DNA from: Granulicella sp. 5B5
Lineage (GTDB): Bacteria; Acidobacteriota; Terriglobia; Terriglobales; Acidobacteriaceae
DNA length: 64,000 nucleotides
Reading direction: 5' to 3'
Assembly: GCF_014083945.1 (NCBI RefSeq)
Contig: NZ_CP046444.1
Coordinates: 3,844,001 to 3,908,000 of the forward strand
The translations under genes were made by a program, and so were the position numbers. Position 1 is the first letter of the stretch; the number at the start of each line of letters is the position of its first letter. Below the pieces are notes generated by a model. That model did not search any database. It was not told the origin of the DNA and saw nothing but the letters and a program-made list of their open reading frames with translations. This document shows positions 1-64,000 of the stretch, in pieces.

Positions 1-2387
1 TTGCCGCCGCCGCGGGCGTAGGCCAGCAGCGCCTGCGTCGGCGCGCCGTGGAGTTCAGGGTGCGCGGCATAGGTGCGCACGCCGAGGATGACGGTATCGA
101 AGTGGCCGAGCTTGCCAGCAGTGAGGTCGGCGACGGTGAGAATCTCAGGCTTGAGCCCGATGGAGGCGAGGGCCTCGGGTACGGAGTCGCCCGTGCCGGG
201 GAGATAGCCGATGCGAAGCTTGCCGTTGGACGGAAGCTTGAGATCGACGGGGACGATGCGGTCGACGGCGGGTGTGTAGTAATCGGTGCGCGGCAGGTCA
301 CCGTAACCGATGGCGCGGTAGCCTTCGGTGTATTCGGCCACTGTAGGCAGGCTTACGGTGGCTGTCAGGCTTGCGGGCGCGCGCAGGTCCGCCGGTGGTG
401 TGACGATGAACGCGGTGAGATCGCCGGAGACGGGCCCAGCTTGTTTGGCAGACCACAGCGCGGGCACTTGCAGGTGGACGGAGGGAGACGCGGACGGCTT
501 CTCGTGTTTGACGACCTTATAGGAGCTGTCGCGGTGGTAGGCGGAGGTGGCCGTCGCTGTGAGATCGAGGCTGCGGGTGCCTTCCGGCAGGACTTGTGCG
601 TTGGAAGAGAGCGCTAGGTTGACGGCCGGGACGATCTGGATGGGCTGCGGCCCATCATGCACGATGCGGCCCAGTTCGATGGTGGTGCCGCGATACTCGA
701 CATCCGTCCATGCCGTGAGGGCTGGGGGCGTGACGGGTGCATCGCGCAGCTCAGGGCGGCGGAGTTCATAGACCGGAGCCTCGATGTTCTTGCGATAGAA
801 GTACGGCTGCGAGATGAGCGTGGTGAAGTAGGGGTGCGCGGTTAGCGTGACGGCGAGCGGGTGATCGACCGTGAGCTGGTTGCGGTCTTCGCTTACATTG
901 TCCGGTTTTTCGATGCCGCCTGCGCTGTTGGTGAGCCAGGTGGCCTTGCCATGAAGCGTCTCAGACGAAGCGGTGCGCACCTGCGACCAGACGGAGATGC
1001 CGTTGCCTGCGGGATGGTCGATGTCGCTGTTGGTGGCGTCGTAGTTGAGGCCCAGCGCGAGGGCGAGCGCGCTGTTGAGTTGAACTCTTTTGACGCGCAG
1101 CTCATGCAGAACGCTCTCCTTCTGCTCAGGGTTGAAGCTGTCCCCTTCGACCCGCGAGATCAGTACGGTGGTCTGCTGCAGGGCATCGGCAAGCTGCGGC
1201 GCGATCTTTTCCGGGTGGGCAGCGTCAAAGGCCTGCGTTGTGTTTGAGATCTGTGCGCCAAGCATGTGGAGAGACTCGCGCAGATACTTCGGTGCGCTGG
1301 GTGCGAGGGTGGCGATGCCTTCGATGCTGGTATCGATGCCGTCGAAGAAGCTGGACTCGTCCTGCTTCTGCCTGTCGGCGGGCAGCATGGAGCCGTAGCG
1401 GTGGTAGGCGACGTCAAATTTGCCTGCGGGCGGCACGCGCAGGCCGGGGCCGATCTGCGATTTCTGCATGCCGAGACCCATCCGCGCGAACTGCACGTAG
1501 CTGAATGGCTTGCCCTCGGCTGCGGTGAGCAGCGGGTCGCTTTCACCCTCGTGGACGACGACGTCGGTTGTGGGCGGCGTAGTGGAGACTTGTCCAGTGA
1601 CGTAGTTGACGAAGCGCGCCGGGATGTACTGGTTCGTGGCGTAGTCGAAGAGGCCCTTGTCGGAGATGGCGAACATGGGCACGCGCGCATAGACCTTGAG
1701 CGGCTGCCAGGGCAGGATGCCCTCGGCTGTGAGCTCGGGGAAGACGCTGGGATCGCCGGCGGCTTTGAAGGCCTCCTGCGCGATCTCGCCGGAGACTTGG
1801 TGCTGGCCATGGCCGTCTGTGACGCCGCCGATGAAGGTGGCGGTGAGCACCAGCGGTCGATAGAGGCGGATGGCGCGTACGACGTCATAGAGCACGCGCT
1901 GGTGCGTCCACTTGGAGAAGGCCTCTTCCTTGGTCTTGGAGAAGCCGAAGTCGACCTCGGTACCGAAGAACTGGTGGATGCCGGAGTAGCGGTCGCAGGC
2001 CAGCAGCTCCTGCGTGCGGAGCAGGCCGAGAGCATCCTCGAAGTCGGGGGTCATCGCGTTCTGGCCGCCTTCGCCGCGATTGAGCGAGAGGTCGGCGACG
2101 CGTGCGCCGCGGCCGCGGGAGTAGAAGGTCAACATGCCACCGTCCTCGTCGTCAGGGTGGGCTACGATGTTGAGGATGGAGGCGCGGGTGTTCAGGCGGC
2201 GCAGCATCTGCTGCAGGCCGAGCGCACCCTGGTCGATGGGCAGTTCGTGGCCGTCGAGGGGCTGCACGTGCTCGCCGCGGAGGTTGGCAGGGTCGAAGAA
2301 GGTCTTTGTGGGCGTTTGCGCGGCGAAGATGTGGGATGGGACCACAGCCAGTGTGGCAGCGAGGCCAAGCGAAGGTAGCAGCTTCAT
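1..2387 (-). CDS. Large secreted PIG-L family deacetylase (C-terminus outside window)
   Basis: The first 795 codons are visible and the frame stays open to the window edge. Residues 1-22 form a signal peptide (MKLLPSLGLAA, ending near HIFA), so the protein is exported. The LmbE/PIG-L zinc and catalytic signature AHPDDE lies at about residues 76-81, followed later by the DGHGQHQ segment that would supply the second metal histidine. The family removes acetyl groups from N-acetylglucosamine-type sugars; the substrate here is unknown. The protein is far longer than single-domain PIG-L enzymes (about 230 residues). The extra C-terminal part fits the large acidobacterial secreted subgroup. A short purine run, AAAAGG, sits just before the ATG. 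Assignment to the family is firm, the exact role is not. Confidence 0.88.
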   Translation of the reverse strand, partial: MKLLPSLGLAATLAVVPSHIFAAQTPTKTFFDPANLRGEHVQPLDGHELPIDQGALGLQQMLRRLNTRASILNIVAHPDDEDGGMLTFYSRGRGARVADLSLNRGEGGQNAMTPDFEDALGLLRTQELLACDRYSGIHQFFGTEVDFGFSKTKEEAFSKWTHQRVLYDVVRAIRLYRPLVLTATFIGGVTDGHGQHQVSGEIAQEAFKAAGDPSVFPELTAEGILPWQPLKVYARVPMFAISDKGLFDYATNQYIPARFVNYVTGQVSTTPPTTDVVVHEGESDPLLTAAEGKPFSYVQFARMGLGMQKSQIGPGLRVPPAGKFDVAYHRYGSMLPADRQKQDESSFFDGIDTSIEGIATLAPSAPKYLRESLHMLGAQISNTTQAFDAAHPEKIAPQLADALQQTTVLISRVEGDSFNPEQKESVLHELRVKRVQLNSALALALGLNYDATNSDIDHPAGNGISVWSQVRTASSETLHGKATWLTNSAGGIEKPDNVSEDRNQLTVDHPLAVTLTAHPYFTTLISQPYFYRKNIEAPVYELRRPELRDAPVTPPALTAWTDVEYRGTTIELGRIVHDGPQPIQIVPAVNLALSSNAQVLPEGTRSLDLTATATSAYHRDSSYKVVKHEKPSASPSVHLQVPALWSAKQAGPVSGDLTAFIVTPPADLRAPASLTATVSLPTVAEYTEGYRAIGYGDLPRTDYYTPAVDRIVPVDLKLPSNGKLRIGYLPGTGDSVPEALASIGLKPEILTVADLTAGKLGHFDTVILGVRTYAAHPELHGAPTQALLAYARGGG

Positions 2388-2420
2388 GCCTTTTAGAGTC
2401 TCACAGAGTGCGAGAGTCCC

Positions 2421-2806
2421 TCACTGCTGGGTGGGGCCCGGGTCTGTCGCCTGCACGGCGGCTATCGCGTGTTCCAGATGCTTGAGCAGCCCTGGGATGT
2501 CGGATTGAACGACCTCCCAGACTCGAACCATGTTCGTGGAAAAGTATCCGTGAGCCAGTTGATTGCGCATGGCATAGATAGAACGAAAGGGGATGTCCGG
2601 GAACCGCTGTGGAGCGTCTGGCAAGACTTCGAGCAGGTTTTTCGAGGCTTCGCCAAGGACCTCGATGTTTCGCATGACGGCATCCTGCGTGAAGACGTCT
2701 GTGAGAAAGCGCCTTCACTCTTACCTCTTGTGTAGCGGAGGATGTGTGCCGCAGCCTCATGCAGATGGCCGAGAAAATCGCCGGCTCTGAGGCTGTGCCG
2801 GCTCAT
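2421..2806 (-). pseudogene. hepT: Frameshifted HepT-type RNase toxin (DUF86)
   Basis: The reading frame opening at 2806 encodes a normal HepT N-terminus (DFLGHLHEAAAHILRYT, then GKSEGAF). A second frame, one base out of phase, encodes the rest (LTDVFTQDAVMRNIEVLGEA, then the nuclease/AMPylation motif RNQLAHGYF, an R-x4-H-x-Y). The two join if the AAA run at 2706-2708 is read as four As, which restores A-F-L-T-D. The change is therefore a one-base deletion in a homopolymer or a sequencing error. An intact HepT would be an RNase neutralised by the MntA encoded immediately upstream, with a 4-bp overlap. In the sequence as given the toxin is broken. The downstream part could only be made from an internal ATG at 2675, which would lack the N-terminal helices. 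Confidence 0.8.
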
Positions 2807-3093
2807 AGCGGCAAGGCTTCCGCGACAACCTGATTGCGGAACTTTACGGGCAAAGAATCGGGCGTCAACAGATCAACCGGAACACCAACGGCATCCTCGA
2901 TGGCGACCTGCACTTTTGCGATCTCCAACAGGCTGGCGCGAGGTGGGGCGTCGATCAACAGATCGAGATCGCTGCCGTCGCCGTCGTCGCCGTGCAAGAC
3001 CGAGCCGAAGACGCGCGAGTTCGCCATGCCAGCCTCTGCGACTAGCCTGCGAATGGTATCCCGATGTTGCGACAAGACTTCGGAAGGCCTCAT
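2803..3093 (-). CDS. mntA: MntA-type minimal nucleotidyltransferase antitoxin
   Basis: This 96-residue protein has the complete minimal nucleotidyltransferase signature. GS is followed ten residues later by DLD (GSVLHGDDGDGSDLDLLID), which forms the Mg-ATP site. In known MntA/HepT pairs the antitoxin AMPylates the Tyr of the toxin R-x4-H-x-Y motif. The gene overlaps the start of hepT by ATGA, giving translational coupling and the usual antitoxin-first order. The antitoxin is intact although its toxin partner is frameshifted. A stand-alone nucleotidyltransferase is the alternative reading, but the HepT neighbour makes the TA assignment convincing. Confidence 0.88.
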   Translation of the reverse strand: MRPSEVLSQHRDTIRRLVAEAGMANSRVFGSVLHGDDGDGSDLDLLIDAPPRASLLEIAKVQVAIEDAVGVPVDLLTPDSLPVKFRNQVVAEALPL

Positions 3094-3250
3094 AGGAAAA
3101 GTCTAACGCACAGCGTCGTGATTCATTGCGTGAAAAGACTTGCTAGACGCGGGATGCGGTGAGTTCATGCCAGCTCATGCCGAAATTCACGACCAGACGA
3201 GAGATTGTATACGACGGATAGCCGCGCGATTTCATACACTGGTAGCAACC

Positions 3251-4717
3251 GTGTCGCAGACACCACCTCAGCTCGAACGCACGCTAACGCTGCGCGGCGC
3301 CGTGACGCTCAATCTGCTGGACATGATTGGCGTGGGCCCGTTTCTGACGCTGCCCCTGCTGCTGGGCGCGATGGGCGGCCCGCAGGCGATGCTGGGCTGG
3401 GTACTGGGCGCTCTGCTGGCGGCGTGCGACGGCCTGGTGTGGGCCGAGCTCGGCGCGGCGATGCCGGAGGCTGGTGGGACGTACTACTACCTGGCGAAGA
3501 TCTTTCCGGGACGGCTGGGGCGGTGGCTGAGCTTTCTCTTTGTGTTTCAGCTGTGCATCTCGGCGCCACTGTCGATGGCGAGCGGGTGCATCGGGCTGGC
3601 GCAGTATGCGGGGTTTCTATCGCCGGCGCTGGTGTCGCACGCGGCGGTGCATGCGCTGCACCTCGGGCCGTACAGCTTCGGCGTAACGGCGGGTCGTGCG
3701 ACGTTGATCGCGATTGCGACGGTTGTGCTGGCCGTGGTGCTGCTGTACCGGCGCCTGTCGGAGATGCGCGTAATGGGTGCCGTGCTGCTGACGCTGGTGC
3801 TCATCACGATGGGTTGGGCGATTGTCACCGGGCTGCTGCACGGACAGATGGCGCGGGTGTTTGCATTTCCGCCGGGAGCGTTTCGGTTGGACCACAGCTT
3901 CTTCGCGGGGCTGGGCTCTGCGATGCTGATTGCGACCTACGACTACTGGGGGTACTACAACGTGACGTTCCTCGGCGGTGAGACGCGTGAGCCGGGGCGG
4001 ACGATCCCGCGCGCTGTGCTGCTGTCGATTGCAGTTGTCGCGGTGCTGTACCTGGCGTTGAACACGAGCGTGCTCGCGGTGCTCGGTGCGCCTGCGACGA
4101 TTGCCGCAGGCAGCTCGCTTGGCGCGCGGCGGGCGCTGATTGCGGAGGTGATGCAGGTTGCCTATGCGCCGTCGCTGGGCGCGCACACGGCGATGTTGCT
4201 GGGGCGCGTAGCCGCGGTGCTGGTGATGGTGACAGCCTTTGCGAGCGTGTTCTCGCTGCTGCTGGGCTACTCGCGGATACCGTTCGCTGCGGCGCGCGAT
4301 GGCAACTTCCCGGCGGTGTTCGGGCGGCTGCATCCGACGCGCGGGTTTCCGTACGTGTCGCTGCTGGCGCTGGGCGGCGTGGCGTGCCTGTTCTGCTTCT
4401 TCTCGCTGGCGGACGTCATCGCGGCGCTGGTAGTTCTTCGGATTGTGCTGCAGTTTTCGTTGCAGCACATCGGTGTGATTGCGCTGCGGTTACGCAGGCC
4501 GGAGCTGCCGCGTCCGTTCAAATTGTGGTTGTATCCGCTGCCTCCGCTGTTGGCGCTGGCGGGGTTTGGCTATATCGTGGTCTCGCGGCCGAACTTCAAG
4601 CGCGAGTTGTTGTTAGCGACGATCGTTGCGGTCGCCGGATCGCTGTTTTTTGCAGTGCGGTCGATATTCCAGCGCGGTGTTGCGGCATCCAGACCCGCGG
4701 CTGGTGACGTACTGTAA
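3251..4717 (+). CDS. APC-family amino acid permease
   Basis: This is a polytopic inner-membrane protein of 488 residues from the chosen GTG. About twelve hydrophobic segments cover most of the sequence, and the N-terminal glycine-rich helix typical of the amino acid-polyamine-organocation superfamily is present (NLLDMIGVGPFLTLPLLLGA). It probably imports amino acids or related amines by proton symport; the substrate cannot be read from the sequence. The frame remains open upstream to 3140, with an ATG at 3167. The family consensus begins close to SQTPPQLERTLTLRGAVTLN, so the GTG at 3251 is preferred despite a weak ribosome site. It stands alone between the toxin-antitoxin pair and msrP. The start is the least certain part. 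Confidence 0.85.
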   Translation: MSQTPPQLERTLTLRGAVTLNLLDMIGVGPFLTLPLLLGAMGGPQAMLGWVLGALLAACDGLVWAELGAAMPEAGGTYYYLAKIFPGRLGRWLSFLFVFQLCISAPLSMASGCIGLAQYAGFLSPALVSHAAVHALHLGPYSFGVTAGRATLIAIATVVLAVVLLYRRLSEMRVMGAVLLTLVLITMGWAIVTGLLHGQMARVFAFPPGAFRLDHSFFAGLGSAMLIATYDYWGYYNVTFLGGETREPGRTIPRAVLLSIAVVAVLYLALNTSVLAVLGAPATIAAGSSLGARRALIAEVMQVAYAPSLGAHTAMLLGRVAAVLVMVTAFASVFSLLLGYSRIPFAAARDGNFPAVFGRLHPTRGFPYVSLLALGGVACLFCFFSLADVIAALVVLRIVLQFSLQHIGVIALRLRRPELPRPFKLWLYPLPPLLALAGFGYIVVSRPNFKRELLLATIVAVAGSLFFAVRSIFQRGVAASRPAAGDVL

Positions 4718-4768
4718 CCAGCAGGCTCTGCGGGTGTCTAATCCTTTAGTAGAGAGCGAGGAGTGACC

Positions 4769-5728
4769 ATGCTGTTGCGAACTGAAACGCCGATCCCATC
4801 GTCAGAGATTACGCCTAAGGAAGTGTTTGAATCCTTCAAGATGACGCGGCGGCGTGTGCTGTCTGGACTCGGTGCGGTTGGCGCTGCAGCGGCGACGGCG
4901 GGTCTGCCGCAGGTGGCGCTCGGTGAATCGCCGTTGAAGTACGTGGGCTCGAAGTACACGGTGCCCGACCGCGCTATAACGCCCGAGGCGAAGGCGAAGA
5001 GCTACAACAACTTCTATGAGTTTGGCGAAGATAAAGGCGATCCGGCCCGCAATGCGCATACGCTAAAGACGTATCCGTGGTCGGTGAAGATTGAGGGTCT
5101 GTGCAAGAATCCTCAGACGATCGACCTGTACAAGATGGCCGGGCTGGCGCCGATTGAGCAGCGCGTGTACCGCTTCCGCTGCGTGGAGGCGTGGTCGATG
5201 GTGATCCCGTGGGACGGCTACTCGCTCTCGGAGTTGATCAAGGTGGCCGACCCTCTGCCGAGCGCGAAGTTTGTGCAGTTCATCTCGCTGGAAGACTCGA
5301 AGACGGAGATGCTGCCCAGCGGCATTCAGTGGCCTTATAGCGAGGGCCTGCGCATCGACGAGGCGATGAACCCGCTGACCCTGCTGACCTTCGGCAGCTA
5401 TGGTGAGACGCTCGCGAACCAGCAGGGCGCTCCGGTGCGTGTGATCGTGCCGTGGAAGTATGGCTTCAAAAGCCCAAAGTCGATTGTGCGGATCAAGTTT
5501 GTGAAGAGCATGCCGTCGACGACGTGGAACGAGCTTGCGCCGGATGAGTACGGATTCTACAGCAACGTGAACCCCACGGTAGACCATCCGCGCTGGACGC
5601 AGGCGCATGAGCGGTTGCTGAACACGAACAGCATCTTTCCCAAGGTGGTGCCGACGCTGATGTTCAATGGCTACAGCGACCAGGTGGCCTCCATGTATGC
5701 AGGCATGGACCTGCGGAAGAACTACTAG
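4769..5728 (+). CDS. msrP: Methionine sulfoxide reductase catalytic subunit MsrP
   Basis: This is a 319-residue periplasmic molybdoenzyme that repairs oxidised methionines in envelope proteins, receiving electrons from MsrQ. A twin-arginine signal lies unusually deep, at about residue 25 (TRRRVLSGLGAVGAAAAT), and directs folded export. The sulfite-oxidase-like fold is recognisable from YRFRCVEAWSMVIPW, whose Cys coordinates molybdenum. The other conserved blocks are WPYSEGLRIDEAMNPL and VRVIVPWKYGFKSPKSIVRI. The ATG at 4769 has GAGGAG just upstream; a GTG two codons earlier is less likely. msrQ follows 22 bp downstream, which is the normal pairing. Confidence 0.95.
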   Translation: MLLRTETPIPSSEITPKEVFESFKMTRRRVLSGLGAVGAAAATAGLPQVALGESPLKYVGSKYTVPDRAITPEAKAKSYNNFYEFGEDKGDPARNAHTLKTYPWSVKIEGLCKNPQTIDLYKMAGLAPIEQRVYRFRCVEAWSMVIPWDGYSLSELIKVADPLPSAKFVQFISLEDSKTEMLPSGIQWPYSEGLRIDEAMNPLTLLTFGSYGETLANQQGAPVRVIVPWKYGFKSPKSIVRIKFVKSMPSTTWNELAPDEYGFYSNVNPTVDHPRWTQAHERLLNTNSIFPKVVPTLMFNGYSDQVASMYAGMDLRKNY

Positions 5729-5750
5729 ACTGAACGACTAGACTGGGCCC

Positions 5751-6461
5751 ATGCCGACACGCGCTGTTCCTTACCTGAAGATCGTGGTGCACATCCTGTG
5801 CCTCTTGCCCGCGCTGTATCTGTGGCACGTGTACAGCAGCGGCGCGCTGGCGCTGATGGCTGACCCGGTGAACTACATCACCCACTTCACAGGCAACTGG
5901 GCGCTGTGGATTCTGCTGACTGACCTTGCGATCACTCCGGTGCGCCGCCTGAACAGTGGACTGGCATGGCTCATCCGGTTCCGGCGCATGGTGGGGCTGT
6001 ATGCGTGCTTCTATGCGACGCTGCACCTGATGACCTATGTGTTCCTCTTTAGCGGCTATGACGTGCCGACGGCGCTGGCAGGCCTGCGTGCCGGGCATCT
6101 GCTGGAGCCGTGGAACCAGTTCAGGATCATCTGGCCGACGATGGTGGACGACGTGGAGAAGCGAAGGTTTATCCAGGTGGGGCTGCTGGCGTGGTTGATC
6201 CTGCTGTCGCTGGCCGTGACCTCGCCGCAGCGGATCATGCGGGCGATGGGTGGCAAGAACTGGCAGCGGCTGCATCGGTTGATCTATGTGGCTGGTATCG
6301 CTGCGGTGGTCCACTACATCTGGCTGGTCAAGACGGGCGTGCGTACCCCCTATAAGTACGCGGTGATGTTGGCTGTGCTGCTGCTGGCGCGGGTTGCCTA
6401 CTCGCTGTGGAAGCGGTGGAAGAAGCCGGGCACGGCCCCGGTGCAAAAGGTTGCGGCCTAA
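5751..6461 (+). CDS. msrQ: MsrQ, haem-binding membrane subunit of the MsrPQ repair system
   Basis: This 236-residue membrane protein has six hydrophobic segments and belongs to the ferric-reductase-like transmembrane family. It passes quinol-pool electrons to periplasmic MsrP. Histidines in the expected membrane positions are visible: ITHFTGNWALW, FYATLHLMTYVF, WQRLHRLIYVAGI and VVHYIWLVK. They fit the haem-ligand positions of the family. Length and order directly behind msrP match characterised msrPQ operons. No strong Shine-Dalgarno sequence precedes the ATG, so coupling to msrP translation is possible. Confidence 0.93.
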   Translation: MPTRAVPYLKIVVHILCLLPALYLWHVYSSGALALMADPVNYITHFTGNWALWILLTDLAITPVRRLNSGLAWLIRFRRMVGLYACFYATLHLMTYVFLFSGYDVPTALAGLRAGHLLEPWNQFRIIWPTMVDDVEKRRFIQVGLLAWLILLSLAVTSPQRIMRAMGGKNWQRLHRLIYVAGIAAVVHYIWLVKTGVRTPYKYAVMLAVLLLARVAYSLWKRWKKPGTAPVQKVAA

Positions 6462-6523
6462 AGCTCCGTCGGAGCGCAACTTCTGCTCCAAAGTGCAGGT
6501 CTAAGCTGGTGGTGAGGTTCACC

Positions 6524-8614
6524 ATGAAGCTCGTCTGCGTCACTCTTCTTTGGGTCCTGGCTGCCGTGCCGCCTGTGCTTCACGCGCAGGACACCGATGC
6601 TGCGCAAGATCCAATGCAAAAGCGTGCGGCTGCAACGTTTGCGAACAAGGCGCATGTCGAAGCGAAGCATGGGAAGACGGCCACTCTTACACCGTTGACG
6701 CCGCGTGAGCGCGTGGAGCAGTTGCTGGACCGGTTCACCTTTGGGCCGACGCCGGGTGAGCTGGATCAGGTGCTTGCGGAAGGGGCGGATGCGTGGCTCA
6801 CGCGTCAGATGCAACCGGGATCGATCAACGACGGCGCGCTGGCGCGGCGGCTCAACGACTATCCAACGGTTTCGATGACGCCTGCACAGGCGATGGCGGT
6901 ATTTCCCGATCGTGCGCAGATCAACGCCGTGGCGAACGGCACGGAGGAGCCGCCGGATGATCCGCTGCTGCATGCGGTCTTCGATGTGCAGTACTCCAAG
7001 CTGATGCAGGAGCGCGAAAAGAAGAAGGTGGACGGCGCGGTTGCGGCGGAGCCGACGGAAGAAGAGAGGGCCGCGCAGAAGAAGCTGGACCAGGACAAGG
7101 CTTCGCAGCTCTTCGGCGAGTTGTTTGCTCTGCCGAAGAACCAGCGGATGAAGGCGATCCTCGCGCTGCCGGTGAGCGACAAGATCGTGCTGACGACCAA
7201 CGGCAATCTCACGGGCGATCAGCGCAACCATCTGTTCGCGGACTTTGCGCCGCGCGAGCGCGAGGCGTTCCAGGCAATGGTCGGCAACGTGAGCTCGTCC
7301 GGCAATCTGATCAATGAGCTGTCGCAGGCGCGTGTGGTGCGGGACATCCTTTCCGAACGGCAGCTTGAGGCCGTGATGACGGCGTTCTGGTTCAACCACT
7401 TCAACATCTACGCGCCCAAGGGCTCCGACCAGTGGTACACCGCGAGCTATGAGCGCGATGTGATCCGCGCGCATGCGCTAAGCAACTTCCGCGACCTGCT
7501 GCTCGCAACGGCGGAGTCGCCCGCGATGATGGTGTATCTGGACAACTGGCTGTCGATCGGGCCGGACTCTCTGGCCGATGGCGTGAACCCGCAGAACCCG
7601 AAGTCGAAGAAGGGCAACAAGGGGCTGAACGAGAACTACGGCCGCGAGGTAATGGAGCTGCACACGGTAGGAGTGAACGGCGGCTACACGCAGGCTGACG
7701 TGACGTCGCTCTCGGCGATCCTTACAGGGTGGGGCATCGACCGGCCCAACGATGGCGGGCCGTTTCAGTTCGACTACAAACGGCATGAGCCGGGGCCGAA
7801 GCTTTGGTATGGGTACATCATCGACGATAACGGCAATGTGACGAAGATCGACCCGCACAAGCCCGTCTCAGCCGCGAGCCTGAGGGCGGCAGGCGACATG
7901 GCGACCCCAAACAGTATGAAGCAAGGACTGGCCGCATTGAACATCCTGGCGAACGCACCATCGACGGCGCACTTCATCAGCTATTTGCTGGCGCAGTATT
8001 TTGTAGCGGACGATCCACCCCCCGCGCTGGTGGACAGGCTACAGAAGGTCTTCATGGACTCGCATGGAGACATCAAGACCGTGCTGCGCGCGATTGTGGC
8101 ATCGCCGGAGTTCAACTCGCGGCAGTACTTCCACAACAAGGTGAAGACGCCGGAGGAGTTCATCGCGTCGGCGTTCCGCGCCACGGCCACGGACCCCCAA
8201 AACCCGGGCGCACTGGTGAACCAGCTGAATGTGATGGGCATGCCGTTGTATCGCGCGCTGCCGCCCACGGGCTACTACCTCACCGCGGACAAGTGGATGA
8301 ACTCGACCGCGTTAGTGGACAGGCTGAACTTCGCGTATCAGCTGACGAACAGCCGCTTCGCCGGGCAGAAGTTCGATGCGGCGAAGGTGGTTGCGCTGGG
8401 ACTGCTCAGCGCGCCGCCCTCGACTCCGGCGAACGGTACGCAGGTGACGCTGCATGTGCTGGAGTCGACGATGATTGGCGCGCCCGTCTCCGCGCAGACC
8501 AACCAGTTGATCGACAAACAGCTCGCGCAGCAACCGCCGAACACGACGCCAAGCGACACGCTGAACCTGCTCACGGCGCTGGTGATGGGCTCGCCGGAGT
8601 TCCAGCTGCGCTAG
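6524..8614 (+). CDS. Secreted DUF1800 family protein
   Basis: The 696-residue protein starts with a signal peptide (MKLVCVTLLWVLAAVPPVLHA). It has the DUF1800 layout: an N-terminal RVEQLLDRFTFGPTPGEL segment, the central WFNHFNIY block, LNENYGREVMELHTVG, and a C-terminal region with TPEEFIASAFRAT. The biochemical function of DUF1800 is not established; many are exported in Planctomycetes and Acidobacteria. An in-frame extension to 6407 would precede the signal peptide, so the ATG at 6524 is chosen. DUF1800 genes are often followed by a DUF1501 gene, but here the next gene is a convergent PIG-L gene sharing the four bases CTAG. Confidence 0.9.
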   Translation: MKLVCVTLLWVLAAVPPVLHAQDTDAAQDPMQKRAAATFANKAHVEAKHGKTATLTPLTPRERVEQLLDRFTFGPTPGELDQVLAEGADAWLTRQMQPGSINDGALARRLNDYPTVSMTPAQAMAVFPDRAQINAVANGTEEPPDDPLLHAVFDVQYSKLMQEREKKKVDGAVAAEPTEEERAAQKKLDQDKASQLFGELFALPKNQRMKAILALPVSDKIVLTTNGNLTGDQRNHLFADFAPREREAFQAMVGNVSSSGNLINELSQARVVRDILSERQLEAVMTAFWFNHFNIYAPKGSDQWYTASYERDVIRAHALSNFRDLLLATAESPAMMVYLDNWLSIGPDSLADGVNPQNPKSKKGNKGLNENYGREVMELHTVGVNGGYTQADVTSLSAILTGWGIDRPNDGGPFQFDYKRHEPGPKLWYGYIIDDNGNVTKIDPHKPVSAASLRAAGDMATPNSMKQGLAALNILANAPSTAHFISYLLAQYFVADDPPPALVDRLQKVFMDSHGDIKTVLRAIVASPEFNSRQYFHNKVKTPEEFIASAFRATATDPQNPGALVNQLNVMGMPLYRALPPTGYYLTADKWMNSTALVDRLNFAYQLTNSRFAGQKFDAAKVVALGLLSAPPSTPANGTQVTLHVLESTMIGAPVSAQTNQLIDKQLAQQPPNTTPSDTLNLLTALVMGSPEFQLR

Positions 8615-9345
8615 TCGACGACAATGCCTTCGAAGAGGTCGGTTGAGGTGTGCGCGGACTGCGGCTCTGTGGCGGCGGCCAGCGTGTAAACCTCCTGCAG
8701 CGGATGGCTGCGCCACAGCGGCTCAACAATTTTGATCAGCGGTGCCTGCGAGCTATGGGCGCGGAATGCCTCAAGCTTGCGCACGAAGACGCCGCCGATG
8801 TCGAGCGAGAGGCTCCACGGCGGGGGCAGGGGAGCGAGGCGCTCGGGCAGAAAATACTGCGTGGAGAGGTAGTACAGCCGCTGCGGCCGGTAGAGCTCGC
8901 CGAGGGCAGGGAAGCGCTTGGGCGACCCTGCCCAGTGGAAGGCGGCGGTCGTCGCAAAGGAGACCATGGAGTGATCGGGGTGCGTGTTCATGCCGCCGTC
9001 GCCGCTGAAGGTGATGACGATCTGCGGACGGAAGCGCCGCATGTGCCCCACAAGCTTGCCCGCCATCTCGGAGACGCTTGCGAACTCAAGTTGCGCGTCC
9101 TGGTAGTCGAGCAGCTCGTGCTCGGTCGTGCCGAGGACCTTGCAGCTTGCAGCGAACTCGGCGCGGCGCATCGCGCCCAGCTCAGCGGCACTGCTGGAAT
9201 CACCGCGGTTGGTGGCTGCCTGACCATCGGTGAGGCAGATCACGCTGGTCTGGGCACCGCGTTCGTTAGCCAGGGCTAACGCGCCGCCGAATCCCACGCA
9301 CTCATCGTCAGGGTGTGCCACAACGCACATCAATCTGGGTCCCAA
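8611..9345 (-). CDS. PIG-L family (LmbE-like) N-acetylglucosamine-type deacetylase
   Basis: This is a 244-residue cytoplasmic single-domain enzyme. The metal/catalytic motif AHPDDE lies at residues 10-15 and the second histidine block is HPDHSMVSF. It should hydrolyse an acetyl group from an N-acetyl amino sugar. Since bshA lies elsewhere in this window, a bacillithiol deacetylase (BshB) role is possible but unproven. The start is TTG at 9345, supported by a strong GAGGAGG four to five bases upstream. That ribosome site lies inside the end of rnhB (16-bp overlap), so the two are co-translated. It converges on the DUF1800 gene with a shared CTAG. Confidence 0.87.
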   Translation of the reverse strand: MGPRLMCVVAHPDDECVGFGGALALANERGAQTSVICLTDGQAATNRGDSSSAAELGAMRRAEFAASCKVLGTTEHELLDYQDAQLEFASVSEMAGKLVGHMRRFRPQIVITFSGDGGMNTHPDHSMVSFATTAAFHWAGSPKRFPALGELYRPQRLYYLSTQYFLPERLAPLPPPWSLSLDIGGVFVRKLEAFRAHSSQAPLIKIVEPLWRSHPLQEVYTLAAATEPQSAHTSTDLFEGIVVD

Positions 9346-10097
9346 GCATCCTCCTCAAGCAGGTTGTCTTCACTCTGGAATTCTTCTGGAAAGAGCGATC
9401 CAGCTAGCAGCGCTGCCACCGGCGCAAAGCTGCGGCGATGGTACTCGCAGGGGCCGTGCTCAACAAGCGCGCGGCGATGCGTCGGCGTGGCGTAGCCCTT
9501 GTGCGCGGCCAGCCCATACTGCGGGAACTGGGCATCGAGTGCGACCATCTGCGCATCGCGATACACCTTGGCAACGACCGAGGCGGCAGCGATGGAGAGG
9601 CTCAGCGAGTCGCCGTAGATGAGCTTGGTCTGTGCGCAGGGGTGGTCGAGCAGCATGGCATCGATCAGCAGGTGATCGGGCGCGATGGAGAGGCCCTGCA
9701 CGGCGCGCAGCATGGCCAGCCGCGAGGCCTGGTAGATGTTTACGCGGTCGATGGTCGCGGGGTCGACCTCGGCGATGCTGACGGCCAGAGCGATGGCGCG
9801 GACCTCGCGGTCGAGCTCGGCGCGGGCTGGTTCGGGCAACTGCTTGGAGTCTCGCAGGCCAAGCTTCTTCAACCGGGATAGTTTTTCCGGCAGGATGACG
9901 GCCGCAGCGACCACTGATCCAAAGAGGCAGCCACGCCCGACCTCGTCCACGCCCGCCAGGGTGGCGAAGCCCTGAGCGCGTAGCTGCCGTTCGTGTTTGT
10001 CCGTGCACTTTAGAAGCTTCAGGCGCGCCATCTTACTGGAGGTTTCAGTAACGGCGCGGGGAAAGACTTTGGTAACAGGAATCTGTAACGCGGACAT
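9330..10097 (-). CDS. rnhB: Ribonuclease HII
   Basis: RNase HII cleaves the RNA strand of RNA-DNA hybrids and single ribonucleotides in DNA. Catalytic landmarks are visible: GVDEVGRGCLFG (Asp-Glu pair), DSKQL, HLLIDAMLLD, and SIAAASVVAKVYRD with the final metal Asp. The ATG at 10097 (255 codons) has AGGA seven bases upstream; an internal ATG at 10031 beginning MARLKLLK would give a 233-residue protein closer to the family norm. A 375-bp gap separates it from rplS, which has its own terminator, so rnhB probably has a separate promoter. The PIG-L gene follows with overlap. Confidence 0.93.
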   Translation of the reverse strand: MSALQIPVTKVFPRAVTETSSKMARLKLLKCTDKHERQLRAQGFATLAGVDEVGRGCLFGSVVAAAVILPEKLSRLKKLGLRDSKQLPEPARAELDREVRAIALAVSIAEVDPATIDRVNIYQASRLAMLRAVQGLSIAPDHLLIDAMLLDHPCAQTKLIYGDSLSLSIAAASVVAKVYRDAQMVALDAQFPQYGLAAHKGYATPTHRRALVEHGPCEYHRRSFAPVAALLAGSLFPEEFQSEDNLLEEDAWDPD

Positions 10098-10472
10098 GGT
10101 ATCGTCCTGCCAGTGTAGCTGAATCCTATTCGGGTCTGTTGTGTCCCCGAGCGGCAAGCTGGCGACCTCCTTCCTGAGCACTCGTCGCGCTGGCATGCCG
10201 CGCTGACTCTTGCTGCATGTTCGCACGCGGCCAATGGCCTGCGCGCACCCTAAGTCTTTAGACGTGATGACGTGATGGAGCGTGTTCCATGGCAAGCTAT
10301 CGCATCCGTAGAGCGTGAAGCTGAGTGGCAAGAACGGCGATCCGTCGTCCTGCCGCGAAGTCTCCATGCCGCTGGTGCTGGGCAAGGCCTCATAAGGTTC
10401 AAGTGGTTGAGTACAAAACAAAAGAGAGGCGACCCGAGGGCCGTCTCTCTTTTGTTCCCTGAAGGACAGAGC
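10098..10472. other. Intergenic region between rplS and rnhB
   Basis: This 375-bp stretch has no convincing coding region on either strand. The rplS-proximal end contains the terminator hairpin described separately. The rnhB-proximal end should hold the rnhB promoter and leader, but no convincing -35/-10 pair was recognised. A short direct repeat, GTGATGACGTGATG, lies near 10265. Confidence 0.5.
10418..10455 (-). terminator. Rho-independent terminator of rplS
   Basis: ACAAAAGAGAG at 10418-10428 pairs with CTCTCTTTTGT at 10445-10455, and inner GC pairs close the loop. Read on the minus strand the hairpin is followed by TTTTG. It lies immediately downstream of the rplS stop codon, so it ends the ribosomal-protein transcript before rnhB. 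Confidence 0.85.
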
Positions 10473-10829
10473 TTACGCGGAGCGCTCGACCTCGCGCAGA
10501 CGGGCAGCCTTGCCGCGGAGACCACGCAGGTAGAACAGCTTCGAGCGGCGCACCTTGTAGCTGCGAATCTTCTCGACCTTGTCCACGACCTTCGAGTTGT
10601 AGGGGAAGATGCGCTCGACGCCCTGGCCGAAGCTCATCTTGCGAACGGTAAACGTGCCCTGCGGGCCCTTGCGAGTGGCAATGACCATGCCCTCGAACGC
10701 CTGCAGACGCTCCTTGTCGCCTTCTTTGATCTTCACCTGCACGCGGACGGTGTCGCCCGGGGCGAAGTCAGGGAGGTCTGTGCGCTGGAGCTTGTCGGCC
10801 AGCTTCTGCATAATCGGATGAATTGACAT
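10473..10829 (-). CDS. rplS: 50S ribosomal protein L19
   Basis: The 118-residue product is bL19 of the large subunit, located at the 30S-50S interface. Diagnostic segments are [50 protein letters not shown] and [19 protein letters not shown]. The length is normal. It is the last ribosomal gene of the rpsP-khpA-rimM-trmD block. It is separated from trmD by a secreted-protein gene, which is not the usual arrangement. A strong terminator follows directly. Confidence 0.97.
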
Positions 10830-10931
10830 AGTAGATTCCTTGCGTAAAGTCGCAAGTGTTAGTTTACATCAAACACTGGGGTTTTGCAGCCGATTTCCAC
10901 AAAAGGAGCTGCCGGGATCGGCCCTGAGTCC

Positions 10932-11729
10932 TTACTGCGGGACGGCGAACGCCACACCAGCCTTGCGATTGGCCGCCTCGGTGGCCGCAACGTCGAGATC
11001 GGCGACCGGGACCTCGCGCAAACGGTGCCCATCGGCAATGGTCAGCGTCGTCCTGGTCAGCATGTAGTTGCGGACCTGCTGGGAGGGGCGGCCGTCCTTG
11101 AAGACCAGCGTGACTGCATCTTCAGGCTCAGGTTGTTCAGGCTCAGATTGCGATGCGGTCACGCCGGCCGTCGCCGGTGCTATTTCCTGCTCAGGCGGAT
11201 AGTAAGGGCCCTGATCTGGCGCTGGCGCATACTGCTGCGGCGCGGTTGCATAGGAGGCATCCGCAGGCGGTCCGTTGTTGCTCGACGCATCGAAGTCGGT
11301 GTCATCGTCGGGAAAGCCAAGCTCCCACGGCGTGACCCAGTAACCCGAGGCGTAAGGATAGGCTGAGACATACGAACCATCAAACCGGCCATAGCGGTTG
11401 CGGGGCGGATAGGGGCGTGGTCTGGGGACCGGGCGCGGGATCGTTCGAGATCCATATGCCGAATACGCGGAACGGGCAGGGTAGCCGCGGTAGGGAACTG
11501 GCCGCGCTCCGACAGCATAGCCTCGGTAGGCTGTCGCTGGACGATAAGGCATGGCACGTGGCGCAGGGGAGAACGACCGGAACCCGGCGCTGCCACCTGC
11601 AAATCCGCCACGGAACGAAGGCGCGCTACGTGCGCTGAACCCGCCGCCGCGTGGAGCGCCGCCTCTCTGCGCGCAGGCCTGCCAGGCAAAGCCGGTGAAG
11701 AGCAGCGTCGCTGTGGCGAGCCATCTCAT
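10932..11729 (-). CDS. Secreted Gly/Arg/Pro/Tyr-rich protein of unknown function
   Basis: This is a 265-residue protein with a signal peptide (MRWLATATLLFTGFAWQACA). A low-complexity region at about residues 22-115 is rich in Gly, Arg, Pro, Ser and Tyr (RGGAPRGGGFSARSAPSFRG). An acidic, Pro/Gln-rich middle follows. The C-terminal about 60 residues look folded (DAVTLVFKDGRPSQQVRNYM, then LTRTTLTIADGHRLREVPVA). I do not recognise a named family. The C-terminal block resembles a small beta-rich domain seen in exported proteins, but that is an impression only. The protein lies between trmD and rplS in a conserved translation operon, which is odd for an exported protein. The disordered N-terminal region could interact with the wall or be surface exposed. 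Confidence 0.7.
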   Translation of the reverse strand: MRWLATATLLFTGFAWQACAQRGGAPRGGGFSARSAPSFRGGFAGGSAGFRSFSPAPRAMPYRPATAYRGYAVGARPVPYRGYPARSAYSAYGSRTIPRPVPRPRPYPPRNRYGRFDGSYVSAYPYASGYWVTPWELGFPDDDTDFDASSNNGPPADASYATAPQQYAPAPDQGPYYPPEQEIAPATAGVTASQSEPEQPEPEDAVTLVFKDGRPSQQVRNYMLTRTTLTIADGHRLREVPVADLDVAATEAANRKAGVAFAVPQ

Positions 11730-11780
11730 GGCAGAATCCTACGCCTCTTGTCTGTTAGACGCCGCCATCGCGCGATTCGG

Positions 11781-12638
11781 TCATCCCGCTTGCTGGTTCC
11801 AGCCCAACTCAGCGAGATACTCGCGATCGTCGTCGCTCAGATCGGCAGTTGTGAGCAGGTCCGGCCGGTTGGCGAGGGTCTTGGCCAGCGCCGCTCGCCG
11901 CCGCCATCGCCGGATCACCACATGGTCGCCGCCACTGAGCACCTCGGGAACCGGTTGCCCGTGCCACTCCGCGGGGCGGGTGTAGTGGGGGTAGTCCAGC
12001 AGGCCGCCGGAGCCGTGGGTGGCACGCGGAACACCATCTGCAGTGAGCGTTTCGGTGGGCTCATCGCCCTCGCCAAAGCTCTCATAACGCGACGAGTCGG
12101 CGTGGCCTAGCACACCGGGCAGCAGGCGCACGACGGCGTCCACGATGACGGCCGCGCCCAGCTCACCGCCCGAAAGAACGTAGTCGCCGATGGAGAGCTC
12201 CTCGTCGCAGAGCTGCTGGCTCACGCGTTCGTCCACACCCTCGTAGCGCCCGCAGATAAGCACGACGCGCGCGTAGCCGGAGAGGCGGCGGGCTTCGGAC
12301 TGCACAAACCGGCGGCCCTGTGCGGAGAGCAGAACGACGCGTTCGCGCATCCCACGCTCGCCCTTTGGGGCCAGTTGGAGCGAATCAAGGCACTCGAAGA
12401 TGGGCTGGGCCTTGAGCACCATGCCTTCGCCGCCGCCAAAGGGGCGGTCGTCCACGGTGCGGTGGCGGTCGTGGGTGAAGTTACGAAGGTCGTGGGTGCT
12501 GACCGTCGCCAGCCCCTGCCGGACGGCCCGTTCGAGGATGCCGTGCCCCAGAATGCCATGTCCTCCTGCAGTTTCTGCGCCTGACAAACCAGCGGTGCCA
12601 AAGAACTCGGGGAAGATGGTCACGATGTCAAACTGCAT
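11781..12638 (-). CDS. trmD: tRNA (guanine37-N1)-methyltransferase TrmD
   Basis: TrmD methylates G37 of tRNAs reading CNN codons, preventing frameshifts. The 285-residue protein has the N-terminal FDIVTIFPEFF start, DDRPFGGGEGMVLKAQPI, and the knotted SAM-binding elements ICGRYEGVDERV and LSIGDYVLSGGELGA. The typical C-terminal LLDYPHYTRPAEW block is also present. Length is slightly above the usual 240-260 residues because of a glycine-rich insertion (SGAETAGGHGILGHG) near residue 20. It overlaps the end of rimM by 11 bp, so the two are translationally coupled. Confidence 0.96.
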   Translation of the reverse strand: MQFDIVTIFPEFFGTAGLSGAETAGGHGILGHGILERAVRQGLATVSTHDLRNFTHDRHRTVDDRPFGGGEGMVLKAQPIFECLDSLQLAPKGERGMRERVVLLSAQGRRFVQSEARRLSGYARVVLICGRYEGVDERVSQQLCDEELSIGDYVLSGGELGAAVIVDAVVRLLPGVLGHADSSRYESFGEGDEPTETLTADGVPRATHGSGGLLDYPHYTRPAEWHGQPVPEVLSGGDHVVIRRWRRRAALAKTLANRPDLLTTADLSDDDREYLAELGWNQQAG

Positions 12639-13278
12639 CGTCGCTCCCCGTATCGTCCTCGGCTTCTTCTTCGCCGGTCCCCTCGCCGCCGATCAGTCCT
12701 TCAGGCAGGTGCATCGTCACGCGTTTCGCGTTCAGATCGACGGCCTCCAGCCACGCACGCACGAACGGCACCAGCACAGGCTCCTCGTCCCCGGCTATCT
12801 CAACCACAAGCAGAGGCGCGGCGTCTTCGAGGCGGTGGCCATCGGCGCTGACAGGGAACTCCAGATCGACGACGGTGCCCACCTGCTGGTCTCCATCGAA
12901 GAACGCGCAGCCCACCAGGTCGCCGACAAAAAACGTGTCTTCATCGAGCGCGGGCATCTCCGCAGCAGCGATCAGCACCTCGCAGCCGGCGAGGGCCTCG
13001 GCGTCGTTGATGCTGTCGCAGCCGCTCAACTTCAGCACCATACGCCCGGCGTTGCGGCCTGTGGGCGACCAGCAGTCCTCAAGCACGCGCTCAGGCGCAG
13101 CGACAGCAGGCTTCGGTGCCGAGGCCGCAAGACGCACGGCGCGGCCCTTGACGAAGACCCCAGCAAGGTCGGTCAGCGGTTCGGCCAGCAGCTCGCCGCG
13201 ACGGCCCTGTGGGCGCAGCAGCTTTGCGATAGCGGTCCAGCTACCGGTCTCAGAGGATGTAGGTGTTGTGGTGCTCAA
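12628..13278 (-). CDS. rimM: 16S rRNA processing / 30S maturation factor RimM
   Basis: The 216-residue protein acts late in 30S head assembly with uS19. It has the RimM barrel start (AIAKLLRPQGRRGELLAEPL, with R-P-Q-G-R-R-G) and a PRC-barrel half with DTFFVGDLVGCAFFD and VLVPFVRAWLEAVDL. An acidic tail of about 25 residues (GEGTGEEEAEDDTGSDDAV) follows and is not essential to the fold. Position between khpA and trmD and overlap with trmD are conventional. A 108-bp gap separates it from khpA upstream. Confidence 0.93.
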   Translation of the reverse strand: MSTTTPTSSETGSWTAIAKLLRPQGRRGELLAEPLTDLAGVFVKGRAVRLAASAPKPAVAAPERVLEDCWSPTGRNAGRMVLKLSGCDSINDAEALAGCEVLIAAAEMPALDEDTFFVGDLVGCAFFDGDQQVGTVVDLEFPVSADGHRLEDAAPLLVVEIAGDEEPVLVPFVRAWLEAVDLNAKRVTMHLPEGLIGGEGTGEEEAEDDTGSDDAV

Positions 13279-13386
13279 AACGCGAGGCGCCTCCGCTGCG
13301 CAACAGTCGCCATAGGTGGCCGGGAGAGACCGGCAGCACAGGCTGCCTTAGTCTATCCCGTGAACCAGCGTGCGGCAGCGGGCGCG

Positions 13387-13707
13387 TCAGTCCTCGTCGC
13401 TGGCGGCAGCGGCTCCGCCGACCACTCGGCCTGCCTCGACGATGTCGAGAGCAAAGCGGCTTTGAAGCTTCATGCTGGCGGCGCTGAGGATGGTGCGCAG
13501 CGACCGGGCTGTACGGCCCTGTTTGCCGATCAGCTTGCCGATATCGGCCGGGGCAACATGCAGGCGCAGGACATGAGAGTCCTGCGCCTGCATCGCTTCC
13601 ACACGAACGGCGTCCGTGTCGTCCACCAAGGCTCGTGCAATCGTCAACAAAAGGGCCGTAATCTCATCGACAGCTACGCTGCCGCTTCGCTCAGAAAACT
13701 CGGTCAC
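13387..13707 (-). CDS. khpA: KH-domain RNA-binding protein KhpA
   Basis: This small type-II KH protein partners with KhpB and influences RNA-binding, division and envelope control in other bacteria. The GXXG loop is present as IGKLIGKQGRTARSLRTIL, preceded by HVLRLHVAPADI. The GTG at 13707 is chosen because AGAGG stands seven bases upstream. The ATG at 13740 and the open frame to 13794 lack a ribosome site and would give an unusual N-terminal extension. Location between rpsP and rimM is the standard context. The start is uncertain, the identity is not. Confidence 0.88.
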   Translation of the reverse strand: MTEFSERSGSVAVDEITALLLTIARALVDDTDAVRVEAMQAQDSHVLRLHVAPADIGKLIGKQGRTARSLRTILSAASMKLQSRFALDIVEAGRVVGGAAAASDED

Positions 13708-13976
13708 TCGTACACCTCTGGGGAGTACGTGAGCCGCCATAACTGCTTGCAAGCCTTTGAACTCTGCTGTGAAAGGTCCTGCTACCTCTGCCAATCAGGC
13801 TGCATCACGTGATCTTGCAATATCTCGTCACTTGCTACACAAAACCTGTGGCTTTCCGCTTTTTGACGGGCTACAGAGTGTTGTATTTCGGTGAGTCTAC
13901 GCGATAGAGGGAGGAGCAAAAGGAACTCTTTGGGCACATGCTTGAGTCTCCCCAAAGGCATGCCAGACGGGTTACT

Positions 13977-14237
13977 TTAGGCGGCAGGGGCCGCTTCAGT
14001 TTCTGTCTGGGGTGGGTTCTTTGCCAGCAACTTTCCTACGGTCTCGGAGAGCTGCGCACCCTTGCTGGTCCAGTAGTCGATACGATCGCGCTTCAGCTCC
14101 ACGCTGGCAGGCTCCGTACGGGGATTGTAGGTGCCGACAACCTCCACCGAGCGGCCATTGCGGGCACGGTCCTTTTCGATAACGACGATACGATAGTGGG
14201 GCTGCTTGCGGGCGCCAACGCGGGCGAGACGAATCAT
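13977..14237 (-). CDS. rpsP: 30S ribosomal protein S16
   Basis: This is the 86-residue bS16. The diagnostic N-terminus MIRLARVGARKQPHYRIVV and the later ELKRDRIDYWTSKGAQLSET are intact. A short Ala/Glu-rich tail follows. The ATG at 14237 is the usual start; a GTG two codons upstream (14243) is in frame but would add residues outside the family consensus. It is the first gene of the minus-strand translation operon. The 185 bp upstream should contain its promoter. Confidence 0.96.
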   Translation of the reverse strand: MIRLARVGARKQPHYRIVVIEKDRARNGRSVEVVGTYNPRTEPASVELKRDRIDYWTSKGAQLSETVGKLLAKNPPQTETEAAPAA

Positions 14238-14428
14238 TAACACGACGGGGTTTTACCTTTCAGTTTTTGTCTATGTTGGGCGAGAAGATCTTGCGATCAG
14301 CGACCATGTGGTCAAGGATAAGACGACACAACCCAACATCTAAGTATCCCTGTTTCCACCCAAAACCGCAAGTTTGCAGCGCGACTTTTGATCGCGTCCG
14401 CGCCAGCCACGCAGCGTCCAAGCGAAAG

Positions 14429-15322
14429 CTAACTCCACGGCGGGAACAAGAAGGTTAAGGTGCGGTCGAACCGCGCGGCCCAGGCGTCCTCGTTGTGCTG
14501 CGCGCCGTCCACCCGTAGATACTGCAGGTCGACGCCATCCTTCCAGCCCCGCAGCCTCAGTCGCCGATGCAGCAGGTCGGTATCGCGCAGGTGACGCAGG
14601 CCCTCGGCGGTGCCCATGTCCAGCCAAATCCGAGGCCGCGGGCGTGAGTCGCTCGCCTTGAACTCGCTCACAATATTCAGGATGCTGCGCTGGTTCCACC
14701 ACACGCTCGGGCTCATCACTGCCAGCCGCCCGAAGACCTCTGGATACTTCAGCCCCAGCGCCAGCGTAATCAGCCCGCCCAGCGACGAGCCGCCCATCCC
14801 CGTGTGCTGCGGCCCCTGCAGAGTGCGAAAGCTCTGGTCGACCAGCGGCTTCAGCTCCTCCACCAGCAGACGGCCATAGCGGTCGCCCGCGCCGCCGCCC
14901 ATGCGGGCATCGCGCGTCGGCGTGTACTCGGTGATGCGCTTGACGCCTGTATTGGCCACCCCGACCAGGATCGTCGGCTCCATCAGCCCGGCTGCGGTCA
15001 GGCGGTCGGAGGTCTCGATCGCCCGCCACGTATGGTCCGCCACATAGGAGGTCCGGCCATCGAAGACATTCTGTCCATCGTGCAGATAGAAGACCGGAAA
15101 CGCCCGCTCCGGTTCCTGCAGATAGGCCTCGGGCAGATACACCATCACATCGCGGCGGCTGGGCAGCCAGCGAGACCGCAGGTCGTGCAGCCGCAGGTAG
15201 CGGGGATTGGCGTCCAACTCGCTCGGCGCGGTTGCGTTTACCCTGAGTGGCACAAACTCGGGCGTCTGCGCGAGGTTGTGAAACAGGGGACGGAGTGGCG
15301 GATGAGATGATGTCGTGAACAC
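14429..15322 (-). CDS. Enterochelin-esterase-like alpha/beta hydrolase
   Basis: The 297-residue protein belongs to the putative esterase / Fes-like alpha/beta-hydrolase group. Landmarks are the oxyanion segment FYLHDGQNVFDG, the nucleophile elbow GMGGSSLGGLITLAL (Ser in G-S-S-L-G), and the late catalytic His in DGAQHNEDAWAARF. No signal peptide is present, so it should be cytoplasmic. It cleaves an ester of unknown nature. It is divergent from a second esterase gene that starts 94 bp away, and a peptide-ligase-type gene set follows, so it may share a pathway with those genes. Confidence 0.82.
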   Translation of the reverse strand: MFTTSSHPPLRPLFHNLAQTPEFVPLRVNATAPSELDANPRYLRLHDLRSRWLPSRRDVMVYLPEAYLQEPERAFPVFYLHDGQNVFDGRTSYVADHTWRAIETSDRLTAAGLMEPTILVGVANTGVKRITEYTPTRDARMGGGAGDRYGRLLVEELKPLVDQSFRTLQGPQHTGMGGSSLGGLITLALGLKYPEVFGRLAVMSPSVWWNQRSILNIVSEFKASDSRPRPRIWLDMGTAEGLRHLRDTDLLHRRLRLRGWKDGVDLQYLRVDGAQHNEDAWAARFDRTLTFLFPPWS

Positions 15323-15415
15323 GTTATGAATACTGGGTCTCTGGCCTTTGCGGCTAAGCTCTCAGAGTACCAAATCCGGGCCCGAAATTTGCCACAGGAG
15401 AGGCGAATCCGCACC

Positions 15416-16150
15416 ATGCGACGCGACTACTACCAACAACACTCCGGCGAGCTGGGCCGCAATATGGAGATGCTCGTCTACAGCCGCTGGGACGCCGCCA
15501 CCGACCCCGGCCTCCCCGTCATCGTCTTTCCCACCTCGCAGGGTCGCTTCTACGAGTTCGAAGACAAAGGCATGGTCCGCGCGCTCTCCGGCAAGATCGA
15601 CGCGGGCGAGATCCAGCTCTTCTGCGTCGACTCGGTAGACAGCGAGAGCTGGTACAACCGCAACGTTGGCCCGGACTGGCGCGTCGCGCGGCAGGAGCAG
15701 TACGCCCGCTACATCGCCAACGAGGTCGTGCCCTTCATCCAGTACCGCAACTGGAACCCAAAGATCGTCACCGCCGGCTGTAGCTTCGGCGGCTACCACG
15801 CTCTGAACATGGCGCTCAAGTATCCGTGGACCTTCTCCGGCTGCCTCTCGATGTCCGGCGCCTTCGACATGGAGAAGCTGAACTTTCTCGATGGCTATCA
15901 CGACCAGAACGCCTACTTCAACATGCCCATGAACTACATGCCCAACCAGCACGACGGGGCCACACTCGACCGCATGCGCCAGAACACCTACGTGCTGGCC
16001 ACCGGCGTCCACGACCAGTGCTGGAACGATAACGAGCGCATGGCCGCAATCCTGCGCGGCAAGGGCATCCCTGTTCAACTCCACGTCTGGGGCGGCGACA
16101 CCGGCCACGACTGGCCCTGGTGGCAGCAGCAGGCGCAGCAGTATCTATAG
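15416..16150 (+). CDS. Putative esterase (alpha/beta hydrolase) heading the ligase cluster
   Basis: The 244-residue hydrolase starts MRRDYYQQHSGELGRNMEML and has the nucleophile elbow AGCSFGGYHALNMALKYP. A C-terminal His lies in GGDTGHDWPWW. It has no signal peptide. An ATG at 15326 in the same frame would add 30 residues without family likeness, so 15416 is preferred although AGGAG lies rather far upstream (about 15 bases). It is followed by a large stem-loop and then the ATP-grasp gene. Proteins like this recur in acidobacterial clusters with ATP-grasp enzymes, where they might hydrolyse or transfer an ester intermediate; that role is inference. Confidence 0.82.
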   Translation: MRRDYYQQHSGELGRNMEMLVYSRWDAATDPGLPVIVFPTSQGRFYEFEDKGMVRALSGKIDAGEIQLFCVDSVDSESWYNRNVGPDWRVARQEQYARYIANEVVPFIQYRNWNPKIVTAGCSFGGYHALNMALKYPWTFSGCLSMSGAFDMEKLNFLDGYHDQNAYFNMPMNYMPNQHDGATLDRMRQNTYVLATGVHDQCWNDNERMAAILRGKGIPVQLHVWGGDTGHDWPWWQQQAQQYL

Positions 16151-16156
16151 GTGTCA

Positions 16157-16218
16157 GACAGTAGTGAGTAGACAGTAAAGTCGTTTTCACTACTGTCTAC
16201 GGTCTACCCACTACTGTC
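16157..16218. repeat. Nested inverted repeat / possible alternative-stem terminator
   Basis: The 17-base arms at 16157-16173 (GACAGTAGTGAGTAGAC) and 16202-16218 (GTCTACCCACTACTGTC) pair with one mismatch. The loop contains TACTGTCTAC (16191-16200), which pairs perfectly with GTAGACAGTA (16168-16177) instead. The two stems are mutually exclusive. TTGTTTC follows on the plus strand. It could be a weak terminator, a switch or a small mobile repeat. Confidence 0.65.
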
Positions 16219-16262
16219 TTGTTTCTCCGCTACACTATCGGCAACACGGAGACCTTCGACCT

Positions 16263-17189
16263 ATGATCAAGATCGGCGTCCTGTTCGGCAGGGAATCCAC
16301 CTTTCCGCCCGCGCTTGTCGAGCGCATCAACGCGATGCAGCTGCCTGAGATCACGGCCGAGTTTGTCCACGTCGGCGGCGTCAAAATGGCTGAGCCCTGC
16401 CCCTACGCCGTCATCGTCGACCGCATCTCCCACGACGTCCCGTTCTACCGCTCCTATCTCAAGAACGCGGTGCTCACCGGCACGCAGCTCATCAACAATC
16501 CTTTCTGGTGGTCGGCCGACGACAAGTTCTTCAACTACGCTCTAGCCGCCAAACTTGGTGTTGCCGTACCGCGCACGGTGCTCCTCCCGCACAAACAGTA
16601 TCCGCGCGACATCACCGCTGGTTCTCTCCGCAACCTTGAGTTTCCCCTCGACTGGAAAAGCATCTTCGACTACGTCAAGTTCCCGGCGTTTCTCAAGCCG
16701 CACGACGGCGGCGGCTGGCGTGACGTCTACTGCGTCCACAACCCGGAAGAGTTCTTCTGTGCCTACGACCAGACCCGCGACCTCTGCATGACGCTGCAAG
16801 CGGCGGTCCACTTCAACGAGTACTTCCGCTGCTACGTCGTCGGCCAGCAGGACGTGCACATCATGGCCTACGACCCGCGCCGCCCGCACGCAGAGCGCTA
16901 CATCCTCGAACCGCAGATCTACCCGGACGGCCTGCTCGAACGCGTGGAGAAGGACGCCCTCACGCTCTGCCGCGCGCTCGGGTACGACCTCAACACCGTC
17001 GAGTTCGCCGTCGAGGACGGCACCCCCTACGCCATCGACTTCATGAACCCAGCACCCGACGCCGACGTCCACTCCGTCGGCCAGCACAACTTCGACTGGA
17101 TCGTCGAAAAGGTCGCGCACCTCGCCGTCCACAAGGCCCAGAACCCGCAACCCATTGACCTCCGCTGGTCGAAGTTTCTAGGAGCCTGA
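16263..17189 (+). CDS. ATP-grasp ligase, RimK-like
   Basis: A 308-residue ATP-grasp enzyme would join a carboxylate to an amine via an acyl-phosphate. The nucleotide-binding segment FPAFLKPHDGGGWRDVY supplies the Lys and glycine-rich loop. ILEPQIYPDG follows, and the metal-binding end is TVEFAVEDGTPYAIDFMNP, with Glu, Asp and Asn in the expected order. The N-terminal domain is short, as in peptide-ligase members. There is no signal peptide. Genes for a GCS2-type ligase, an aminopeptidase and another ATP-grasp-like protein follow in the same direction, suggesting stepwise assembly of a small peptide-like product. The substrates are unknown. Confidence 0.8.
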   Translation: MIKIGVLFGRESTFPPALVERINAMQLPEITAEFVHVGGVKMAEPCPYAVIVDRISHDVPFYRSYLKNAVLTGTQLINNPFWWSADDKFFNYALAAKLGVAVPRTVLLPHKQYPRDITAGSLRNLEFPLDWKSIFDYVKFPAFLKPHDGGGWRDVYCVHNPEEFFCAYDQTRDLCMTLQAAVHFNEYFRCYVVGQQDVHIMAYDPRRPHAERYILEPQIYPDGLLERVEKDALTLCRALGYDLNTVEFAVEDGTPYAIDFMNPAPDADVHSVGQHNFDWIVEKVAHLAVHKAQNPQPIDLRWSKFLGA

Positions 17190-17264
17190 GCTTTACTCTG
17201 CGTACATTGCGAGAACATTGCGTACTCTGCGTTCAAAGCTTTTGCTGTTGTCTTGAGGTGTCAC

Positions 17265-18386
17265 ATGCGCCCAACCTTCACCCTCGGCATCGAAGAGGAG
17301 TACCAGACCATCGACCCGGTCACGCGCGACCTCCGCTCGCACATCGCGACGGAGATGCTCTCCAAGGGCAAGCTGCGCCTCGAAGAGCGCGTCAAAGCGG
17401 AGATGCACCAGTCCGTCATCGAAGTCGGCACCCGCATCTGCCACAACATTGAAGAGGCGCGCGAGGACATCTACGACCTGCGCCGCAACATGATCCGTCT
17501 GGCCGAGGAGCACGATCTCGTCCTCGTCGCTGGCGCCACACATCCCTTCGCCGACTGGCGCGCGCAGGAGATCTACCCCGACCCGCGCTATGCCAAGGTC
17601 GTCGAAGACCTTCAGCTCGTCGCGCGCTCCAACCTCATCTTCGGGCTCCACGTTCACGTCGGCATCGAAGACCGCGAAGCCGCCATCCGTGTGATGAACT
17701 CGCTGCGGTACTTTCTGCCGCACATCCTCGCGCTCAGCACCAACTCACCCTTCTGGCTTGGCATGGAGACCGGCTACAAGTCCTACCGCGCCAAGGTCTT
17801 CGAAAACTTTCCGCGCACCAACCTGCCCGACGCTTTCGCCAGCTACTCCGAGTTCGAGAGCTACGTCAACCTCCTCATCAAGACCAACTGCATCGACAAC
17901 GCAAAGAAGATCTGGTGGGACGTCCGCCCGCACCCCTACTTCAGCACTGTCGAGGTCCGCATCTGCGACATCCCCCTCCGTGCCGAGGAGTCCATCGCCA
18001 TCGCCGCGCTCATTCAGGCCACCGCGCTGAAGCTCTGGAAGCTGCACTCGGACAACCTCGACTTCCGCCAGTACTCCCGCGCTCTGCTGATGGAGAACAA
18101 GTTCCGCGCCGTCCGCTACGGCCTCGACGGCAAGCTGATCGACTTCGGCAAGCAGCAGGAGGTCAACGAGCGCGACCTCATCCTCGAGTACCTCCGCTTC
18201 GTCGACGCCGAGGTAGACGAACTGGATTCGCGCACCGCGATCAACTACATTCACACCATGCTGCACAACGGCTCCGGCGCCGACCGCCAGCTCCGCGCCT
18301 TCCACGCCTCCCAAGCCGAAGACCACGCCGGCAAGCTCCGCGACGTAGTGGACTACATGGCCGCTGAGACCAAGGCCGGCCTCTGA
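17265..18386 (+). CDS. Carboxylate-amine ligase of the glutamate-cysteine ligase 2 family (YbdK-like)
   Basis: This 373-residue GCS2-family enzyme begins FTLGIEEEYQTIDPVTRDL, the G-x-E-E-E-(Y/F) metal-binding signature. The other family blocks are MHQSVIEVGT, NLIFGLHVHVGIEDREAAI, WWDVRPHPYFSTVEVRICD and a C-terminal EYLRFVDAEVDEL. Characterised YbdK-type enzymes form gamma-glutamyl-type amide bonds weakly with Cys or other amines; the true substrate is often unknown. The ATG at 17265 has TTGAGGTG just upstream. It lies third in the co-directional cluster, 76 bp after the ATP-grasp gene. Confidence 0.88.
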   Translation: MRPTFTLGIEEEYQTIDPVTRDLRSHIATEMLSKGKLRLEERVKAEMHQSVIEVGTRICHNIEEAREDIYDLRRNMIRLAEEHDLVLVAGATHPFADWRAQEIYPDPRYAKVVEDLQLVARSNLIFGLHVHVGIEDREAAIRVMNSLRYFLPHILALSTNSPFWLGMETGYKSYRAKVFENFPRTNLPDAFASYSEFESYVNLLIKTNCIDNAKKIWWDVRPHPYFSTVEVRICDIPLRAEESIAIAALIQATALKLWKLHSDNLDFRQYSRALLMENKFRAVRYGLDGKLIDFGKQQEVNERDLILEYLRFVDAEVDELDSRTAINYIHTMLHNGSGADRQLRAFHASQAEDHAGKLRDVVDYMAAETKAGL

Positions 18387-18446
18387 TCCTCTTCGCGAAA
18401 CTTGGCGTCTTGGCGTTTTCTTCCTCATTTACCCTGTGAACAGCCG

Positions 18447-19493
18447 ATGACAACCGCCACCGATCTCCGTTCCGTAACCTACCCCGAAACCTACCGCGAG
18501 GGCGCGCGCAACGCTGTCATCACCTGCCTGCGCATCCAGCCCACTGAGAAGGTCACACTCATCGCCGACCACAGTACCCTGGAGATCGCAGCCTCCATCG
18601 CCGCCGAACTCGCCGCCGTCGGCTGCACCTGGAGCGCCTTCGTCCTCGAAGACCTCGCCCCGCGCCCGCTCAAGGGCATGCCGCAGCCTGTCCTTGACGA
18701 CATGGAGACCTCCCAGGTCAACATCTTCGCCGTTCAAGTCCAGCCCAATGAGCTCCGCTCCCGCATGGACATGACCGACGTCGTCAACCTCCGCCACATG
18801 CGCCACGCGCACATGGTCAACATCACGCCCGACGTCATGCTGCAGGGCATGCGCGCCGACTTCAACGCCGTCGACCGCCTCAGCCAGATCGTGCTGGACA
18901 AGGTCCGCGCCGCCACCTATGTCCGCGCCACCACACCGGCCGGCACCGACATCCACGTCACGCTCAACCCGCAGTACAAGTGGTTCAAGACCTCCGGCAT
19001 CATCAGCACCGAGAAGTGGGGTAACCTCCCCGGCGGCGAGTGCTTCACCGCGCCCGGCGAGGTTGCCGGCACCTTCGTCGTCGACGGCGTCGTCGGCGAC
19101 TACCTCTGCGCGCAGTACGGCATCCTGCAATCCACGCCGCTCACGCTCAACATCGAAGCCAACCGCCTTGTCTCCGCCACCTGCGCGAACAAAGACCTCG
19201 AGCGCGACTTCTGGGCCTACACCCACACTGATGAGAACTCCGACCGTGTCGGCGAGTTCGCCATCGGCACCAACATCGGCGTCTCTCGCGTCATCGGCAA
19301 CATCCTGCAGGACGAAAAGTTCCCCGGCATCCACATCGCCTTCGGAGACCCCTACGGCAACCACACCGGCGCGCCCTGGAAGTCCGCCACACACATCGAC
19401 GTCGTCGGCCTGCGCTTCAACATCTGGCTCGGCAACGGAGACGGCAGGGAAGAGCAGATCATGCAGGACGGCACCTTCCTTATCGGAGACTGA
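18447..19493 (+). CDS. M29-type (thermophilic) aminopeptidase-like metalloenzyme
   Basis: The 348-residue protein resembles family M29 aminopeptidases. The metal-site cluster is visible in order: GEFAIGTNIGVSRVIGN, the GIHIAFGDPYGNHTGA block with its histidine, and THIDVVGLR, the H-x-D pair. It lacks a signal peptide. An N-terminal extension to 18402 is in frame but unlikely. In the cluster it could trim or recycle a peptide made by the neighbouring ligases, or act as an unrelated housekeeping peptidase. The family-typical residues argue that it is active. Confidence 0.83.
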   Translation: MTTATDLRSVTYPETYREGARNAVITCLRIQPTEKVTLIADHSTLEIAASIAAELAAVGCTWSAFVLEDLAPRPLKGMPQPVLDDMETSQVNIFAVQVQPNELRSRMDMTDVVNLRHMRHAHMVNITPDVMLQGMRADFNAVDRLSQIVLDKVRAATYVRATTPAGTDIHVTLNPQYKWFKTSGIISTEKWGNLPGGECFTAPGEVAGTFVVDGVVGDYLCAQYGILQSTPLTLNIEANRLVSATCANKDLERDFWAYTHTDENSDRVGEFAIGTNIGVSRVIGNILQDEKFPGIHIAFGDPYGNHTGAPWKSATHIDVVGLRFNIWLGNGDGREEQIMQDGTFLIGD

Positions 19494-19496
19494 CGC

Positions 19497-20738
19497 ATGA
19501 TCGAGCCGTTCCGCAGTGACTTCAACGCGCGCTTCACGGCAGAAAAATACGCCGCACTCAAGCGCACCATGGACGAGCGCACCCGCTCTCACATCGACTT
19601 CCGCCTCTGCGAGACGCCCTGTTTTTTCGCGCCCGAGCTGCTCCAGTCCATGGTCTCCGCCGGAGCCGAGCTGACCCACCAGCTCCTCGACAATCCCAAA
19701 TACCTCGCCGCCTCGCTCGCGGCCATCCCCGCCGCCTACCGCGTGCCCAACGACGACGCCCATCCGCACTTCATGACCGTCGACTTCGGCCTGGTTCGTT
19801 CCGATGCCCGCGACCCCTCCAGCCAACTCGTTCCGAAGCTCGTCGAGCTGCAGGCCTTCCCCTCGCTCTTCGGTTATCAGCCCGTCCTCTCGCAGGCCTA
19901 CATCGACACCTACCAGCTCTCCCCCGAGCTCGCCTACCGCTTCAGCGGCCTTGACGACGCGGCCTACTGGCAGCTCCTCCGCGAGGTCATCGTCGGCAAC
20001 CACGACCCCGCCAACGTCGTTCTCGCCGAGGTCGCTCCCGAGACCCAGAAGACCCTGCCCGACTTCCGCGTTTACGAGCAGCGCCTCGGCATCCGCATCG
20101 TCGATGTTGCCCAACTCGTCAAGCAGGGCAATCGCCTTTTGTACCGTGAAAAATTCGGTTTGGTCTCGATCCAACGCATCTTTAACCGCGTAATCGTAGA
20201 TGAGCTCGTCCGCAAGCAAATCCACCTGCCCTTCAACTACCGCGATGACCTCGCTGTCGAGTGGGCCGGTCATCCGAACTGGTACTTTCGCATCAGCAAA
20301 CTTTCCATCCCATACCTCGACCACCCCACCGTGCCGCCCGCCGTCTTCCTTTCGGACTGGTACGCCGGCAAGCCGCATCGCCTTCCGGAAGACCGCGGCC
20401 AGTGGGTGCTCAAGCCTCTCTACTCCTTTGCTGGCAAGGGAATTCACTTCGCACCGGCGCAGGCTGACCTCGACGCCATACCCGTCGCAGACCGAAAAAA
20501 CTACCTGCTGCAGCAGCGGGTCCACTTCGAACACGTGATCCAGACCCCCGAAGGCCCCACCCAGCCGGAGATACGGATTCTCTACGCCTGGCCGGCCGGA
20601 GGGCGGTTGACCGCCATGTGCAGCCTAGTCCGCATGGGCCGGGGGCTAATGATGGGAGTCGACCACAACCGCGACAAGACCTGGGTTGGCAGCTCTGCAG
20701 GCCTCTATCTGCCGGAAAAGGGTTCAGTCCACGCATAA
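19497..20738 (+). CDS. ATP-grasp-like protein of unknown substrate
   Basis: The 413-residue protein starts three bases after the aminopeptidase stop, so it is probably translated from the same mRNA. The first two-thirds are not recognised (conserved-looking blocks ELQAFPSLFGYQPVLSQAY and YREKFGLVSIQRIFNRV). The last third carries ATP-grasp features: QWVLKPLYSFAGKGIHF (Lys and Gly-rich loop), YLLQQRVHFEHV (hinge), EIRILYAWPAGG, and a final GVDHNRDKTWVGSSAGLYL. This fits a divergent or permuted ATP-grasp fold of the glutathionylspermidine-synthase type, but that comparison is tentative. It would be the third ligase-like enzyme in the cluster. Confidence 0.7.
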   Translation: MIEPFRSDFNARFTAEKYAALKRTMDERTRSHIDFRLCETPCFFAPELLQSMVSAGAELTHQLLDNPKYLAASLAAIPAAYRVPNDDAHPHFMTVDFGLVRSDARDPSSQLVPKLVELQAFPSLFGYQPVLSQAYIDTYQLSPELAYRFSGLDDAAYWQLLREVIVGNHDPANVVLAEVAPETQKTLPDFRVYEQRLGIRIVDVAQLVKQGNRLLYREKFGLVSIQRIFNRVIVDELVRKQIHLPFNYRDDLAVEWAGHPNWYFRISKLSIPYLDHPTVPPAVFLSDWYAGKPHRLPEDRGQWVLKPLYSFAGKGIHFAPAQADLDAIPVADRKNYLLQQRVHFEHVIQTPEGPTQPEIRILYAWPAGGRLTAMCSLVRMGRGLMMGVDHNRDKTWVGSSAGLYLPEKGSVHA

Positions 20739-20797
20739 GTACAATACACTTTGGAAGCACATACAGAGCACTCCAGAGCCTTCTTGAAGGAGCCACC

Positions 20798-21133
20798 ATG
20801 TCCGACTCGCAAGATCCATTCGACTCCACTCCTTTGCGATCCTCTGTTCGGTTCCCCCTGCACCTGGATATTGTTCTCACAACACCCCAGGGAGAGTGCC
20901 AGGCTGTCACGGAAAACGTGTCGGCCAACGGCCTACTATTTGTTTCAGACAATCTGCCTGCGGTCGGGACACCGGTCGAGTTCCGTTTAAAGATGCCTGC
21001 CGCTATCATGGGCGGCGTCGATGATGTCCTGTTGCACTGCACAGGCCGCATCGTCCGTCACGGAGAAGAGAACGGCAAGTTGACCGCTGCGGCGGTCATC
21101 GACGAATACTCGCTAAAGGCAGAGCACCCATGA
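20798..21133 (+). CDS. PilZ-domain cyclic-di-GMP receptor
   Basis: The 111-residue single-domain protein has the c-di-GMP binding signature. Arginines occur in LRSSVRFPLHLDI (R-x3-R) and the second motif is NVSANGLLF (N-x-S-x-x-G). The ATG at 20798 is preceded by GAAGGAG at a good distance. It overlaps the start of the LuxR-type regulator by ATGA, so the two are co-translated. A c-di-GMP adaptor acting with that regulator is a plausible inference. Confidence 0.88.
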   Translation: MSDSQDPFDSTPLRSSVRFPLHLDIVLTTPQGECQAVTENVSANGLLFVSDNLPAVGTPVEFRLKMPAAIMGGVDDVLLHCTGRIVRHGEENGKLTAAAVIDEYSLKAEHP

Positions 21134-21876
21134 AGAGCGACAGCACTATCCTCCCAACCAACGGCGCAGCAACGGAGGAATCTTCTCCTCACCAGATCCG
21201 CGTGATCCTCGCAGACTCCCAGGCCATCTACCGCGTCGGCATGCGCAAGGTCTTCGCCGTCGAAGACGACATCCGCGTCGTGGCGCAGTCTGAGACCGTG
21301 GAACATCTCTACACGGCATTGGAACGCTTCCCTGAGAGCGTCGTTATCCTCGAAGCCCAGCTGCTCGACGACCCTGCCGGTGCCATCCCGCCCATCGTCG
21401 GCCGTTTCTCCACCGCGAAGTTCATCGTGCAGGTCGCCAAGGTGGACGAAGGCGATACCGTTGGCCTCTATCGCAGCGGCATCAAGGGCGTCGTGCCTCG
21501 CTCCATCTCGCCGAACCAGTTGGTTGAGTGCGTCCGCCGCATCGCCGCCGGTGAGACCTGGATCGACAACCAGTCCATCAGCTGGGTGCTGGATGCCTAC
21601 CGCGCCCAGGCCGCCACGCTGATGAACCCCCGCATCCAGCCGCAGCTCTCTCCCAAGGAGCTCGTCATCATCGGCTGCATCACCCGCGGCATGCGCAACA
21701 AGGAGATTGCTTCGCACGTCGGCACCACCGAGCAGGTCATCAAAAACTACCTGCGCAAGATCTACGACAAGCTTGGCGTCTCCGATAGGCTGGAACTGGC
21801 GTTATACTGCCTGCACCACCAGATCCTCAAGCCCGACCCCGACGCGCCGCTCCTGGGGTCGTCGCGCCCAAGGTAG
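21130..21876 (+). CDS. LuxR/NarL-type response regulator with atypical receiver domain
   Basis: The 248-residue protein has a receiver-like domain (about residues 23-140) and a C-terminal LuxR HTH (LSPKELVIIGCITRGMRNKE, then IASHVGTTEQVIKNYLRKIY). In the receiver the phosphorylatable Asp position reads VVILEAQLL, so Glu replaces Asp. The acidic pair is ILADS and the conserved Thr/Ser-Lys region reads FIVQVAKV. It should therefore not be switched by ordinary phosphorylation; Glu may mimic the phosphorylated state. Coupling to the PilZ gene hints at c-di-GMP input instead. DNA targets are unknown. Confidence 0.87.
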   Translation: MKSDSTILPTNGAATEESSPHQIRVILADSQAIYRVGMRKVFAVEDDIRVVAQSETVEHLYTALERFPESVVILEAQLLDDPAGAIPPIVGRFSTAKFIVQVAKVDEGDTVGLYRSGIKGVVPRSISPNQLVECVRRIAAGETWIDNQSISWVLDAYRAQAATLMNPRIQPQLSPKELVIIGCITRGMRNKEIASHVGTTEQVIKNYLRKIYDKLGVSDRLELALYCLHHQILKPDPDAPLLGSSRPR

Positions 21877-21902
21877 CAACCATCCCGGCCTCCGCTGGAG
21901 GC

Positions 21903-23189
21903 ATGTATCCAACGAGGCCCGGCACGATGTTTCTTGCGCCCTTTCGCAGACTCACACCCCTGCAACGCCGCGCCTTTGGCGCCTGCTTCTGGGGCTGGAC
22001 GCTCGACGCTTTCGACTTCTTCATCCTCACCTACTGCCTCGACTCCGTCGCCGCCACCTTCCATGTAGACATCAAGACCGCCGCCGAGGCCTTCTTCTGG
22101 ACGCTCTGCATGCGGCCCGTCGGCGCGCTCCTCTTCGGCTACCTCGCCGAGCGCTACGGCCGCCGCCGCACGCTGATGACGGTCATCCTCTGCTTTTCGC
22201 TCTTTGAGATTGCTTCGGCCTTCGCGCCCACCTTCGGCATCTTCCTCTTCACCCGCGCGCTCTTCGGCATCGCGATGGGCGGCGAGTGGGGCGTCGGCGC
22301 AGCGCTTGCCTTTGAAACCCTGCCGTCGGAAGGCCGCGGCTTCTTCTCCGGCCTGCTGCAGGAAGGCTACGTCTGCGGCAACCTGCTCGCCGCCGCGGCC
22401 TACGGCCTCATCTTTCCGCTGCTCCACGGCCACGGCTTCCTCGTGAACTGGCGGCTCTTCTTCCTCATCGGGGCCTTGCCCGCGCTGCTGGCCTTCTACA
22501 TCGGCTCCCGCGTCGAAGAGAGCCCAGCCTGGAAGACCCGCAAGCTCGAAGCCGCTCCACAACCTGGCCAGCCGAAGCCCATGAACATCGCCGGCGCCAT
22601 CCTGCACAACCTCCCGGCCTTCCTTCTGCTCACGCTCATGATGACCGCCTTCATGAGCTTCAGCCACGGCACCCAGGACCTCTACCCAACCTTCCTCAAG
22701 CACGACCACGGCCTCACGCCGCGAACCACATCGTGGGTCGCGATCGTCGGCAGCATCGGCGCGCTGCTGGGTGGCATCTGCTGCGGCACGCTCTCGGAGC
22801 GCTTCGGCCGCCGCCGCGTCATGGTCACCGCCGCTCTGTGCTCCATCCCGATGATTCCGCTCTGGGCATGGAGCCATGCCGCCGCAATGCTCGCCCTCGG
22901 CGGCTTCCTCATGCAGTTTTGCGTGCAGGGAGCCTGGGGCGTCATCCCGGTGCACCTCAACGAGCTCTCACCCGCGCCGGTTCGCGCCATCTTCCCCGGC
23001 CTCGCTTACCAGCTTGGCAATCTGCTCAGCTCCAAAAACGGCCCCTTCCAGGCCGAGCTTGCCGACCGCTTCTACCACGGTCACCTCACGCCAGTCCTCG
23101 CCTGGACGGTGCTGGTCATTGCTATAGCCGTCGCTCTGCTCACAGGCTTTGGCCGGGAGTCCAAAGGCGCCGACCTCTCGACAGTCTGA
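21903..23189 (+). CDS. MFS transporter of the sialate/lactate (SHS) type
   Basis: This is a twelve-helix inner-membrane carrier of 428 residues. The MFS motif after helix 2 is GYLAERYGRRRTLMTV. ALFGIAMGGEWGVGAALAFE lies in helices 4-5 and GTLSERFGRRRVMVTA is the matching half-repeat. The pattern resembles the sialic acid / carboxylate proton symporter group. The substrate is not determinable. The ATG at 21903 follows GGAGG too closely; the ATG at 21927 (MFLAPFRRL) is an equally good start. It lies 26 bp behind the regulator gene and may share its transcript. Confidence 0.85.
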   Translation: MYPTRPGTMFLAPFRRLTPLQRRAFGACFWGWTLDAFDFFILTYCLDSVAATFHVDIKTAAEAFFWTLCMRPVGALLFGYLAERYGRRRTLMTVILCFSLFEIASAFAPTFGIFLFTRALFGIAMGGEWGVGAALAFETLPSEGRGFFSGLLQEGYVCGNLLAAAAYGLIFPLLHGHGFLVNWRLFFLIGALPALLAFYIGSRVEESPAWKTRKLEAAPQPGQPKPMNIAGAILHNLPAFLLLTLMMTAFMSFSHGTQDLYPTFLKHDHGLTPRTTSWVAIVGSIGALLGGICCGTLSERFGRRRVMVTAALCSIPMIPLWAWSHAAAMLALGGFLMQFCVQGAWGVIPVHLNELSPAPVRAIFPGLAYQLGNLLSSKNGPFQAELADRFYHGHLTPVLAWTVLVIAIAVALLTGFGRESKGADLSTV

Positions 23190-23546
23190 AACCTGTCAAC
23201 CCCTCCTTGCCGCATTGCCGATCTAACTTCAACAAACCAAAGCCTCTCCACGCCCGAAAGAAACAACGATTCACCGGCTGAAGCTTCTATACTGGAGTTA
23301 GGGTACAGAAAAACCCGAAACCCAAAACTCGGAACCCGGAACCCATAGCCAAAAAAACGGAACGGCCAGCGATCACCCCTAACCCCAATCTTTCCCATAT
23401 CATACCCATAACTACATATAGAATCAGTCGCTTAACCCCGGGATCACCCCGTAAGTGGCTGATTCTGCTGGATACCTCCGCTACATAGGGAGGGGGGAGG
23501 GGTATCCCTCAATCCCTCATTTATCCTGATGGAACAGGAGCCTCGC
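23190..23546. other. Intergenic region upstream of phenylalanine hydroxylase with repeats and hairpins
   Basis: No gene is seen. Around 23303-23345 there is a degenerate run of AACCCGAAACCC / GGAACCC units. AGAATCAGTCGCTTAAC at 23420-23436 pairs with GTAAGTGGCTGATTCT at 23451-23466, one long stem with wobbles. GGATACC at 23470-23476 pairs with GGTATCC at 23501-23507. The two consecutive hairpins lie just before the gene and could be leader-RNA structure or a repeat element. Confidence 0.6.
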
Positions 23547-24293
23547 ATGTCGTCCGTCGCCACCGAACCCAACGCCTACGCGAGCTACCTCATCCAGCAG
23601 GACTGGAACGCCTACACCCCTGAGCAGCACGCCATCTGGCGCGAACTGGTCTCGCGCCGCATGCCGCAGTTGGAGCAGCACGCCAGCGCAGAGTACCTCA
23701 ACGGCTTCCACCAGATCGGCCTCCAACCCACTGAACTGCCCGACCTCGCCGCCGTCAGCCGCCGCCTGCAGCCGGTCACCGGCTGGCAGTCCACGCCGGT
23801 CAGCGGCTTCCTGCCGGCGGACGCCTTCTTCGCGATGCTCTCCGCGCGGCTGTTCCCAACCACCATCTGGATTCGCAGCCGCGACGCCATGGAGTACACC
23901 CCCGAACCCGACATCTTCCACGACGTCTTCGGCCATGTCCCCATGCACGCGCACCCGGTCTTCGCGGACTTCCTGCAACACTACGGCCAGCTCTGCGCCT
24001 CACTCACCCAGCCGGACGACCTCGAACGCCTCGGCCGCCTCTTCTGGTTCACCGTCGAGTTCGGCGTCATCCGCGAACGCGGCCAACTTAAGGTCTACGG
24101 CAGTGGCCTCATCTCCTCCCACGGGGAGTGCACACACGTCGTCACCGGCGGAGCCGAAATCCGCGACTTCAATCTAGACGAAGTGCTCAACACCACCGTC
24201 AACGTGAGCGAGATGCAGCCCGTGCTCTACGCCATCGAGAGCTTCGAGCAGATCTACGAGGCGGCGAAGCAAGCCGCATCGCGACTCAGCTAG
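23547..24293 (+). CDS. phhA: Phenylalanine 4-monooxygenase
   Basis: This pterin-dependent non-haem iron enzyme converts phenylalanine to tyrosine. The iron ligands are visible in HDVFGHVPMH (two His) and RLFWFTVEFGV (Glu). The family segments TGWQSTPVSGFLPAD, FFAMLSARLFP and YGSGLISSHGE are also present. The 248-residue length matches bacterial monodomain enzymes without an ACT domain. The ATG at 23547 is chosen because AGGAG lies six bases upstream; the ATG at 23529 lacks a site. No pterin recycling gene (phhB) is adjacent. Confidence 0.95.
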   Translation: MSSVATEPNAYASYLIQQDWNAYTPEQHAIWRELVSRRMPQLEQHASAEYLNGFHQIGLQPTELPDLAAVSRRLQPVTGWQSTPVSGFLPADAFFAMLSARLFPTTIWIRSRDAMEYTPEPDIFHDVFGHVPMHAHPVFADFLQHYGQLCASLTQPDDLERLGRLFWFTVEFGVIRERGQLKVYGSGLISSHGECTHVVTGGAEIRDFNLDEVLNTTVNVSEMQPVLYAIESFEQIYEAAKQAASRLS

Positions 24294-24332
24294 GAAAGCG
24301 GCTTCCTGTCGCTCATAAGAATTTCCTATGCG

Positions 24333-24347
24333 TCATAAGAATTATGA
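24333..24347. promoter_or_regulatory. Perfect palindromic operator candidate upstream of the sulfite reductase promoter
   Basis: TCATAA-GAA-TTATGA is a perfect 15-base dyad. A second half-match, TCATAAGAATT, lies 20 bases upstream at 24313-24323, i.e. two helical turns away. Both sit immediately upstream of the -35 element, as expected for an activator site. The binding protein is unknown. Confidence 0.6.
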
Positions 24348-24350
24348 GGA

Positions 24351-24379
24351 TTGACGCTGGGCTAAAGCGTCACTACTCT
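24351..24379 (+). promoter_or_regulatory. Sigma-70-type promoter of the leader/sulfite reductase operon
   Basis: TTGACG at 24351-24356 and TACTCT at 24374-24379 are separated by exactly 17 bp. The predicted start site, 7-8 bases after the -10 box, falls on or beside the A of the leader-peptide ATG at 24387. The message may therefore begin without a 5' leader. Confidence 0.65.
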
Positions 24380-24386
24380 TAGCTCT

Positions 24387-24455
24387 ATGAAGTCTTCACG
24401 CATCGCGGCCTGTTGTCCGTGCTCTTACACTCAGGCGCGCGGAGCCACTTCTTAG
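24387..24455 (+). CDS. 22-residue cysteine-codon leader peptide (candidate attenuator uORF)
   Basis: This small ORF begins MKSSRIAACCPCSY and ends in TAG at 24453-24455. Cys codons are at positions 9, 10 and 12. It lies directly behind a promoter, with no ribosome site and probably a leaderless start. It precedes an intrinsic terminator and the sulfite reductase gene. This is the layout of amino-acid attenuation: cysteine shortage would stall the ribosome on the Cys codons. GGCGCGCGG at 24434-24442, inside the ORF, can pair (one mismatch) with CCGAGCGCC at 24480-24488, which overlaps the terminator's 5' arm. Stalling would leave this antiterminator free, and full translation would cover it. 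The mechanism is inferred; the sequence elements are seen directly. Confidence 0.68.
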   Translation: MKSSRIAACCPCSYTQARGATS

Positions 24456-24485
24456 TAAGAACCAGAAGCAGGCTTTCTACCGAGC

Positions 24486-24513
24486 GCCCACGATCCGCAT
24501 CGTGGGCTTTGTT
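24486..24513 (+). terminator. Intrinsic terminator / attenuator ahead of sulfite reductase
   Basis: GCCCACGAT (24486-24494) and ATCGTGGGC (24499-24507) form a perfect nine-base-pair stem with a four-base loop, followed by TTTGTT. It stands between the leader ORF and the TTG start of the reductase at 24537, so it must be read through for operon expression. Confidence 0.82.
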
Positions 24514-24536
24514 GTATGCCGTCATAGGAGATCCAG

Positions 24537-26267
24537 TTGAGCCAGGAAACCGCAGCACCGATCCAAGAGACTAAGGCGCCCAAAGAGACCAAGGCGCAGC
24601 GCGCCGAACGTCTGAAGCTCGCCAAGAACCCCTGGGATGCCTGGGATGAGGTCCGCCAGTTCGCCCGCGAGGGCCGCGGCAGCGTATTGCCAGAGTGGAC
24701 CGGCCTCTACTTCAAGTGGTGGGGCGTCTACACCCAGGGCGACGGCCTCGGCGTCACCGGCGGCAAAAACGGCGAAGGCCTCGCCAGCGACTACTTCATG
24801 ATGCGCATCGGTCTGCCTAACGGCCTGCTCACCGCACGCCATCTGCACGTCATCGCCGACCTCACCGCCAAGTACGCACGCGGCGTGGCTGACATCACCA
24901 CCCGCCAGAACATCCAGCTCCACTGGCTCACCATCGAGTCGCTGCCCGAGGTCGTCGACGCGCTCACCGCGATCGGCCTCTCGCCCAAGGGCGCCTGCGG
25001 CGACGTAGTCCGCAACGTCACCGGCTGCCCACTCGCCGGCATTGACGGCCACGAACTGATCGATGCCTCGCCGCTCGCCGTCGAGATCGCACAGAAGCTC
25101 ACCGCAAACCCTGAGTTCTACAACCTGCCGCGCAAGTTCAAGATCAGCGTCACCGGCTGCCCCATCTGGTGCTCGTACCCCGAGATCAACGACGTTGCAC
25201 TCACCGCCCTCAAGCGCGTCAAGGACGGCAGGGAAGAGATCGGCTACTCGCTCCGCGTCGGTGGCGGCCTCTCCACCGAGCCGCACATTGCCGTGCGCCT
25301 CAACGCCTTCATCCCGCAGGACAAGGCGTATGACGCTGTAAAGGCCGTCTGCGAGATCTTCCGCGAGCAGGACGCGCTGCGCGAGAACCGCACCCGCGCC
25401 CGCATCAAGTACCTCTTCATGCGCCACGGCTGGACCGCCGAGCAGATGCTTGCCGCTATCGAGGAGAAACTAGGCTACAAGTTCGACCCCGCTGACGAAG
25501 GCCCCATCGCGGATGACGTCTACCGCGATCACGTCGGCGTCCATGCGCAGAAGCAGCCCGGTCTCAGCTACGTCGGCGCAACCGTCCTCAACGGCCGCCT
25601 GAACCCGGAGCAGCTGCATGCGCTCGCCACACTCTCTGAGACCCACGGCGACGGCCACCTCCGCGCCACCATCGGCCAGAACATCGTCCTCGTCAATATC
25701 CCCAACGACAAAGTCGCGTCTCTTGTAGACAAGATCACAGCACTCGGCCTGCAGGTCGAGCCGACCGTCTTCTTCCGTGGCGCCGTCGCCTGCACGGGCA
25801 CCGAGTACTGCAAACTCGCCATCGCCGAAACCAAGGCCTTCAACAAGTGGCTGGTCGGAGAGATGGAGCACCGTCTGCCGAACTTCGATCAACAGATTCG
25901 CCTGCACGTCACCGGCTGCACCAACTCCTGCGGCCAGAGCTGGATCGCCGACATCGGCCTCGAAGGCAAGAAGCTCAAGAAGGACGGCCAGATGGTCGAC
26001 GCCTTCTACTTCTGCGTCGGCGGCGCGGTTGGAGAGCACGCCGGCATCGCCCGCCAGATCGGCTACCGCGCCGCTGCCGAGGACTGCCCAGAAGCCATCG
26101 AACGCCTGCTGAGCGGCTATCTGACCGCACGTACGCCAGGTGAAGACCTGCGCTCCTACTTCCGCCGCACCAGCGACGAAGATCTTCGCGCGTTGCTGAA
26201 TGGCGCTGTCGTCGAAGCCGTCGAGCGCGACCCCTCGCCGGGCCGTGTGCCCGCGAGCGTCGGCTAA
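24537..26267 (+). CDS. Ferredoxin-type sulfite/nitrite reductase (siroheme, 4Fe-4S)
   Basis: The 576-residue enzyme performs six-electron reduction of sulfite (or nitrite) in the cytoplasm. It has the duplicated half-domains of the family. The substrate-binding and cluster motifs include TRQNIQLHW and NVTGCPLAGID. The 4Fe-4S/siroheme cysteines occur in VACTGTEYCKLA (C-x5-C) and HVTGCTNSCGQSWIAD (C-x3-C). The start is TTG at 24537 with TAGGAG six bases upstream. Siroheme-synthesis genes follow directly. The cysteine-codon leader upstream argues for sulfite rather than nitrite, but the family alone does not decide it. Confidence 0.9.
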   Translation: MSQETAAPIQETKAPKETKAQRAERLKLAKNPWDAWDEVRQFAREGRGSVLPEWTGLYFKWWGVYTQGDGLGVTGGKNGEGLASDYFMMRIGLPNGLLTARHLHVIADLTAKYARGVADITTRQNIQLHWLTIESLPEVVDALTAIGLSPKGACGDVVRNVTGCPLAGIDGHELIDASPLAVEIAQKLTANPEFYNLPRKFKISVTGCPIWCSYPEINDVALTALKRVKDGREEIGYSLRVGGGLSTEPHIAVRLNAFIPQDKAYDAVKAVCEIFREQDALRENRTRARIKYLFMRHGWTAEQMLAAIEEKLGYKFDPADEGPIADDVYRDHVGVHAQKQPGLSYVGATVLNGRLNPEQLHALATLSETHGDGHLRATIGQNIVLVNIPNDKVASLVDKITALGLQVEPTVFFRGAVACTGTEYCKLAIAETKAFNKWLVGEMEHRLPNFDQQIRLHVTGCTNSCGQSWIADIGLEGKKLKKDGQMVDAFYFCVGGAVGEHAGIARQIGYRAAAEDCPEAIERLLSGYLTARTPGEDLRSYFRRTSDEDLRALLNGAVVEAVERDPSPGRVPASVG

Positions 26268-26276
26268 GATTCTGCC

Positions 26277-26921
26277 ATGAGCCTCTTCCCGATCTTCCTC
26301 AAGCTCGCTGCTCGGCCCTGCGTTGTCATCGGCGCAGGGACTATCGCTGAATCGAAGATCGAAAGCCTGCTCATTGCCGAAGCCAGCGTAACGGTCATCG
26401 CGCCTGCAGGCCTCGAACGAGTCCAGCGCTGGGCTGAGTCCGGTGAGATCACCTGGCATCGCCGCGAGTACACGCAAGGCGATCTCGCTGGCGCATTCCT
26501 CGCCGTCGCCGCGACCAACACGCCCGCTGTCAACCGCGCCGTTTATGCAGAGGCGAATGCCGCCAATATCCTCTGCAACGCGGTCGACGATCCACCCTTC
26601 TGCGACTACTACTTCCCATCGGTAGTGCGTCGTGGCGAGCTGCAGATCGCCATCTCCACCGCTGGCGAAAGCCCTGCGCTCGCACAGAGTCTGCGCAAGG
26701 AGATCAACGCAGCGTTGCCGCTGGATACCGGTGAATGGCTCATGGAGCTAGGCCGTCTGCGTCGCGAGGTCACAGCCGTCGAACCGATCGGCGATCAACG
26801 CAAGTTGCTGCTGCATGAACTCGCGCAACGTGAGGTCTGCGGGTTCGATCAATGTCCCTCGCGCATGCGCGCCCGCCAGCACGCCCGCGAACACGGCTGG
26901 CTGCCGAAGGAGACCGCATGA
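26277..26921 (+). CDS. Precorrin-2 dehydrogenase / sirohydrochlorin ferrochelatase
   Basis: This 214-residue stand-alone version of the CysG N-terminal half (Met8/SirC type) oxidises precorrin-2 and probably inserts iron to make siroheme. The NAD-binding start LAARPCVVIGAGTIAESKI is visible, as are the family blocks VDDPPFCDYYFPSVVRRGEL and ISTAGESPALAQSLRKEI. It follows the reductase by 9 bp and overlaps the next gene by ATGA, so cofactor synthesis is coupled to reductase production. Confidence 0.92.
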   Translation: MSLFPIFLKLAARPCVVIGAGTIAESKIESLLIAEASVTVIAPAGLERVQRWAESGEITWHRREYTQGDLAGAFLAVAATNTPAVNRAVYAEANAANILCNAVDDPPFCDYYFPSVVRRGELQIAISTAGESPALAQSLRKEINAALPLDTGEWLMELGRLRREVTAVEPIGDQRKLLLHELAQREVCGFDQCPSRMRARQHAREHGWLPKETA

Positions 26922-27727
26922 GCCGCATCACACGCGCCGAGAAGGGACACGTCTATCTCGTAGGCGCAGGCCCTGGCGATCCAGAACTGCTAACGCTGCG
27001 CGCTCTGCGCCTGCTCGAAACAGCGGATGTGATCTTTCATGATGACCTCGTCCCTGATGAGGTACTGGCACTCGCACACCGCCACGCGCTCATCACCAGC
27101 GTGGGCAAGCGCTGCGGCAGGCCACGCATCACGCAGGCCGAGATCCACACGCTGATGATTGACTCCGCGCTCGCAGGGCAGTCGGTTGTGCGTCTCAAGA
27201 GCGGCGACCCGTTGGTCTTCGGCCGCGCGGGCGAGGAGATCGCTGCGCTTCAGTCTGCGCAAATCCCGCTCGAAGTTGTTCCCGGAGTAACCGCGGCCTT
27301 TGCCGCCGGCGCAGTACTCGCACTGCCGTTGACCGACCGCAAACGCGCATCGAAACTGATCCTGTGCACAGGCCATCACGCGGCTGAAAAGCAATCGACG
27401 GCACCGCTGTGGTCCGGCCCACTGCCGGACGATGCAACCTTGGCTATTTACATGCCAGGCCGCGATACGGTACGGATTGCGGCAGAGCTCGCTGCGACCG
27501 GGCTCGCCACAGACATTCCTTGTTGTGCGATCTCACATGCGGCCACTCCGAGGCAGAGCCATGCTATGGCCAGACTAAGTGAATTGCCTGCGCTTGTGTG
27601 CGGCCCTGCGCCGTTGCTCCTGCTAGTCGGACGAGCGCTGGAGCCGTTATTCCACGCTGAAAACAAAACGGTCGATGAGGTCCTCAACCTCATCGACCGC
27701 GCAATGGAACTCCACGAGGAATCCTAG
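26918..27727 (+). CDS. cobA: Uroporphyrinogen-III C-methyltransferase
   Basis: The 269-residue SAM-dependent enzyme methylates uroporphyrinogen III at C2 and C7, the first step towards siroheme. It starts GHVYLVGAGPGDPELLTLRA and contains DVIFHDDLVPDEVL, VRLKSGDPLVFGRAGEEI and EVVPGVTAAFAAGA, all diagnostic. The ATG at 26918 overlaps the preceding gene by four bases. It converges on the hydrolase gene downstream with the two stop codons sharing CTAG at 27724-27727. Confidence 0.94.
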   Translation: MSRITRAEKGHVYLVGAGPGDPELLTLRALRLLETADVIFHDDLVPDEVLALAHRHALITSVGKRCGRPRITQAEIHTLMIDSALAGQSVVRLKSGDPLVFGRAGEEIAALQSAQIPLEVVPGVTAAFAAGAVLALPLTDRKRASKLILCTGHHAAEKQSTAPLWSGPLPDDATLAIYMPGRDTVRIAAELAATGLATDIPCCAISHAATPRQSHAMARLSELPALVCGPAPLLLLVGRALEPLFHAENKTVDEVLNLIDRAMELHEES

Positions 27728-28824
27728 TTCTTCGGCTCCGACTCAGCCAGCAGCCTTACAAGATAGTCCTTCCAGATCGACGCAACCGTATGTGTTCCAT
27801 GCCCTCGTGTCGCATCCGTAATCGGCAGCAGCACAAACGTCGCCCGCGGCATCTCATGTACCTGCTTTTCAGCGATGCCCAGCTCAGGCGGGTTGATGAA
27901 GTCGTCCGCGGAGTTGATCCACATCACTGGCACTTTGATCTTGGCGAGGTTTGCGCTCGGGTCGTAGTTCCGCGAAGCGTTGATGTAATAGATCATGTTG
28001 TTCGCATCCGTCGCAGCTACTGTGCGCTCGAGATATTTATCGACATACTGTTCAGCCGTCTCGCGCGTCGGGTAATGCTTCTGCATCTGCAATGGCGACG
28101 ATCCCATGATGAGCAGCATCTCGTTGGCATCCCGCAACCCTTCGAGTGGTTCGCTCGTGTACTCGCCATCCTTCCAGTTCGGATCATGCTCGATGTTCTC
28201 GATTGCCATATACCGTGTCATGCGGTTCCGGCCGGCGAGGGCGACAGCATTGCAAGCCAGCGGCATCAGCGCGTCCATAAAGTCAGGGTAGGTCTCGCCC
28301 CACACAAAGCTCTGCATGCAGCCCATTGAGGTGCCGAGGATAAGCCGCAGATGATCCACGTGCAGCCCTTCGAGCAGCATCTGATGCTGTGACCGCACCA
28401 TATCGTCGTAGTCGTAGTGCGGAAACCGCATGTGTAGGCCATCAGAGGGCTTGGAGGAGTCGCCATGGCCGATGTCATCGGGGAAGATCAGGTAGTACTT
28501 CGTGACATCCAGTGGCTGCCCAGGTCCGAAGAGAACATCGGCAAAAACCGGATTAAAGAGTGTGTGCTCATTTCCACCTGTACCATGCAGCAGGAGTACC
28601 GCATTGTCCACATGACCAGCAGCGTTACGGTGCGGTGTGCCGAGCGTGAGGTAGTGCAGATGCAGTTCAGGCAATGTCTCGCCGGAGCCAAAGTGAAAGT
28701 CCTTTGCGGTGTACTCACTCTGCACGCCATGATAAACCGGCGCGGCAGGGGCTTGCTTAGACGCGCTCTGCGCCGCAGCAGCAGAGGCAAGAATGAAGAG
28801 GGCAATCGAGAGCATGTTGCGCAT
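27724..28824 (-). CDS. Secreted MetX-like alpha/beta hydrolase
   Basis: The 366-residue protein has a signal peptide (MRNMLSIALFILASAAAA). The fold resembles homoserine O-acetyltransferase. Landmarks are VLLLHGTGGNEHTLF, the nucleophile elbow LILGTSMGCMQSFVWGE, VMWINSADDFINPPEL with the acid, and RGHGTHT with the His. True MetX is cytoplasmic, so export and the changed elbow (GTSMGC) suggest a hydrolase acting outside the cytoplasm on an unknown ester or amide. It is not a methionine biosynthesis gene by context. Confidence 0.83.
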   Translation of the reverse strand: MRNMLSIALFILASAAAAQSASKQAPAAPVYHGVQSEYTAKDFHFGSGETLPELHLHYLTLGTPHRNAAGHVDNAVLLLHGTGGNEHTLFNPVFADVLFGPGQPLDVTKYYLIFPDDIGHGDSSKPSDGLHMRFPHYDYDDMVRSQHQMLLEGLHVDHLRLILGTSMGCMQSFVWGETYPDFMDALMPLACNAVALAGRNRMTRYMAIENIEHDPNWKDGEYTSEPLEGLRDANEMLLIMGSSPLQMQKHYPTRETAEQYVDKYLERTVAATDANNMIYYINASRNYDPSANLAKIKVPVMWINSADDFINPPELGIAEKQVHEMPRATFVLLPITDATRGHGTHTVASIWKDYLVRLLAESEPKN

Positions 28825-28894
28825 GGTGAGACTCCTGCGTTGATATCAGTGACGCAAGAATATCCCAGGCAAATCCAGACAGACCACCGCTTAA

Positions 28895-30079
28895 CTACGG
28901 AGTATGCTGTGCAACGACCTCTTCGTAGTAGCGTTCATACTGAGGGATGATGCGCGAGGTGCAGAAGTGCGCCTGCGCTGTCTGTCGCGCAGCGGTTGCC
29001 ATGGCGTCCAAGCGAGCGGGATCACTCAGCAGCCAGATCGCACCTTCGGCCATCGCTTCAATGGCGCCGACTTCATACAGGAGCCCGTTGGCTGCGTCGC
29101 CATTGCTCTCGGAGCCCCCGGGGCCTTCACCGCGGCCATCCCATATCAGCTCTGGGATGCCGCCGACACGCGTAGCAATGGACGGCACTCGGCAGGCCAT
29201 CGCCTCCAGCGCCGCAAGACCGAAGGACTCCATCTCGCTGGGCATGATCATCAAATCGGCGAGCGGCAGGAGTTCGTTGACGTTCTCCTGCTTACCAACG
29301 AAGGTGACGCGTTCGGAGATGTTGAGACGGCGCGCGAGAAACTCTGCAGCGGAACGCTCGGGGCCATCGCCGATCATGAGGAGGCGCGCAGGCAGTGCAT
29401 GTGCGACCCTCGCGAAGACCTCGATGACATCCAGCACGCGTTTGACAGGTCGAAAGTTGGAGAGGTGCACGAGAAGCCGCTCATCTGGCTTTGCATACAG
29501 CGGGCGTTGTTGTGCGAGAAGCTCTTCGTTGCGGATGTAGAGATCGCAGTTGACGAAGTTTCGGATAACTTTGATCGGTCGCGTCACACCGAATGCCTCC
29601 ACAGTGTGTTGCTGCAGGTAAGCAGAGATGGCAGTTACACCATCGGACTCCTCAATGCCAAAGCGCGTGATTGGCAGGTAAGAGCGGTCGAGGCCGACGA
29701 GAGTGATATCCGTGCCGTGCAGTGTGGTGATAAAAGGCAGATGGATACCACGCTTGGCAAGCATCTGCCGCGCGAGCAGAGCACTAATGCTGTGCGGAAT
29801 GGCGTAGTGAACATGCAGCAGATCGAGTCCGTAGATCTCCGCGACCTCAGCCATACGGGTAGCGAGTGCGAGGTCGTATGGCGGGTATTCGAAGAGAGGA
29901 TAGTTGGAGACCGGCACCTCGTGATAGCGGATGTTGGCTTCGCGACCCGTAAGGCGAAAAGGCTGCGAGTAGGTGATGAAGTGGACTTCATGGCCGCGCG
30001 CAGCCAGCTCAATGCCGAGCTCGGTGGCTACGACACCGGAACCGCCGTAGGTGGGATAGCAGGTGATGCCAATCTTCAT
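28895..30079 (-). CDS. bshA: N-acetyl-alpha-D-glucosaminyl L-malate synthase BshA
   Basis: This 394-residue GT4 glycosyltransferase begins MKIGITCYPTYGGSGVVATE, the BshA hallmark. Other blocks are LLHVHYAIPHSISALLARQM, PFITTLHGTDITLVGLD, HLSNFRPVKRVLDVIEVF and the donor site MPSEMESFGLAALEAMAC. It joins UDP-GlcNAc and L-malate in the first step of bacillithiol synthesis. A glycine-rich insertion (RGEGPGGSESNGD) near residue 325 is unusual. It follows the ChbG-type deacetylase gene by 35 bp. No bshC lies in this window; PIG-L candidates for BshB lie elsewhere. Confidence 0.93.
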   Translation of the reverse strand: MKIGITCYPTYGGSGVVATELGIELAARGHEVHFITYSQPFRLTGREANIRYHEVPVSNYPLFEYPPYDLALATRMAEVAEIYGLDLLHVHYAIPHSISALLARQMLAKRGIHLPFITTLHGTDITLVGLDRSYLPITRFGIEESDGVTAISAYLQQHTVEAFGVTRPIKVIRNFVNCDLYIRNEELLAQQRPLYAKPDERLLVHLSNFRPVKRVLDVIEVFARVAHALPARLLMIGDGPERSAAEFLARRLNISERVTFVGKQENVNELLPLADLMIMPSEMESFGLAALEAMACRVPSIATRVGGIPELIWDGRGEGPGGSESNGDAANGLLYEVGAIEAMAEGAIWLLSDPARLDAMATAARQTAQAHFCTSRIIPQYERYYEEVVAQHTP

Positions 30080-30114
30080 AAGTGCCTGGGGAAATCAGAT
30101 AAGAGTACGGTGAA

Positions 30115-30999
30115 CTAGGAGACGGAAATCGAGGGTTCCGCTAACGCTGAATAGTGGATGAGTTCTGGAGCATTTGGTTGCGCTTTGCGCTGCGAAATTT
30201 GTGAGAGGAGCGCATGGTACTCGATCTCGCGGTGAGAGCGAAGACGGGTAACAATGCGGCCCAGATCGGCATCGTTGTAGCCGGGATGGCAAACAAGCTC
30301 CCAAAGTCCATCGGGCATGGCATCGAGCACCCTTCGAAGTGTGTCGGCATTCAGGTTACCAGTGGCGGAGATGCCGATAGTGCCGTCTGTTGTGCGGACT
30401 AGGCCGTCTCGGATCTGCGGCAGCGCAAGGAAGCGCGGCTGCAGATAGCGCATCAAGCGCACCTGCAGATTGCGCACGAGCTTGCTGTTGCCAAGAGCGA
30501 GGCTCCACGGAGGCTCAAAGGGATTGCGGATGGCAGAAACCTTTGCTGCATACGCAGCGCCGACGACAGCTCGAGCAACGGGCGGCCAGATATGAGTATG
30601 TTTGTGCGTATCAACGTGTGTAACAGTGATGCCCGCGCGTTGGAGCTTGCTGATCTGGCAAAGCGATTCATGGAAGACCTCAGCCTCGCTGATCTTGCCA
30701 CGCACCAGATCGAGCAGAAACGAAGAAAGATCAGGGCGAAAGCTTTTCCTATCGGGGCCAAGCAGTGTAGGAATCTCGTCAAGAGGAGCCGTGGGTATGC
30801 CATCCGTAAGAACGACGTGACAACCCACGCCAAGGCCTGGATTCGAGTGGCTGATGGCGACCGCATCGTCAAAGGCAGGTCCGTTCGCCATGAGCGTGGC
30901 TGAGCTGAGAGTGCCTGCCTGATACAACTCTTCGATAGCGCGATTGATACCGCGGGTGAGGCCGAAATCGTCTGCGTTGATGATGAGGCGAGCGGCCAT
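30115..30999 (-). CDS. ChbG/HpnK (YdjC) family carbohydrate deacetylase
   Basis: The 294-residue enzyme starts ARLIINADDFGLTRGINRAI, where the D-D pair binds metal. It continues with VGCHVVLTDGIP and THVDTHKHTHIWPPVARAV (metal His), and ends with LVCHPGYNDADL. The family removes acetyl groups from N-acetylglucosamine oligosaccharides (ChbG) or acts in hopanoid side-chain maturation (HpnK). Being next to bshA and far from the hpn genes, the substrate is undecided. The frame stays open upstream to 31032, but the ATG at 30999 fits the family. Confidence 0.87.
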   Translation of the reverse strand: MAARLIINADDFGLTRGINRAIEELYQAGTLSSATLMANGPAFDDAVAISHSNPGLGVGCHVVLTDGIPTAPLDEIPTLLGPDRKSFRPDLSSFLLDLVRGKISEAEVFHESLCQISKLQRAGITVTHVDTHKHTHIWPPVARAVVGAAYAAKVSAIRNPFEPPWSLALGNSKLVRNLQVRLMRYLQPRFLALPQIRDGLVRTTDGTIGISATGNLNADTLRRVLDAMPDGLWELVCHPGYNDADLGRIVTRLRSHREIEYHALLSQISQRKAQPNAPELIHYSALAEPSISVS

Positions 31000-31068
31000 G
31001 CAATGGTCAGTGTACGACGACAGGCCCTCCACTTAGCAACACCGAAGGTTCCGCGAAGGGTACCGAAG

Positions 31069-33741
31069 TTATTTGGGCAGCTCAGCGCGACCGGCGAGAG
31101 TGAAATGTGCTGTCCGGACAGATGCAGCGTCGCCAGGCTGCGCGCCTCCAAGCGAAACGGTGTACTCGCCCGGCAGGACAACGCGATTGCCCTGTTGATC
31201 CACCTGCCCGAGTGACCGCTGGTCGATGGTGAAGGTGAGGTGCCTTGACTCACCAGGAGCAAGATGTATGCGCTGAAATCCAACGAGTTCGCGATGTGGC
31301 GTCTCGAAGCCTGCAGGCTGCGTGAGGTAAAGCTCGGCCACCTCATCTCCTGCGAGGCTGCCAGTGTTCTTCACATTCCCCTCAACGACAACGTGCGAGC
31401 CGGCGGCGACAGCTGACGTTGGAACGGAGAGTTGCGAATAGTTGAAGGCCGTGTAGCTAAGTCCATAGCCGAACCCGTAGAGAGGCTTACTCGCAAAGTA
31501 GCGGTAAGTGCGGTGTTGCATGGAGTAGTCATCGAAGGCGGGAAGTTGATCGAGTGAGGCATAGAAGGTCAGTGGCAGGCGGCCAGCCGGATTGTTATCG
31601 CCCGCGAGTGTGTCGGCAATGGCGGTGCCTCCCTCCTCACCCGGATACCAGGCTTCAAGAATTGCATTCGCATGCTCCTGCGCCCAGTTGACGGCCAGCG
31701 CGCTGCCGTTCTGCAGCACCACAATGAGCGGTTTGCCGGTGGCAGCGAGTGCCTTGAGCAACTCTTCCTGCACAACAGGCAAGGAGATCGAGGTGCGATC
31801 GCCACCGGTAAATCCGTCGAGCTTGACAGGCATCTCTTCGCCTTCGAGTGACGGTGACAGACCGACGAATGCGATCGTGACATCCGATGCCTTAGCCACA
31901 GCCACGGCCTGCGCACGCAGTGCTTCGGCGGGCGGCTGCCATGTAAGGTCGATCCCGGCGCTTCCGGTGCCATGCAGGTATTCAAGGCGAATGGCGTGAG
32001 GTTTGGTGTCGGAGAAGTGAGCAGTGCTGTCGATGACATGACCACGTTCGCCCGTGCTCTTCGCGCTGTTGGCAACGAGCAGTTTGCCATCAAGATAGAG
32101 GCGGAAGCCTTCAGTGTTCTCGCAGGCATAGCAATAATTCACGCGGACGCCGAGCTTGTAGTCGCCGGGAGCAGGTGGTGTCAGAGTCCCAGTCCAGCGT
32201 ACGGAGAAGTTGTTGCGTTCCAGCCCTGCGACCGGCGCAAACTTGTCCCAGTTGAAGTTGATGGTATGGTCTACGCGAGTGAGCACGGGCTTGCCCGAGA
32301 AGTCAGCCGTGCTGAAGTACTCACCAGTGAGACCTTCCCCATGTCCATCAGTAGGATGGAGAACCGTCCGCTCGATGGGGATTGCGAAGCCGTCGACGAG
32401 CGTGGAGCCTTGCGCATACGCAATGTGCGCGGAGCTGAATCGCCTCTCGATACCCTCAAGCGGAAAGACCGGCGACTGCGGCGGCCCGTTGTAATTGCCC
32501 TGCAAGGACTGCACGAGCTCAGCTTCAGGTCCAACGACTGCAATACGCTGCGTGCCAGCCTTCAATGGAAGAATGCCATCTTCGTTCTTGAGCAGCACAA
32601 GCGATTCCTTCGCGGCTTGCAGTGAGAGCGCGCGGTGGGCAGGTGTGTTGTTGTCGGTGATCGGGATGCGCCCGTAGGCGTAGCTGGACGGTGGATCGAA
32701 CATGCCAAGGCGGAAGCGCGCGCGAAAGAGGCGCGTCAGAGCGATGTCGAGTTCGGCTTCGGTGATGAGGTGTTGATGGACTGCATCGACCAGAGCAGGG
32801 AATGCCTGCCCTTGAGCAAAACCGCACTCGAGGTCGGTGCCCGCTTTTACCGCGTCGGCAGCGGCATGTGCCATGTCGGGCGCGAAGTGATGGCCGGTGT
32901 TGATGTCGGCAACCGCCGCACAGTCAGAGACAACATAGCCATCGAAGTGCCAGTCATTTCGTAAATGGTCTCGCAGAAGCATTGTGTTCGCGCAGGCAGG
33001 AGCGCCGTCAATCGCGTTATAGGCGCACATCACCGACTGCGCGTGCGCCTCCGTGATGGCGGCGCGGAACGCCGGAAGGTAAGTATCTTCGAGGTCGTGC
33101 GCAGATACGTCGACATTGGCTCGATGCCGTGTCGGTTCGGGACCGCTGTGTACATCAAAATGTTTAGGCGTCGAGACGACCCGCAAATACTTCGGGTCGT
33201 CGCCCTGCATGCCTGTGACAAACGCGACGGCCATGTGCCCGGTCAGATACGGGTCTTCGCCGTAGGTCTCCTGGCCGCGGCCCCAGCGCGGATCACGGAA
33301 GATGTTGATGTTCGGGGCCCAGAAGGTAAGCCCGAAGAACATCTCGTGGTCGTTGTCGCGCATGGCCTGGTTGTACTTGGCGCGGGCTTCGGTGGAGATT
33401 ATCTGCGCCATCTCATGAACGAGATGTGTGTCCCACGTGGCCGCCATGCCGATGACCTGCGGAAAGTTCGTGGCTTTTCCCGCAAAGGCCACACCGTGCA
33501 GACCTTCGTTCCACCAGTCATACCTGGGCACGCCAAGGCGTGGAATCGCCGGTGCGTGATCGCGCATCTGCTGCACCTTCTCCTCGAGCGTCATGCGGCT
33601 GATGAGGTCATGCACACGCTGGTCGAGCGGCAGCGTAGTGTCCCTATACGGAAGCGACTGCATCTGTTGCGCATAGAGAGAGGGTGCAACAAGGGCAATT
33701 GCGAAGACAGCGGCGATGAGGCTTTGGATGAGGCGAGACAT
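31069..33741 (-). CDS. Secreted GH3 beta-glycosidase with inserted PA14 domain
   Basis: The 890-residue exported enzyme starts with MSRLIQSLIAAVFAIALVAP. The N-terminal GH3 barrel runs to about residue 310 (WWNEGLHGVAFAG, GRGQETYGEDPYL). The probable nucleophile Asp lies in FDGYVVSDCAAVADI. A PA14 carbohydrate-binding domain is inserted in the second GH3 domain (about residues 450-590; EGLTGEYFSTADFSG, CYACENTEGFRLYLDGKLL). A fibronectin-III-like domain closes the protein. The type suits beta-xylosidase or beta-glucosidase activity on plant or fungal polysaccharide. AGGAG lies 11 bases before the ATG. The gluconolactonase gene is upstream in the same operon. Confidence 0.9.
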   Translation of the reverse strand: MSRLIQSLIAAVFAIALVAPSLYAQQMQSLPYRDTTLPLDQRVHDLISRMTLEEKVQQMRDHAPAIPRLGVPRYDWWNEGLHGVAFAGKATNFPQVIGMAATWDTHLVHEMAQIISTEARAKYNQAMRDNDHEMFFGLTFWAPNINIFRDPRWGRGQETYGEDPYLTGHMAVAFVTGMQGDDPKYLRVVSTPKHFDVHSGPEPTRHRANVDVSAHDLEDTYLPAFRAAITEAHAQSVMCAYNAIDGAPACANTMLLRDHLRNDWHFDGYVVSDCAAVADINTGHHFAPDMAHAAADAVKAGTDLECGFAQGQAFPALVDAVHQHLITEAELDIALTRLFRARFRLGMFDPPSSYAYGRIPITDNNTPAHRALSLQAAKESLVLLKNEDGILPLKAGTQRIAVVGPEAELVQSLQGNYNGPPQSPVFPLEGIERRFSSAHIAYAQGSTLVDGFAIPIERTVLHPTDGHGEGLTGEYFSTADFSGKPVLTRVDHTINFNWDKFAPVAGLERNNFSVRWTGTLTPPAPGDYKLGVRVNYCYACENTEGFRLYLDGKLLVANSAKSTGERGHVIDSTAHFSDTKPHAIRLEYLHGTGSAGIDLTWQPPAEALRAQAVAVAKASDVTIAFVGLSPSLEGEEMPVKLDGFTGGDRTSISLPVVQEELLKALAATGKPLIVVLQNGSALAVNWAQEHANAILEAWYPGEEGGTAIADTLAGDNNPAGRLPLTFYASLDQLPAFDDYSMQHRTYRYFASKPLYGFGYGLSYTAFNYSQLSVPTSAVAAGSHVVVEGNVKNTGSLAGDEVAELYLTQPAGFETPHRELVGFQRIHLAPGESRHLTFTIDQRSLGQVDQQGNRVVLPGEYTVSLGGAQPGDAASVRTAHFTLAGRAELPK

Positions 33742-33775
33742 CGTTGAAGAACTCCTGATGGTTCGAAGCTGCTGT

Positions 33776-34822
33776 TCAGGGGCGAATGCCAGGGATGTTG
33801 ATGCGGATACGGAACAGCTCTCCGCTATCGGTGATGTAGAGGGTCTTTGCGTCAGCATCGCCCCATGCGACGTTGCTCGCTGGATGAGGCAGTAGGATTG
33901 TGCCAAGATGCTTGCCGGAAGGAGAGAATATCCAGACGCCACCAGGACCGGCGCTGTAGATGTTGCCCCGCTGATCGACCTTCATCCCATCGGGCGCTCC
34001 CGGACGTCGGTCGGATGTCGCGTCGAAGAAGACGACGCCCTCGCCGAGCGATCCATCAGCGTGAACGGGGTAGCGCATCCAGAGTTTCTGCGGTTCGCTG
34101 TTATCCACGTAGAGGAACTTCTCGTCGGGTGAGAACGCGATGCCGTTGGGGCGAGGGAGGTTCTTGATCAGCAGTTGCAAGCTCGCGTTCGCAGGCGGCG
34201 CTCCGGGCTTGTGTGATGACGCGCCGGAGATTCGGTACACACCATTGATCGCAAGCTCTTTGGCGGGATCGGAATCATTCTGCGTGCGCAGCCCATACGG
34301 TGGATCGGTGAAGTAAAGTGAGCCGTCCGAGCGATAGACAAGGTCGTTGGTGCTGTTGAGACGCTTGCCCCGATAAGCATCCGCGAGGATAGTTCTAGTG
34401 GCATGTGGATCGAGCGACTCGAGCCGCCATATGCTGCGTCCCGCGTGGCCAGCAACGGTCAGTCGCCCCGAAGCATCGAGTGTCATGCCATTGGAGCCGG
34501 GTTCGCGGCCTCCGTAGGGCGCTCCACCGGTATAGCCACTCGGCTGCATAAAGATCGTGACGTTGCCGTCTGGGCCGAGCTTGCGGATGCTGTTGCTGGT
34601 GATCTCGGCGAAGAGCAGATATCCGGAGTGCACCCAGACAGGGCCTTCGGTCCATGTATAGCCAGAGGCTACGGCATCTACATGAGCGCCGGCCGGCAGA
34701 ATGGCAGAGATCTCAGGAGCGAGGCGTTCAATCCCATCGTGTGATTTCGGAGGTCCGTCGCCGGAGACGTGGATAGCCGCCGCAGCGAGAAGTATCAGAG
34801 ACAGGGTCGCTTTCAAGAGCAT
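33776..34822 (-). CDS. Secreted SMP-30/gluconolactonase-like protein
   Basis: The 348-residue beta-propeller protein has a signal peptide from the ATG at 34822 (MLLKATLSLILLAAAAIHVS). The frame is open upstream to 34864 but those residues precede the signal. Lactonase landmarks include YTWTEGPVWV with the metal Glu, EPGSNGMTLDASGRL, RLNSTNDLVYRSDGSLYFTD with Asn and Asp ligands, and APDGMKVDQRGNIY. It would hydrolyse sugar lactones in the periplasm, fitting use of sugars released by the GH3 enzyme 34 bp downstream. Confidence 0.88.
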   Translation of the reverse strand: MLLKATLSLILLAAAAIHVSGDGPPKSHDGIERLAPEISAILPAGAHVDAVASGYTWTEGPVWVHSGYLLFAEITSNSIRKLGPDGNVTIFMQPSGYTGGAPYGGREPGSNGMTLDASGRLTVAGHAGRSIWRLESLDPHATRTILADAYRGKRLNSTNDLVYRSDGSLYFTDPPYGLRTQNDSDPAKELAINGVYRISGASSHKPGAPPANASLQLLIKNLPRPNGIAFSPDEKFLYVDNSEPQKLWMRYPVHADGSLGEGVVFFDATSDRRPGAPDGMKVDQRGNIYSAGPGGVWIFSPSGKHLGTILLPHPASNVAWGDADAKTLYITDSGELFRIRINIPGIRP

Positions 34823-35094
34823 GGTCAGGCGCTTTCGGGCAGGGTGAAATTCTGTCGTCGGCAATGCTACGCGGAAATTCGATTTATGTCATGTTCCGAA
34901 AAAATCAAACAGTGGTAGTCATTTTTAAAGTGGAAAAGCATTGTGAAATCACCTATGGATTTATTATTTAGGGGGAAATAAATATCGTTTCGCAATCGCT
35001 AAGTACGCATAGTCGACGAGACGCAACGAGCATGAAGCCCACTATGATTGGGCATGCAAGTTTCTGCTACTTGAAATTTGGTTGGAAGAAAAAG
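34823..35094. other. AT-rich intergenic region beside tRNA-Val
   Basis: No coding region is seen. Bases 34880-35000 are clearly richer in A and T than the flanking genes. It lies between the gluconolactonase operon start and tRNA-Val and probably holds the promoter of the minus-strand GH3 operon. It might also mark the edge of the integration scar that follows. Confidence 0.45.
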
Positions 35095-35171
<77 letters not shown>

Positions 35172-35394
35172 ACTTGTCTGTCGCCGAGACGCGTCCAGAT
35201 GCTCTTCCAGTGTAGGGGATTGAGACGATTGCAGCAATCTCCTCTCACTACCCATCACCAACGATGCTGCAACAGACGATCCGGCCTGGCTTCACGAGTC
35301 CGCTATGCGACCATTTCGACGTCTGTTGCTGCGATGCAAATCATGGTCCGCCTGTGGATGGTACCTCTGCTGAATCTGTTACACTAATAAACGT

Positions 35395-35472
<78 letters not shown>

Positions 35473-35496
35473 TAAGCTCAGTAAATAAAGAGCTTA
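35473..35496 (+). terminator. Stem-loop following tRNA-Asp
   Basis: TAAGCTC (35473-35479) pairs with GAGCTTA (35490-35496) around a ten-base AT-rich loop directly after the CCA end. No long U tract follows, so termination may be inefficient. Confidence 0.5.
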
Positions 35497-35559
35497 CGGC
35501 ACAGTGGCAATTCAGGTCGTGCAAACGAGGGATGATTCGGGATCAACCGAAATCCCTCG

Positions 35560-35856
35560 TTATGATTTTCCGAGCAACAATCCAACATGCAGGCCATTTG
35601 CATTCCACTCCTCTGCGGACACAACGCGGGTGTAAACGTCCATGGTGACGCGCAAACTCGCGTGACGCAGAAGCCACTGCGCAGCCTTCGCGTCGACGCC
35701 CTGGCTACGAAGGTTTGTAGCCAGGGTGTGTCGGAAGGCGTGCCAGCCGACGCACCCTCGCAGACGATGCCAGCTCCCTACAGCGCGTGTCTCGGTGCTT
35801 TTCAATGTTGAATTCAAGTAGCGTGGGTTATGTCTCAGCGGCAGCTTCTGGTGCAA
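35560..35856 (-). pseudogene. C-terminal remnant of a tyrosine recombinase (integrase)
   Basis: The 98-codon frame encodes only the end of a phage-type integrase catalytic domain. It contains GWHAFRHTLATNLRSQG with the H-x-x-R box, WLLRHASLRVTMDVY with the second His/Arg region, and the nucleophile Tyr in DVYTRVV. The N-terminal DNA-binding domains and the first catalytic Arg are missing; the preceding residues (MHQKLPLRHNPRYL) look unrelated. It lies about 90 bp downstream of tRNA-Asp, the usual insertion spot of such integrases. It should be inactive. Confidence 0.8.
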
Positions 35857-35907
35857 TCAAATAACAGCCGACTAGCTCGTTGTAAATAGAAAGTGTGACT
35901 AAGTTCT

Positions 35908-36282
35908 ATGAGCATGATGCGAAGAGAGTTTCTAAAGTCCGCAGGGCAGGGGGTCGCAGGCACGGCAGCCGCTTCTCTTTTACTTCCTGGCGCACGAGCT
36001 GAAGCCTTGTCGATGCCTCCATTGAAACCAGCGTCAGTGTTCGACGTGAAGCACCACGGTGCCAAGGGTGATGGCACTACGATCGACACGCCCGCCATCA
36101 ATCGAGCGATTGAAACAGCGGCGACAGCAGGTGGCGGGACGGTCTTGTTCCCAGCCGGAACGTATGTGTGTTACTCCATCCGACTCAGGAGCAACGTTGC
36201 GCTGTATCTCGACCACGGAGATGAGAGCCTCGACAACGTGGACAAAAATCGGATCTTGCCGGCCCAACGCCCTTTCGACTAA
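35908..36282 (+). pseudogene. Truncated GH28-like (polygalacturonase) secreted protein
   Basis: The 124-codon frame opens with a twin-arginine signal (MMRREFLKSAGQGVAGTAAA). It continues with the start of a parallel beta-helix glycosidase: FDVKHHGAKGDGTTIDTPAI, NRAIETAATAGGGTVLFPAG and RLRSNVALYLDHG. Full-length family members have 400 or more residues including the catalytic Asp motifs, all absent here. The last about 20 residues (ESLDNVDKNRILPAQRPFD) do not look like the family. Its stop overlaps that of paoC. It is most likely a remnant cut by a deletion joined to paoC. Confidence 0.75.
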
Positions 36283-38582
36283 ACAGCGACCTTCGCCGTC
36301 AGCAGATCTTCGATCCGCACCGGCAGCTCGCGCACCCGTACACCGGTCGCGTGATACACCGCCGCAGTGATCGCAGGCGCCACTCCCGCCAGCCCGATCT
36401 CGCCGATGCCGCGCGCACCATACTCGCCCATCTGCGGGTCCGGTATATCGAGGAAGTGCACATCCACCTTCGGCGAATCGGCGCTCGTTGGCACAATGTA
36501 GTCTGCAAAGTTATCGTTGATAGCGTGCCCGTTGCGCGGGTCGTAGATCGTCTCCTCGAACAGCCCCATGCCCACGCCCATCACCACCGCGCCGGCCACC
36601 TGGTTCGTCGCCGTCTTCGGATTGATGATCCGTCCGCCGTCGATCACACTTACTACGCGGCTCACGCGCAGCCTCGCGATTCCCGGGTCCCACTCCACCT
36701 CTACAAACTGCGCGCCAAACGAGTGCGTCGAATAATCGTGCGCCTTCGTGTCTGATCCCAGCCCGCCGCTCTTGCCTTCGCCATCGGCGCTGGCCATGTT
36801 TGCAGCCTTCAATATCTGCCCAAACGGCACGCCGCTCGAAGAGGGCTTGTCCTTCAAATGCACGCGACCGTCCGTAAATGCCAGATCGGTGGCCTTCTTG
36901 CCCGCAAACAGAGAGCTCTTCGACGAGCTCGCAATCTGCAGCATCGTCTTTATCGCCGCATTCGCCGCGTCGGCGATCGAGGGCACAACGGTCGCTGTCG
37001 CCGTCGACCCACCCGACATCGGCCCGGGCACAAATTCGCTGTTGCCCAGCTTCACATCAATCCGTTTCACCGGGATACCCGTCTTGTCGCTCACCACCTG
37101 CGCCACGATCGTGTAAGTGCCCGTCCCAATGTCCTGCGTCGCCGAGCTCACGCGCACACGTCCGTCCTGTTGCAGGCTCAGGCTCGCCTGGCTCGGTCCA
37201 CGCCCTGCGCCCCAGCTCGCACACGCCACGCCCCAGCCCAGCACCAGGTCGCCCTTCTTCATCGACCCGACCTCGGGTGTGCGCTTCGCCCATCCAAACT
37301 TCTCCGACCCCACTTGCAGGCACTCTTTCAAGTGGCGCGACGAGAACGGCTTCCCATTGCTCTCGTCGGTCAGCGTATCCAGTCCGAGCCGCAGTGCCAC
37401 CGGGTCCATCTTCAGCGCAATCGCCAGCTCGTCCATTCCGGACTCCAGTGCAAACAGCCCCGGCACAGCACCCGGCCCACGCATCGGCGTCGGCGTGCCC
37501 ACGTTCCGCCGCACCAGCGCCGAGCTTACCTGCAGGTTCGCCGTGCTGTACAAAAACGGCGTCGCCTCGCCGCAGTTCTCACGGATGTCATCATGCAGCG
37601 ACGTGTGGTTGCGATAGTCCTGCGCCAGCGCCAGCAGCTTCCCATCAGGCGTAGCGCCCAATCGTATCCGTTGTTCCGTCCGCGGACGATGGCCCACATT
37701 CGAAAACATCATTGAACGGTCTACTGTCAGCTTCACCGGCCGGTTCAGCTGTCGCGCCCCCACCGCAGCCAGTGCAGAGTGCGGCCACGGAAACAGCTTC
37801 CCGCCAAACCCCGATCCAATAAAGTGCGAGATGACGTCGATATTCTCCTTCGGCACGCCCAGCACCTGCGCCATCACCGTCAGGTGGTTCACTACACCCT
37901 GCGAGCTCTCATACAGCGTGAACCGCTTGCCGTCCCACACCGCTACCGTGGCATGCATCTCCATCGGGTTGTGTGTCTCCACCGGTGTGCGATACACCAC
38001 ATCCACCTTCACCGGCGCAGAAGCAAACGCCGCGTCCGCATCGCCGCGATGGCTCAACACCCGCGGTCCGCCCTCGGCACCGATCGCCGGCATCGCATCG
38101 TCCAATTTCGGCGACACGTCGAACTTGTCGGCGTTGTAACTCACCTTCACTGCATCCGCCCCAGCCAGCGCCTGCTGATACGTCTCGGCATACACCACCG
38201 CAACATATTGGCCCCAGTAGCTGATCACCTCATCCGTCAGCGGCGGCCGCCCCTCGCTGTTCCGTCCACCGCTTCCATTGCGATAGATCGGCGGCACATT
38301 GCCGTGATGCAGCACCAGCACGACGCCGGGCATCTTCTTCGCAGCGCTCGCATCCAGGCTGCGGATCGTCCCGCCCGCCACCTTCGCGCACACCGGCACC
38401 GCGTACACCATGTTCTTGAAGTTGTAGTCCGACGCATACTTTGCGCTGCCCGTCGTCTTCAGCGGCCCGTCGATGCGGGGCAGGGCAGTGCCGATGATCT
38501 CCGACGGGTCACCCACCGGCGCCTGTGCACCGGGTTGCCCTTGCCCGGACTGGATAAAGTCGAGAAACTCGCTGAACATCAT
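36279..38582 (-). CDS. paoC: Molybdopterin-binding subunit of periplasmic aldehyde oxidoreductase (PaoC-like)
   Basis: This is a 767-residue large subunit of the xanthine-dehydrogenase family. The N-terminal ALPRIDGPLKTTGSAKYASD is followed by VISHFIGSGFGGKLFPWPH, TPTPMRGPGAVPG and GTYTIVAQVVSDKTG. The catalytic Glu loop EYGARGIGEIGLAGVAPAI comes near the end. It binds the Mo-cytosine dinucleotide cofactor and oxidises aldehydes to acids. It has no Tat signal of its own and would be carried out with the PaoA subunit. Order A-B-C on the minus strand matches Pao/Yag systems. A maturation gene (PaoD/XdhC type) is not in the window. Confidence 0.9.
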   Translation of the reverse strand: MMFSEFLDFIQSGQGQPGAQAPVGDPSEIIGTALPRIDGPLKTTGSAKYASDYNFKNMVYAVPVCAKVAGGTIRSLDASAAKKMPGVVLVLHHGNVPPIYRNGSGGRNSEGRPPLTDEVISYWGQYVAVVYAETYQQALAGADAVKVSYNADKFDVSPKLDDAMPAIGAEGGPRVLSHRGDADAAFASAPVKVDVVYRTPVETHNPMEMHATVAVWDGKRFTLYESSQGVVNHLTVMAQVLGVPKENIDVISHFIGSGFGGKLFPWPHSALAAVGARQLNRPVKLTVDRSMMFSNVGHRPRTEQRIRLGATPDGKLLALAQDYRNHTSLHDDIRENCGEATPFLYSTANLQVSSALVRRNVGTPTPMRGPGAVPGLFALESGMDELAIALKMDPVALRLGLDTLTDESNGKPFSSRHLKECLQVGSEKFGWAKRTPEVGSMKKGDLVLGWGVACASWGAGRGPSQASLSLQQDGRVRVSSATQDIGTGTYTIVAQVVSDKTGIPVKRIDVKLGNSEFVPGPMSGGSTATATVVPSIADAANAAIKTMLQIASSSKSSLFAGKKATDLAFTDGRVHLKDKPSSSGVPFGQILKAANMASADGEGKSGGLGSDTKAHDYSTHSFGAQFVEVEWDPGIARLRVSRVVSVIDGGRIINPKTATNQVAGAVVMGVGMGLFEETIYDPRNGHAINDNFADYIVPTSADSPKVDVHFLDIPDPQMGEYGARGIGEIGLAGVAPAITAAVYHATGVRVRELPVRIEDLLTAKVAV

Positions 38583-38628
38583 AGGACTCTGTCTCCTGCG
38601 CGAACCGCGCGGTTAGGCACTCTCGTTC

Positions 38629-39627
38629 TTATGCACTCACAGTAGCGTTGGTCAGCGCGCGCACAATGCAGCGCTTCGCAAGCTCAATCTTGAACCCGTT
38701 CTCACTCGCTGGCTTGGCATCGCGCAGCGCGGCCTCAGCCGCTCTGCGGAACGTCGCCGCATCGGCCCTCTTGCCTTCGAGCTCGCGCTCAGCCTCCAGC
38801 GACCGCCACGGCCTCGTGCCCACGCCGCCAAGCGCGACACGCGCGTACTCGATCCTGCCACCATTCACTTTCACCACCACTGCGGCAGACGACAGCGCAA
38901 ACTCATACGCCGCACGGTCACGCAGTTTCAGGTACAAAGACTTCGCACCCGCCACCGGCTTCGGCAGCGTCACGCCTGTAATCACCTCGCCCGGCTCCAG
39001 CACGGTCTCTTTGTGCGGAGTCGAACCCGGCAGCAGATAAAACTCATTCACCGGCACCATCCGCTCGCCCTTCGGCCCGTGGATATGCACCGTCGCCTCC
39101 AGCGCCGTCAGCGCCACGTTCTGGTCTGAAGGATTTGTCGCGATGCAGTCCTTGCTCCCACCCAGCACGGCAAGCATTCGGTTGTGCCCATCAATCGCCG
39201 AGCAACCAGACCCCGGCTCGCGCTTATTGCACGCATGCGCCGTATCGCGAAAGTAAGGACACCGCGTCCGCTGCAGCAGGTTGCCACCCGTCGTCGCCAT
39301 GTTGCGCAGCTGCGGCGATGCCCCCGAAAGGATCGCCTCCGACAACACCGCATAATCGCGCTTCACCGCGTCATAATTAGCAACGTACGAGTTCCGCGTC
39401 AGCGCACCCAGCCGCAGTCCGCCCTCTGGCGTTGGCTCGATCTTGTCCAACGGCAGGCCATTGATGTCGACCACCACCTTAGGCCGTTCGACATTCAGCT
39501 TCATCAGGTCGATCAGCGTCGTGCCACCTGCCACAAACCGTGCCTCCGGCATAGCGGCCACCGGGCCTTTGCCCGAAACCGCTGCCTGCTCCACCGTTGT
39601 CGCGCGGCTGAACTTGAATGCTTCCAT
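38629..39627 (-). CDS. paoB: FAD-binding subunit of aldehyde oxidoreductase (PaoB-like)
   Basis: The 332-residue protein carries the CO-dehydrogenase flavoprotein fold: FVAGGTTLIDLMKLNVERP (FAD pyrophosphate loop) and ATTGGNLLQRTRCPYF. An inserted cysteine segment (TRCPYFRDTAHACNKREPGS, then GCSAIDG) corresponds to the extra 4Fe-4S site of PaoB. It mediates electron flow between the Mo centre and the 2Fe-2S subunit. The ATG at 39627 has GGAG six bases upstream; the open frame to 39855 is non-homologous. It is 46 bp ahead of paoC. Confidence 0.9.
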   Translation of the reverse strand: MEAFKFSRATTVEQAAVSGKGPVAAMPEARFVAGGTTLIDLMKLNVERPKVVVDINGLPLDKIEPTPEGGLRLGALTRNSYVANYDAVKRDYAVLSEAILSGASPQLRNMATTGGNLLQRTRCPYFRDTAHACNKREPGSGCSAIDGHNRMLAVLGGSKDCIATNPSDQNVALTALEATVHIHGPKGERMVPVNEFYLLPGSTPHKETVLEPGEVITGVTLPKPVAGAKSLYLKLRDRAAYEFALSSAAVVVKVNGGRIEYARVALGGVGTRPWRSLEAERELEGKRADAATFRRAAEAALRDAKPASENGFKIELAKRCIVRALTNATVSA

Positions 39628-39686
39628 CGGGAACTCCATTCGCTTCGTCTTGCGTTGGTGTTTCGAAGTCTCTTCTAAACAGAGGC

Positions 39687-40361
39687 TCAGGCCATGCGCC
39701 GTGCCTGCTGCACTGCGGCCACAATATTCGGATACGTGCCGCACCGGCAGATATTGCCGTACATCGCATGTTTCACATCGTCGTCCGTCGGGCCCACCGG
39801 CTCCTTCATCAACGCCACGGCAGACATAATCTGTCCCGACGTGCAGTACCCGCACTGATACGCATCATGCTCCACAAACGCGGCCTGCATCGGGTGCATA
39901 TCATCCGGCTGCCCAATGCCTTCGATCGTAGTGATCTCATCGCCCTCATGCATCAGCGCCAGCGACAGGCACGAGTTCACGCGCCGTCCATTCACATGCA
40001 CCGTGCACGCGCCACACTGGCCATGGTCGCAACCCTTCTTCGTGCCGGGCAGGTCCATGTTCTCGCGCAGGCAATCCAGCAGCGTCGTCCGCGGATCGAG
40101 CTTCATCGGATGCACCTGCCCGTTCACCTTCAGCGTCACGGAAACGACACCTTCGGCCTCGGGCGGTGCGGCAGCGGCAGGCTCCATTACCGGCGCCGGC
40201 GTCGCTCCCAGCAGCGGAGGCGCCGTTGCGGCAATACCCGCAGCACCAAGGTGCGTCAGGAATGACCGTCGGCTCAGGCGGCCGCTCACCGGCTGCTCAT
40301 TCTCAGCCGTCGGGGTCACATCATCGGGGGAAAGCTGCGTCGGGGGAGTCTTATCAGCCAT
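39687..40361 (-). CDS. paoA: 2Fe-2S subunit of aldehyde oxidoreductase with Tat signal (PaoA-like)
   Basis: The 224-residue protein has a twin-arginine signal about 28 residues in (RLSRRSFLTHLGAAGIAATA). Two 2Fe-2S domains follow: GCDHGQCGACTVHVNGRRVN with its further Cys in SCLSLAL, and QCGYCTSGQIMSAVAL with NICRCGTYPNI. It accepts electrons from the molybdenum subunit. As the only subunit with an export signal it should carry the heterotrimer through Tat. The ATG at 40361 is preferred over an in-frame start at 40376. Confidence 0.92.
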   Translation of the reverse strand: MADKTPPTQLSPDDVTPTAENEQPVSGRLSRRSFLTHLGAAGIAATAPPLLGATPAPVMEPAAAAPPEAEGVVSVTLKVNGQVHPMKLDPRTTLLDCLRENMDLPGTKKGCDHGQCGACTVHVNGRRVNSCLSLALMHEGDEITTIEGIGQPDDMHPMQAAFVEHDAYQCGYCTSGQIMSAVALMKEPVGPTDDDVKHAMYGNICRCGTYPNIVAAVQQARRMA

Positions 40362-40454
40362 AGGGAAATTATGCACCCTGTCTGGCAGGTTGCGCTAACT
40401 GAAGCGATTCAATCAATGCAATCCATTCAATATTGTTTTCGTGCCCCCAAACAA

Positions 40455-41015
40455 TTACCGCTTCGTCATCGCATCCAGCGCCAGGTTCAGCTCCAGCACA
40501 TTCACCCTCGGCTCACCCAGCAAACCCAGCTGCCGCTGCGTAATGTGCTGCTGCACCAGTGTTTCCACCGCCGCCATCGGCACCTTCCGCTCCGCCGCCA
40601 CGCGCGTCACCTGATACTCCGCCGCCGCAGGCGTGATGTCCGGATCAAGCCCCGAGCCAGAGGCGGTCACCAGATCCACAGGCACAGGCCCATTCCGCTG
40701 TTCGGTCTTCACACTCGCATCGGTGCGATCAATCAACGCCTTGCTGGTCGGCGCAAGATTCGAGCCACCCGAAGCGCCCGCATCGTAGCCCGTCCCAGCC
40801 GCAGAAGGACGGCTATGAAAGTACTCCGGCCCCGTAAACGGCTGCCCAATCAACGCAGAACCAACCAGCTTCCCATCGCGCACAATCAACTCGCCATTCG
40901 CCTGCCTCGGAAACAACAGCCGCGCCACGCCCGTTACCGCCAGCGGATACCCAATCCCCAGCACCACCGCCGTTACCACCGTATACAGCACCGCCGTCAC
41001 AATGTGTTTCTTCAT
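40455..41015 (-). CDS. kdpC: Potassium-transporting ATPase subunit KdpC
   Basis: The 186-residue protein has a single N-terminal membrane helix (VLYTVVTAVVLGIGYPLAVT) and the KdpC periplasmic domain. Its landmarks are FTGPEYFHSRPSAAGTGYD, SGGSNLAPTSKALIDR, and PVPVDLVTASGSGLDPDITP. It stabilises the KdpFABC complex during high-affinity K+ uptake. It is the last gene of the operon, 14 bp after kdpB. Confidence 0.96.
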   Translation of the reverse strand: MKKHIVTAVLYTVVTAVVLGIGYPLAVTGVARLLFPRQANGELIVRDGKLVGSALIGQPFTGPEYFHSRPSAAGTGYDAGASGGSNLAPTSKALIDRTDASVKTEQRNGPVPVDLVTASGSGLDPDITPAAAEYQVTRVAAERKVPMAAVETLVQQHITQRQLGLLGEPRVNVLELNLALDAMTKR

Positions 41016-41029
41016 CTCGTCCCTCCGAC

Positions 41030-43081
41030 CTACGCCAGCCCAACCGCAGTAATCAACATATCGATCAGCTTAATTCCAATAAACGGAACAATAATCCCGC
41101 CAAGCCCATACACCATCAGGTTCCGCTGCAGCAGCGCCGCCGCCGACATCGGCCTGTACGTCACTCCGCGCAGCGCCAGCGGAATCAGCGCCACAATCAC
41201 CAGCGCATTGAAGATCACCGCCGACAGCACCGCCGACTCCGCATTGTGCAGGTGCATCACGTTCAGCGCATTCAGCACCGGAAACACGCCTGCAAACATC
41301 GCCGGAATAATCGCAAAGTACTTCGCAATGTCATTCGAGATCGAAAACGTCGTCAGCGCCCCACGCGTCATCAGCAACTGCTTGCCAATTGCCACAATCT
41401 CAATCAGCTTGGTCGGATTGCTGTCCAGGTCGACCATGTTGCCGGCCTCCTTCGCAGCCTGCGTGCCGCTGTTCATCGCCACGCCTACATCGGCCTGCGC
41501 CAGCGCCGGAGCATCGTTCGTCCCATCACCTGTCATCGCAACGAGTTTGCCTTCGGCCTGCTCCCGCTTGATCAGGTCCATCTTGTCCTTCGGCTTGGCC
41601 TCGGCAAGAAAGTCATCCACACCGGCCTCGCGAGCAATAGCCGCAGCCGTCAGCGGGTTATCGCCAGTAATCATCACCGTGCGGATACCCATCGCGCGTA
41701 GTTGATCGAACCGCTCGCGCATCCCGCCCTTCACAATGTCCTTCAAATGGATCACGCCCAGCGCGCGCCCATTCTCAGCCACCACCAGCGGAGTACCGCC
41801 ACTGCGCGCCACCGTCTCCACTGACTCGCGCACCTCGTTCGGCATCCTCACGCCATGCTCTTCCAGGTAGCGCGCAATCGCATCCACAGCACCCTTGCGA
41901 ATACTCCGTCCATCCACCTCGATGCCGCTCATGCGCGTCGTCGCAGAGAAGGGAATGAACTCAGCATTCAGCTTCGCCAGCTCACGCCCGCGCAGCCCAT
42001 ACTGCTCCTTCGCCAGCACCACAATCGAGCGCCCCTCCGGCGTCTCATCCGACAACGACGACAGCTGCGCCGCATCCGCAAGCTGCTCTCCGGTCACACC
42101 CGGCGCAGCTACAAACTCCGAAGCCTGCCGGTTGCCAATCGTGATAGTCCCCGTCTTATCCAGCAGTAACGTATTCACATCACCGGCCGCCTCCACAGCA
42201 CGGCCCGAGGTCGCCAGTACATTGTGCTGCACCAGCCGGTCCATGCCCGCAATGCCAATTGCGGAGAGCAGCCCGCCAATCGTCGTTGGAATCAAACACA
42301 CCAGCAGCGAAATCAGCACAAAGATCGTCTGCGGCGCGCCCGAGTACATCGCGAACGGCTGCAGCGTCACCACCGCCAGCAGAAAGATAATCGTCAACCC
42401 CGCCAGCAGAATATTCAGTGCAATCTCATTCGGAGTCTTCTGCCTCTCAGCACCTTCCACCAGCGCAATCATGCGGTCCAAAAACGTCTCGCCAGGGTTC
42501 GACGTGATCTTTACCGTAATCGCATCGCTCAACACGCGCGTCCCGCCCGTCACAGCGGAGCGGTCACCGCCAGCTTCGCGAATCACCGGCGCACTCTCGC
42601 CCGTAATGGCAGACTCATCCACTGACGCGACACCGTCCACAATCTCGCCATCGCCAGGAATCATCTGCCCAGCAACTACGCGCACCACATCGCCTGCACG
42701 CAGCTGCGAGCTCGGCACTTCCTCCACATCACCGGCCTTGTTCACGCGATACGCCGTCGTCTCCGACTTCGCCAGCCGCAGCGCATCGGCCTGCGCCTTG
42801 CCGCGCCCTTCGGCCATCGCCTCGGCAAAGTTCGCAAACAGCACCGTGAACCACAGCCACAGCGTAATCTGCACATCGAACTTGAAGTGCCCCGTGTGCC
42901 GCACCGTGTCCAGCACCAGCAGCACGCTGGTCAGCACACTGCCTACCTCTACCACGAACATCACCGGGTTCTTCATCATCAGCTGCGGCGCCAACTTGCG
43001 CAGAGCATCCACGCTCGCGCGCCGCACAATCGCACCATCAAACAGCGACTGGCGTCCCTTCAACTCTCTTGCGGTCGACAT
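41030..43081 (-). CDS. kdpB: Potassium-transporting P-type ATPase subunit KdpB
   Basis: This 683-residue P-type ATPase powers the Kdp pump. The phosphorylation motif [11 protein letters not shown], the [20 protein letters not shown] actuator segment, [20 protein letters not shown] and [20 protein letters not shown] are all present. About seven membrane helices are distributed as usual. The ATG at 43081 (MSTARELKG) fits the family. The frame reads upstream to 43141, through the repeat element, which is unlikely to be translated. The gap to kdpA (93 bp) is filled by a double-hairpin repeat, unusual inside this operon. Confidence 0.97.
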
Positions 43082-43105
43082 ACTCAATCTCCCTGCCACA
43101 TCTCG

Positions 43106-43170
43106 GTAGGCCGGGGCTTCAGCCCCGGCAATTCGGTTCATCCATCAAGCGGGGCTTTAGCCCCGGAGGC
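43106..43170. repeat. Bipartite palindromic repeat, copy 1 (between kdpA and kdpB)
   Basis: Two hairpins occur in series: CCGGGGCTTCAGCCCCGG at 43111-43128 and GGGGCTTTAGCCCC at 43151-43164, followed by GGAGG. The same architecture (first loop TTCA, second loop TTTA, then GGAG) recurs near 50078 and 51118 in the same orientation. Confidence 0.8.
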
Positions 43171-43174
43171 AGTC

Positions 43175-44938
43175 TCAAAACGCGCTTCCGGCGTGTAGCA
43201 GCAGGTGCTCCAGCACCGGCCCTAGGCTGATAGCAGGGAAGAACGTCAACGCCCCTACGATCAAAATCACACCCACCAGCAGCACCGTAAACAGCGGCGT
43301 TGTCACCGGGAACGTGCCGGCACTCTCGGGCACAATCTTCTTTCGCGCCAGGTTGCCTGCAATTGCCAGCATCGGCACAATCATCAGGAACCGCCCAATA
43401 AACATCGCAATCCCAAGCGAGTAGTTGTACCAATGCGTGTTCCAGTTCGACCCTGCGAACGCCGAGCCGTTATTGCCCGTCGCCGACGCATACGCATATA
43501 GCACCTCGCTCAACCCATGCGGCCCTTTGTTCGCGAGCACGCTCAGCCCAGTCTGCGGCATCAGCACCGCCACCGCAGCGAACCCAAGAATGATCAACGG
43601 AAAGATCAGCAGGTACAGCATCGACATCTGCACGTCATACGCTTCGATCTTCTTGCCCAGGTACTCCGGTGTTCGTCCCACCATCAGTCCGGCGATGAAC
43701 ACCGCGAGCACCACAAACACCAGCATCCCGTACAGGCCAGCGCCCACGCCGCCAAACACAATTTCGCCCAGCAGAATGTTCACCAGCGGCACCATCCCGC
43801 CCAGCGGCATGAACGAGTCATGCATCGAGTTCACCGCACCGCAGCTCGCATCGGTCGTCACAGTTGCAAAGAGTGCCGAGTTCGCAATCCCGAACCGAAC
43901 CTCTTTGCCTTCCATGTTGCCGCCCGGCTGCATCTGCGTATGCGCCTGGTCCACATCATGCAGCAGAGGGTTCGGCTGCGCCTCGGCCCAATAGCAAGTC
44001 GTCACGCCCGCAAGAAACAACACCGCCATCGCCGCCAGCACCGCACCGCCGTGCTTCGGAGACCCCACCATCTTCCCCAGCGTCACCGTCAGCCCTGCCG
44101 GGACCACAAAGATCGACAGCAGTTGCAAAAAGTTTGACAGCGGCGTCGGGTTCTCAAACGGATGCGCGCTGTTTGCATTGAAGAACCCGCCCCCGTTCGT
44201 CCCCAGCATCTTGATCGCCTCCTGCGAGGCCACCGGCCCTTGCGCGATCGTCTGCGTCGTCACCGTCGTGCTCTTGCCGCTCGCATCAGTCACAGTCTGC
44301 GGCTGCACCAGCGTTGCCTTGTCATACGGACGAAAGTTCTGCACCACGCCCTGCGATACCAGCACAATCGCAAACACAAAACTGATCGGCAGCAGCACCC
44401 ACAGCGTGCCACGCGTCAGGTCCACCCAGAAGTTGCCCAGCGTCTTACTCTCGCGGCGCGCGATGCCGCGCACAAACGCAATCGCCAGCGCCAGCCCCAC
44501 CGCGGCAGACCAGAAGTTATGCGTCGCCAGCCCCAGCATCTGCGTCAGGTAGCTCATCGTCGACTCCGGCACATAGCTCTGCCAGTTCGTGTTCGTCGTA
44601 AACGAGATCGCCGTATTCAGTGCCACATCCGGCGCAACGCCCGGCAGGTGCTGTACGTTCAGCGGCAGAAACCCCTGCAGCCGCTCCACAACATACGTCA
44701 GCACCATCGTCGCCGCGCTGAACGCCAGCATTGCAACGGCATACTCCGTCCACTGCATCTCGTGTTCAGCATCAACGCCGGTCACGCGATACAGCACCCG
44801 CTCCACAGGTCCAAAGACCGGATCGAGCCATGTCTTGCGCCGCTCAAACACCCGCGTCATATAGCTGCCCATCGGCTGTGCCAGCAGCAGTACCAGCACC
44901 GTGAACAGCAGAATCTGTAACCACCCATTCAGTGACAT
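43175..44938 (-). CDS. kdpA: Potassium-transporting ATPase K+-channel-like subunit KdpA
   Basis: The 587-residue membrane protein has about ten helices and four selectivity-filter-like loops, recognisable in TAISFTTNTNWQSYVPEST, KMLGTNGGGFFNANSAHPFE, VTTDASCGAVNSMHDSFMP and ASATGNNGSAFAG. It forms the K+ entry path of the Kdp complex. The start codon lies immediately after the kdpF stop codon. Length and motifs are normal. Confidence 0.97.
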   Translation of the reverse strand: MSLNGWLQILLFTVLVLLLAQPMGSYMTRVFERRKTWLDPVFGPVERVLYRVTGVDAEHEMQWTEYAVAMLAFSAATMVLTYVVERLQGFLPLNVQHLPGVAPDVALNTAISFTTNTNWQSYVPESTMSYLTQMLGLATHNFWSAAVGLALAIAFVRGIARRESKTLGNFWVDLTRGTLWVLLPISFVFAIVLVSQGVVQNFRPYDKATLVQPQTVTDASGKSTTVTTQTIAQGPVASQEAIKMLGTNGGGFFNANSAHPFENPTPLSNFLQLLSIFVVPAGLTVTLGKMVGSPKHGGAVLAAMAVLFLAGVTTCYWAEAQPNPLLHDVDQAHTQMQPGGNMEGKEVRFGIANSALFATVTTDASCGAVNSMHDSFMPLGGMVPLVNILLGEIVFGGVGAGLYGMLVFVVLAVFIAGLMVGRTPEYLGKKIEAYDVQMSMLYLLIFPLIILGFAAVAVLMPQTGLSVLANKGPHGLSEVLYAYASATGNNGSAFAGSNWNTHWYNYSLGIAMFIGRFLMIVPMLAIAGNLARKKIVPESAGTFPVTTPLFTVLLVGVILIVGALTFFPAISLGPVLEHLLLHAGSAF

Positions 44939-45025
44939 CTAGAACTTCTCCGGCTTCAAAAGCGCATACACCAGGTAGACCAGCAACAAGGCCGAGACCG
45001 CCAACAGCACAATATTCTGGATCAT
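44939..45025 (-). CDS. kdpF: KdpF, small stabilising subunit of the Kdp ATPase
   Basis: The 28-codon gene encodes one hydrophobic helix ending in VYLVYALLKPEKF, the typical KdpF C-terminus. The ribosome site GGAGAGGAG lies just before the ATG, inside the preceding small ORF. kdpA begins directly at the next base. KdpF is a lipid-like peptide that stabilises KdpABC in the membrane. Confidence 0.93.
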   Translation of the reverse strand: MIQNIVLLAVSALLLVYLVYALLKPEKF

Positions 45026-45135
45026 CGTCTCTCCTCTCCGCGTGTTGCGACGTTCAAGCGCGCGCACCCTGCCACATAAGCCAGGCTCAGCGGAAACAAA
45101 ACAACCAACATCAGCAAAGCCACTGCGTCACCCAT
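45022..45135 (-). CDS. 37-residue single-helix membrane protein coupled to kdpF
   Basis: This short ORF begins MGDAVALLMLVVLFPLSLAY, one strong transmembrane helix. It continues VAGCARLNVATRGEERR and ends in TGA overlapping the kdpF ATG (ATGA). GGAG lies four bases before its ATG. Its stop is coupled to kdpF and it starts 12 bp after the porin stop, so it is embedded in the operon. I do not know an assigned function. From memory, similarly placed short ORFs ending Y-x-x-x-C-x-R-L precede kdp genes in other phyla, but this is unverified. It may be an extra small Kdp subunit or a translational coupler. Confidence 0.62.
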   Translation of the reverse strand: MGDAVALLMLVVLFPLSLAYVAGCARLNVATRGEERR

Positions 45136-45147
45136 AACTCTCCATCC

Positions 45148-46620
45148 TCAAAAGTGGTACGTGATATCACCAGCCACAACGAACTGTGTCTTCTTTGTGC
45201 CAAGGTTATAGGCCGCCAGGTCATAGGAGTGCTCCAGCCGGACCTCCGGACGAAACAGCACGGTAGAGCCAATCCACTGCCCAAAGCTGATCAGGTGCTC
45301 GCTGTACTTTGTCGCGTACCCGGTCCGCTGGCCCCTGATGTCGTCCACAAATTCATTGCGGATAGAGAGGTAACGGTGAGTGTTGAACTCGTGTTCCACG
45401 TAATTCACCACACCCACCTCAGGCGCAAAGCAGGTCTTTTCGCCGTAAGCGCAGAAAGCCCCATTCGCGCCGGTCTCTGGCTTGATCGGGTTCGCTACAT
45501 TGCCTGCGATGTTCGGCACATCGCGCTCATACATGTACCAGGTCTCGCTGTCCGTGTGCCAGCTTGAGTTCAGCTTGTGGTACCAGGTCTCGTAGTAGCT
45601 CTGCAGATTGTTGTAAGCGTATTTCCCGTCATTGAACGAGTTCGCGCACGTATACAGCGCATCGCCCCCGTGGCTCCAGGTGTAGTCCACGCATGCCGTG
45701 CCGGTGGGTTTCACATCCTTCGTCCACGGTGCCACGTCATTGCCGCCGGAAAATCCCGTCTGCAGCAACCAGTGATCGCTCAGCTTGATGCTCGCCACAA
45801 TCCCCGTCTGCGTATAAGGGTCCAGCGTGTACAAAATCGAGTGCGAGTACGTGTAATTGTTCGGTGCCAACTGCGCTTCAATGTCCGGTAGCGAGATGTA
45901 GCGCCCCACGCGAATGTTCATGCCCTTCGCAACATGCGGCACATAAATGTCCAGGTAGAACATCACTGGGTCGTAGCCATATTCATGGTTCTCCAGCAGT
46001 AGCTGCTGTGAGAAGTAACCTTTCGCTGTGGTGTAGCGATAGTCTTGCCCATAGAGCTGCGCGAACCGGAAACCCCAGTCCACGTGGTCGGTCTGCACCG
46101 TATTTGGCAGCCGCTCGATATACAGCACCTGTTGATCTGGGATCACGCGATTGGGATTGACATAGTACGCCGCCGGCGCATTCGCCCCATCACCTTTGTT
46201 GCTGGTGCTCACGTTGAATCCGCCATTGAACCAGCCATAGATCTTTGTCCGGCTGCGGTTCTCGTTGATGGCTTGCATCAGTGGGTACGTCTGCGTATCC
46301 GGCGCACCAATCACCGGCGTTCCACCCACTGAGTAATCCGGACTCGGAAAGGGTGTCGAATCCAACGGGGCAGCATACCCTCGCCGCTCCGCTATGGGCG
46401 CACTGCCTGCGGCCGGAGCAGGGAACCAGTCATCGTGATACGCCTCACCCAACCGCTGGAAGAAATTCCCGCTTACCGCTGGCATCGGGGCATCGGCTGT
46501 TGCCGGTTGTTGCGCCTCACTGAAACACAAACCCAAAAACAAGAAAACGACAGCGGTAACAGCCTTACGAAGTTGCACGTCCAACGACCTCACGGACTCC
46601 ATTACACGCCCCGCTTCCAT
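45148..46620 (-). CDS. Outer-membrane beta-barrel porin (BBP2/OmpL-like) in the kdp operon
   Basis: The 490-residue protein has an export signal (AVTAVVFLFLGLCFSEA) after a charged start. The body is rich in alternating aromatic beta-strands: YGWFNGGFNVSTSN, WGFRFAQLYGQDYRYTTAKG, RVGRYISLPDIEAQLAPNNY, and a final FVVAGDITYHF with C-terminal Phe, as in outer-membrane barrels. It matches the putative beta-barrel porin-2 type. The ATG at 46602 (MESVRSL) is an equally good start with GGGG upstream. It lies between kdpE and the small kdp ORFs, so it may admit K+ through the outer membrane when Kdp is induced. Confidence 0.82.
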   Translation of the reverse strand: MEAGRVMESVRSLDVQLRKAVTAVVFLFLGLCFSEAQQPATADAPMPAVSGNFFQRLGEAYHDDWFPAPAAGSAPIAERRGYAAPLDSTPFPSPDYSVGGTPVIGAPDTQTYPLMQAINENRSRTKIYGWFNGGFNVSTSNKGDGANAPAAYYVNPNRVIPDQQVLYIERLPNTVQTDHVDWGFRFAQLYGQDYRYTTAKGYFSQQLLLENHEYGYDPVMFYLDIYVPHVAKGMNIRVGRYISLPDIEAQLAPNNYTYSHSILYTLDPYTQTGIVASIKLSDHWLLQTGFSGGNDVAPWTKDVKPTGTACVDYTWSHGGDALYTCANSFNDGKYAYNNLQSYYETWYHKLNSSWHTDSETWYMYERDVPNIAGNVANPIKPETGANGAFCAYGEKTCFAPEVGVVNYVEHEFNTHRYLSIRNEFVDDIRGQRTGYATKYSEHLISFGQWIGSTVLFRPEVRLEHSYDLAAYNLGTKKTQFVVAGDITYHF

Positions 46621-46677
46621 TGGAAGTCCGTAGGGAAAGCGTTAAGAAGTCATAAGTTCGCCAGACTAACGCCTGCT

Positions 46678-47370
46678 CTATTCGTCAGTTGGGCCGGCCA
46701 CTCCGCGCAGCCGATACCCCACCCACGGCTCACTCTCGATGTACCGCCCACTGTCGTTGCTGTCCAGCTTCTTGCGCAGCTGCGCCACCAGTACGCGCAG
46801 ATACTCCGGCTGGTCTTCACCCGCCGGTCCCCATATGTTCCGCAGCAGTTGCCGGTGCGTCATCACCTGGTCCGGATGGCTCGCCAGTTGCAGCAGCAGA
46901 TCGAACTCCTTCGGCGTCAGGTGCGTCTCCACGCCGCGCACACTCACGCGTCGCGAAGCCGTATCGACGTGCAGATCACCCACCGTAATCACGGCGGCCG
47001 GAGGCTCGTTGCGTAGCCCCTTGCGCAGGTTCGCGCGCACTCGCGCCAGCAGCTCCTGCATGCTGAACGGTTTGGTCACATAGTCGTCCGCGCCCTCGTC
47101 CAGCGCGGCCACTTTGATTGGCTCCTGCTCGCGCACCGATAGCACAATGATCGGCACCTCCGAGATCGCGCGGATCGCCCGCGTCAGCTCCAGCCCATCC
47201 ATCTCCGGCATCGAGAGGTCGGTAATCACAAGGTCCGGCGACGCGCTCTTGAACACGCTGAACGCCTCCATCCCATTGTTCGCAACCGAAACCTCATACC
47301 CGCTGCTCTGCAACGAAGTCCGCAGCACGCGCGTAATCTGCCGCTCATCGTCCACGATCAGAATTCGCAT
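46678..47370 (-). CDS. kdpE: KdpE response regulator
   Basis: This 230-residue OmpR-type regulator has an N-terminal receiver (RILIVDDERQITRVLRTSL, phospho-Asp in LVITDLSMPEMDGLE, Lys in DDYVTKPFSMQELLARV). The C-terminal winged helix reads HLTPKEFDLLLQLASHPDQV and EDQPEYLRVLVAQLRKKL, the KdpE recognition region. It activates the kdp operon when phosphorylated by the kinase. The ATG at 47370 lies two bases after the kdpD stop at 47373. The open frame to 47457 is ignored. Confidence 0.94.
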   Translation of the reverse strand: MRILIVDDERQITRVLRTSLQSSGYEVSVANNGMEAFSVFKSASPDLVITDLSMPEMDGLELTRAIRAISEVPIIVLSVREQEPIKVAALDEGADDYVTKPFSMQELLARVRANLRKGLRNEPPAAVITVGDLHVDTASRRVSVRGVETHLTPKEFDLLLQLASHPDQVMTHRQLLRNIWGPAGEDQPEYLRVLVAQLRKKLDSNDSGRYIESEPWVGYRLRGVAGPTDE

Positions 47371-47372
47371 CG

Positions 47373-48512
47373 CTATCGGTTCTCCTGGCTCACAATATGC
47401 AGGTCCACATGCGGCGCAGCCGACATGAACCGCTGGATAGCCAGATAGTACAGCCACTTCTTCATGCCCTTCAGCGCCGACCTCCCAAAGATCGCCTGTG
47501 TGATCCTGTTCTCGCTCACAAACGCCGCTGTCGTAGCCGGAATATTCTTCCCCGTCAGCTGCACAATATGCGCTCCCAGGTTCTTCGCAAACAGCAGGCT
47601 CGCCTCCAGCGTCCGCTTGCGCTCCGGCTCGTCATCCTTCGGGTTATGCACATGCACCACATAAAACTCTCCGCCCAAACCTTCAGCCAGCCGCGCTCCA
47701 CGAGCAATCAAGTCGCGCGCCTGCGCACTCGCGCTGATGCACACCGCCACCTTTTCCGTTACCGACCAATGTGCCCCGAGCTGCTTGCTCTTCACATAGT
47801 CATCGAGTGTCCGGTCCACCGCCCGCGTCACCTTGTGCAGCGCCATCTCGCGCAGCGCAATCAAGTTCCCGCGACGAAAAAAGTTCTGCAGCGCCCTCTC
47901 CGCCCGCTCCAGCGGATAGATGTCCCCACGCCGCATCCGCGTCGCCAGCGCCTCTGGCGTCAAATCGCTGATCACGATCTCATCTGCCCGGTCCAGCACC
48001 CAGTCCGGCACGGCCTCGCGCACCATAACGCCCGTCAGGCTCTGCACGCGCGGCCCCAGGCTCTCCACATGCTGCACATTGATCGTGCTCAGCACATCGA
48101 TGTTGTTCTCCAGCAGCAGCAGCACATCCTCATAGCGCTTCGCAAACCGGCTGCCTTCAATGTTCGTATGCGCCAATTCGTCCACCAGCACCACCTGCGG
48201 CCGCCGCTTCAAAATGGCGTCCAGATCCATCTCACGAAACAGTGTCCCTTTGTAATCGATCTCCCGTGGCGGCACCTGCTCCAGTTGCGTCGCCAGCTCG
48301 GCGGTACCCTTGCGTCCATGCGTCTCCACATAGCCGATCACCACATCTTCGCCGCGCGCATGCCGGCGTATCCCTTCACCGAGCATGCTGAACGTCTTGC
48401 CCACCCCCGGCGCATAGCCCAGAAACACCTTGAACCGCCCGCGAGTCTTCTCCGGCTCCGCCGCTGGCAGCCAGTCTTCAGGCCTCTTCCTCGGTGCCTC
48501 GCTGTTCGCCAA
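47373..48512 (-). CDS. kdpD: KdpD N-terminal half (KdpD-Usp sensor domains) without kinase
   Basis: The 379-residue protein carries the cytoplasmic KdpD domain with Walker A (VFLGYAPGVGKTFSMLGEG), VVLVDELAHTNIEGSRFAKR and INVQHVESLGPRVQSLTG. A Usp-like domain follows (VAVCISASAQARDLIARGAR and the IFGRSALKGMKKWLYY end). The membrane, GAF and histidine kinase parts of normal KdpD are missing; they are encoded by the divergent gene at 48530. The start is TTG with AGGAG 11 bases upstream. It is the first gene of the kdpE-porin-kdpFABC run. Confidence 0.92.
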   Translation of the reverse strand: MANSEAPRKRPEDWLPAAEPEKTRGRFKVFLGYAPGVGKTFSMLGEGIRRHARGEDVVIGYVETHGRKGTAELATQLEQVPPREIDYKGTLFREMDLDAILKRRPQVVLVDELAHTNIEGSRFAKRYEDVLLLLENNIDVLSTINVQHVESLGPRVQSLTGVMVREAVPDWVLDRADEIVISDLTPEALATRMRRGDIYPLERAERALQNFFRRGNLIALREMALHKVTRAVDRTLDDYVKSKQLGAHWSVTEKVAVCISASAQARDLIARGARLAEGLGGEFYVVHVHNPKDDEPERKRTLEASLLFAKNLGAHIVQLTGKNIPATTAAFVSENRITQAIFGRSALKGMKKWLYYLAIQRFMSAAPHVDLHIVSQENR

Positions 48513-48529
48513 CGTCGTAGTATCTCCTA

Positions 48530-50026
48530 GTGAACTCTCAGCGACTCATCGCAGTCCTCAAGTGGTCGACCGCGGCGGTAGTGCTGGCTGGAATTGTAGC
48601 CGCTTGCCACCTCAAGCTCCACGTCAACCAGACCACCGTCGCTCTCACACTGCTTCTCTACATCCTCTTCCTCGCCGCGCGATGGGGCCTCCGCTACGCG
48701 GTCGTCATGTCCATCGCGGCCACGTTTCTCTACAACTACTTCTTCCTCCCGCCCATCGGCACGCTCACCATCAGCGACCCCCAGAACTGGCTTGCGCTCT
48801 TCGCTTTTCTGGCAACCTCCGTCGTCGGTGCGCGCCTCTCCGAGCGCGTCCGCGAAGAAGCCGAGGACGCCCGCCTGCGCCAGCGCGAGATTGAAGTCCT
48901 CTACGGCCTCAGCCGCGAGCTCCTGCAGACCGAAAACGTCGCTGGCCTGCTCAACGCCATCGCCCCCGCGGTGATGCTCGTCACGCACGCCGACGCCGTC
49001 GCGCTCTATCTCCTCGACGGCGACCGCCGCTACCTCGCCGGCGACCCCGCCGCCATCCCCATGGACGAGATCGGCATGCGCCAGCACGCACTCACCCTCG
49101 CCGGCGCCGACACCGTCACCGATACCGTCACTGCCACCCACTTCGGCGTCCTCGAGTCGCGCATCCCCATCCGCGTCGGCGTCCGCCCCCGCGGCCTCCT
49201 CATCATCAAAGGCGTCCATCTCTCCACCGACTCCCTCGACGCCATCGGCAGCCTCGTCAGCATCGCCCTCGACCGCGCCCAGGCCCTCGACAGCGTCACC
49301 CGCGCCGAGGCCGCCAAGGAAAGCGAGCGCCTCCGCTCCCTCATGATCGACTCCATCACCCACGAGCTCCGCACCCCACTCACCTCCATCAAGGCCTCCG
49401 CCACCACGCTCCTCATACACGACCCCTGCGGTCCCAACGCTTTAGACGCCGCCTCCCAGCGCGACCTCCTCACCGTCATCGACGAGGAGACCGACCGCCT
49501 CAACCGCCTCGTCTCCGAGGCTGTCGAGATGGCCCAGCTCGACGCCCAGGAGGTCCACATGGCCTTCACGCCCACCGATCTCGTCACCGTCGTTGACGCC
49601 GCCGTCGATGCCTCCTCCGCCGTCCTCGCAGACCACGACCTCCACCAGCACATCCCCCAGCTTCCACCCATCCTCGCCGACGCCGGCTACATTGAAAAAG
49701 TCCTCATCAACCTCCTCGAAAACGCCGCGAAGTACTCCGCTCCCGGCACCCCCATCTTCATCTCGGCCGAGCGCCACCCCGTCACCGTCACCCTCTCCGT
49801 CGCCGACCACGGCCAGGGCATCGACTCCTCCGAACAGGAGCTCATCTTCGAGCGCTTCTACCGCGCCAACTCCGTCAGCCGCCACACCTCCGGCACCGGC
49901 ATGGGCCTCGCCATCAGCCGCGCCATCATGGAGGCCCACCACGGTTCCCTCACCGTCACCAGCCAACTCGGCGAAGGCTCCGTCTTCTCCATCACCCTCC
50001 CGCTCGCCTCCCAATCCCTTGTCTGA
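48530..50026 (+). CDS. kdpD: KdpD C-terminal half: DUF4118 membrane sensor histidine kinase
   Basis: The 498-residue kinase has four closely spaced N-terminal helices (DUF4118 type; FLYNYFFLPPIGTLTISDPQ is the KdpD hallmark). A GAF domain lies at about residues 130-260. The dimerisation/His domain is SLMIDSITHELRTPLTSIKA, and the ATPase boxes are LINLLENAAKYSAPG, VADHGQGIDSSEQELIFERF and GTGMGLAISRAIMEAH. It should work with the separate KdpD-Usp protein encoded divergently and phosphorylate KdpE. The GTG start is only 17 bp from the other start codon and lacks a clear ribosome site. Confidence 0.92.
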   Translation: MNSQRLIAVLKWSTAAVVLAGIVAACHLKLHVNQTTVALTLLLYILFLAARWGLRYAVVMSIAATFLYNYFFLPPIGTLTISDPQNWLALFAFLATSVVGARLSERVREEAEDARLRQREIEVLYGLSRELLQTENVAGLLNAIAPAVMLVTHADAVALYLLDGDRRYLAGDPAAIPMDEIGMRQHALTLAGADTVTDTVTATHFGVLESRIPIRVGVRPRGLLIIKGVHLSTDSLDAIGSLVSIALDRAQALDSVTRAEAAKESERLRSLMIDSITHELRTPLTSIKASATTLLIHDPCGPNALDAASQRDLLTVIDEETDRLNRLVSEAVEMAQLDAQEVHMAFTPTDLVTVVDAAVDASSAVLADHDLHQHIPQLPPILADAGYIEKVLINLLENAAKYSAPGTPIFISAERHPVTVTLSVADHGQGIDSSEQELIFERFYRANSVSRHTSGTGMGLAISRAIMEAHHGSLTVTSQLGEGSVFSITLPLASQSLV

Positions 50027-50310
50027 GGCGTGATGTCTCGGGAAGGCCTGATTAGATTAAGTCCCTGCTTTGAAGGGGCGGGGCTTCAGCCCTGCCGTAA
50101 ACCAGCTGCAATCAAAAGGGGCTTTAGCCCCGGAGGGACGGCCATCAATCTCGCAGAGGGCCAAAGGCCCGATATAAAATCCTCCTCTGGCTCTGTACCG
50201 CCCAATCGCGACCCGCTTCGCATTTACCGCCACTCCGTCTATACTGGTATGCGGCCATTTTCCATAGCCCAGCTACTGTGGAAAATGCGCCCCGAGGTCC
50301 AGTCGCCAGC
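50027..50310. other. Intergenic region containing repeat copy 2
   Basis: This stretch of about 280 bp holds the palindromic repeat near 50074-50140. It is followed by the presumed promoter region of the PP2C phosphatase gene. No additional coding frame is convincing. Confidence 0.5.
50074..50140. repeat. Bipartite palindromic repeat, copy 2
   Basis: The first hairpin is GCGGGGCTTCAGCCCTGC at about 50078-50095 and the second is GGGGCTTTAGCCCC at about 50118-50131, followed by GGAGGG. Spacing and loop sequences match copy 1 between kdpA and kdpB. Confidence 0.8.
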
Positions 50311-51072
50311 ATGTTCGTCCTCCCGAAGATCGAAGCCGCTGCCCGCACCGACGTCGGTCTTCGCCGCCGCAGCAACCAGGACAGCTTCGGCACCGACGAA
50401 GAGCTCGGCCTCTATGTCGTCTGCGACGGCATGGGTGGCGCAGCCGGCGGCGAGGTCGCCAGCCGCATCGCAGTTGACACCTTCCTCGAAATCGCCCGTC
50501 AGGAACTCCTCACCCTCAACGACAAGAATGCCGACTGTACCCGCTGCGCCCTCACCCGCGCCGCCGCTGCCGCCAACCGCGCCGTCCTCACCCGTGCGAA
50601 CTTCGACATCGCCCTCCGCGGCATGGGCACCACCCTCGTCGCCGCGCGCGTCACGGGTGACTCCGTCACGGTCCTCAACGTAGGTGACAGCCGTGCTTAT
50701 CTCTTCACCGCCAACGGCGCCTCCCAGCTCACGCTCGACCACTCCTACGTCGCCGAGCAGGTCCGCCGCGGCCTCCTCACCGAAGCCGAAGCCGAGCGCT
50801 CCAGCTTCCAGTCCGTCATCACCCGCGCCATCGGCGTCGACCAGGACGTCACCCCCGACCTCTACGACGCCACCCTCACCCCCGGCGACTCGCTCCTCCT
50901 CTGTTCCGACGGCCTCACCCGCCACGTCACCCGCGAAGAACTCGCCCAGATCGTCACCGACACCGCCAACGAACCCGCCGACGAAACATGTGCCCGCATG
51001 ATCGCCCTCGCCAACGCCCACGGCGGTTCCGACAACATCACATGCCTCCTCCTCCGCGCCAATCCCGCATAG
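50311..51072 (+). CDS. PP2C-type serine/threonine phosphatase (Stp1/PrpC-like)
   Basis: The 253-residue phosphatase has the metal-binding PP2C motifs: RTDVGLRRRSNQDSFGTD, LYVVCDGMGGAAGGEVAS, GTTLVAARVTGDSVTVLNVG followed by DSRAYLF, LLLCSDGLTRHV, and the final GGSDNITCLLL. It removes phosphate from Ser/Thr residues, usually opposing a Hanks-type kinase, but no kinase gene lies nearby. The ATG at 50311 gives the usual short N-terminus; a GTG at 50278 adds 11 residues without a ribosome site. Confidence 0.9.
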   Translation: MFVLPKIEAAARTDVGLRRRSNQDSFGTDEELGLYVVCDGMGGAAGGEVASRIAVDTFLEIARQELLTLNDKNADCTRCALTRAAAAANRAVLTRANFDIALRGMGTTLVAARVTGDSVTVLNVGDSRAYLFTANGASQLTLDHSYVAEQVRRGLLTEAEAERSSFQSVITRAIGVDQDVTPDLYDATLTPGDSLLLCSDGLTRHVTREELAQIVTDTANEPADETCARMIALANAHGGSDNITCLLLRANPA

Positions 51073-51114
51073 CTCAACGATTCACCCACCAATAGGTCCG
51101 CCGTTCTTCGGAGG

Positions 51115-51175
51115 GAGCAGCGGCCTTCAGGCCGCTGAACCGAGCGATGTTTTGAAGGGCTTTAGCCCCGGAGAC
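51115..51175. repeat. Bipartite palindromic repeat, copy 3
   Basis: AGCGGCCTTCAGGCCGCT at 51118-51135 is followed by GGGCTTTAGCCCC at about 51158-51170 and GGAGA. The first stem has diverged in sequence but keeps its pairing and TTCA loop, i.e. compensatory change relative to copies 1 and 2. Confidence 0.75.
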
Positions 51176-51190
51176 CGTAGCGACGAACTC

Positions 51191-52009
51191 CTAATTCCCC
51201 TTGGGCATCTCCACATGGTCGATGACCAGCACCTTCACCGGCCCCTTCGAGGGCTCAAGCTTCAACCCCAGCTGCTCCTGGATCGCCGTAAGGATCGTTG
51301 GTGGAGCATCGGCGGCTTGCTGACCCGGCGTTCCGTCATCCTCCGGAGTCCACTTCAGCTTCACGTCGTAGCGTCCGCTCAGCCCGGTCTTGTCCACCAC
51401 CACGCGTCCCAGGTCCCGCTGCAGCTCCTGCGTCAATGTTTGTGCCAGCTCATCCAGCGTCACATTGGTTGCCACAAGTGAGTTATCGTCGGAATCGATG
51501 CCCGACCCGCCCTCCGTGGGGTTTGCCGGAGTCAGCAACGATCCCTTTTTGCCCACCACCAGCTCATACACCGGCATCTCGCGCGTCTCCCAATGGACCG
51601 CCAGCTTGAAGCGGTCAGCCAGCATCTGCTGAAACATCGGCTGCTGCATGGCTCTCCGGTGTGCGCGGTCCAGAGTCTTCACCCTCTGGGCATCGGCGGA
51701 CTCCATCTTCGCCTGCATGTCGAACTTGGCTGAGCCCATCCACTTCGGTCCACCAAAAATCCTTGCATCGGAGATCCCGTACGCCCGGCTTGCTATCATC
51801 CGTTTCAACGTGACATTCGTCGCCGTGAAGATGCCGCCCGACATCTCCGTGCTGGCGTCCTGACTGCCAGTGGTATTGGGTTTTACGGTAGTCACCGCGA
51901 ACGTCGGAGAAGCCGCCACCGGCGTATTAGCCGGAGCTTGCCCCGGCATCCGGCGGCACGAGACCACGAACACCAGCAATGTCAGCGCTGCAATAGCCAT
52001 CCGCTTCAT
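51191..52009 (-). CDS. TIGR03435 family exported protein, probable lipoprotein
   Basis: The 272-residue protein starts with MKRMAIAALTLLVFVVSC; the Cys at the end could be a lipobox cysteine (VVSC). The body has the TIGR03435 pattern: FAVTTVKPNTTGSQDAS near the N-terminus, NVTLKRMIASRAYGISDARI, MFQQMLADRFKLAVHWETRE with MPVYELVVGK, and VVVDKTGLSGRYDVKLKWTP. This family is expanded in soil acidobacteria and its function is unknown. Upstream in-frame starts (52024, 52033, 52105) exist; the chosen ATG gives the cleanest signal peptide. Confidence 0.83.
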   Translation of the reverse strand: MKRMAIAALTLLVFVVSCRRMPGQAPANTPVAASPTFAVTTVKPNTTGSQDASTEMSGGIFTATNVTLKRMIASRAYGISDARIFGGPKWMGSAKFDMQAKMESADAQRVKTLDRAHRRAMQQPMFQQMLADRFKLAVHWETREMPVYELVVGKKGSLLTPANPTEGGSGIDSDDNSLVATNVTLDELAQTLTQELQRDLGRVVVDKTGLSGRYDVKLKWTPEDDGTPGQQAADAPPTILTAIQEQLGLKLEPSKGPVKVLVIDHVEMPKGN

Positions 52010-52140
52010 ACGCAGGCAATCCATCGGCACCATGCTCCACATAGTTTGAATGTAATGACTTAGACAACACCTTACACGGCTCGTTAGCAACCCGCGAGCA
52101 ATCATATTGCCCTCTCACGTCACCGGCGTAAAATCACTGC

Positions 52141-52887
52141 ATGATTGTCATCGACACCGAATACCAAGACCTCGCCACCCCCTCGGGCCCCATGCGCACC
52201 CACCTCGTCCGCCCCGCGGCTCCCGGTAAGTATCCCGGAATCATCCTCTTCTCCGAAATCTTTCAAGTCACGGCTCCTATTCGCCGCACCGCCTTGCAAC
52301 TCGCCGGTCACGGCTACGTCGTTGCCGTCCCGGAGGTCTATCACGAGTACGAACCCCTCGGCTCCGTCCTCGCCTACGACCAGGCTGGCTCCGACAGAGG
52401 CAACGCGCTCAAGACCACCAAGCCCGTCAAGCAGTACGACGACGACGCCCGCGTCGTGCTCGACTACCTCGCCTCCCGCGAGGACTGCTCCGGTAAGCTC
52501 GGCGTCATGGGCATCTGCATGGGCGGCCACCTCGCCTTCCGCGCCGCTATGAACCCCCAGGTCCGCGGCGCTGTTTGCTTCTACGCCACCGACATCCACA
52601 AAGGCGGCCTCGGCGAAGGCATGCACGACGACTCCATGGCCCGCGCCGGCGAGATCAAAGGCGAGCTCCTCATGGTCTGGGGCCGCCAGGACCCCCACAT
52701 CCCCACCGAGGGCCGCATGAAGGTCCTCAACCGCCTCAACGAGGTCGAAACCCGCCTCAACTGGCACGAAGTCAATGGCGCTCACGCCTTCCTCCGCGAC
52801 GAAGGCGTCCGCTACGACCCCGACCTCGCCCGCTCCATGTTCGGCCTCGCCCTCGACCTCTTCCACCGCACCCTCGCCGTCGGCTAG
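52141..52887 (+). CDS. Dienelactone hydrolase family protein
   Basis: The 248-residue alpha/beta hydrolase has the typical Cys nucleophile in GVMGICMGGHLAFRA. The Glu of ILFSEIFQV, the Asp in VWGRQDPHIPTEGRM and the His in VNGAHAFLRDEG complete the site. The family opens dienelactones in chloroaromatic breakdown, but many members act on unrelated esters. No aromatic-degradation genes are nearby, so the substrate is open. It is divergent from the TIGR03435 gene. Confidence 0.9.
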   Translation: MIVIDTEYQDLATPSGPMRTHLVRPAAPGKYPGIILFSEIFQVTAPIRRTALQLAGHGYVVAVPEVYHEYEPLGSVLAYDQAGSDRGNALKTTKPVKQYDDDARVVLDYLASREDCSGKLGVMGICMGGHLAFRAAMNPQVRGAVCFYATDIHKGGLGEGMHDDSMARAGEIKGELLMVWGRQDPHIPTEGRMKVLNRLNEVETRLNWHEVNGAHAFLRDEGVRYDPDLARSMFGLALDLFHRTLAVG

Positions 52888-52980
52888 GGGTGATACCGCC
52901 GTGGCGAAACTTCGCTCACTCCGCGTCCTTGGCGGTAGCCTTGGCCTCTTGACACGCATCGTACAATAGAACTGAAGCAC

Positions 52981-53004
52981 AAAACCCGGCCTAGGCCGGG
53001 TTTT
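52981..53004. terminator. Bidirectional terminator between convergent genes
   Basis: AAAACCCGGCCTAGGCCGGGTTTT is a perfect palindrome with A/T flanks. It can end transcription of the dienelactone hydrolase gene from the left and mlaF from the right. Confidence 0.85.
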
Positions 53005-53114
53005 GTCGTCTCACAGCTCTTTCTCATCCCACGCCCAGGGTAACCACCGAACTGGTTACCAGCCTAACCCCAATCCGCTGCGGATCATAGCCCCAAAAAC
53101 CGGGGGGAGGGTGC

Positions 53115-53951
53115 CTAGCTGATATACGCCCGCAGCCACGGATTGCTGGTCCGCACCAGCTCCTCCGTCGACCCGTCGAAGACCACCCGCCCCTCGTTGA
53201 TCACCAGGAACTTCGTCCCCGGATCGATCCCGCCATTCGGTATCGGCACCATGTGCCCGGCCTGCTGGTCGAACCGGTGAGTCGCCAGCGTAAACGCGTC
53301 CTGCAGCCGGTGCGTAATCAGCAGGGAAGTCGTATGCGACACATCCCGCTGCTTCACCACCAGCTCAATGATGGTCGTCGACGTGATCGGGTCCAGCCCA
53401 CCGGTAGGCGAATCGTACAAAATCAGGTCCGGCCTGCTGATGATCGCCCGCGCAATCGAAACCCGCCGCCGCATGCCGCCGCTCAGCTCCGGCGGATACT
53501 TCGCAATCGCCTTCTCCAGTTCCACAAACCGCAGCGCCTCCACCACCCGCTCGTGGATCTCCGCCTCCGGCACATGCTCCTCCTCCAGCCGGTAGGCGAC
53601 GTTGTCCTCCACGTCGATCGAATCGAACAGCGCGCTCTCCTGGAACACCATTCCCACATGCGCGCGAAGGCTGAATATCTCCTTCTCGTTCAGTTCGTTC
53701 AGTGGCTGTCCTACAACCAGAACCTCCCCACTGTCGGCCATCAGCAGGCCATTGGTCAGCTTCATCAGCACGCTCTTGCCGCCGCCCGCCGGCCCCAGGA
53801 TAATTCTGGTCTCCCCATGGGCCACCGCAAAACTGATGTTCTTCAGCACCTGGTGCCCGTCAAAACCAATCGAAACATCGCGAAACTCCACCACAGGCGT
53901 TCCTGCGGCCAAACGCTCGGAGACCTCCGCTTCGGTCAGGCGTCCCACCAT
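53115..53951 (-). CDS. mlaF: MlaF-like ABC transporter ATPase
   Basis: The 278-residue ATPase has Walker A (ILGPAGGGKSVLMKLTNG), the signature ELSGGMRRRVSIARAI, Walker B LILYDSPTGGLDPITS and an H-loop LLITHRLQDA. It follows an MlaE permease gene by three bases, the arrangement of Mla-type phospholipid or hydrophobic-lipid transporters. The usual MCE-domain MlaD gene is not next to it. An N-terminal extension of about 20 residues (MVGRLTEAEVSERLAAG) is unremarkable. Confidence 0.9.
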   Translation of the reverse strand: MVGRLTEAEVSERLAAGTPVVEFRDVSIGFDGHQVLKNISFAVAHGETRIILGPAGGGKSVLMKLTNGLLMADSGEVLVVGQPLNELNEKEIFSLRAHVGMVFQESALFDSIDVEDNVAYRLEEEHVPEAEIHERVVEALRFVELEKAIAKYPPELSGGMRRRVSIARAIISRPDLILYDSPTGGLDPITSTTIIELVVKQRDVSHTTSLLITHRLQDAFTLATHRFDQQAGHMVPIPNGGIDPGTKFLVINEGRVVFDGSTEELVRTSNPWLRAYIS

Positions 53952-53954
53952 CGG

Positions 53955-54734
53955 CTACCTCCCAAAGATCCCGATCATTAGCTGCGTCACCAGAAAGTCC
54001 ACCAGGATGATGAACACCGACGAAACCACCACCGCCTGCGTCGTAGCCTTACCAACGCCGCGCGTTCCGCCCGTCGTCTTCAGCCCGTAGTAGCAGCCCA
54101 CTGTGGCGATGATGAACCCGGAGAACAGCGGCTTCACCAGCCCCTCCACCACGTCGCCATACTGCAGCGACATATACGAGGTGTGCAGGAACGTCGCTGC
54201 ATTCAGCCGCAGCAGCAGCACGGACACCGCTGCACCGCCCGCCATCCCGCAGGCGTCCGCGATGATCGTCAGGAAGAACAGCATCACCACCGAGGCCACC
54301 AGCCGCGGCGCCACCAGCTTGCGAATCGGGTCCGTCCCCAGTGCCCGCATCGCATCAATCTGCTCGGAGACCTTCATCGAGCCCAGCTCGCTGGCCATGC
54401 CCGACGTGTTCCGGCCGCTCACCATCAGTCCCGTCAGCACCGGCCCCAGCTCCTTCACCATCGAGAGCGAGACCAGCCGCCCGGTCATGTTGATCGCGCC
54501 GAACTGTTTCAGTGTCACAGCCGCCTGCAGTGCCAGCACGCAGCCGGTAAAGAATCCGGTCAGCACCACGATCGGCAGCGATCCGAATCCGATCGAGTCC
54601 ATTTGCGTATACGTGTCCGCAATGTACCGCGGCGTTGAGAACAGGTTCCCGATGATGCGCGCGCAGAGCAGCGCGTACTCCTGGATCGAACCGACGATCT
54701 TCTTCGCGAACGCTTCTGGGGAAGTAAGTGGCAT
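53955..54734 (-). CDS. mlaE: MlaE-like ABC transporter permease
   Basis: The 259-residue membrane protein has about five or six helices and the MlaE core segments VVLTGFFTGCVLALQAAVTL, KELGPVLTGLMVSGRNTSGM, SEQIDAMRALGTDPIRKLVA and GGTRGVGKATTQAVVVSSVF. With MlaF it should form a lipid-moving inner-membrane complex. It lies 146 bp from the divergent dehydrogenase-hpn operon. Confidence 0.92.
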   Translation of the reverse strand: MPLTSPEAFAKKIVGSIQEYALLCARIIGNLFSTPRYIADTYTQMDSIGFGSLPIVVLTGFFTGCVLALQAAVTLKQFGAINMTGRLVSLSMVKELGPVLTGLMVSGRNTSGMASELGSMKVSEQIDAMRALGTDPIRKLVAPRLVASVVMLFFLTIIADACGMAGGAAVSVLLLRLNAATFLHTSYMSLQYGDVVEGLVKPLFSGFIIATVGCYYGLKTTGGTRGVGKATTQAVVVSSVFIILVDFLVTQLMIGIFGR

Positions 54735-54880
54735 GTCTCAGGCTTACGGCTCAGGGTATCAGATGCTCCACCCCACGCCCTACGTCGCACAGAGTTGTGT
54801 CTTGTCTTCACCTTGTCACGCATCTGTCATGCACACCCCAAGCCGCTTCTGCTTGAGGTGAAAGATGAGAAAATAGGGTG

Positions 54881-56011
54881 ATGGCCACTCTGCTCCACCG
54901 CGACGGAACCGATACCATGACCGCCGCCGTTCTGCGCGGCAAAGAGGACTTGCGTATTGAGCAGATGCCCATCCCCACCGCTGGCCCGGGCGAACTCGTC
55001 CTCCGCGTCGGTGCCGCGCTTACCTGTGGCACGGACCTCAAGGTCTACCGCCGCGGCTACCACGCGAAGATGCTCACCCTCGACCGCCTCTTCGGCCACG
55101 AACTCGCCGGGACCGTCATCGAGGCAGGGAAGGGCGTCACCCGCTTCAAAGTCGGTGACCGCGTCGTCCCGCTCAACTCCGCACCCTGCGACGCCTGTTT
55201 CTTCTGCAAGGCCGGCCAGCAGAACCTCTGCGACGACCTCCTCTTCAACAACGGCGCCTACGCCGAGTACATCCGTATCCCCGCCCGCATCGTCGAAAAG
55301 AACACCCTCTTGCTCCCCGATGCGATGCCCTTCCAGCACGCCGCGCTCACCGAGCCGCTGGCCTGCGTCATGCGCGGTTTGGAGGAGTCAAACGCCACTG
55401 CAGGCAAGACGGCCATCGTCCTCGGAGCCGGCCCCATCGGCCTGCTCTTCATCCACGCCGCCGCGCTGGAAGGCCTGCACGTCATCGCCGTCGTCAAGCG
55501 CAAGGATCAGGTCGCCACCGCAAAGCACTTCGGCGCCGCACAGGTCGTCCGCCTTGCCGACGTCGAAGATTCCATCGCCGCCGCCCGCGCCCTCACGCCG
55601 GAAGGCCGCGGCGCGGACATCGTCTTCGAAGCCGTCGCCACTCCCGAGGCCTGGCAGTGGGCTGTTCAGATGGCCCGCAAAGGTGGCCTCGTCAACCTCT
55701 TCGGCGGCCCGCCCGCCGGCACTACCGCCGCCTTCGATACCAATTTGATCCACTACTCTGACCTCACCATCAAGGCCAGCTTCCACCACACGCCGTCGAC
55801 CGCCCGCCGCGCCTTCGATCTACTCCGCTCCGGCCGCTTCCTCTGCGACGACTTCATCACCGGCTCCGCTTCGCTTGAAGACGTCCCCGAAGTCTTCCGC
55901 CGCATGCTCACGCGCCCCGCCGAAGGCACCGCACCGGAGATCAAGACTGCCATCTACCCACAGCAGGCCATCACCGCGGCCGAGCCTCTTACTGCAGTGG
56001 AGGCCGCATGA
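54881..56011 (+). CDS. Zinc-dependent medium-chain dehydrogenase heading the hpnCDE operon
   Basis: The 376-residue enzyme has the zinc alcohol-dehydrogenase layout. TCGTDLKVYRRGYHAKM holds the catalytic Cys, and GHELAGTVIEAGKGV follows. The structural-zinc cysteines are in APCDACFFCKAGQQNLC, and the NAD fold is AIVLGAGPIGLLFIHAAALE. It oxidises an alcohol or reduces an aldehyde. Its 3' end overlaps hpnC by ATGA, so it is made together with the squalene genes and might act on a hopanoid or isoprenoid intermediate; that is inference. The ATG at 54917 is an alternative start. Confidence 0.85.
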   Translation: MATLLHRDGTDTMTAAVLRGKEDLRIEQMPIPTAGPGELVLRVGAALTCGTDLKVYRRGYHAKMLTLDRLFGHELAGTVIEAGKGVTRFKVGDRVVPLNSAPCDACFFCKAGQQNLCDDLLFNNGAYAEYIRIPARIVEKNTLLLPDAMPFQHAALTEPLACVMRGLEESNATAGKTAIVLGAGPIGLLFIHAAALEGLHVIAVVKRKDQVATAKHFGAAQVVRLADVEDSIAAARALTPEGRGADIVFEAVATPEAWQWAVQMARKGGLVNLFGGPPAGTTAAFDTNLIHYSDLTIKASFHHTPSTARRAFDLLRSGRFLCDDFITGSASLEDVPEVFRRMLTRPAEGTAPEIKTAIYPQQAITAAEPLTAVEAA

Positions 56012-56976
56012 GCACAACTCTTGCAACACCGGTCTCCGATCAGCTCATCGGCGCGCCCGAGCTCTACCGCACACCGGCACAGCGCCCATCGCTCGCCGAA
56101 GCCCAGCAGTGGTGCAAGACCCTCGCCACCACACACTACGAAAACTTTCATGTCGCCACGTTCTTCCTTCCGTCGGCTCTGCGCCCGCACTTCCACAGTG
56201 TTTACGCCTTCTGCCGTACCTCCGACGATCTCGGCGACGAGGTAGCCGACACCGCAACCGCAACCCGCCTACTCTCCGAGTGGCGCGCCATGCTGCACGA
56301 GTGCTTCGCTACCCCTGCACTCTCGCGTCACCCTGTCTTTATCGCGCTGCAGCCAACCATCGCACAGTGCAACCTGCCCATCGAGCCCTTCGACGACCTC
56401 ATCTCCGCCTTCGAGCGCGACCAGGTCTACACGCACCATGCCACGCTCGCCACGCTCGAAGACTACTCACGCTACTCCGCCAACCCCGTCGGCCGTCTCG
56501 TCCTCCTCGTCAGCGGTTACCGCTCTGACGAGCTGATGCAACTCTCCGACGAGATCTGCACCGGCCTACAGCTCGCCAACTTCTATCAGGACATCGTCGA
56601 GGACCGCGAACGTGGCCGCCGCTACATCCCCGCCGACGTCATGGCCCGCTTTAACGTCTCCGACGAGCAGCTCATCGCCCGTCACTTCGATGCCAACGTC
56701 CGTGCCATGATGCACTCCCTTGTCGAAGACGCCCGCGCCCGCCTGCTTCGCGGCCAGCGCATCGTCACGCTCGTCGACGCCGAACTCGCCGCAACGCTCT
56801 CACTCTTCGTCAAAGGCGGCCTCGCCATCCTCGACGCCATCGCCGCGCAGGACTACGATACCCTCGCCTCACGTCCCGTCGTCACTAAGGCCGCCAAACT
56901 CCGCCTTCTCGGCGGCGCGCTCTGGGGCAAGCTCACCTCCGCTTTCAGGCCCAGGCCGGGGAAGACACAGGCATGA
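56008..56976 (+). CDS. hpnC: Squalene biosynthesis protein HpnC
   Basis: The 322-residue member of the squalene/phytoene synthase family converts the presqualene-type intermediate to hydroxysqualene in the HpnCDE route. HYENFHVATFFLP and the first aspartate-rich region YAFCRTSDDLGDEV are present, as is LQLANFYQDIVEDRERGRRY for the second. Overlaps by ATGA with both neighbours show one translational unit with hpnD. Position and motifs agree with HpnC rather than HpnD. Confidence 0.92.
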   Translation: MSTTLATPVSDQLIGAPELYRTPAQRPSLAEAQQWCKTLATTHYENFHVATFFLPSALRPHFHSVYAFCRTSDDLGDEVADTATATRLLSEWRAMLHECFATPALSRHPVFIALQPTIAQCNLPIEPFDDLISAFERDQVYTHHATLATLEDYSRYSANPVGRLVLLVSGYRSDELMQLSDEICTGLQLANFYQDIVEDRERGRRYIPADVMARFNVSDEQLIARHFDANVRAMMHSLVEDARARLLRGQRIVTLVDAELAATLSLFVKGGLAILDAIAAQDYDTLASRPVVTKAAKLRLLGGALWGKLTSAFRPRPGKTQA

Positions 56977-57914
56977 GCACCGCACAAAACGAACAGTTGA
57001 CCGCAGCCTACGCAGCCTGCCGCGCCATCGCCAAGCGCGAGGCCAAGAACTTCTATTACTCCTTCCGCGTCCTCCCGCAGCATAAATCGGACGCCATGTG
57101 CGCCATCTACGCCTTCATGCGCAAAGCCGACGACCTCTCCGACGACGAGTCGATGACTCTCGAAGCCCGCCGCATGGCAATGGCCGCATGGACGGCCGCA
57201 TGGCGCACCTCACGCACCATCACAACTGACGACCCCATCTTCCTCGCCGTCAATCACACGCAACAGCAATTTGGCATCACCGACGACCTCCTCGAACAAC
57301 TCGTCGCCGGAACCACGCTTGATCTCCAGCCGCAGCCCGAAGGCGTCCTGCTTCAAGACGTCAATGGCCGCGCCATCCAGGTCTACGAAACCTTCGCCGC
57401 ACTCCATCACTACTGCTACCTCGTAGCCTCTGTCGTCGGCCTTGTCTGCATCCGCATCTTCGGCTACACCGATAGCCGCGCCGAGCAACTTGCCATCGAC
57501 ACCGGCGTAGCATTTCAGCTCACCAACATCCTCCGCGACATCAAGGAAGACGCCGAGCGCGGCCGCATCTATCTCTCCGCTGACCAGCTCCGCGAGCACA
57601 ACGTCACTCCGCAGCACCTTCTCGCCATCACCAGCGGCGCACCCATCGAGCCCAACGACCTCGCACTCCTCCGCGGCTTTGAGCTGACCGCGCAAAACCT
57701 CTATCTCAGCGCCGACCGTCTCATCCCGCTACTCGACGCCGACTCTCGCCCCGCCATGCGCGTCCTCGTCCGCATCTATCACCGCCTCCTCGACCGCATC
57801 GCCGCGGAGCCCTCTGCGATCTTCCGCGAGCGCGTCTCCGTCCCCACCTCGCAGAAGCTCTCCATCCTTGCTGTCGGCGTCCTTCAATCCATCACCGCAA
57901 GGCTCTTCGGATGA
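56973..57914 (+). CDS. hpnD: Presqualene diphosphate synthase HpnD
   Basis: The 313-residue enzyme condenses two farnesyl diphosphates to presqualene diphosphate. It shows KREAKNFYYSFRVLP, IYAFMRKADDLSDDE (first Asp cluster), YCYLVASVVGLVCIRIFGY and FQLTNILRDIKEDAERGRIY (second Asp cluster). It overlaps hpnC upstream and hpnE downstream by four bases each. Confidence 0.94.
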   Translation: MSTAQNEQLTAAYAACRAIAKREAKNFYYSFRVLPQHKSDAMCAIYAFMRKADDLSDDESMTLEARRMAMAAWTAAWRTSRTITTDDPIFLAVNHTQQQFGITDDLLEQLVAGTTLDLQPQPEGVLLQDVNGRAIQVYETFAALHHYCYLVASVVGLVCIRIFGYTDSRAEQLAIDTGVAFQLTNILRDIKEDAERGRIYLSADQLREHNVTPQHLLAITSGAPIEPNDLALLRGFELTAQNLYLSADRLIPLLDADSRPAMRVLVRIYHRLLDRIAAEPSAIFRERVSVPTSQKLSILAVGVLQSITARLFG

Positions 57915-59323
57915 CGGCAGCCAGCACCTCCGACGTCCTCATCATTGGTGGAGGCGTAGCTGGCCTCTCTGCCGCCGTAGCGCTGGCCGAGTCCGGCGCC
58001 CGCGTCACAGTCCTCGAGCGCAAACCCTACGTCGGCGGCCGCGCCTACTCCTATCCACATCCCGCACTCGATGAGGTCATCGACTCGCAACACGTCCTCG
58101 TCGGCTGCTGCACTAACCTCATAGACCTCTGCCAACGCAGCGGAGCCGACCAGCACCTCCGTTGGTACAACACCATCCCGTTCCTCCACATCGAGCAAGG
58201 AACAGGCCGCGTCCGCCGCAGCGATCTCGGCACCAGCTCCGTCCCCGCACCCGCCCACGCAGCACTCGGTTTCCTCAAAGCCTCCATGCTCTCCGTCTCG
58301 GACAAGGTCGCTGTCGCCACATCTCTGCTGAAGTTTCTGCGCGGCTACCCAGCGCATGATGATGAACCCTTCTCCGCATGGATCAAGCGCGAGCGCGCAT
58401 CGCAGCAGGCTATCCGCAACTTCTGGGAGCCTCTCGTCGTCGCCACCCTCAACGACTCCTTCGACCGCTGTTCTACAAAGTACGCCGGCCAAGTATTCCA
58501 CGAGATATTCCTCAAGTCCTCCGCAGGTGGCCGCCAGGCCATCCCCACGCAGCCGCTCTCCGTCTTCTACGCTGCGTTCGCTGAACTAGCCGAGCGCCAC
58601 GGCGCAACCTTCCAGCTTCGCTGCAGCGTCGACCGCATAGAGCAGCTCCCCAATGGTATCTGGCAGGCCACCGATTCCGAAGGCAACCAGCACAGCGCCG
58701 CCAGACTCCTCCTCGCCACGCCCTTCGAGCAAACTCAGCGCCTCCTGCAAACGCTCCCCGAGGACGCCCCTCAACGCGCCCGCATCCTCCCGATGTTCTC
58801 TCACTTCGCGCACGCGCCCATCACCACCGTCCATCTCTGGTACGACCGCGAAGTCACAGACCTCCCGCAGGCTGCGCTTCTCGGCACCGGCATCCAGTGG
58901 ATGTTCAACAAGACCCGCATCCGCGGCGGTGCCTCAGCAGAAAGCCAGCCCAGCTATCTCGAACTCGTCATCGCCGCATCTTTCAAAGAACTCCACCGCA
59001 CCCGCGAAGACATCCTCGAACAGGCCATTCGCGAGATCGCCCTTTTCCTCCCGCGCACCCGCGATTCCAAAATCATCAAAGCAGGCATCCTGAAGGAAGC
59101 CCGCGCCACTTTCTCCGTGCTCCCCGGTCTCGATCAATACCGTCCCGCACAGGACGCCCCCGGCGGCAACCTCTACCTCGCCGGCGACTGGACCCGCACC
59201 AACTGGCCCTCCACCATGGAAGGCGCAGCCCGCAGCGGCCGCCTCGCAGCCGGTGCCATCGCAGGCAAGTCCTTCATGGTTCCGGAGCTTCCACCCAGCG
59301 GCCTCATGCGCCTCATCTGCTAG
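57911..59323 (+). CDS. hpnE: Hydroxysqualene dehydroxylase HpnE
   Basis: The 470-residue flavin-dependent amine-oxidase-type enzyme completes squalene formation by removing the hydroxyl. The FAD-binding start is VLIIGGGVAGLSAAVALAES followed by GARVTVLERKPYVGGRAYSY, and the end GNLYLAGDWTRTNWPSTMEG with AARSGRLAA is diagnostic. No squalene-hopene cyclase gene is in the window. It converges on the small transporter gene with a shared CTAG at 59320-59323. Confidence 0.94.
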   Translation: MTAASTSDVLIIGGGVAGLSAAVALAESGARVTVLERKPYVGGRAYSYPHPALDEVIDSQHVLVGCCTNLIDLCQRSGADQHLRWYNTIPFLHIEQGTGRVRRSDLGTSSVPAPAHAALGFLKASMLSVSDKVAVATSLLKFLRGYPAHDDEPFSAWIKRERASQQAIRNFWEPLVVATLNDSFDRCSTKYAGQVFHEIFLKSSAGGRQAIPTQPLSVFYAAFAELAERHGATFQLRCSVDRIEQLPNGIWQATDSEGNQHSAARLLLATPFEQTQRLLQTLPEDAPQRARILPMFSHFAHAPITTVHLWYDREVTDLPQAALLGTGIQWMFNKTRIRGGASAESQPSYLELVIAASFKELHRTREDILEQAIREIALFLPRTRDSKIIKAGILKEARATFSVLPGLDQYRPAQDAPGGNLYLAGDWTRTNWPSTMEGAARSGRLAAGAIAGKSFMVPELPPSGLMRLIC

Positions 59324-59712
59324 CGAGTCAGCAGCACGACACCAATCGTCACAAACGTCACCGCAATCCATCGCCGCCGGTTCACGTTCTCGCGCAGAAA
59401 CATCTTCGCTGCCACCGCATTGCCAATGTACGTCAACCCCGCAATCGCTGGCCCCGCCAGCGACAGCTCCGCAATACTCAGCGCAAACAGCATCGCAAAG
59501 AAGTTCACCGCCATGCACAGCGCACCAGCCACGAACCGCATGTTCGTCAGCACCGCTGCAATCGTGCCACTGAGTCCACGCATCGCGCGAATGTCATCCA
59601 GGTCGCCCAGCTGCCGCATCCCGCTCGCGATCAACACCTCGCCCGCCACGGCCACTACGGCAACAAACACAATCGCCGCCCATGCATGCAGGGCCGTATT
59701 CACTCCTGTCAT
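59320..59712 (-). CDS. Small EamA/SMR-like membrane transporter subunit 2
   Basis: The 130-residue protein has four hydrophobic helices typical of half-size EamA or small multidrug-resistance subunits (FVAVVAVAGEVLIASGMRQ, FVAGALCMAVNFFAMLFALS, LSLAGPAIAGLTYIGNAVAA). It overlaps the preceding transporter gene by ATGA, so the pair probably forms a heterodimer like ArnE/ArnF. Cargo is unknown; placement between hpnE and hpnJ allows a lipid-linked sugar or hopanoid precursor. The open frame extends upstream to 59817, but the ATG at 59712 fits the first helix. Confidence 0.8.
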   Translation of the reverse strand: MTGVNTALHAWAAIVFVAVVAVAGEVLIASGMRQLGDLDDIRAMRGLSGTIAAVLTNMRFVAGALCMAVNFFAMLFALSIAELSLAGPAIAGLTYIGNAVAAKMFLRENVNRRRWIAVTFVTIGVVLLTR

Positions 59713-60137
59713 CGCCCCACCCCTGAATCCATCAGATCGAGCTCCCCATGCTCCGTCCGCGAAGGCCCACCCGCCACAAAGCCTACCGCACAAACAATGC
59801 ACGCAATCCCCAGCCATCGTGACCAGGTCAGCGTCTCATGCAGCCAAACCTTGCCCAGAAAGGCGATCACCACATACCCAAACGCCGTCGCGGGCATAAT
59901 GAATGTCAGGTCCGCCCAACTCAACGCCGTCGTATACGCGGAGAAGAACCCGATCAGCAGCACAATCCCCAGGTCCACATATGGATTCAGCAGCGCCTTG
60001 AACAGCAGCCCAAGATGATGCAGGTCCACATGCCCCACCTGCGCCATCCCTCGCGCCAGCAGGGAATCGCCGACCGAGGCCGTGAGCATAATCGCCAGCA
60101 GCACCGCATACTGCGAAGGTTTAAGTTTGTGCTTCAC
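59709..60137 (-). CDS. Small EamA/SMR-like membrane transporter subunit 1
   Basis: The 142-residue protein has four predicted helices: YAVLLAIMLTASVGDSLLAR, LGIVLLIGFFSAYTTALSWA, FIMPATAFGYVVIAFLGKVW and ARLGIACIVCAVGFVAGG-like end (WLGIACIVCAVGFVAGG). The central block with P-A-T and E-T-L-T-W-S-R-W resembles half-EamA proteins. It is the partner of the overlapping gene downstream. Two-gene half-transporters of this type export undecaprenyl-linked sugars in some bacteria, but the substrate here is unknown. Confidence 0.8.
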   Translation of the reverse strand: MKHKLKPSQYAVLLAIMLTASVGDSLLARGMAQVGHVDLHHLGLLFKALLNPYVDLGIVLLIGFFSAYTTALSWADLTFIMPATAFGYVVIAFLGKVWLHETLTWSRWLGIACIVCAVGFVAGGPSRTEHGELDLMDSGVGR

Positions 60138-60236
60138 AATCGATCCAATCTATCGCGCCGCTTCATGCGGCCTCTAGTGTTCAGACGCTCCAGCTCCGCA
60201 CACGGTGCAAGAGTTTTACCAGTGCTAGGCAAAGAA

Positions 60237-60262
60237 AAGAGCCGGCAACAGCCGGCCCTCTT
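60237..60262 (-). terminator. Rho-independent terminator of hpnJ
   Basis: On the minus strand GAGGGCCGGC-TGTT-GCCGGCTC forms a strong GC-rich hairpin followed by TTTTCTTT. It lies just downstream of the hpnJ stop codon and separates hpnJ from the small transporter genes. Confidence 0.85.
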
Positions 60263-60280
60263 CGCTGCTCGGTTTACGCA

Positions 60281-61759
60281 CTACGCATTCATGCTGACGC
60301 TCTCTTGTGCCTTCAGAGCATTCTCTTCCTTCTTCGCGCGCGCCGCTTTATTACGCTGCGACCGTAGCTTCATAAAGCTCTTCGCCTCCACATAAAGCCG
60401 CGGCACATCGCGGTTCACAATCGCCTTCCACACCACGCGGAACGCGGCCTTCGGGCGGAAGTAGTACTCGTCATAAAACTTGTGCACCATCTCCATCACA
60501 TACTCGGTAGGCAGCCCTGGATACTCGATGTGCGCCATCTGGTGCCCGCCGCCGTCTTCCATCTTCTCGTTCGTGATGAAGTTGTTGCGCTTGGCGAAGT
60601 CATAGAACTCCGTGCCCGGATACGCATGCGCAACCGACACCTGGATCGTCTCGCAATCCAGCGTCTTCGCAAAGTCGATCGTGTTGCGGATTGACTCCTT
60701 CGTCTCGCCCGGCAGGCCAAGGATGAAGTCGGCATGAATAATTAGCCCAAGGTCGTGGCAGTCCTTCACAAAGTCGCGCGCACGTTCAACCGTCGCTCCC
60801 TTCTTGATGTTCTTCAGGATCTGCGGATCGCCCGACTCAAAGCCCACGATCAGCAAGCGGCAGCCCGCTTCCTTCATCGCCTTCAGCGTCTCGCGATCGG
60901 TCGTCACGCGGCTCGTGCAGCTCCACGTAATGCCCAGCGGCTTCAGCTTCTCGCACAGCTCAATGGTGCGTGCCTTCTGGATGTTGAACGTATCGTCGTC
61001 GAAGAAGAACTCCTTCACGAACGGGAAGTTCTCCTTGGCCCACGCCATCTCGGCGGCCACATCGTCGCTCGACCGCTTGCGCCACGCATGGCCGCTCAGC
61101 GTCTGTGGCCACAGGCAGAACGTGCACTGCGCCGGGCAGCCGCGCGTCGAGTACAGAGAGATATACGGATGCAGCAGGAACGGAACGTTGTACTTCGTCA
61201 CGTCCATATCGCGCTTGTAGATCTTCGTCGCCCACGGCATCGCGTCCAGGTCTTCCACCTGCGGCCGGTCCGGGTTGTGCTGGATCACGCCGTTCGCATC
61301 CTTGTAGCTGATACCAAGGATCTCGTTCAGCGGCTTGCCATTGGCAAACTCTACCACCGAGTAGTCGAACTCACGGCGGCAGATAAAGTCGATCACCTCG
61401 CACTCATTCAGCGCGCGGTCCGGGTCCGTCGTCACCGGCGGTCCAACAAAGCAGATCTTGATCGAAGGGTTCGCCTTCTTGATCGCACGTGCCAGGCCAT
61501 GGTCGCCCGACCAGCCAACCGTCGAGGTGAACAGCACCAGAAACTCATAGCCCTTGGCGATCTCGATCGTCTCTTCCGCGCTCACATGGTGGGGCGGCGC
61601 ATCGAGAAGCTTCGACCCCTCCAGCATCCCCGCCGGATAGGCCAGCCACACCGGGTACCAGTAGGATTCGATCTCACGCGTCGCGGGCCAGCGGGAGCTG
61701 GCGCCACCATCAAAGTTTTCAAAGGAAGGCGGATTTAAGAATAGCGTCTTGAGTGACAT
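60281..61759 (-). CDS. hpnJ: Hopanoid biosynthesis radical SAM protein HpnJ
   Basis: The 492-residue B12-binding radical SAM enzyme has the N-terminal cobalamin-type domain (KTLFLNPPSFENFDGGASSR). The cluster motif RGCPAQCTFCLWPQTLSGH supplies C-x3-C-x2-C. The remainder is the radical SAM barrel (FVKEFFFDDDTFNIQKAR, LIVGFESGDPQILKNIKKGA, ADFILGLPGETKESI). HpnJ contracts the ribose/glucosamine-derived ring into the cyclitol head of bacteriohopanetetrol cyclitol ether. The ATG at 61759 has GAGG upstream; the open frame to 61816 is ignored. This points to composite hopanoid lipids in the cell. Confidence 0.93.
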   Translation of the reverse strand: MSLKTLFLNPPSFENFDGGASSRWPATREIESYWYPVWLAYPAGMLEGSKLLDAPPHHVSAEETIEIAKGYEFLVLFTSTVGWSGDHGLARAIKKANPSIKICFVGPPVTTDPDRALNECEVIDFICRREFDYSVVEFANGKPLNEILGISYKDANGVIQHNPDRPQVEDLDAMPWATKIYKRDMDVTKYNVPFLLHPYISLYSTRGCPAQCTFCLWPQTLSGHAWRKRSSDDVAAEMAWAKENFPFVKEFFFDDDTFNIQKARTIELCEKLKPLGITWSCTSRVTTDRETLKAMKEAGCRLLIVGFESGDPQILKNIKKGATVERARDFVKDCHDLGLIIHADFILGLPGETKESIRNTIDFAKTLDCETIQVSVAHAYPGTEFYDFAKRNNFITNEKMEDGGGHQMAHIEYPGLPTEYVMEMVHKFYDEYYFRPKAAFRVVWKAIVNRDVPRLYVEAKSFMKLRSQRNKAARAKKEENALKAQESVSMNA

Positions 61760-61880
61760 ATCAACCTCAAGTTTACCACTTTGCACTCTCACACGCGCCC
61801 TTTTCCGCGTCGTCAAGGAGTGCCGTCAAAGTATCTGCTCTCGCGCTTTTACACAGGGTTTTCTGCTCGGCGGCACACGC

Positions 61881-63230
61881 CTAAGGTCTTGTGTTGCTTG
61901 CTGGCGACGCCTGTATCGCCTTCGCCAGCCAATCAGCCAGCGCGCCATTCTGTCGCATCAAGCCGATCTCTGCCTGATTGAGCTCTTGCTCGGCCGTCAG
62001 CATATCCACATACCGCTGACGTTCCTGCAGTCGCGCGCTCTGTTCATCCTTGGGTGTCAGCGTTGCGCTACCTCCGCTAGAACTGCTATTCAGTTGGATC
62101 AGGATCGTATTCAACTGCTCCTGCGCGATCTCGCGGTCCAGGTCCGCAATCTCCCGCTTCGCGCTCAGCTCTTCAACGTTCCGCTGCAGCTTCGACCGCC
62201 CCTCCAGAAACTGAATGCGGTTGTTCTCCGCTTCAGCGATGGCACGGACAGCATCAGCTTCGCTCTCGCGTGCATGCGCGCGGTGCTCATAGTCGAAGAT
62301 CGGTATCGAGATCTCAATGCCCACGGCCAGCGCATTGTCCGAGTGCTGCCCCGCAAACCCAGGGTAATACAGCGTGTAGTTTGTTTGCGTCGTCGTAATG
62401 CGGCTGTAGTTCGCTTCAAAGGCTACCTGTGGACGGTAGCTGTATCGAGACGCCCCAAACGCCTGTTCCTGCTTGCTCAGTGCGGCTGCAAACGACGACT
62501 GCACCCCAGGGCTCTCCACCTGCGTCGCACTCAGTGTGTTGGCTGCAGGCAGCGCAGGAATCGACTCTTTCACTGTCTCCAGTTGTGCCCCCGGCATTCC
62601 GAGCAGCCGTCCCAGGTGTTCGCGCAGGCCCGCGATCTCATCCTCATTGTTCAGCACCGCCAGCTTGATCTGTGCCGCCGTCCTGCGTGCCTTCAGCAGG
62701 TCCATGCGTGTGTCCTGGCCTGCATCCAGCCGCTCCTGCACAATCATCACAAGCCTTCCGGCGTATCCGCCCTCCTGCTGCATGGCCTGTTCACGTTGCT
62801 CGACGTTGTCCAGGTTCAGGTAGGTCTCAACTGCATCTTCCGTGGTCTGCTGCTGTGCATCCAGCAGCGCCAGTTGCGCGGACTTCAGCCCATCGTTCGC
62901 AGCCCGCACGTTGTCACGTTGCGAGAAGTTAAAGAGCAGGGACTCGCTCGCCAGGCTGAACACCACCGGCACACTCAGCGGCACGCCTGTCGAAGCTCCA
63001 TAGCCGCCTTTGATCCCGACGTTGGGGATGTATACATCGCGCGCTTCATCCAGCACGGCCCGCGCTTTGGTCACGCTGGCGTGGGCCATCTTCACACGCG
63101 GATCGTTCTTCAGCGCAAGGTCAACTGCCGTCGTCAGCGATATCTGTCCCGCGCACACAGAAACCACGCTGCCAAACAGCAGGGCCCCAGTTGCCAACCG
63201 CATCGTCCATCGCGTTCTAGGCTTCATCAT
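61881..63230 (-). CDS. TolC-family outer-membrane efflux protein
   Basis: The 449-residue protein has an export signal (MRLATGALLFGSVVSVCAG). Long amphipathic alpha-helical stretches are typical of the TolC tunnel: LTTAVDLALKNDPRVKMAHA, ASVTKARAVLDEARDVYIPN, the second repeat with NNRIQFLEGRSKLQRNVEEL, and a Ser-rich linker near LNSSSSGGSATLT. It should act as an outer-membrane channel for an efflux or secretion system. No pump genes are visible in the window. The upstream TPR gene ends 12 bp before it, suggesting one transcript. Confidence 0.85.
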   Translation of the reverse strand: MMKPRTRWTMRLATGALLFGSVVSVCAGQISLTTAVDLALKNDPRVKMAHASVTKARAVLDEARDVYIPNVGIKGGYGASTGVPLSVPVVFSLASESLLFNFSQRDNVRAANDGLKSAQLALLDAQQQTTEDAVETYLNLDNVEQREQAMQQEGGYAGRLVMIVQERLDAGQDTRMDLLKARRTAAQIKLAVLNNEDEIAGLREHLGRLLGMPGAQLETVKESIPALPAANTLSATQVESPGVQSSFAAALSKQEQAFGASRYSYRPQVAFEANYSRITTTQTNYTLYYPGFAGQHSDNALAVGIEISIPIFDYEHRAHARESEADAVRAIAEAENNRIQFLEGRSKLQRNVEELSAKREIADLDREIAQEQLNTILIQLNSSSSGGSATLTPKDEQSARLQERQRYVDMLTAEQELNQAEIGLMRQNGALADWLAKAIQASPASNTRP

Positions 63231-63242
63231 TGCGTCCAACTC

Positions 63243-64000
63243 TCAAAGTCCCTGCAGCGCCTTCTTGGCTGGTCCATAGTTTGCGGCCAGTTGGAGCGCC
63301 TTATTGAACTCGCCCTTCGCGCCCTCTCTGTCGCCATCGGCCTGCAACAAGCGGCCCAGCAGCACATGTACATGGACCACTGGTGCTGCATCGCTCTTCG
63401 CATCGTTGGCCAGGTACTGCTCCAGCGCCTTCTTTGCAAGTGCCGGCTTTACGTGCATGTCCATCAGATAACTCGCGACATCGACCACGGCGGAATTCTT
63501 CGCTGCGTCAGCCGCATAGGCATGTTGCAAGGCATCGACGGCCTTCGCAGTCTGCTTGCGCCGCTTGTAAAAGCCGCCCAGGTCCACCCATGCCTCGGGT
63601 GCGTTCTTCACTGAAGTCGCCGCGCTGAACTCGCGTTCCGCCGTACTGTAGTCCTTCCGCTTCTCGGCCGACAGAGCATGGATTCGGTGTGCCGTCTGCG
63701 GCATGTATCCTTGCACGCGGTCTGCAAGGTCGTCAGCCTTGTCTGTTCCTCCGCCAACCAGCGACGGCGCGCCAACGTAGTACTCCGCAAGGTCATTCAC
63801 AGCATCCGCATTGTGCGGATCTAACGAGAACGAAGCCTCAAACGCCTCGCGCACCTGATGGGCCAGCTTCAAGCCTGTGAACGGTCCGGCGCTATTGGCC
63901 TTCATGCCGTAAGCCCGCCCCATCCAGTCTTGCGCGCGGCTGTTCTGCGACATCAACCGTACAGCCGTCTCGCACTCCGGCACAGCTGCATCGACCCTCT
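63243..64000 (-). CDS. Tetratricopeptide-repeat protein (N-terminus outside window)
   Basis: About 252 codons are visible; the frame is open past the window edge. TPR-like helices recur about every 34 residues: FEASFSLDPHNADAVNDLAE with YYVG, EFSAATSVKNAPEAWVDLGG with FYKRRKQTAKAV, DALQHAYAADAAKNSAVVDV, and EFNKALQLAANYGPAKKALQ. Such proteins mediate protein contacts. Cellular location cannot be judged without the N-terminus. It is co-directional with the TolC gene 12 bp downstream, so a role in the same envelope system is possible. Confidence 0.8.
   Translation of the reverse strand, partial: RVDAAVPECETAVRLMSQNSRAQDWMGRAYGMKANSAGPFTGLKLAHQVREAFEASFSLDPHNADAVNDLAEYYVGAPSLVGGGTDKADDLADRVQGYMPQTAHRIHALSAEKRKDYSTAEREFSAATSVKNAPEAWVDLGGFYKRRKQTAKAVDALQHAYAADAAKNSAVVDVASYLMDMHVKPALAKKALEQYLANDAKSDAAPVVHVHVLLGRLLQADGDREGAKGEFNKALQLAANYGPAKKALQGL

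Follow-up and report, generated by a model that had tools for sequence, protein, structure and literature searches.

A cysteine-codon leader and terminator ahead of the sulfite reductase operon of Granulicella sp. 5B5: a very probable transcription attenuator conserved among relatives

Results and Discussion

The sulfite reductase locus

The window analysed is a stretch of 64,000 nucleotides of the Granulicella sp. 5B5 genome (NZ_CP046444.1, positions 3,844,001 to 3,908,000). The locus of interest (Table 1) consists of a promoter, a short cysteine-codon ORF and a hairpin, followed by genes that a preliminary description, made from the sequence alone, had assigned to sulfite reductase and siroheme synthesis; domain matches agree with that assignment.

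Table 1. Features of the leader and of the downstream genes, numbered from the first letter of the window
Feature	Coordinates	Strand	Details
Sigma-70-type promoter of the leader, TTGACG-17-TACTCT	24351..24379	+	-35 at 24351-24356, 17-nt spacer, -10 at 24374-24379
Leader ORF MKSSRIAACCPCSYTQARGATS, 22 codons	24387..24455	+	ATG at 24387, stop TAG at 24453-24455
Regulatory Cys codons TGT TGT (CCG) TGC, predicted ribosome stall site	24411..24422	+	
Antiterminator 5′ arm GGCGCGCGG, within leader ORF	24434..24442	+	predicted pairing
Antiterminator 3′ arm CCGAGCGCC	24480..24488	+	shares the first three bases of the terminator
Intrinsic terminator, stem GCCCACGAT/ATCGTGGGC and U tract TTTGTTGT	24486..24515	+	
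NirA/SirA-type ferredoxin-dependent sulfite reductase	24537..26267	+	TTG start, AGGAG ahead of start
Siroheme synthase N-terminal domain protein (precorrin-2 dehydrogenase type)	26277..26921	+	
Uroporphyrinogen-III C-methyltransferase	26852..27727	+	true start may be later than 26852

The reductase matches the Pfam nitrite/sulfite reductase domains (siroheme/4Fe-4S). It scores below the cut-offs of the NCBIfam equivalogs for NirA, ferredoxin-nitrite reductase and sulfite reductase and 0.3 bits above that of CobG (235.1, cut-off 234.8), so an automatic pipeline could give it the wrong name. Among solved structures the best match is NirA of Mycobacterium tuberculosis (1zj8, E 1e-88), a sulfite reductase also named SirA. 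In the structure alignment the enzyme retains the Tyr and the Cys of the Tyr-Cys link of M. tuberculosis NirA, while the two aligned plant nitrite reductases have Met at the Cys position. A PF01507 (PAPS_reduct) match is located 1.5-1.8 kb past the end of the reductase gene, on the same contig and strand, in ten genomes of the family (G004, G005, G006, G011, G013, G014, G028, G035, G045, G048) among the 27 with a PF01507 match out of 40 searched; the PF01507 genes of Granulicella sp. 5B5 itself lie elsewhere. Because of the NirA-type Tyr and Cys and the PF01507 neighbours in ten genomes, the enzyme would be an assimilatory sulfite reductase. Its closest named relative, among the best 80 of 595, belongs to Granulicella sp. 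S156 (89% identity).

Anatomy of the leader region

The ATG of the leader ORF lies 7 nt past the -10 box TACTCT of the promoter, a feature absent from the preliminary description. The Cys codons of the ORF are numbers 9, 10 and 12, as that description had it (TGT at 24411, TGT at 24414 and TGC at 24420). The terminator stem begins 30 nt past the stop codon; its nine perfect pairs (24486-24494 with 24499-24507), also previously noted, enclose a 4-nt loop, though the U tract TTTGTTGT is imperfect, with a U-rich tail extending to 24515. The two segments that had been proposed to pair in place of the terminator are present, and eight of nine positions of GGCGCGCGG and CCGAGCGCC pair (one G/A mismatch), but the overlap of CCGAGCGCC with the 5′ arm of the terminator comprises only its last three bases (GCC). 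Folding of the leader taken alone (a 144-nt stretch) is not unusual (z -0.88; 41 of 200 shuffles fold equally well), as would also fit a chance ORF ahead of an ordinary intergenic terminator, and the case therefore rests on comparison with relatives.

Just 5′ of the promoter, at 24314-24346, are the inverted repeats CATAAGAATTTCCTATG and CATAAGAATTATG, which are possible regulator sites, as is another inverted repeat (GACGCT...AGCGTC, 24353-24371) that overlaps the -35 box and the spacer. The sequence 5′ of the promoter at one related locus (L083) is similar to the inverted-repeat region of the window.

Conservation of the cysteine-codon ORF

Reductase loci for comparison were taken from a scan of named genomes (the best 80 of 595 relatives) and from a search of 200 genomes of the family, of which 152 had a match at E <= 0.001, some of them weak; the latter search returned 30 loci, to which 80 further near-full-length matches were added as a selection from its listing. 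Removal of 23 duplicates from the total of 190 left 167 loci, 164 of them with at least 300 nt of upstream sequence. A short ORF with at least three Cys in 12 residues is found in 142 of the 164 upstream regions (86.6%). The corresponding frequencies are 13% among 3280 dinucleotide shuffles, 9.6% among 426 other windows and 5.5% among the 164 antisense strands. An ORF of this kind with a promoter directly ahead of its start is found in 119 of the 164, compared with 4 of the 3280 shuffles (any start of a qualifying ORF being counted, at a promoter cut-off of 7.3), 3 of the 426 other windows and none of the antisense strands. The Cys ORF is therefore conserved far beyond chance, and the probability that it merely happens to precede an intergenic terminator is negligible.

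A broader scan of the 167 loci for leader candidates (at least two Cys in 8 amino acids, within 350 nt), in which promoter score contributed to the choice of start codon and promoters were thereby favoured, gave candidates at 155 loci and none at ten, two loci being too short. Eight of the 155 look spurious (L025, L040, L065, L078, L079, L098, L103, L105). The leader peptides span MKSSRIAACCPCSYTQARGATS to MSGSQNFRQMCRCTCCCCCCCCAFVSSDARGLLT; the number and order of Cys residues vary widely, from 2-3 to 10, and outside the Cys cluster the peptide varies from clade to clade.

About 6 kb of sequence up to the reductase gene were inspected in seven genomes that lack a leader at the usual position (six of the ten lacking a candidate, and that of L103). 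Three of these loci (L208, L209, L210) have, farther upstream, a promoter-like sequence and then a Cys-rich ORF, which is followed by a terminator in the two that were read further (L208 and L209); at the other four (L204-L207) no leader was seen by eye in about 6 kb, a few weak Cys ORFs being judged not to be leaders. Of 13 reductase loci from elsewhere in the phylum, outside the family, four (L191, L197, L200, L203) show by eye a Cys-rich ORF and then a terminator; a three-Cys ORF far upstream of L196 was not counted as a leader. L191, which is the same sequence as L080, has two Cys-leader-like ORFs, each with a terminator, in tandem within 400 nt of the reductase gene. Three records titled Verrucomicrobia, Opitutia and Methylomirabilota (L006, L029, L065) contain reductase loci of acidobacterial type (82, 63 and 59% identity), of which L006 and L029 carry the leader too; these are either misbinned contigs or cases of transfer.

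Codon use and selection on cysteine

In leaders with at least three Cys, the ratio of UGU to UGC is 491:256, compared with 97:987 in stretches of the reductase genes. In 33 independent pairs of related leaders, non-synonymous differences affect 32 of 198 Cys positions versus 160 of the 568 remaining ones (p 8e-4); the Cys positions show 50 codon differences, 18 of them synonymous. Because UGU is preferred and non-synonymous changes of Cys are fewer, the coding of cysteine appears to be under selection, through a codon that the reductase gene seldom uses.

Retention of Cys over other residues would also be expected if the leader encoded a functional Cys-rich peptide, such as a metal-binding or thiol-binding small protein, with the terminator only tuning expression of the operon; but the variation of the peptide between clades outside the Cys cluster, together with a terminator, an antiterminator and rare UGU codons for which such a peptide has no need, makes this explanation hardly plausible. 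The same terminator switch might instead be operated by a stall of another cause than uncharged Cys-tRNA, be it redox state, a metal or arrest by the nascent chain, inasmuch as poly-Cys tracts could be sensitive to redox conditions or metals. This is very unlikely, in that widely varying Cys number and order and a strong preference for UGU are what would be expected if the speed of codon translation is sensed.

Promoter position and terminator

A strict set of 130 leaders was defined by at least three Cys in 8 amino acids and a promoter score of at least 6.5. The start codon is 6 or 7 nt past the -10 box in 92 of them, the -35 box starts with TTGAC in 96 and the spacer is 17 nt in 108. Shine-Dalgarno-like motifs are present ahead of 3.8% of the strict leaders and of 67% of 164 reductase starts. 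A promoter score of at least 7.5 is attained by 93.8% of the strict leaders versus 0.28% of 8710 other ATGs, but since the strict set was itself selected on promoter score, the fair control for the promoter is the shuffles (4 of 3280, above). The position of the promoter suggests that the leader mRNA in the window is probably leaderless, with its AUG at or next to the +1 nucleotide.

A terminator lies 3′ of 150 of the 155 leader candidates (in a few cases far away or at a spurious candidate) and after 129 of the 130 strict leaders, at a median of 30 nt past the stop codon. Strong terminators (dG <= -10 and a good U tract) follow 123 of the 130 strict leaders versus 7 of 520 shuffles; terminators of any strength were found in 87 of the 520. 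The preliminary description had called for alignment of relatives to ascertain whether the ORF, its Cys codons and the terminator are conserved, and with 119 to 142 of 164 upstream regions and all but one of the strict leaders, they are. The anatomy of the leader region and its conservation are shown at the level of sequence.

Predicted switching by ribosome position

The leader is, very probably, a cysteine-sensing, ribosome-mediated transcription attenuator that acts via the supply of Cys-tRNA. Transcription would begin at the leader AUG or immediately beside it, enabling a ribosome to load on the 5′ end of the RNA without a Shine-Dalgarno site. With ample Cys-tRNA, the ribosome would pass the UGU and UGC codons to the stop codon and cover the 3′ segment of the ORF, allowing the terminator to form and RNA polymerase to leave after about 125 nt. 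With scarce Cys-tRNA, the ribosome would stall at codons 9-12, and the freed 3′ segment of the ORF would pair with the stretch just 5′ of and inside the 5′ arm of the terminator, delaying or preventing termination so that the sulfite reductase and siroheme operon is transcribed. The response to cysteine and the transcription start site are parts of this mechanism that we infer.

Sequence features of the proposed antiterminator recur among relatives. In several clades the 3′ end of the leader ORF imitates the 3′ arm of the terminator, with CTGGCG for the AGAGRLLT clade, CGCGGGC for L026 and GCGGGTTTT for the two loci L200 and L203, which are of other families. Among 13 chosen near relatives (two further ones, L021 and L086, were left out), the box just ahead of and within the terminator arm and the complementary ORF segment change in concert in several: GGCGC with GCGCC (window, L003), GGCAC with GTGCC (L002, L084), GGCACTT with AAGTGCC (L006) and GGTACTCGG with CCGAGTGCC (L005). 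The pairing is bulged in L004 and L023 and less full in L083, L088 and L008, and in L007 and L085 the segments pair without reaching the terminator arm. In a 28-row alignment of one clade (clade A), the antiterminator pairs in 87% of cells versus 27-53% when the segments are slid, and covariation is not beyond that of shuffles; pair counts excluded the alignments of three other groups, whose rows differ in pairing register. Compensatory changes, which the preliminary description had also proposed to look for, thus exist as co-changing arms in several of the near relatives, but do not exceed shuffles in the large clade. When the duplex of each ORF segment with its own terminator arm was ranked against those with all terminator arms, the mean rank was 0.321 (0.5 expected), and 39 of 146 loci reached p <= 0.05 against mononucleotide shuffles, a count confounded by relatedness; the ranking is supportive of the antiterminator pairing.

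Equilibrium folding of the whole leader was dropped as a test of the switch, because the terminator wins in nearly all states. With the complete terminator it wins even when the ribosome is stalled (mean 0.857 vs 0.951), and just 10 of 146 loci combine a value below 0.5 in the stalled state with one above 0.8 when the ribosome is at the stop codon. Therefore, the switch must be kinetic, and RNA ending just short of the 3′ arm of the terminator was folded instead for the 146 loci, the ribosome being placed on the first Cys codon (stalled), placed on the stop codon or left out. In the stalled state, pairing of the 5′ arm of the terminator with the leader segment averages 0.578 versus 0.314 in dinucleotide shuffles (60 per locus; Wilcoxon 7e-23, a p value that overstates independence because the loci are related). 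Taken singly, 50 of the 146 loci have p <= 0.05 and none has p >= 0.95; the window has p 0.08. Pairing of the 5′ arm with any upstream partner falls from 0.585 when the ribosome is stalled to 0.212 when it is at the stop codon and is 0.405 with none, and the difference between stalled and stop positions is 0.373 versus 0.093 in mononucleotide shuffles. Over the 146 loci, the position of the ribosome is thus predicted by the folding model to decide whether the 5′ arm of the terminator is free. In the window, where only three bases of the arm are overlapped, the prediction hardly changes with ribosome position (0.35 with none, 0.40 in the stalled state, 0.36 at the stop codon). The stalling geometry proposed in the preliminary description is thus predicted for the set of loci as a whole but weak at the locus for which it was proposed.

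Leaders of other genes

A survey of PF01507 genes in 40 genomes of the family, 27 of which had a match, gave 30 loci, 16 of them CysD-type by the length of the match (about 680 nt). A Cys-rich ORF judged convincing on reading is located upstream of eight of these 16 (L213, L216, L223, L225, L227, L228, L229, L231); three others with weaker Cys ORFs (L211, L224, L239) are outside this count. One of the eight (L227) is a second leader in the genome of Granulicella sp. 5B5, MVMHRTPACLTCCSCCCQACSCGCACCR (G000:C1 3008942-3009028), ahead of a cysD-type gene, with the layout TTGACA-17-CATCCT, 8 nt, ATG and a later terminator. Of the six others that were read further, L213, L216 and L225 also have a terminator; none was seen by eye at L223, L228 and L229, which resemble the actinobacterial type. 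About 1080 nt ahead of the PF01507 match of L225, a Cys leader and terminator lie directly 5′ of a siroheme-type methyltransferase gene.

No convincing leader was found at the eight PALP-family loci of the Granulicella sp. 5B5 genome, one of which (L243) has Cys-rich ORFs without a promoter. The 1.5 kb ahead of the match to its cysS contain no ORF of 6-48 codons with at least two Cys in 10 amino acids, and no sulfate permease match (PF00916) was found in this genome. Rfam detected no related family at the leader at gathering score, SAM riboswitches and T-boxes included, and with E up to 5 a single chance match, mir-505.

Comparison with known leaders

The trp-type and his-type attenuators of enteric bacteria have a leader peptide rich in codons for the end product and an antiterminator that competes with a terminator. 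The leaders described here have an end-product-codon ORF in the 142 upstream regions counted above and a terminator between leader and first gene, and a competing antiterminator is predicted by folding over the 146 loci, weakly in the window itself; they differ from the enteric ones in being leaderless, as predicted, and in sensing cysteine, as proposed. Poly-Cys leaderless short ORFs of mycobacteria were reportedly described by Canestrari in 2020.

According to the literature on these mycobacterial ORFs (PMC13236596, PMC9031893, PMC9094748), the likenesses are a short Cys-rich ORF ahead of sulfur or cysteine genes, a leaderless start, which the promoter position indicates here too, and presumed slowing of ribosomes at Cys codons. 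The differences are the phylum and the terminator: actinobacterial Cys leaders are reported to have no obvious terminators (Seliverstov 2005, PMC1262725) and the mycobacterial ones were later described as translation attenuation (PMC13236596, PMC9031893), whereas an intrinsic terminator follows nearly every strict leader of the present set. If control were translational or Rho-dependent as in mycobacteria, a stalled ribosome would free the ribosome-binding site of the reductase gene or block Rho, and the hairpin would be incidental; the mycobacterial precedent favours this, as do the three cysD-type leaders at which no terminator was seen by eye. Such control is nevertheless improbable for the reductase leaders, given the terminator after 129 of 130 of them and a predicted effect of ribosome position that falls on the terminator arm.

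A Cys-codon leader with an intrinsic terminator, the uORFC-8-2 motif, is known ahead of cysS in Rhodobacterales (PMC8632094). It resembles the attenuator proposed here in its uORF with tandem Cys codons, two stems, a terminal U run and presumed attenuation by Cys-tRNA. It differs in belonging to Alphaproteobacteria, in preceding a cysteinyl-tRNA synthetase gene and in having two Cys codons with UGC dominant; the leaders described here precede genes of sulfite reductase, sulfate activation and siroheme synthesis, prefer UGU, have a promoter placed for a leaderless start and contain up to 10 Cys ahead of the reductase, and the cysS of Granulicella sp. 5B5 has no Cys ORF. The preliminary description had omitted this precedent, but, in line with its remark that no case was known from Acidobacteria, no Cys leader of that group was seen among the matches listed from the open-licence literature.

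Implications

On balance, it seems somewhat probable that Acidobacteriota possess a cysteine regulon, comprising sulfite reductase, sulfate activation and siroheme synthesis, that is run by leaderless transcription attenuators of an origin separate from the mycobacterial leaders, with a terminator rather than translation as the output. If so, the message opens with the start codon of its own sensor, and the first ribosome on the 5′ end decides the fate of the operon within about 125 nt. Poly-Cys leaders would then have two different outputs in two phyla, and leaderless initiation would become a testable part of attenuation. The leader is conserved over a large family of soil bacteria and, by reading, occurs at four of the 13 more distant loci of the phylum; it would serve as a built-in indicator of cysteine limitation in bacteria that are difficult to culture.
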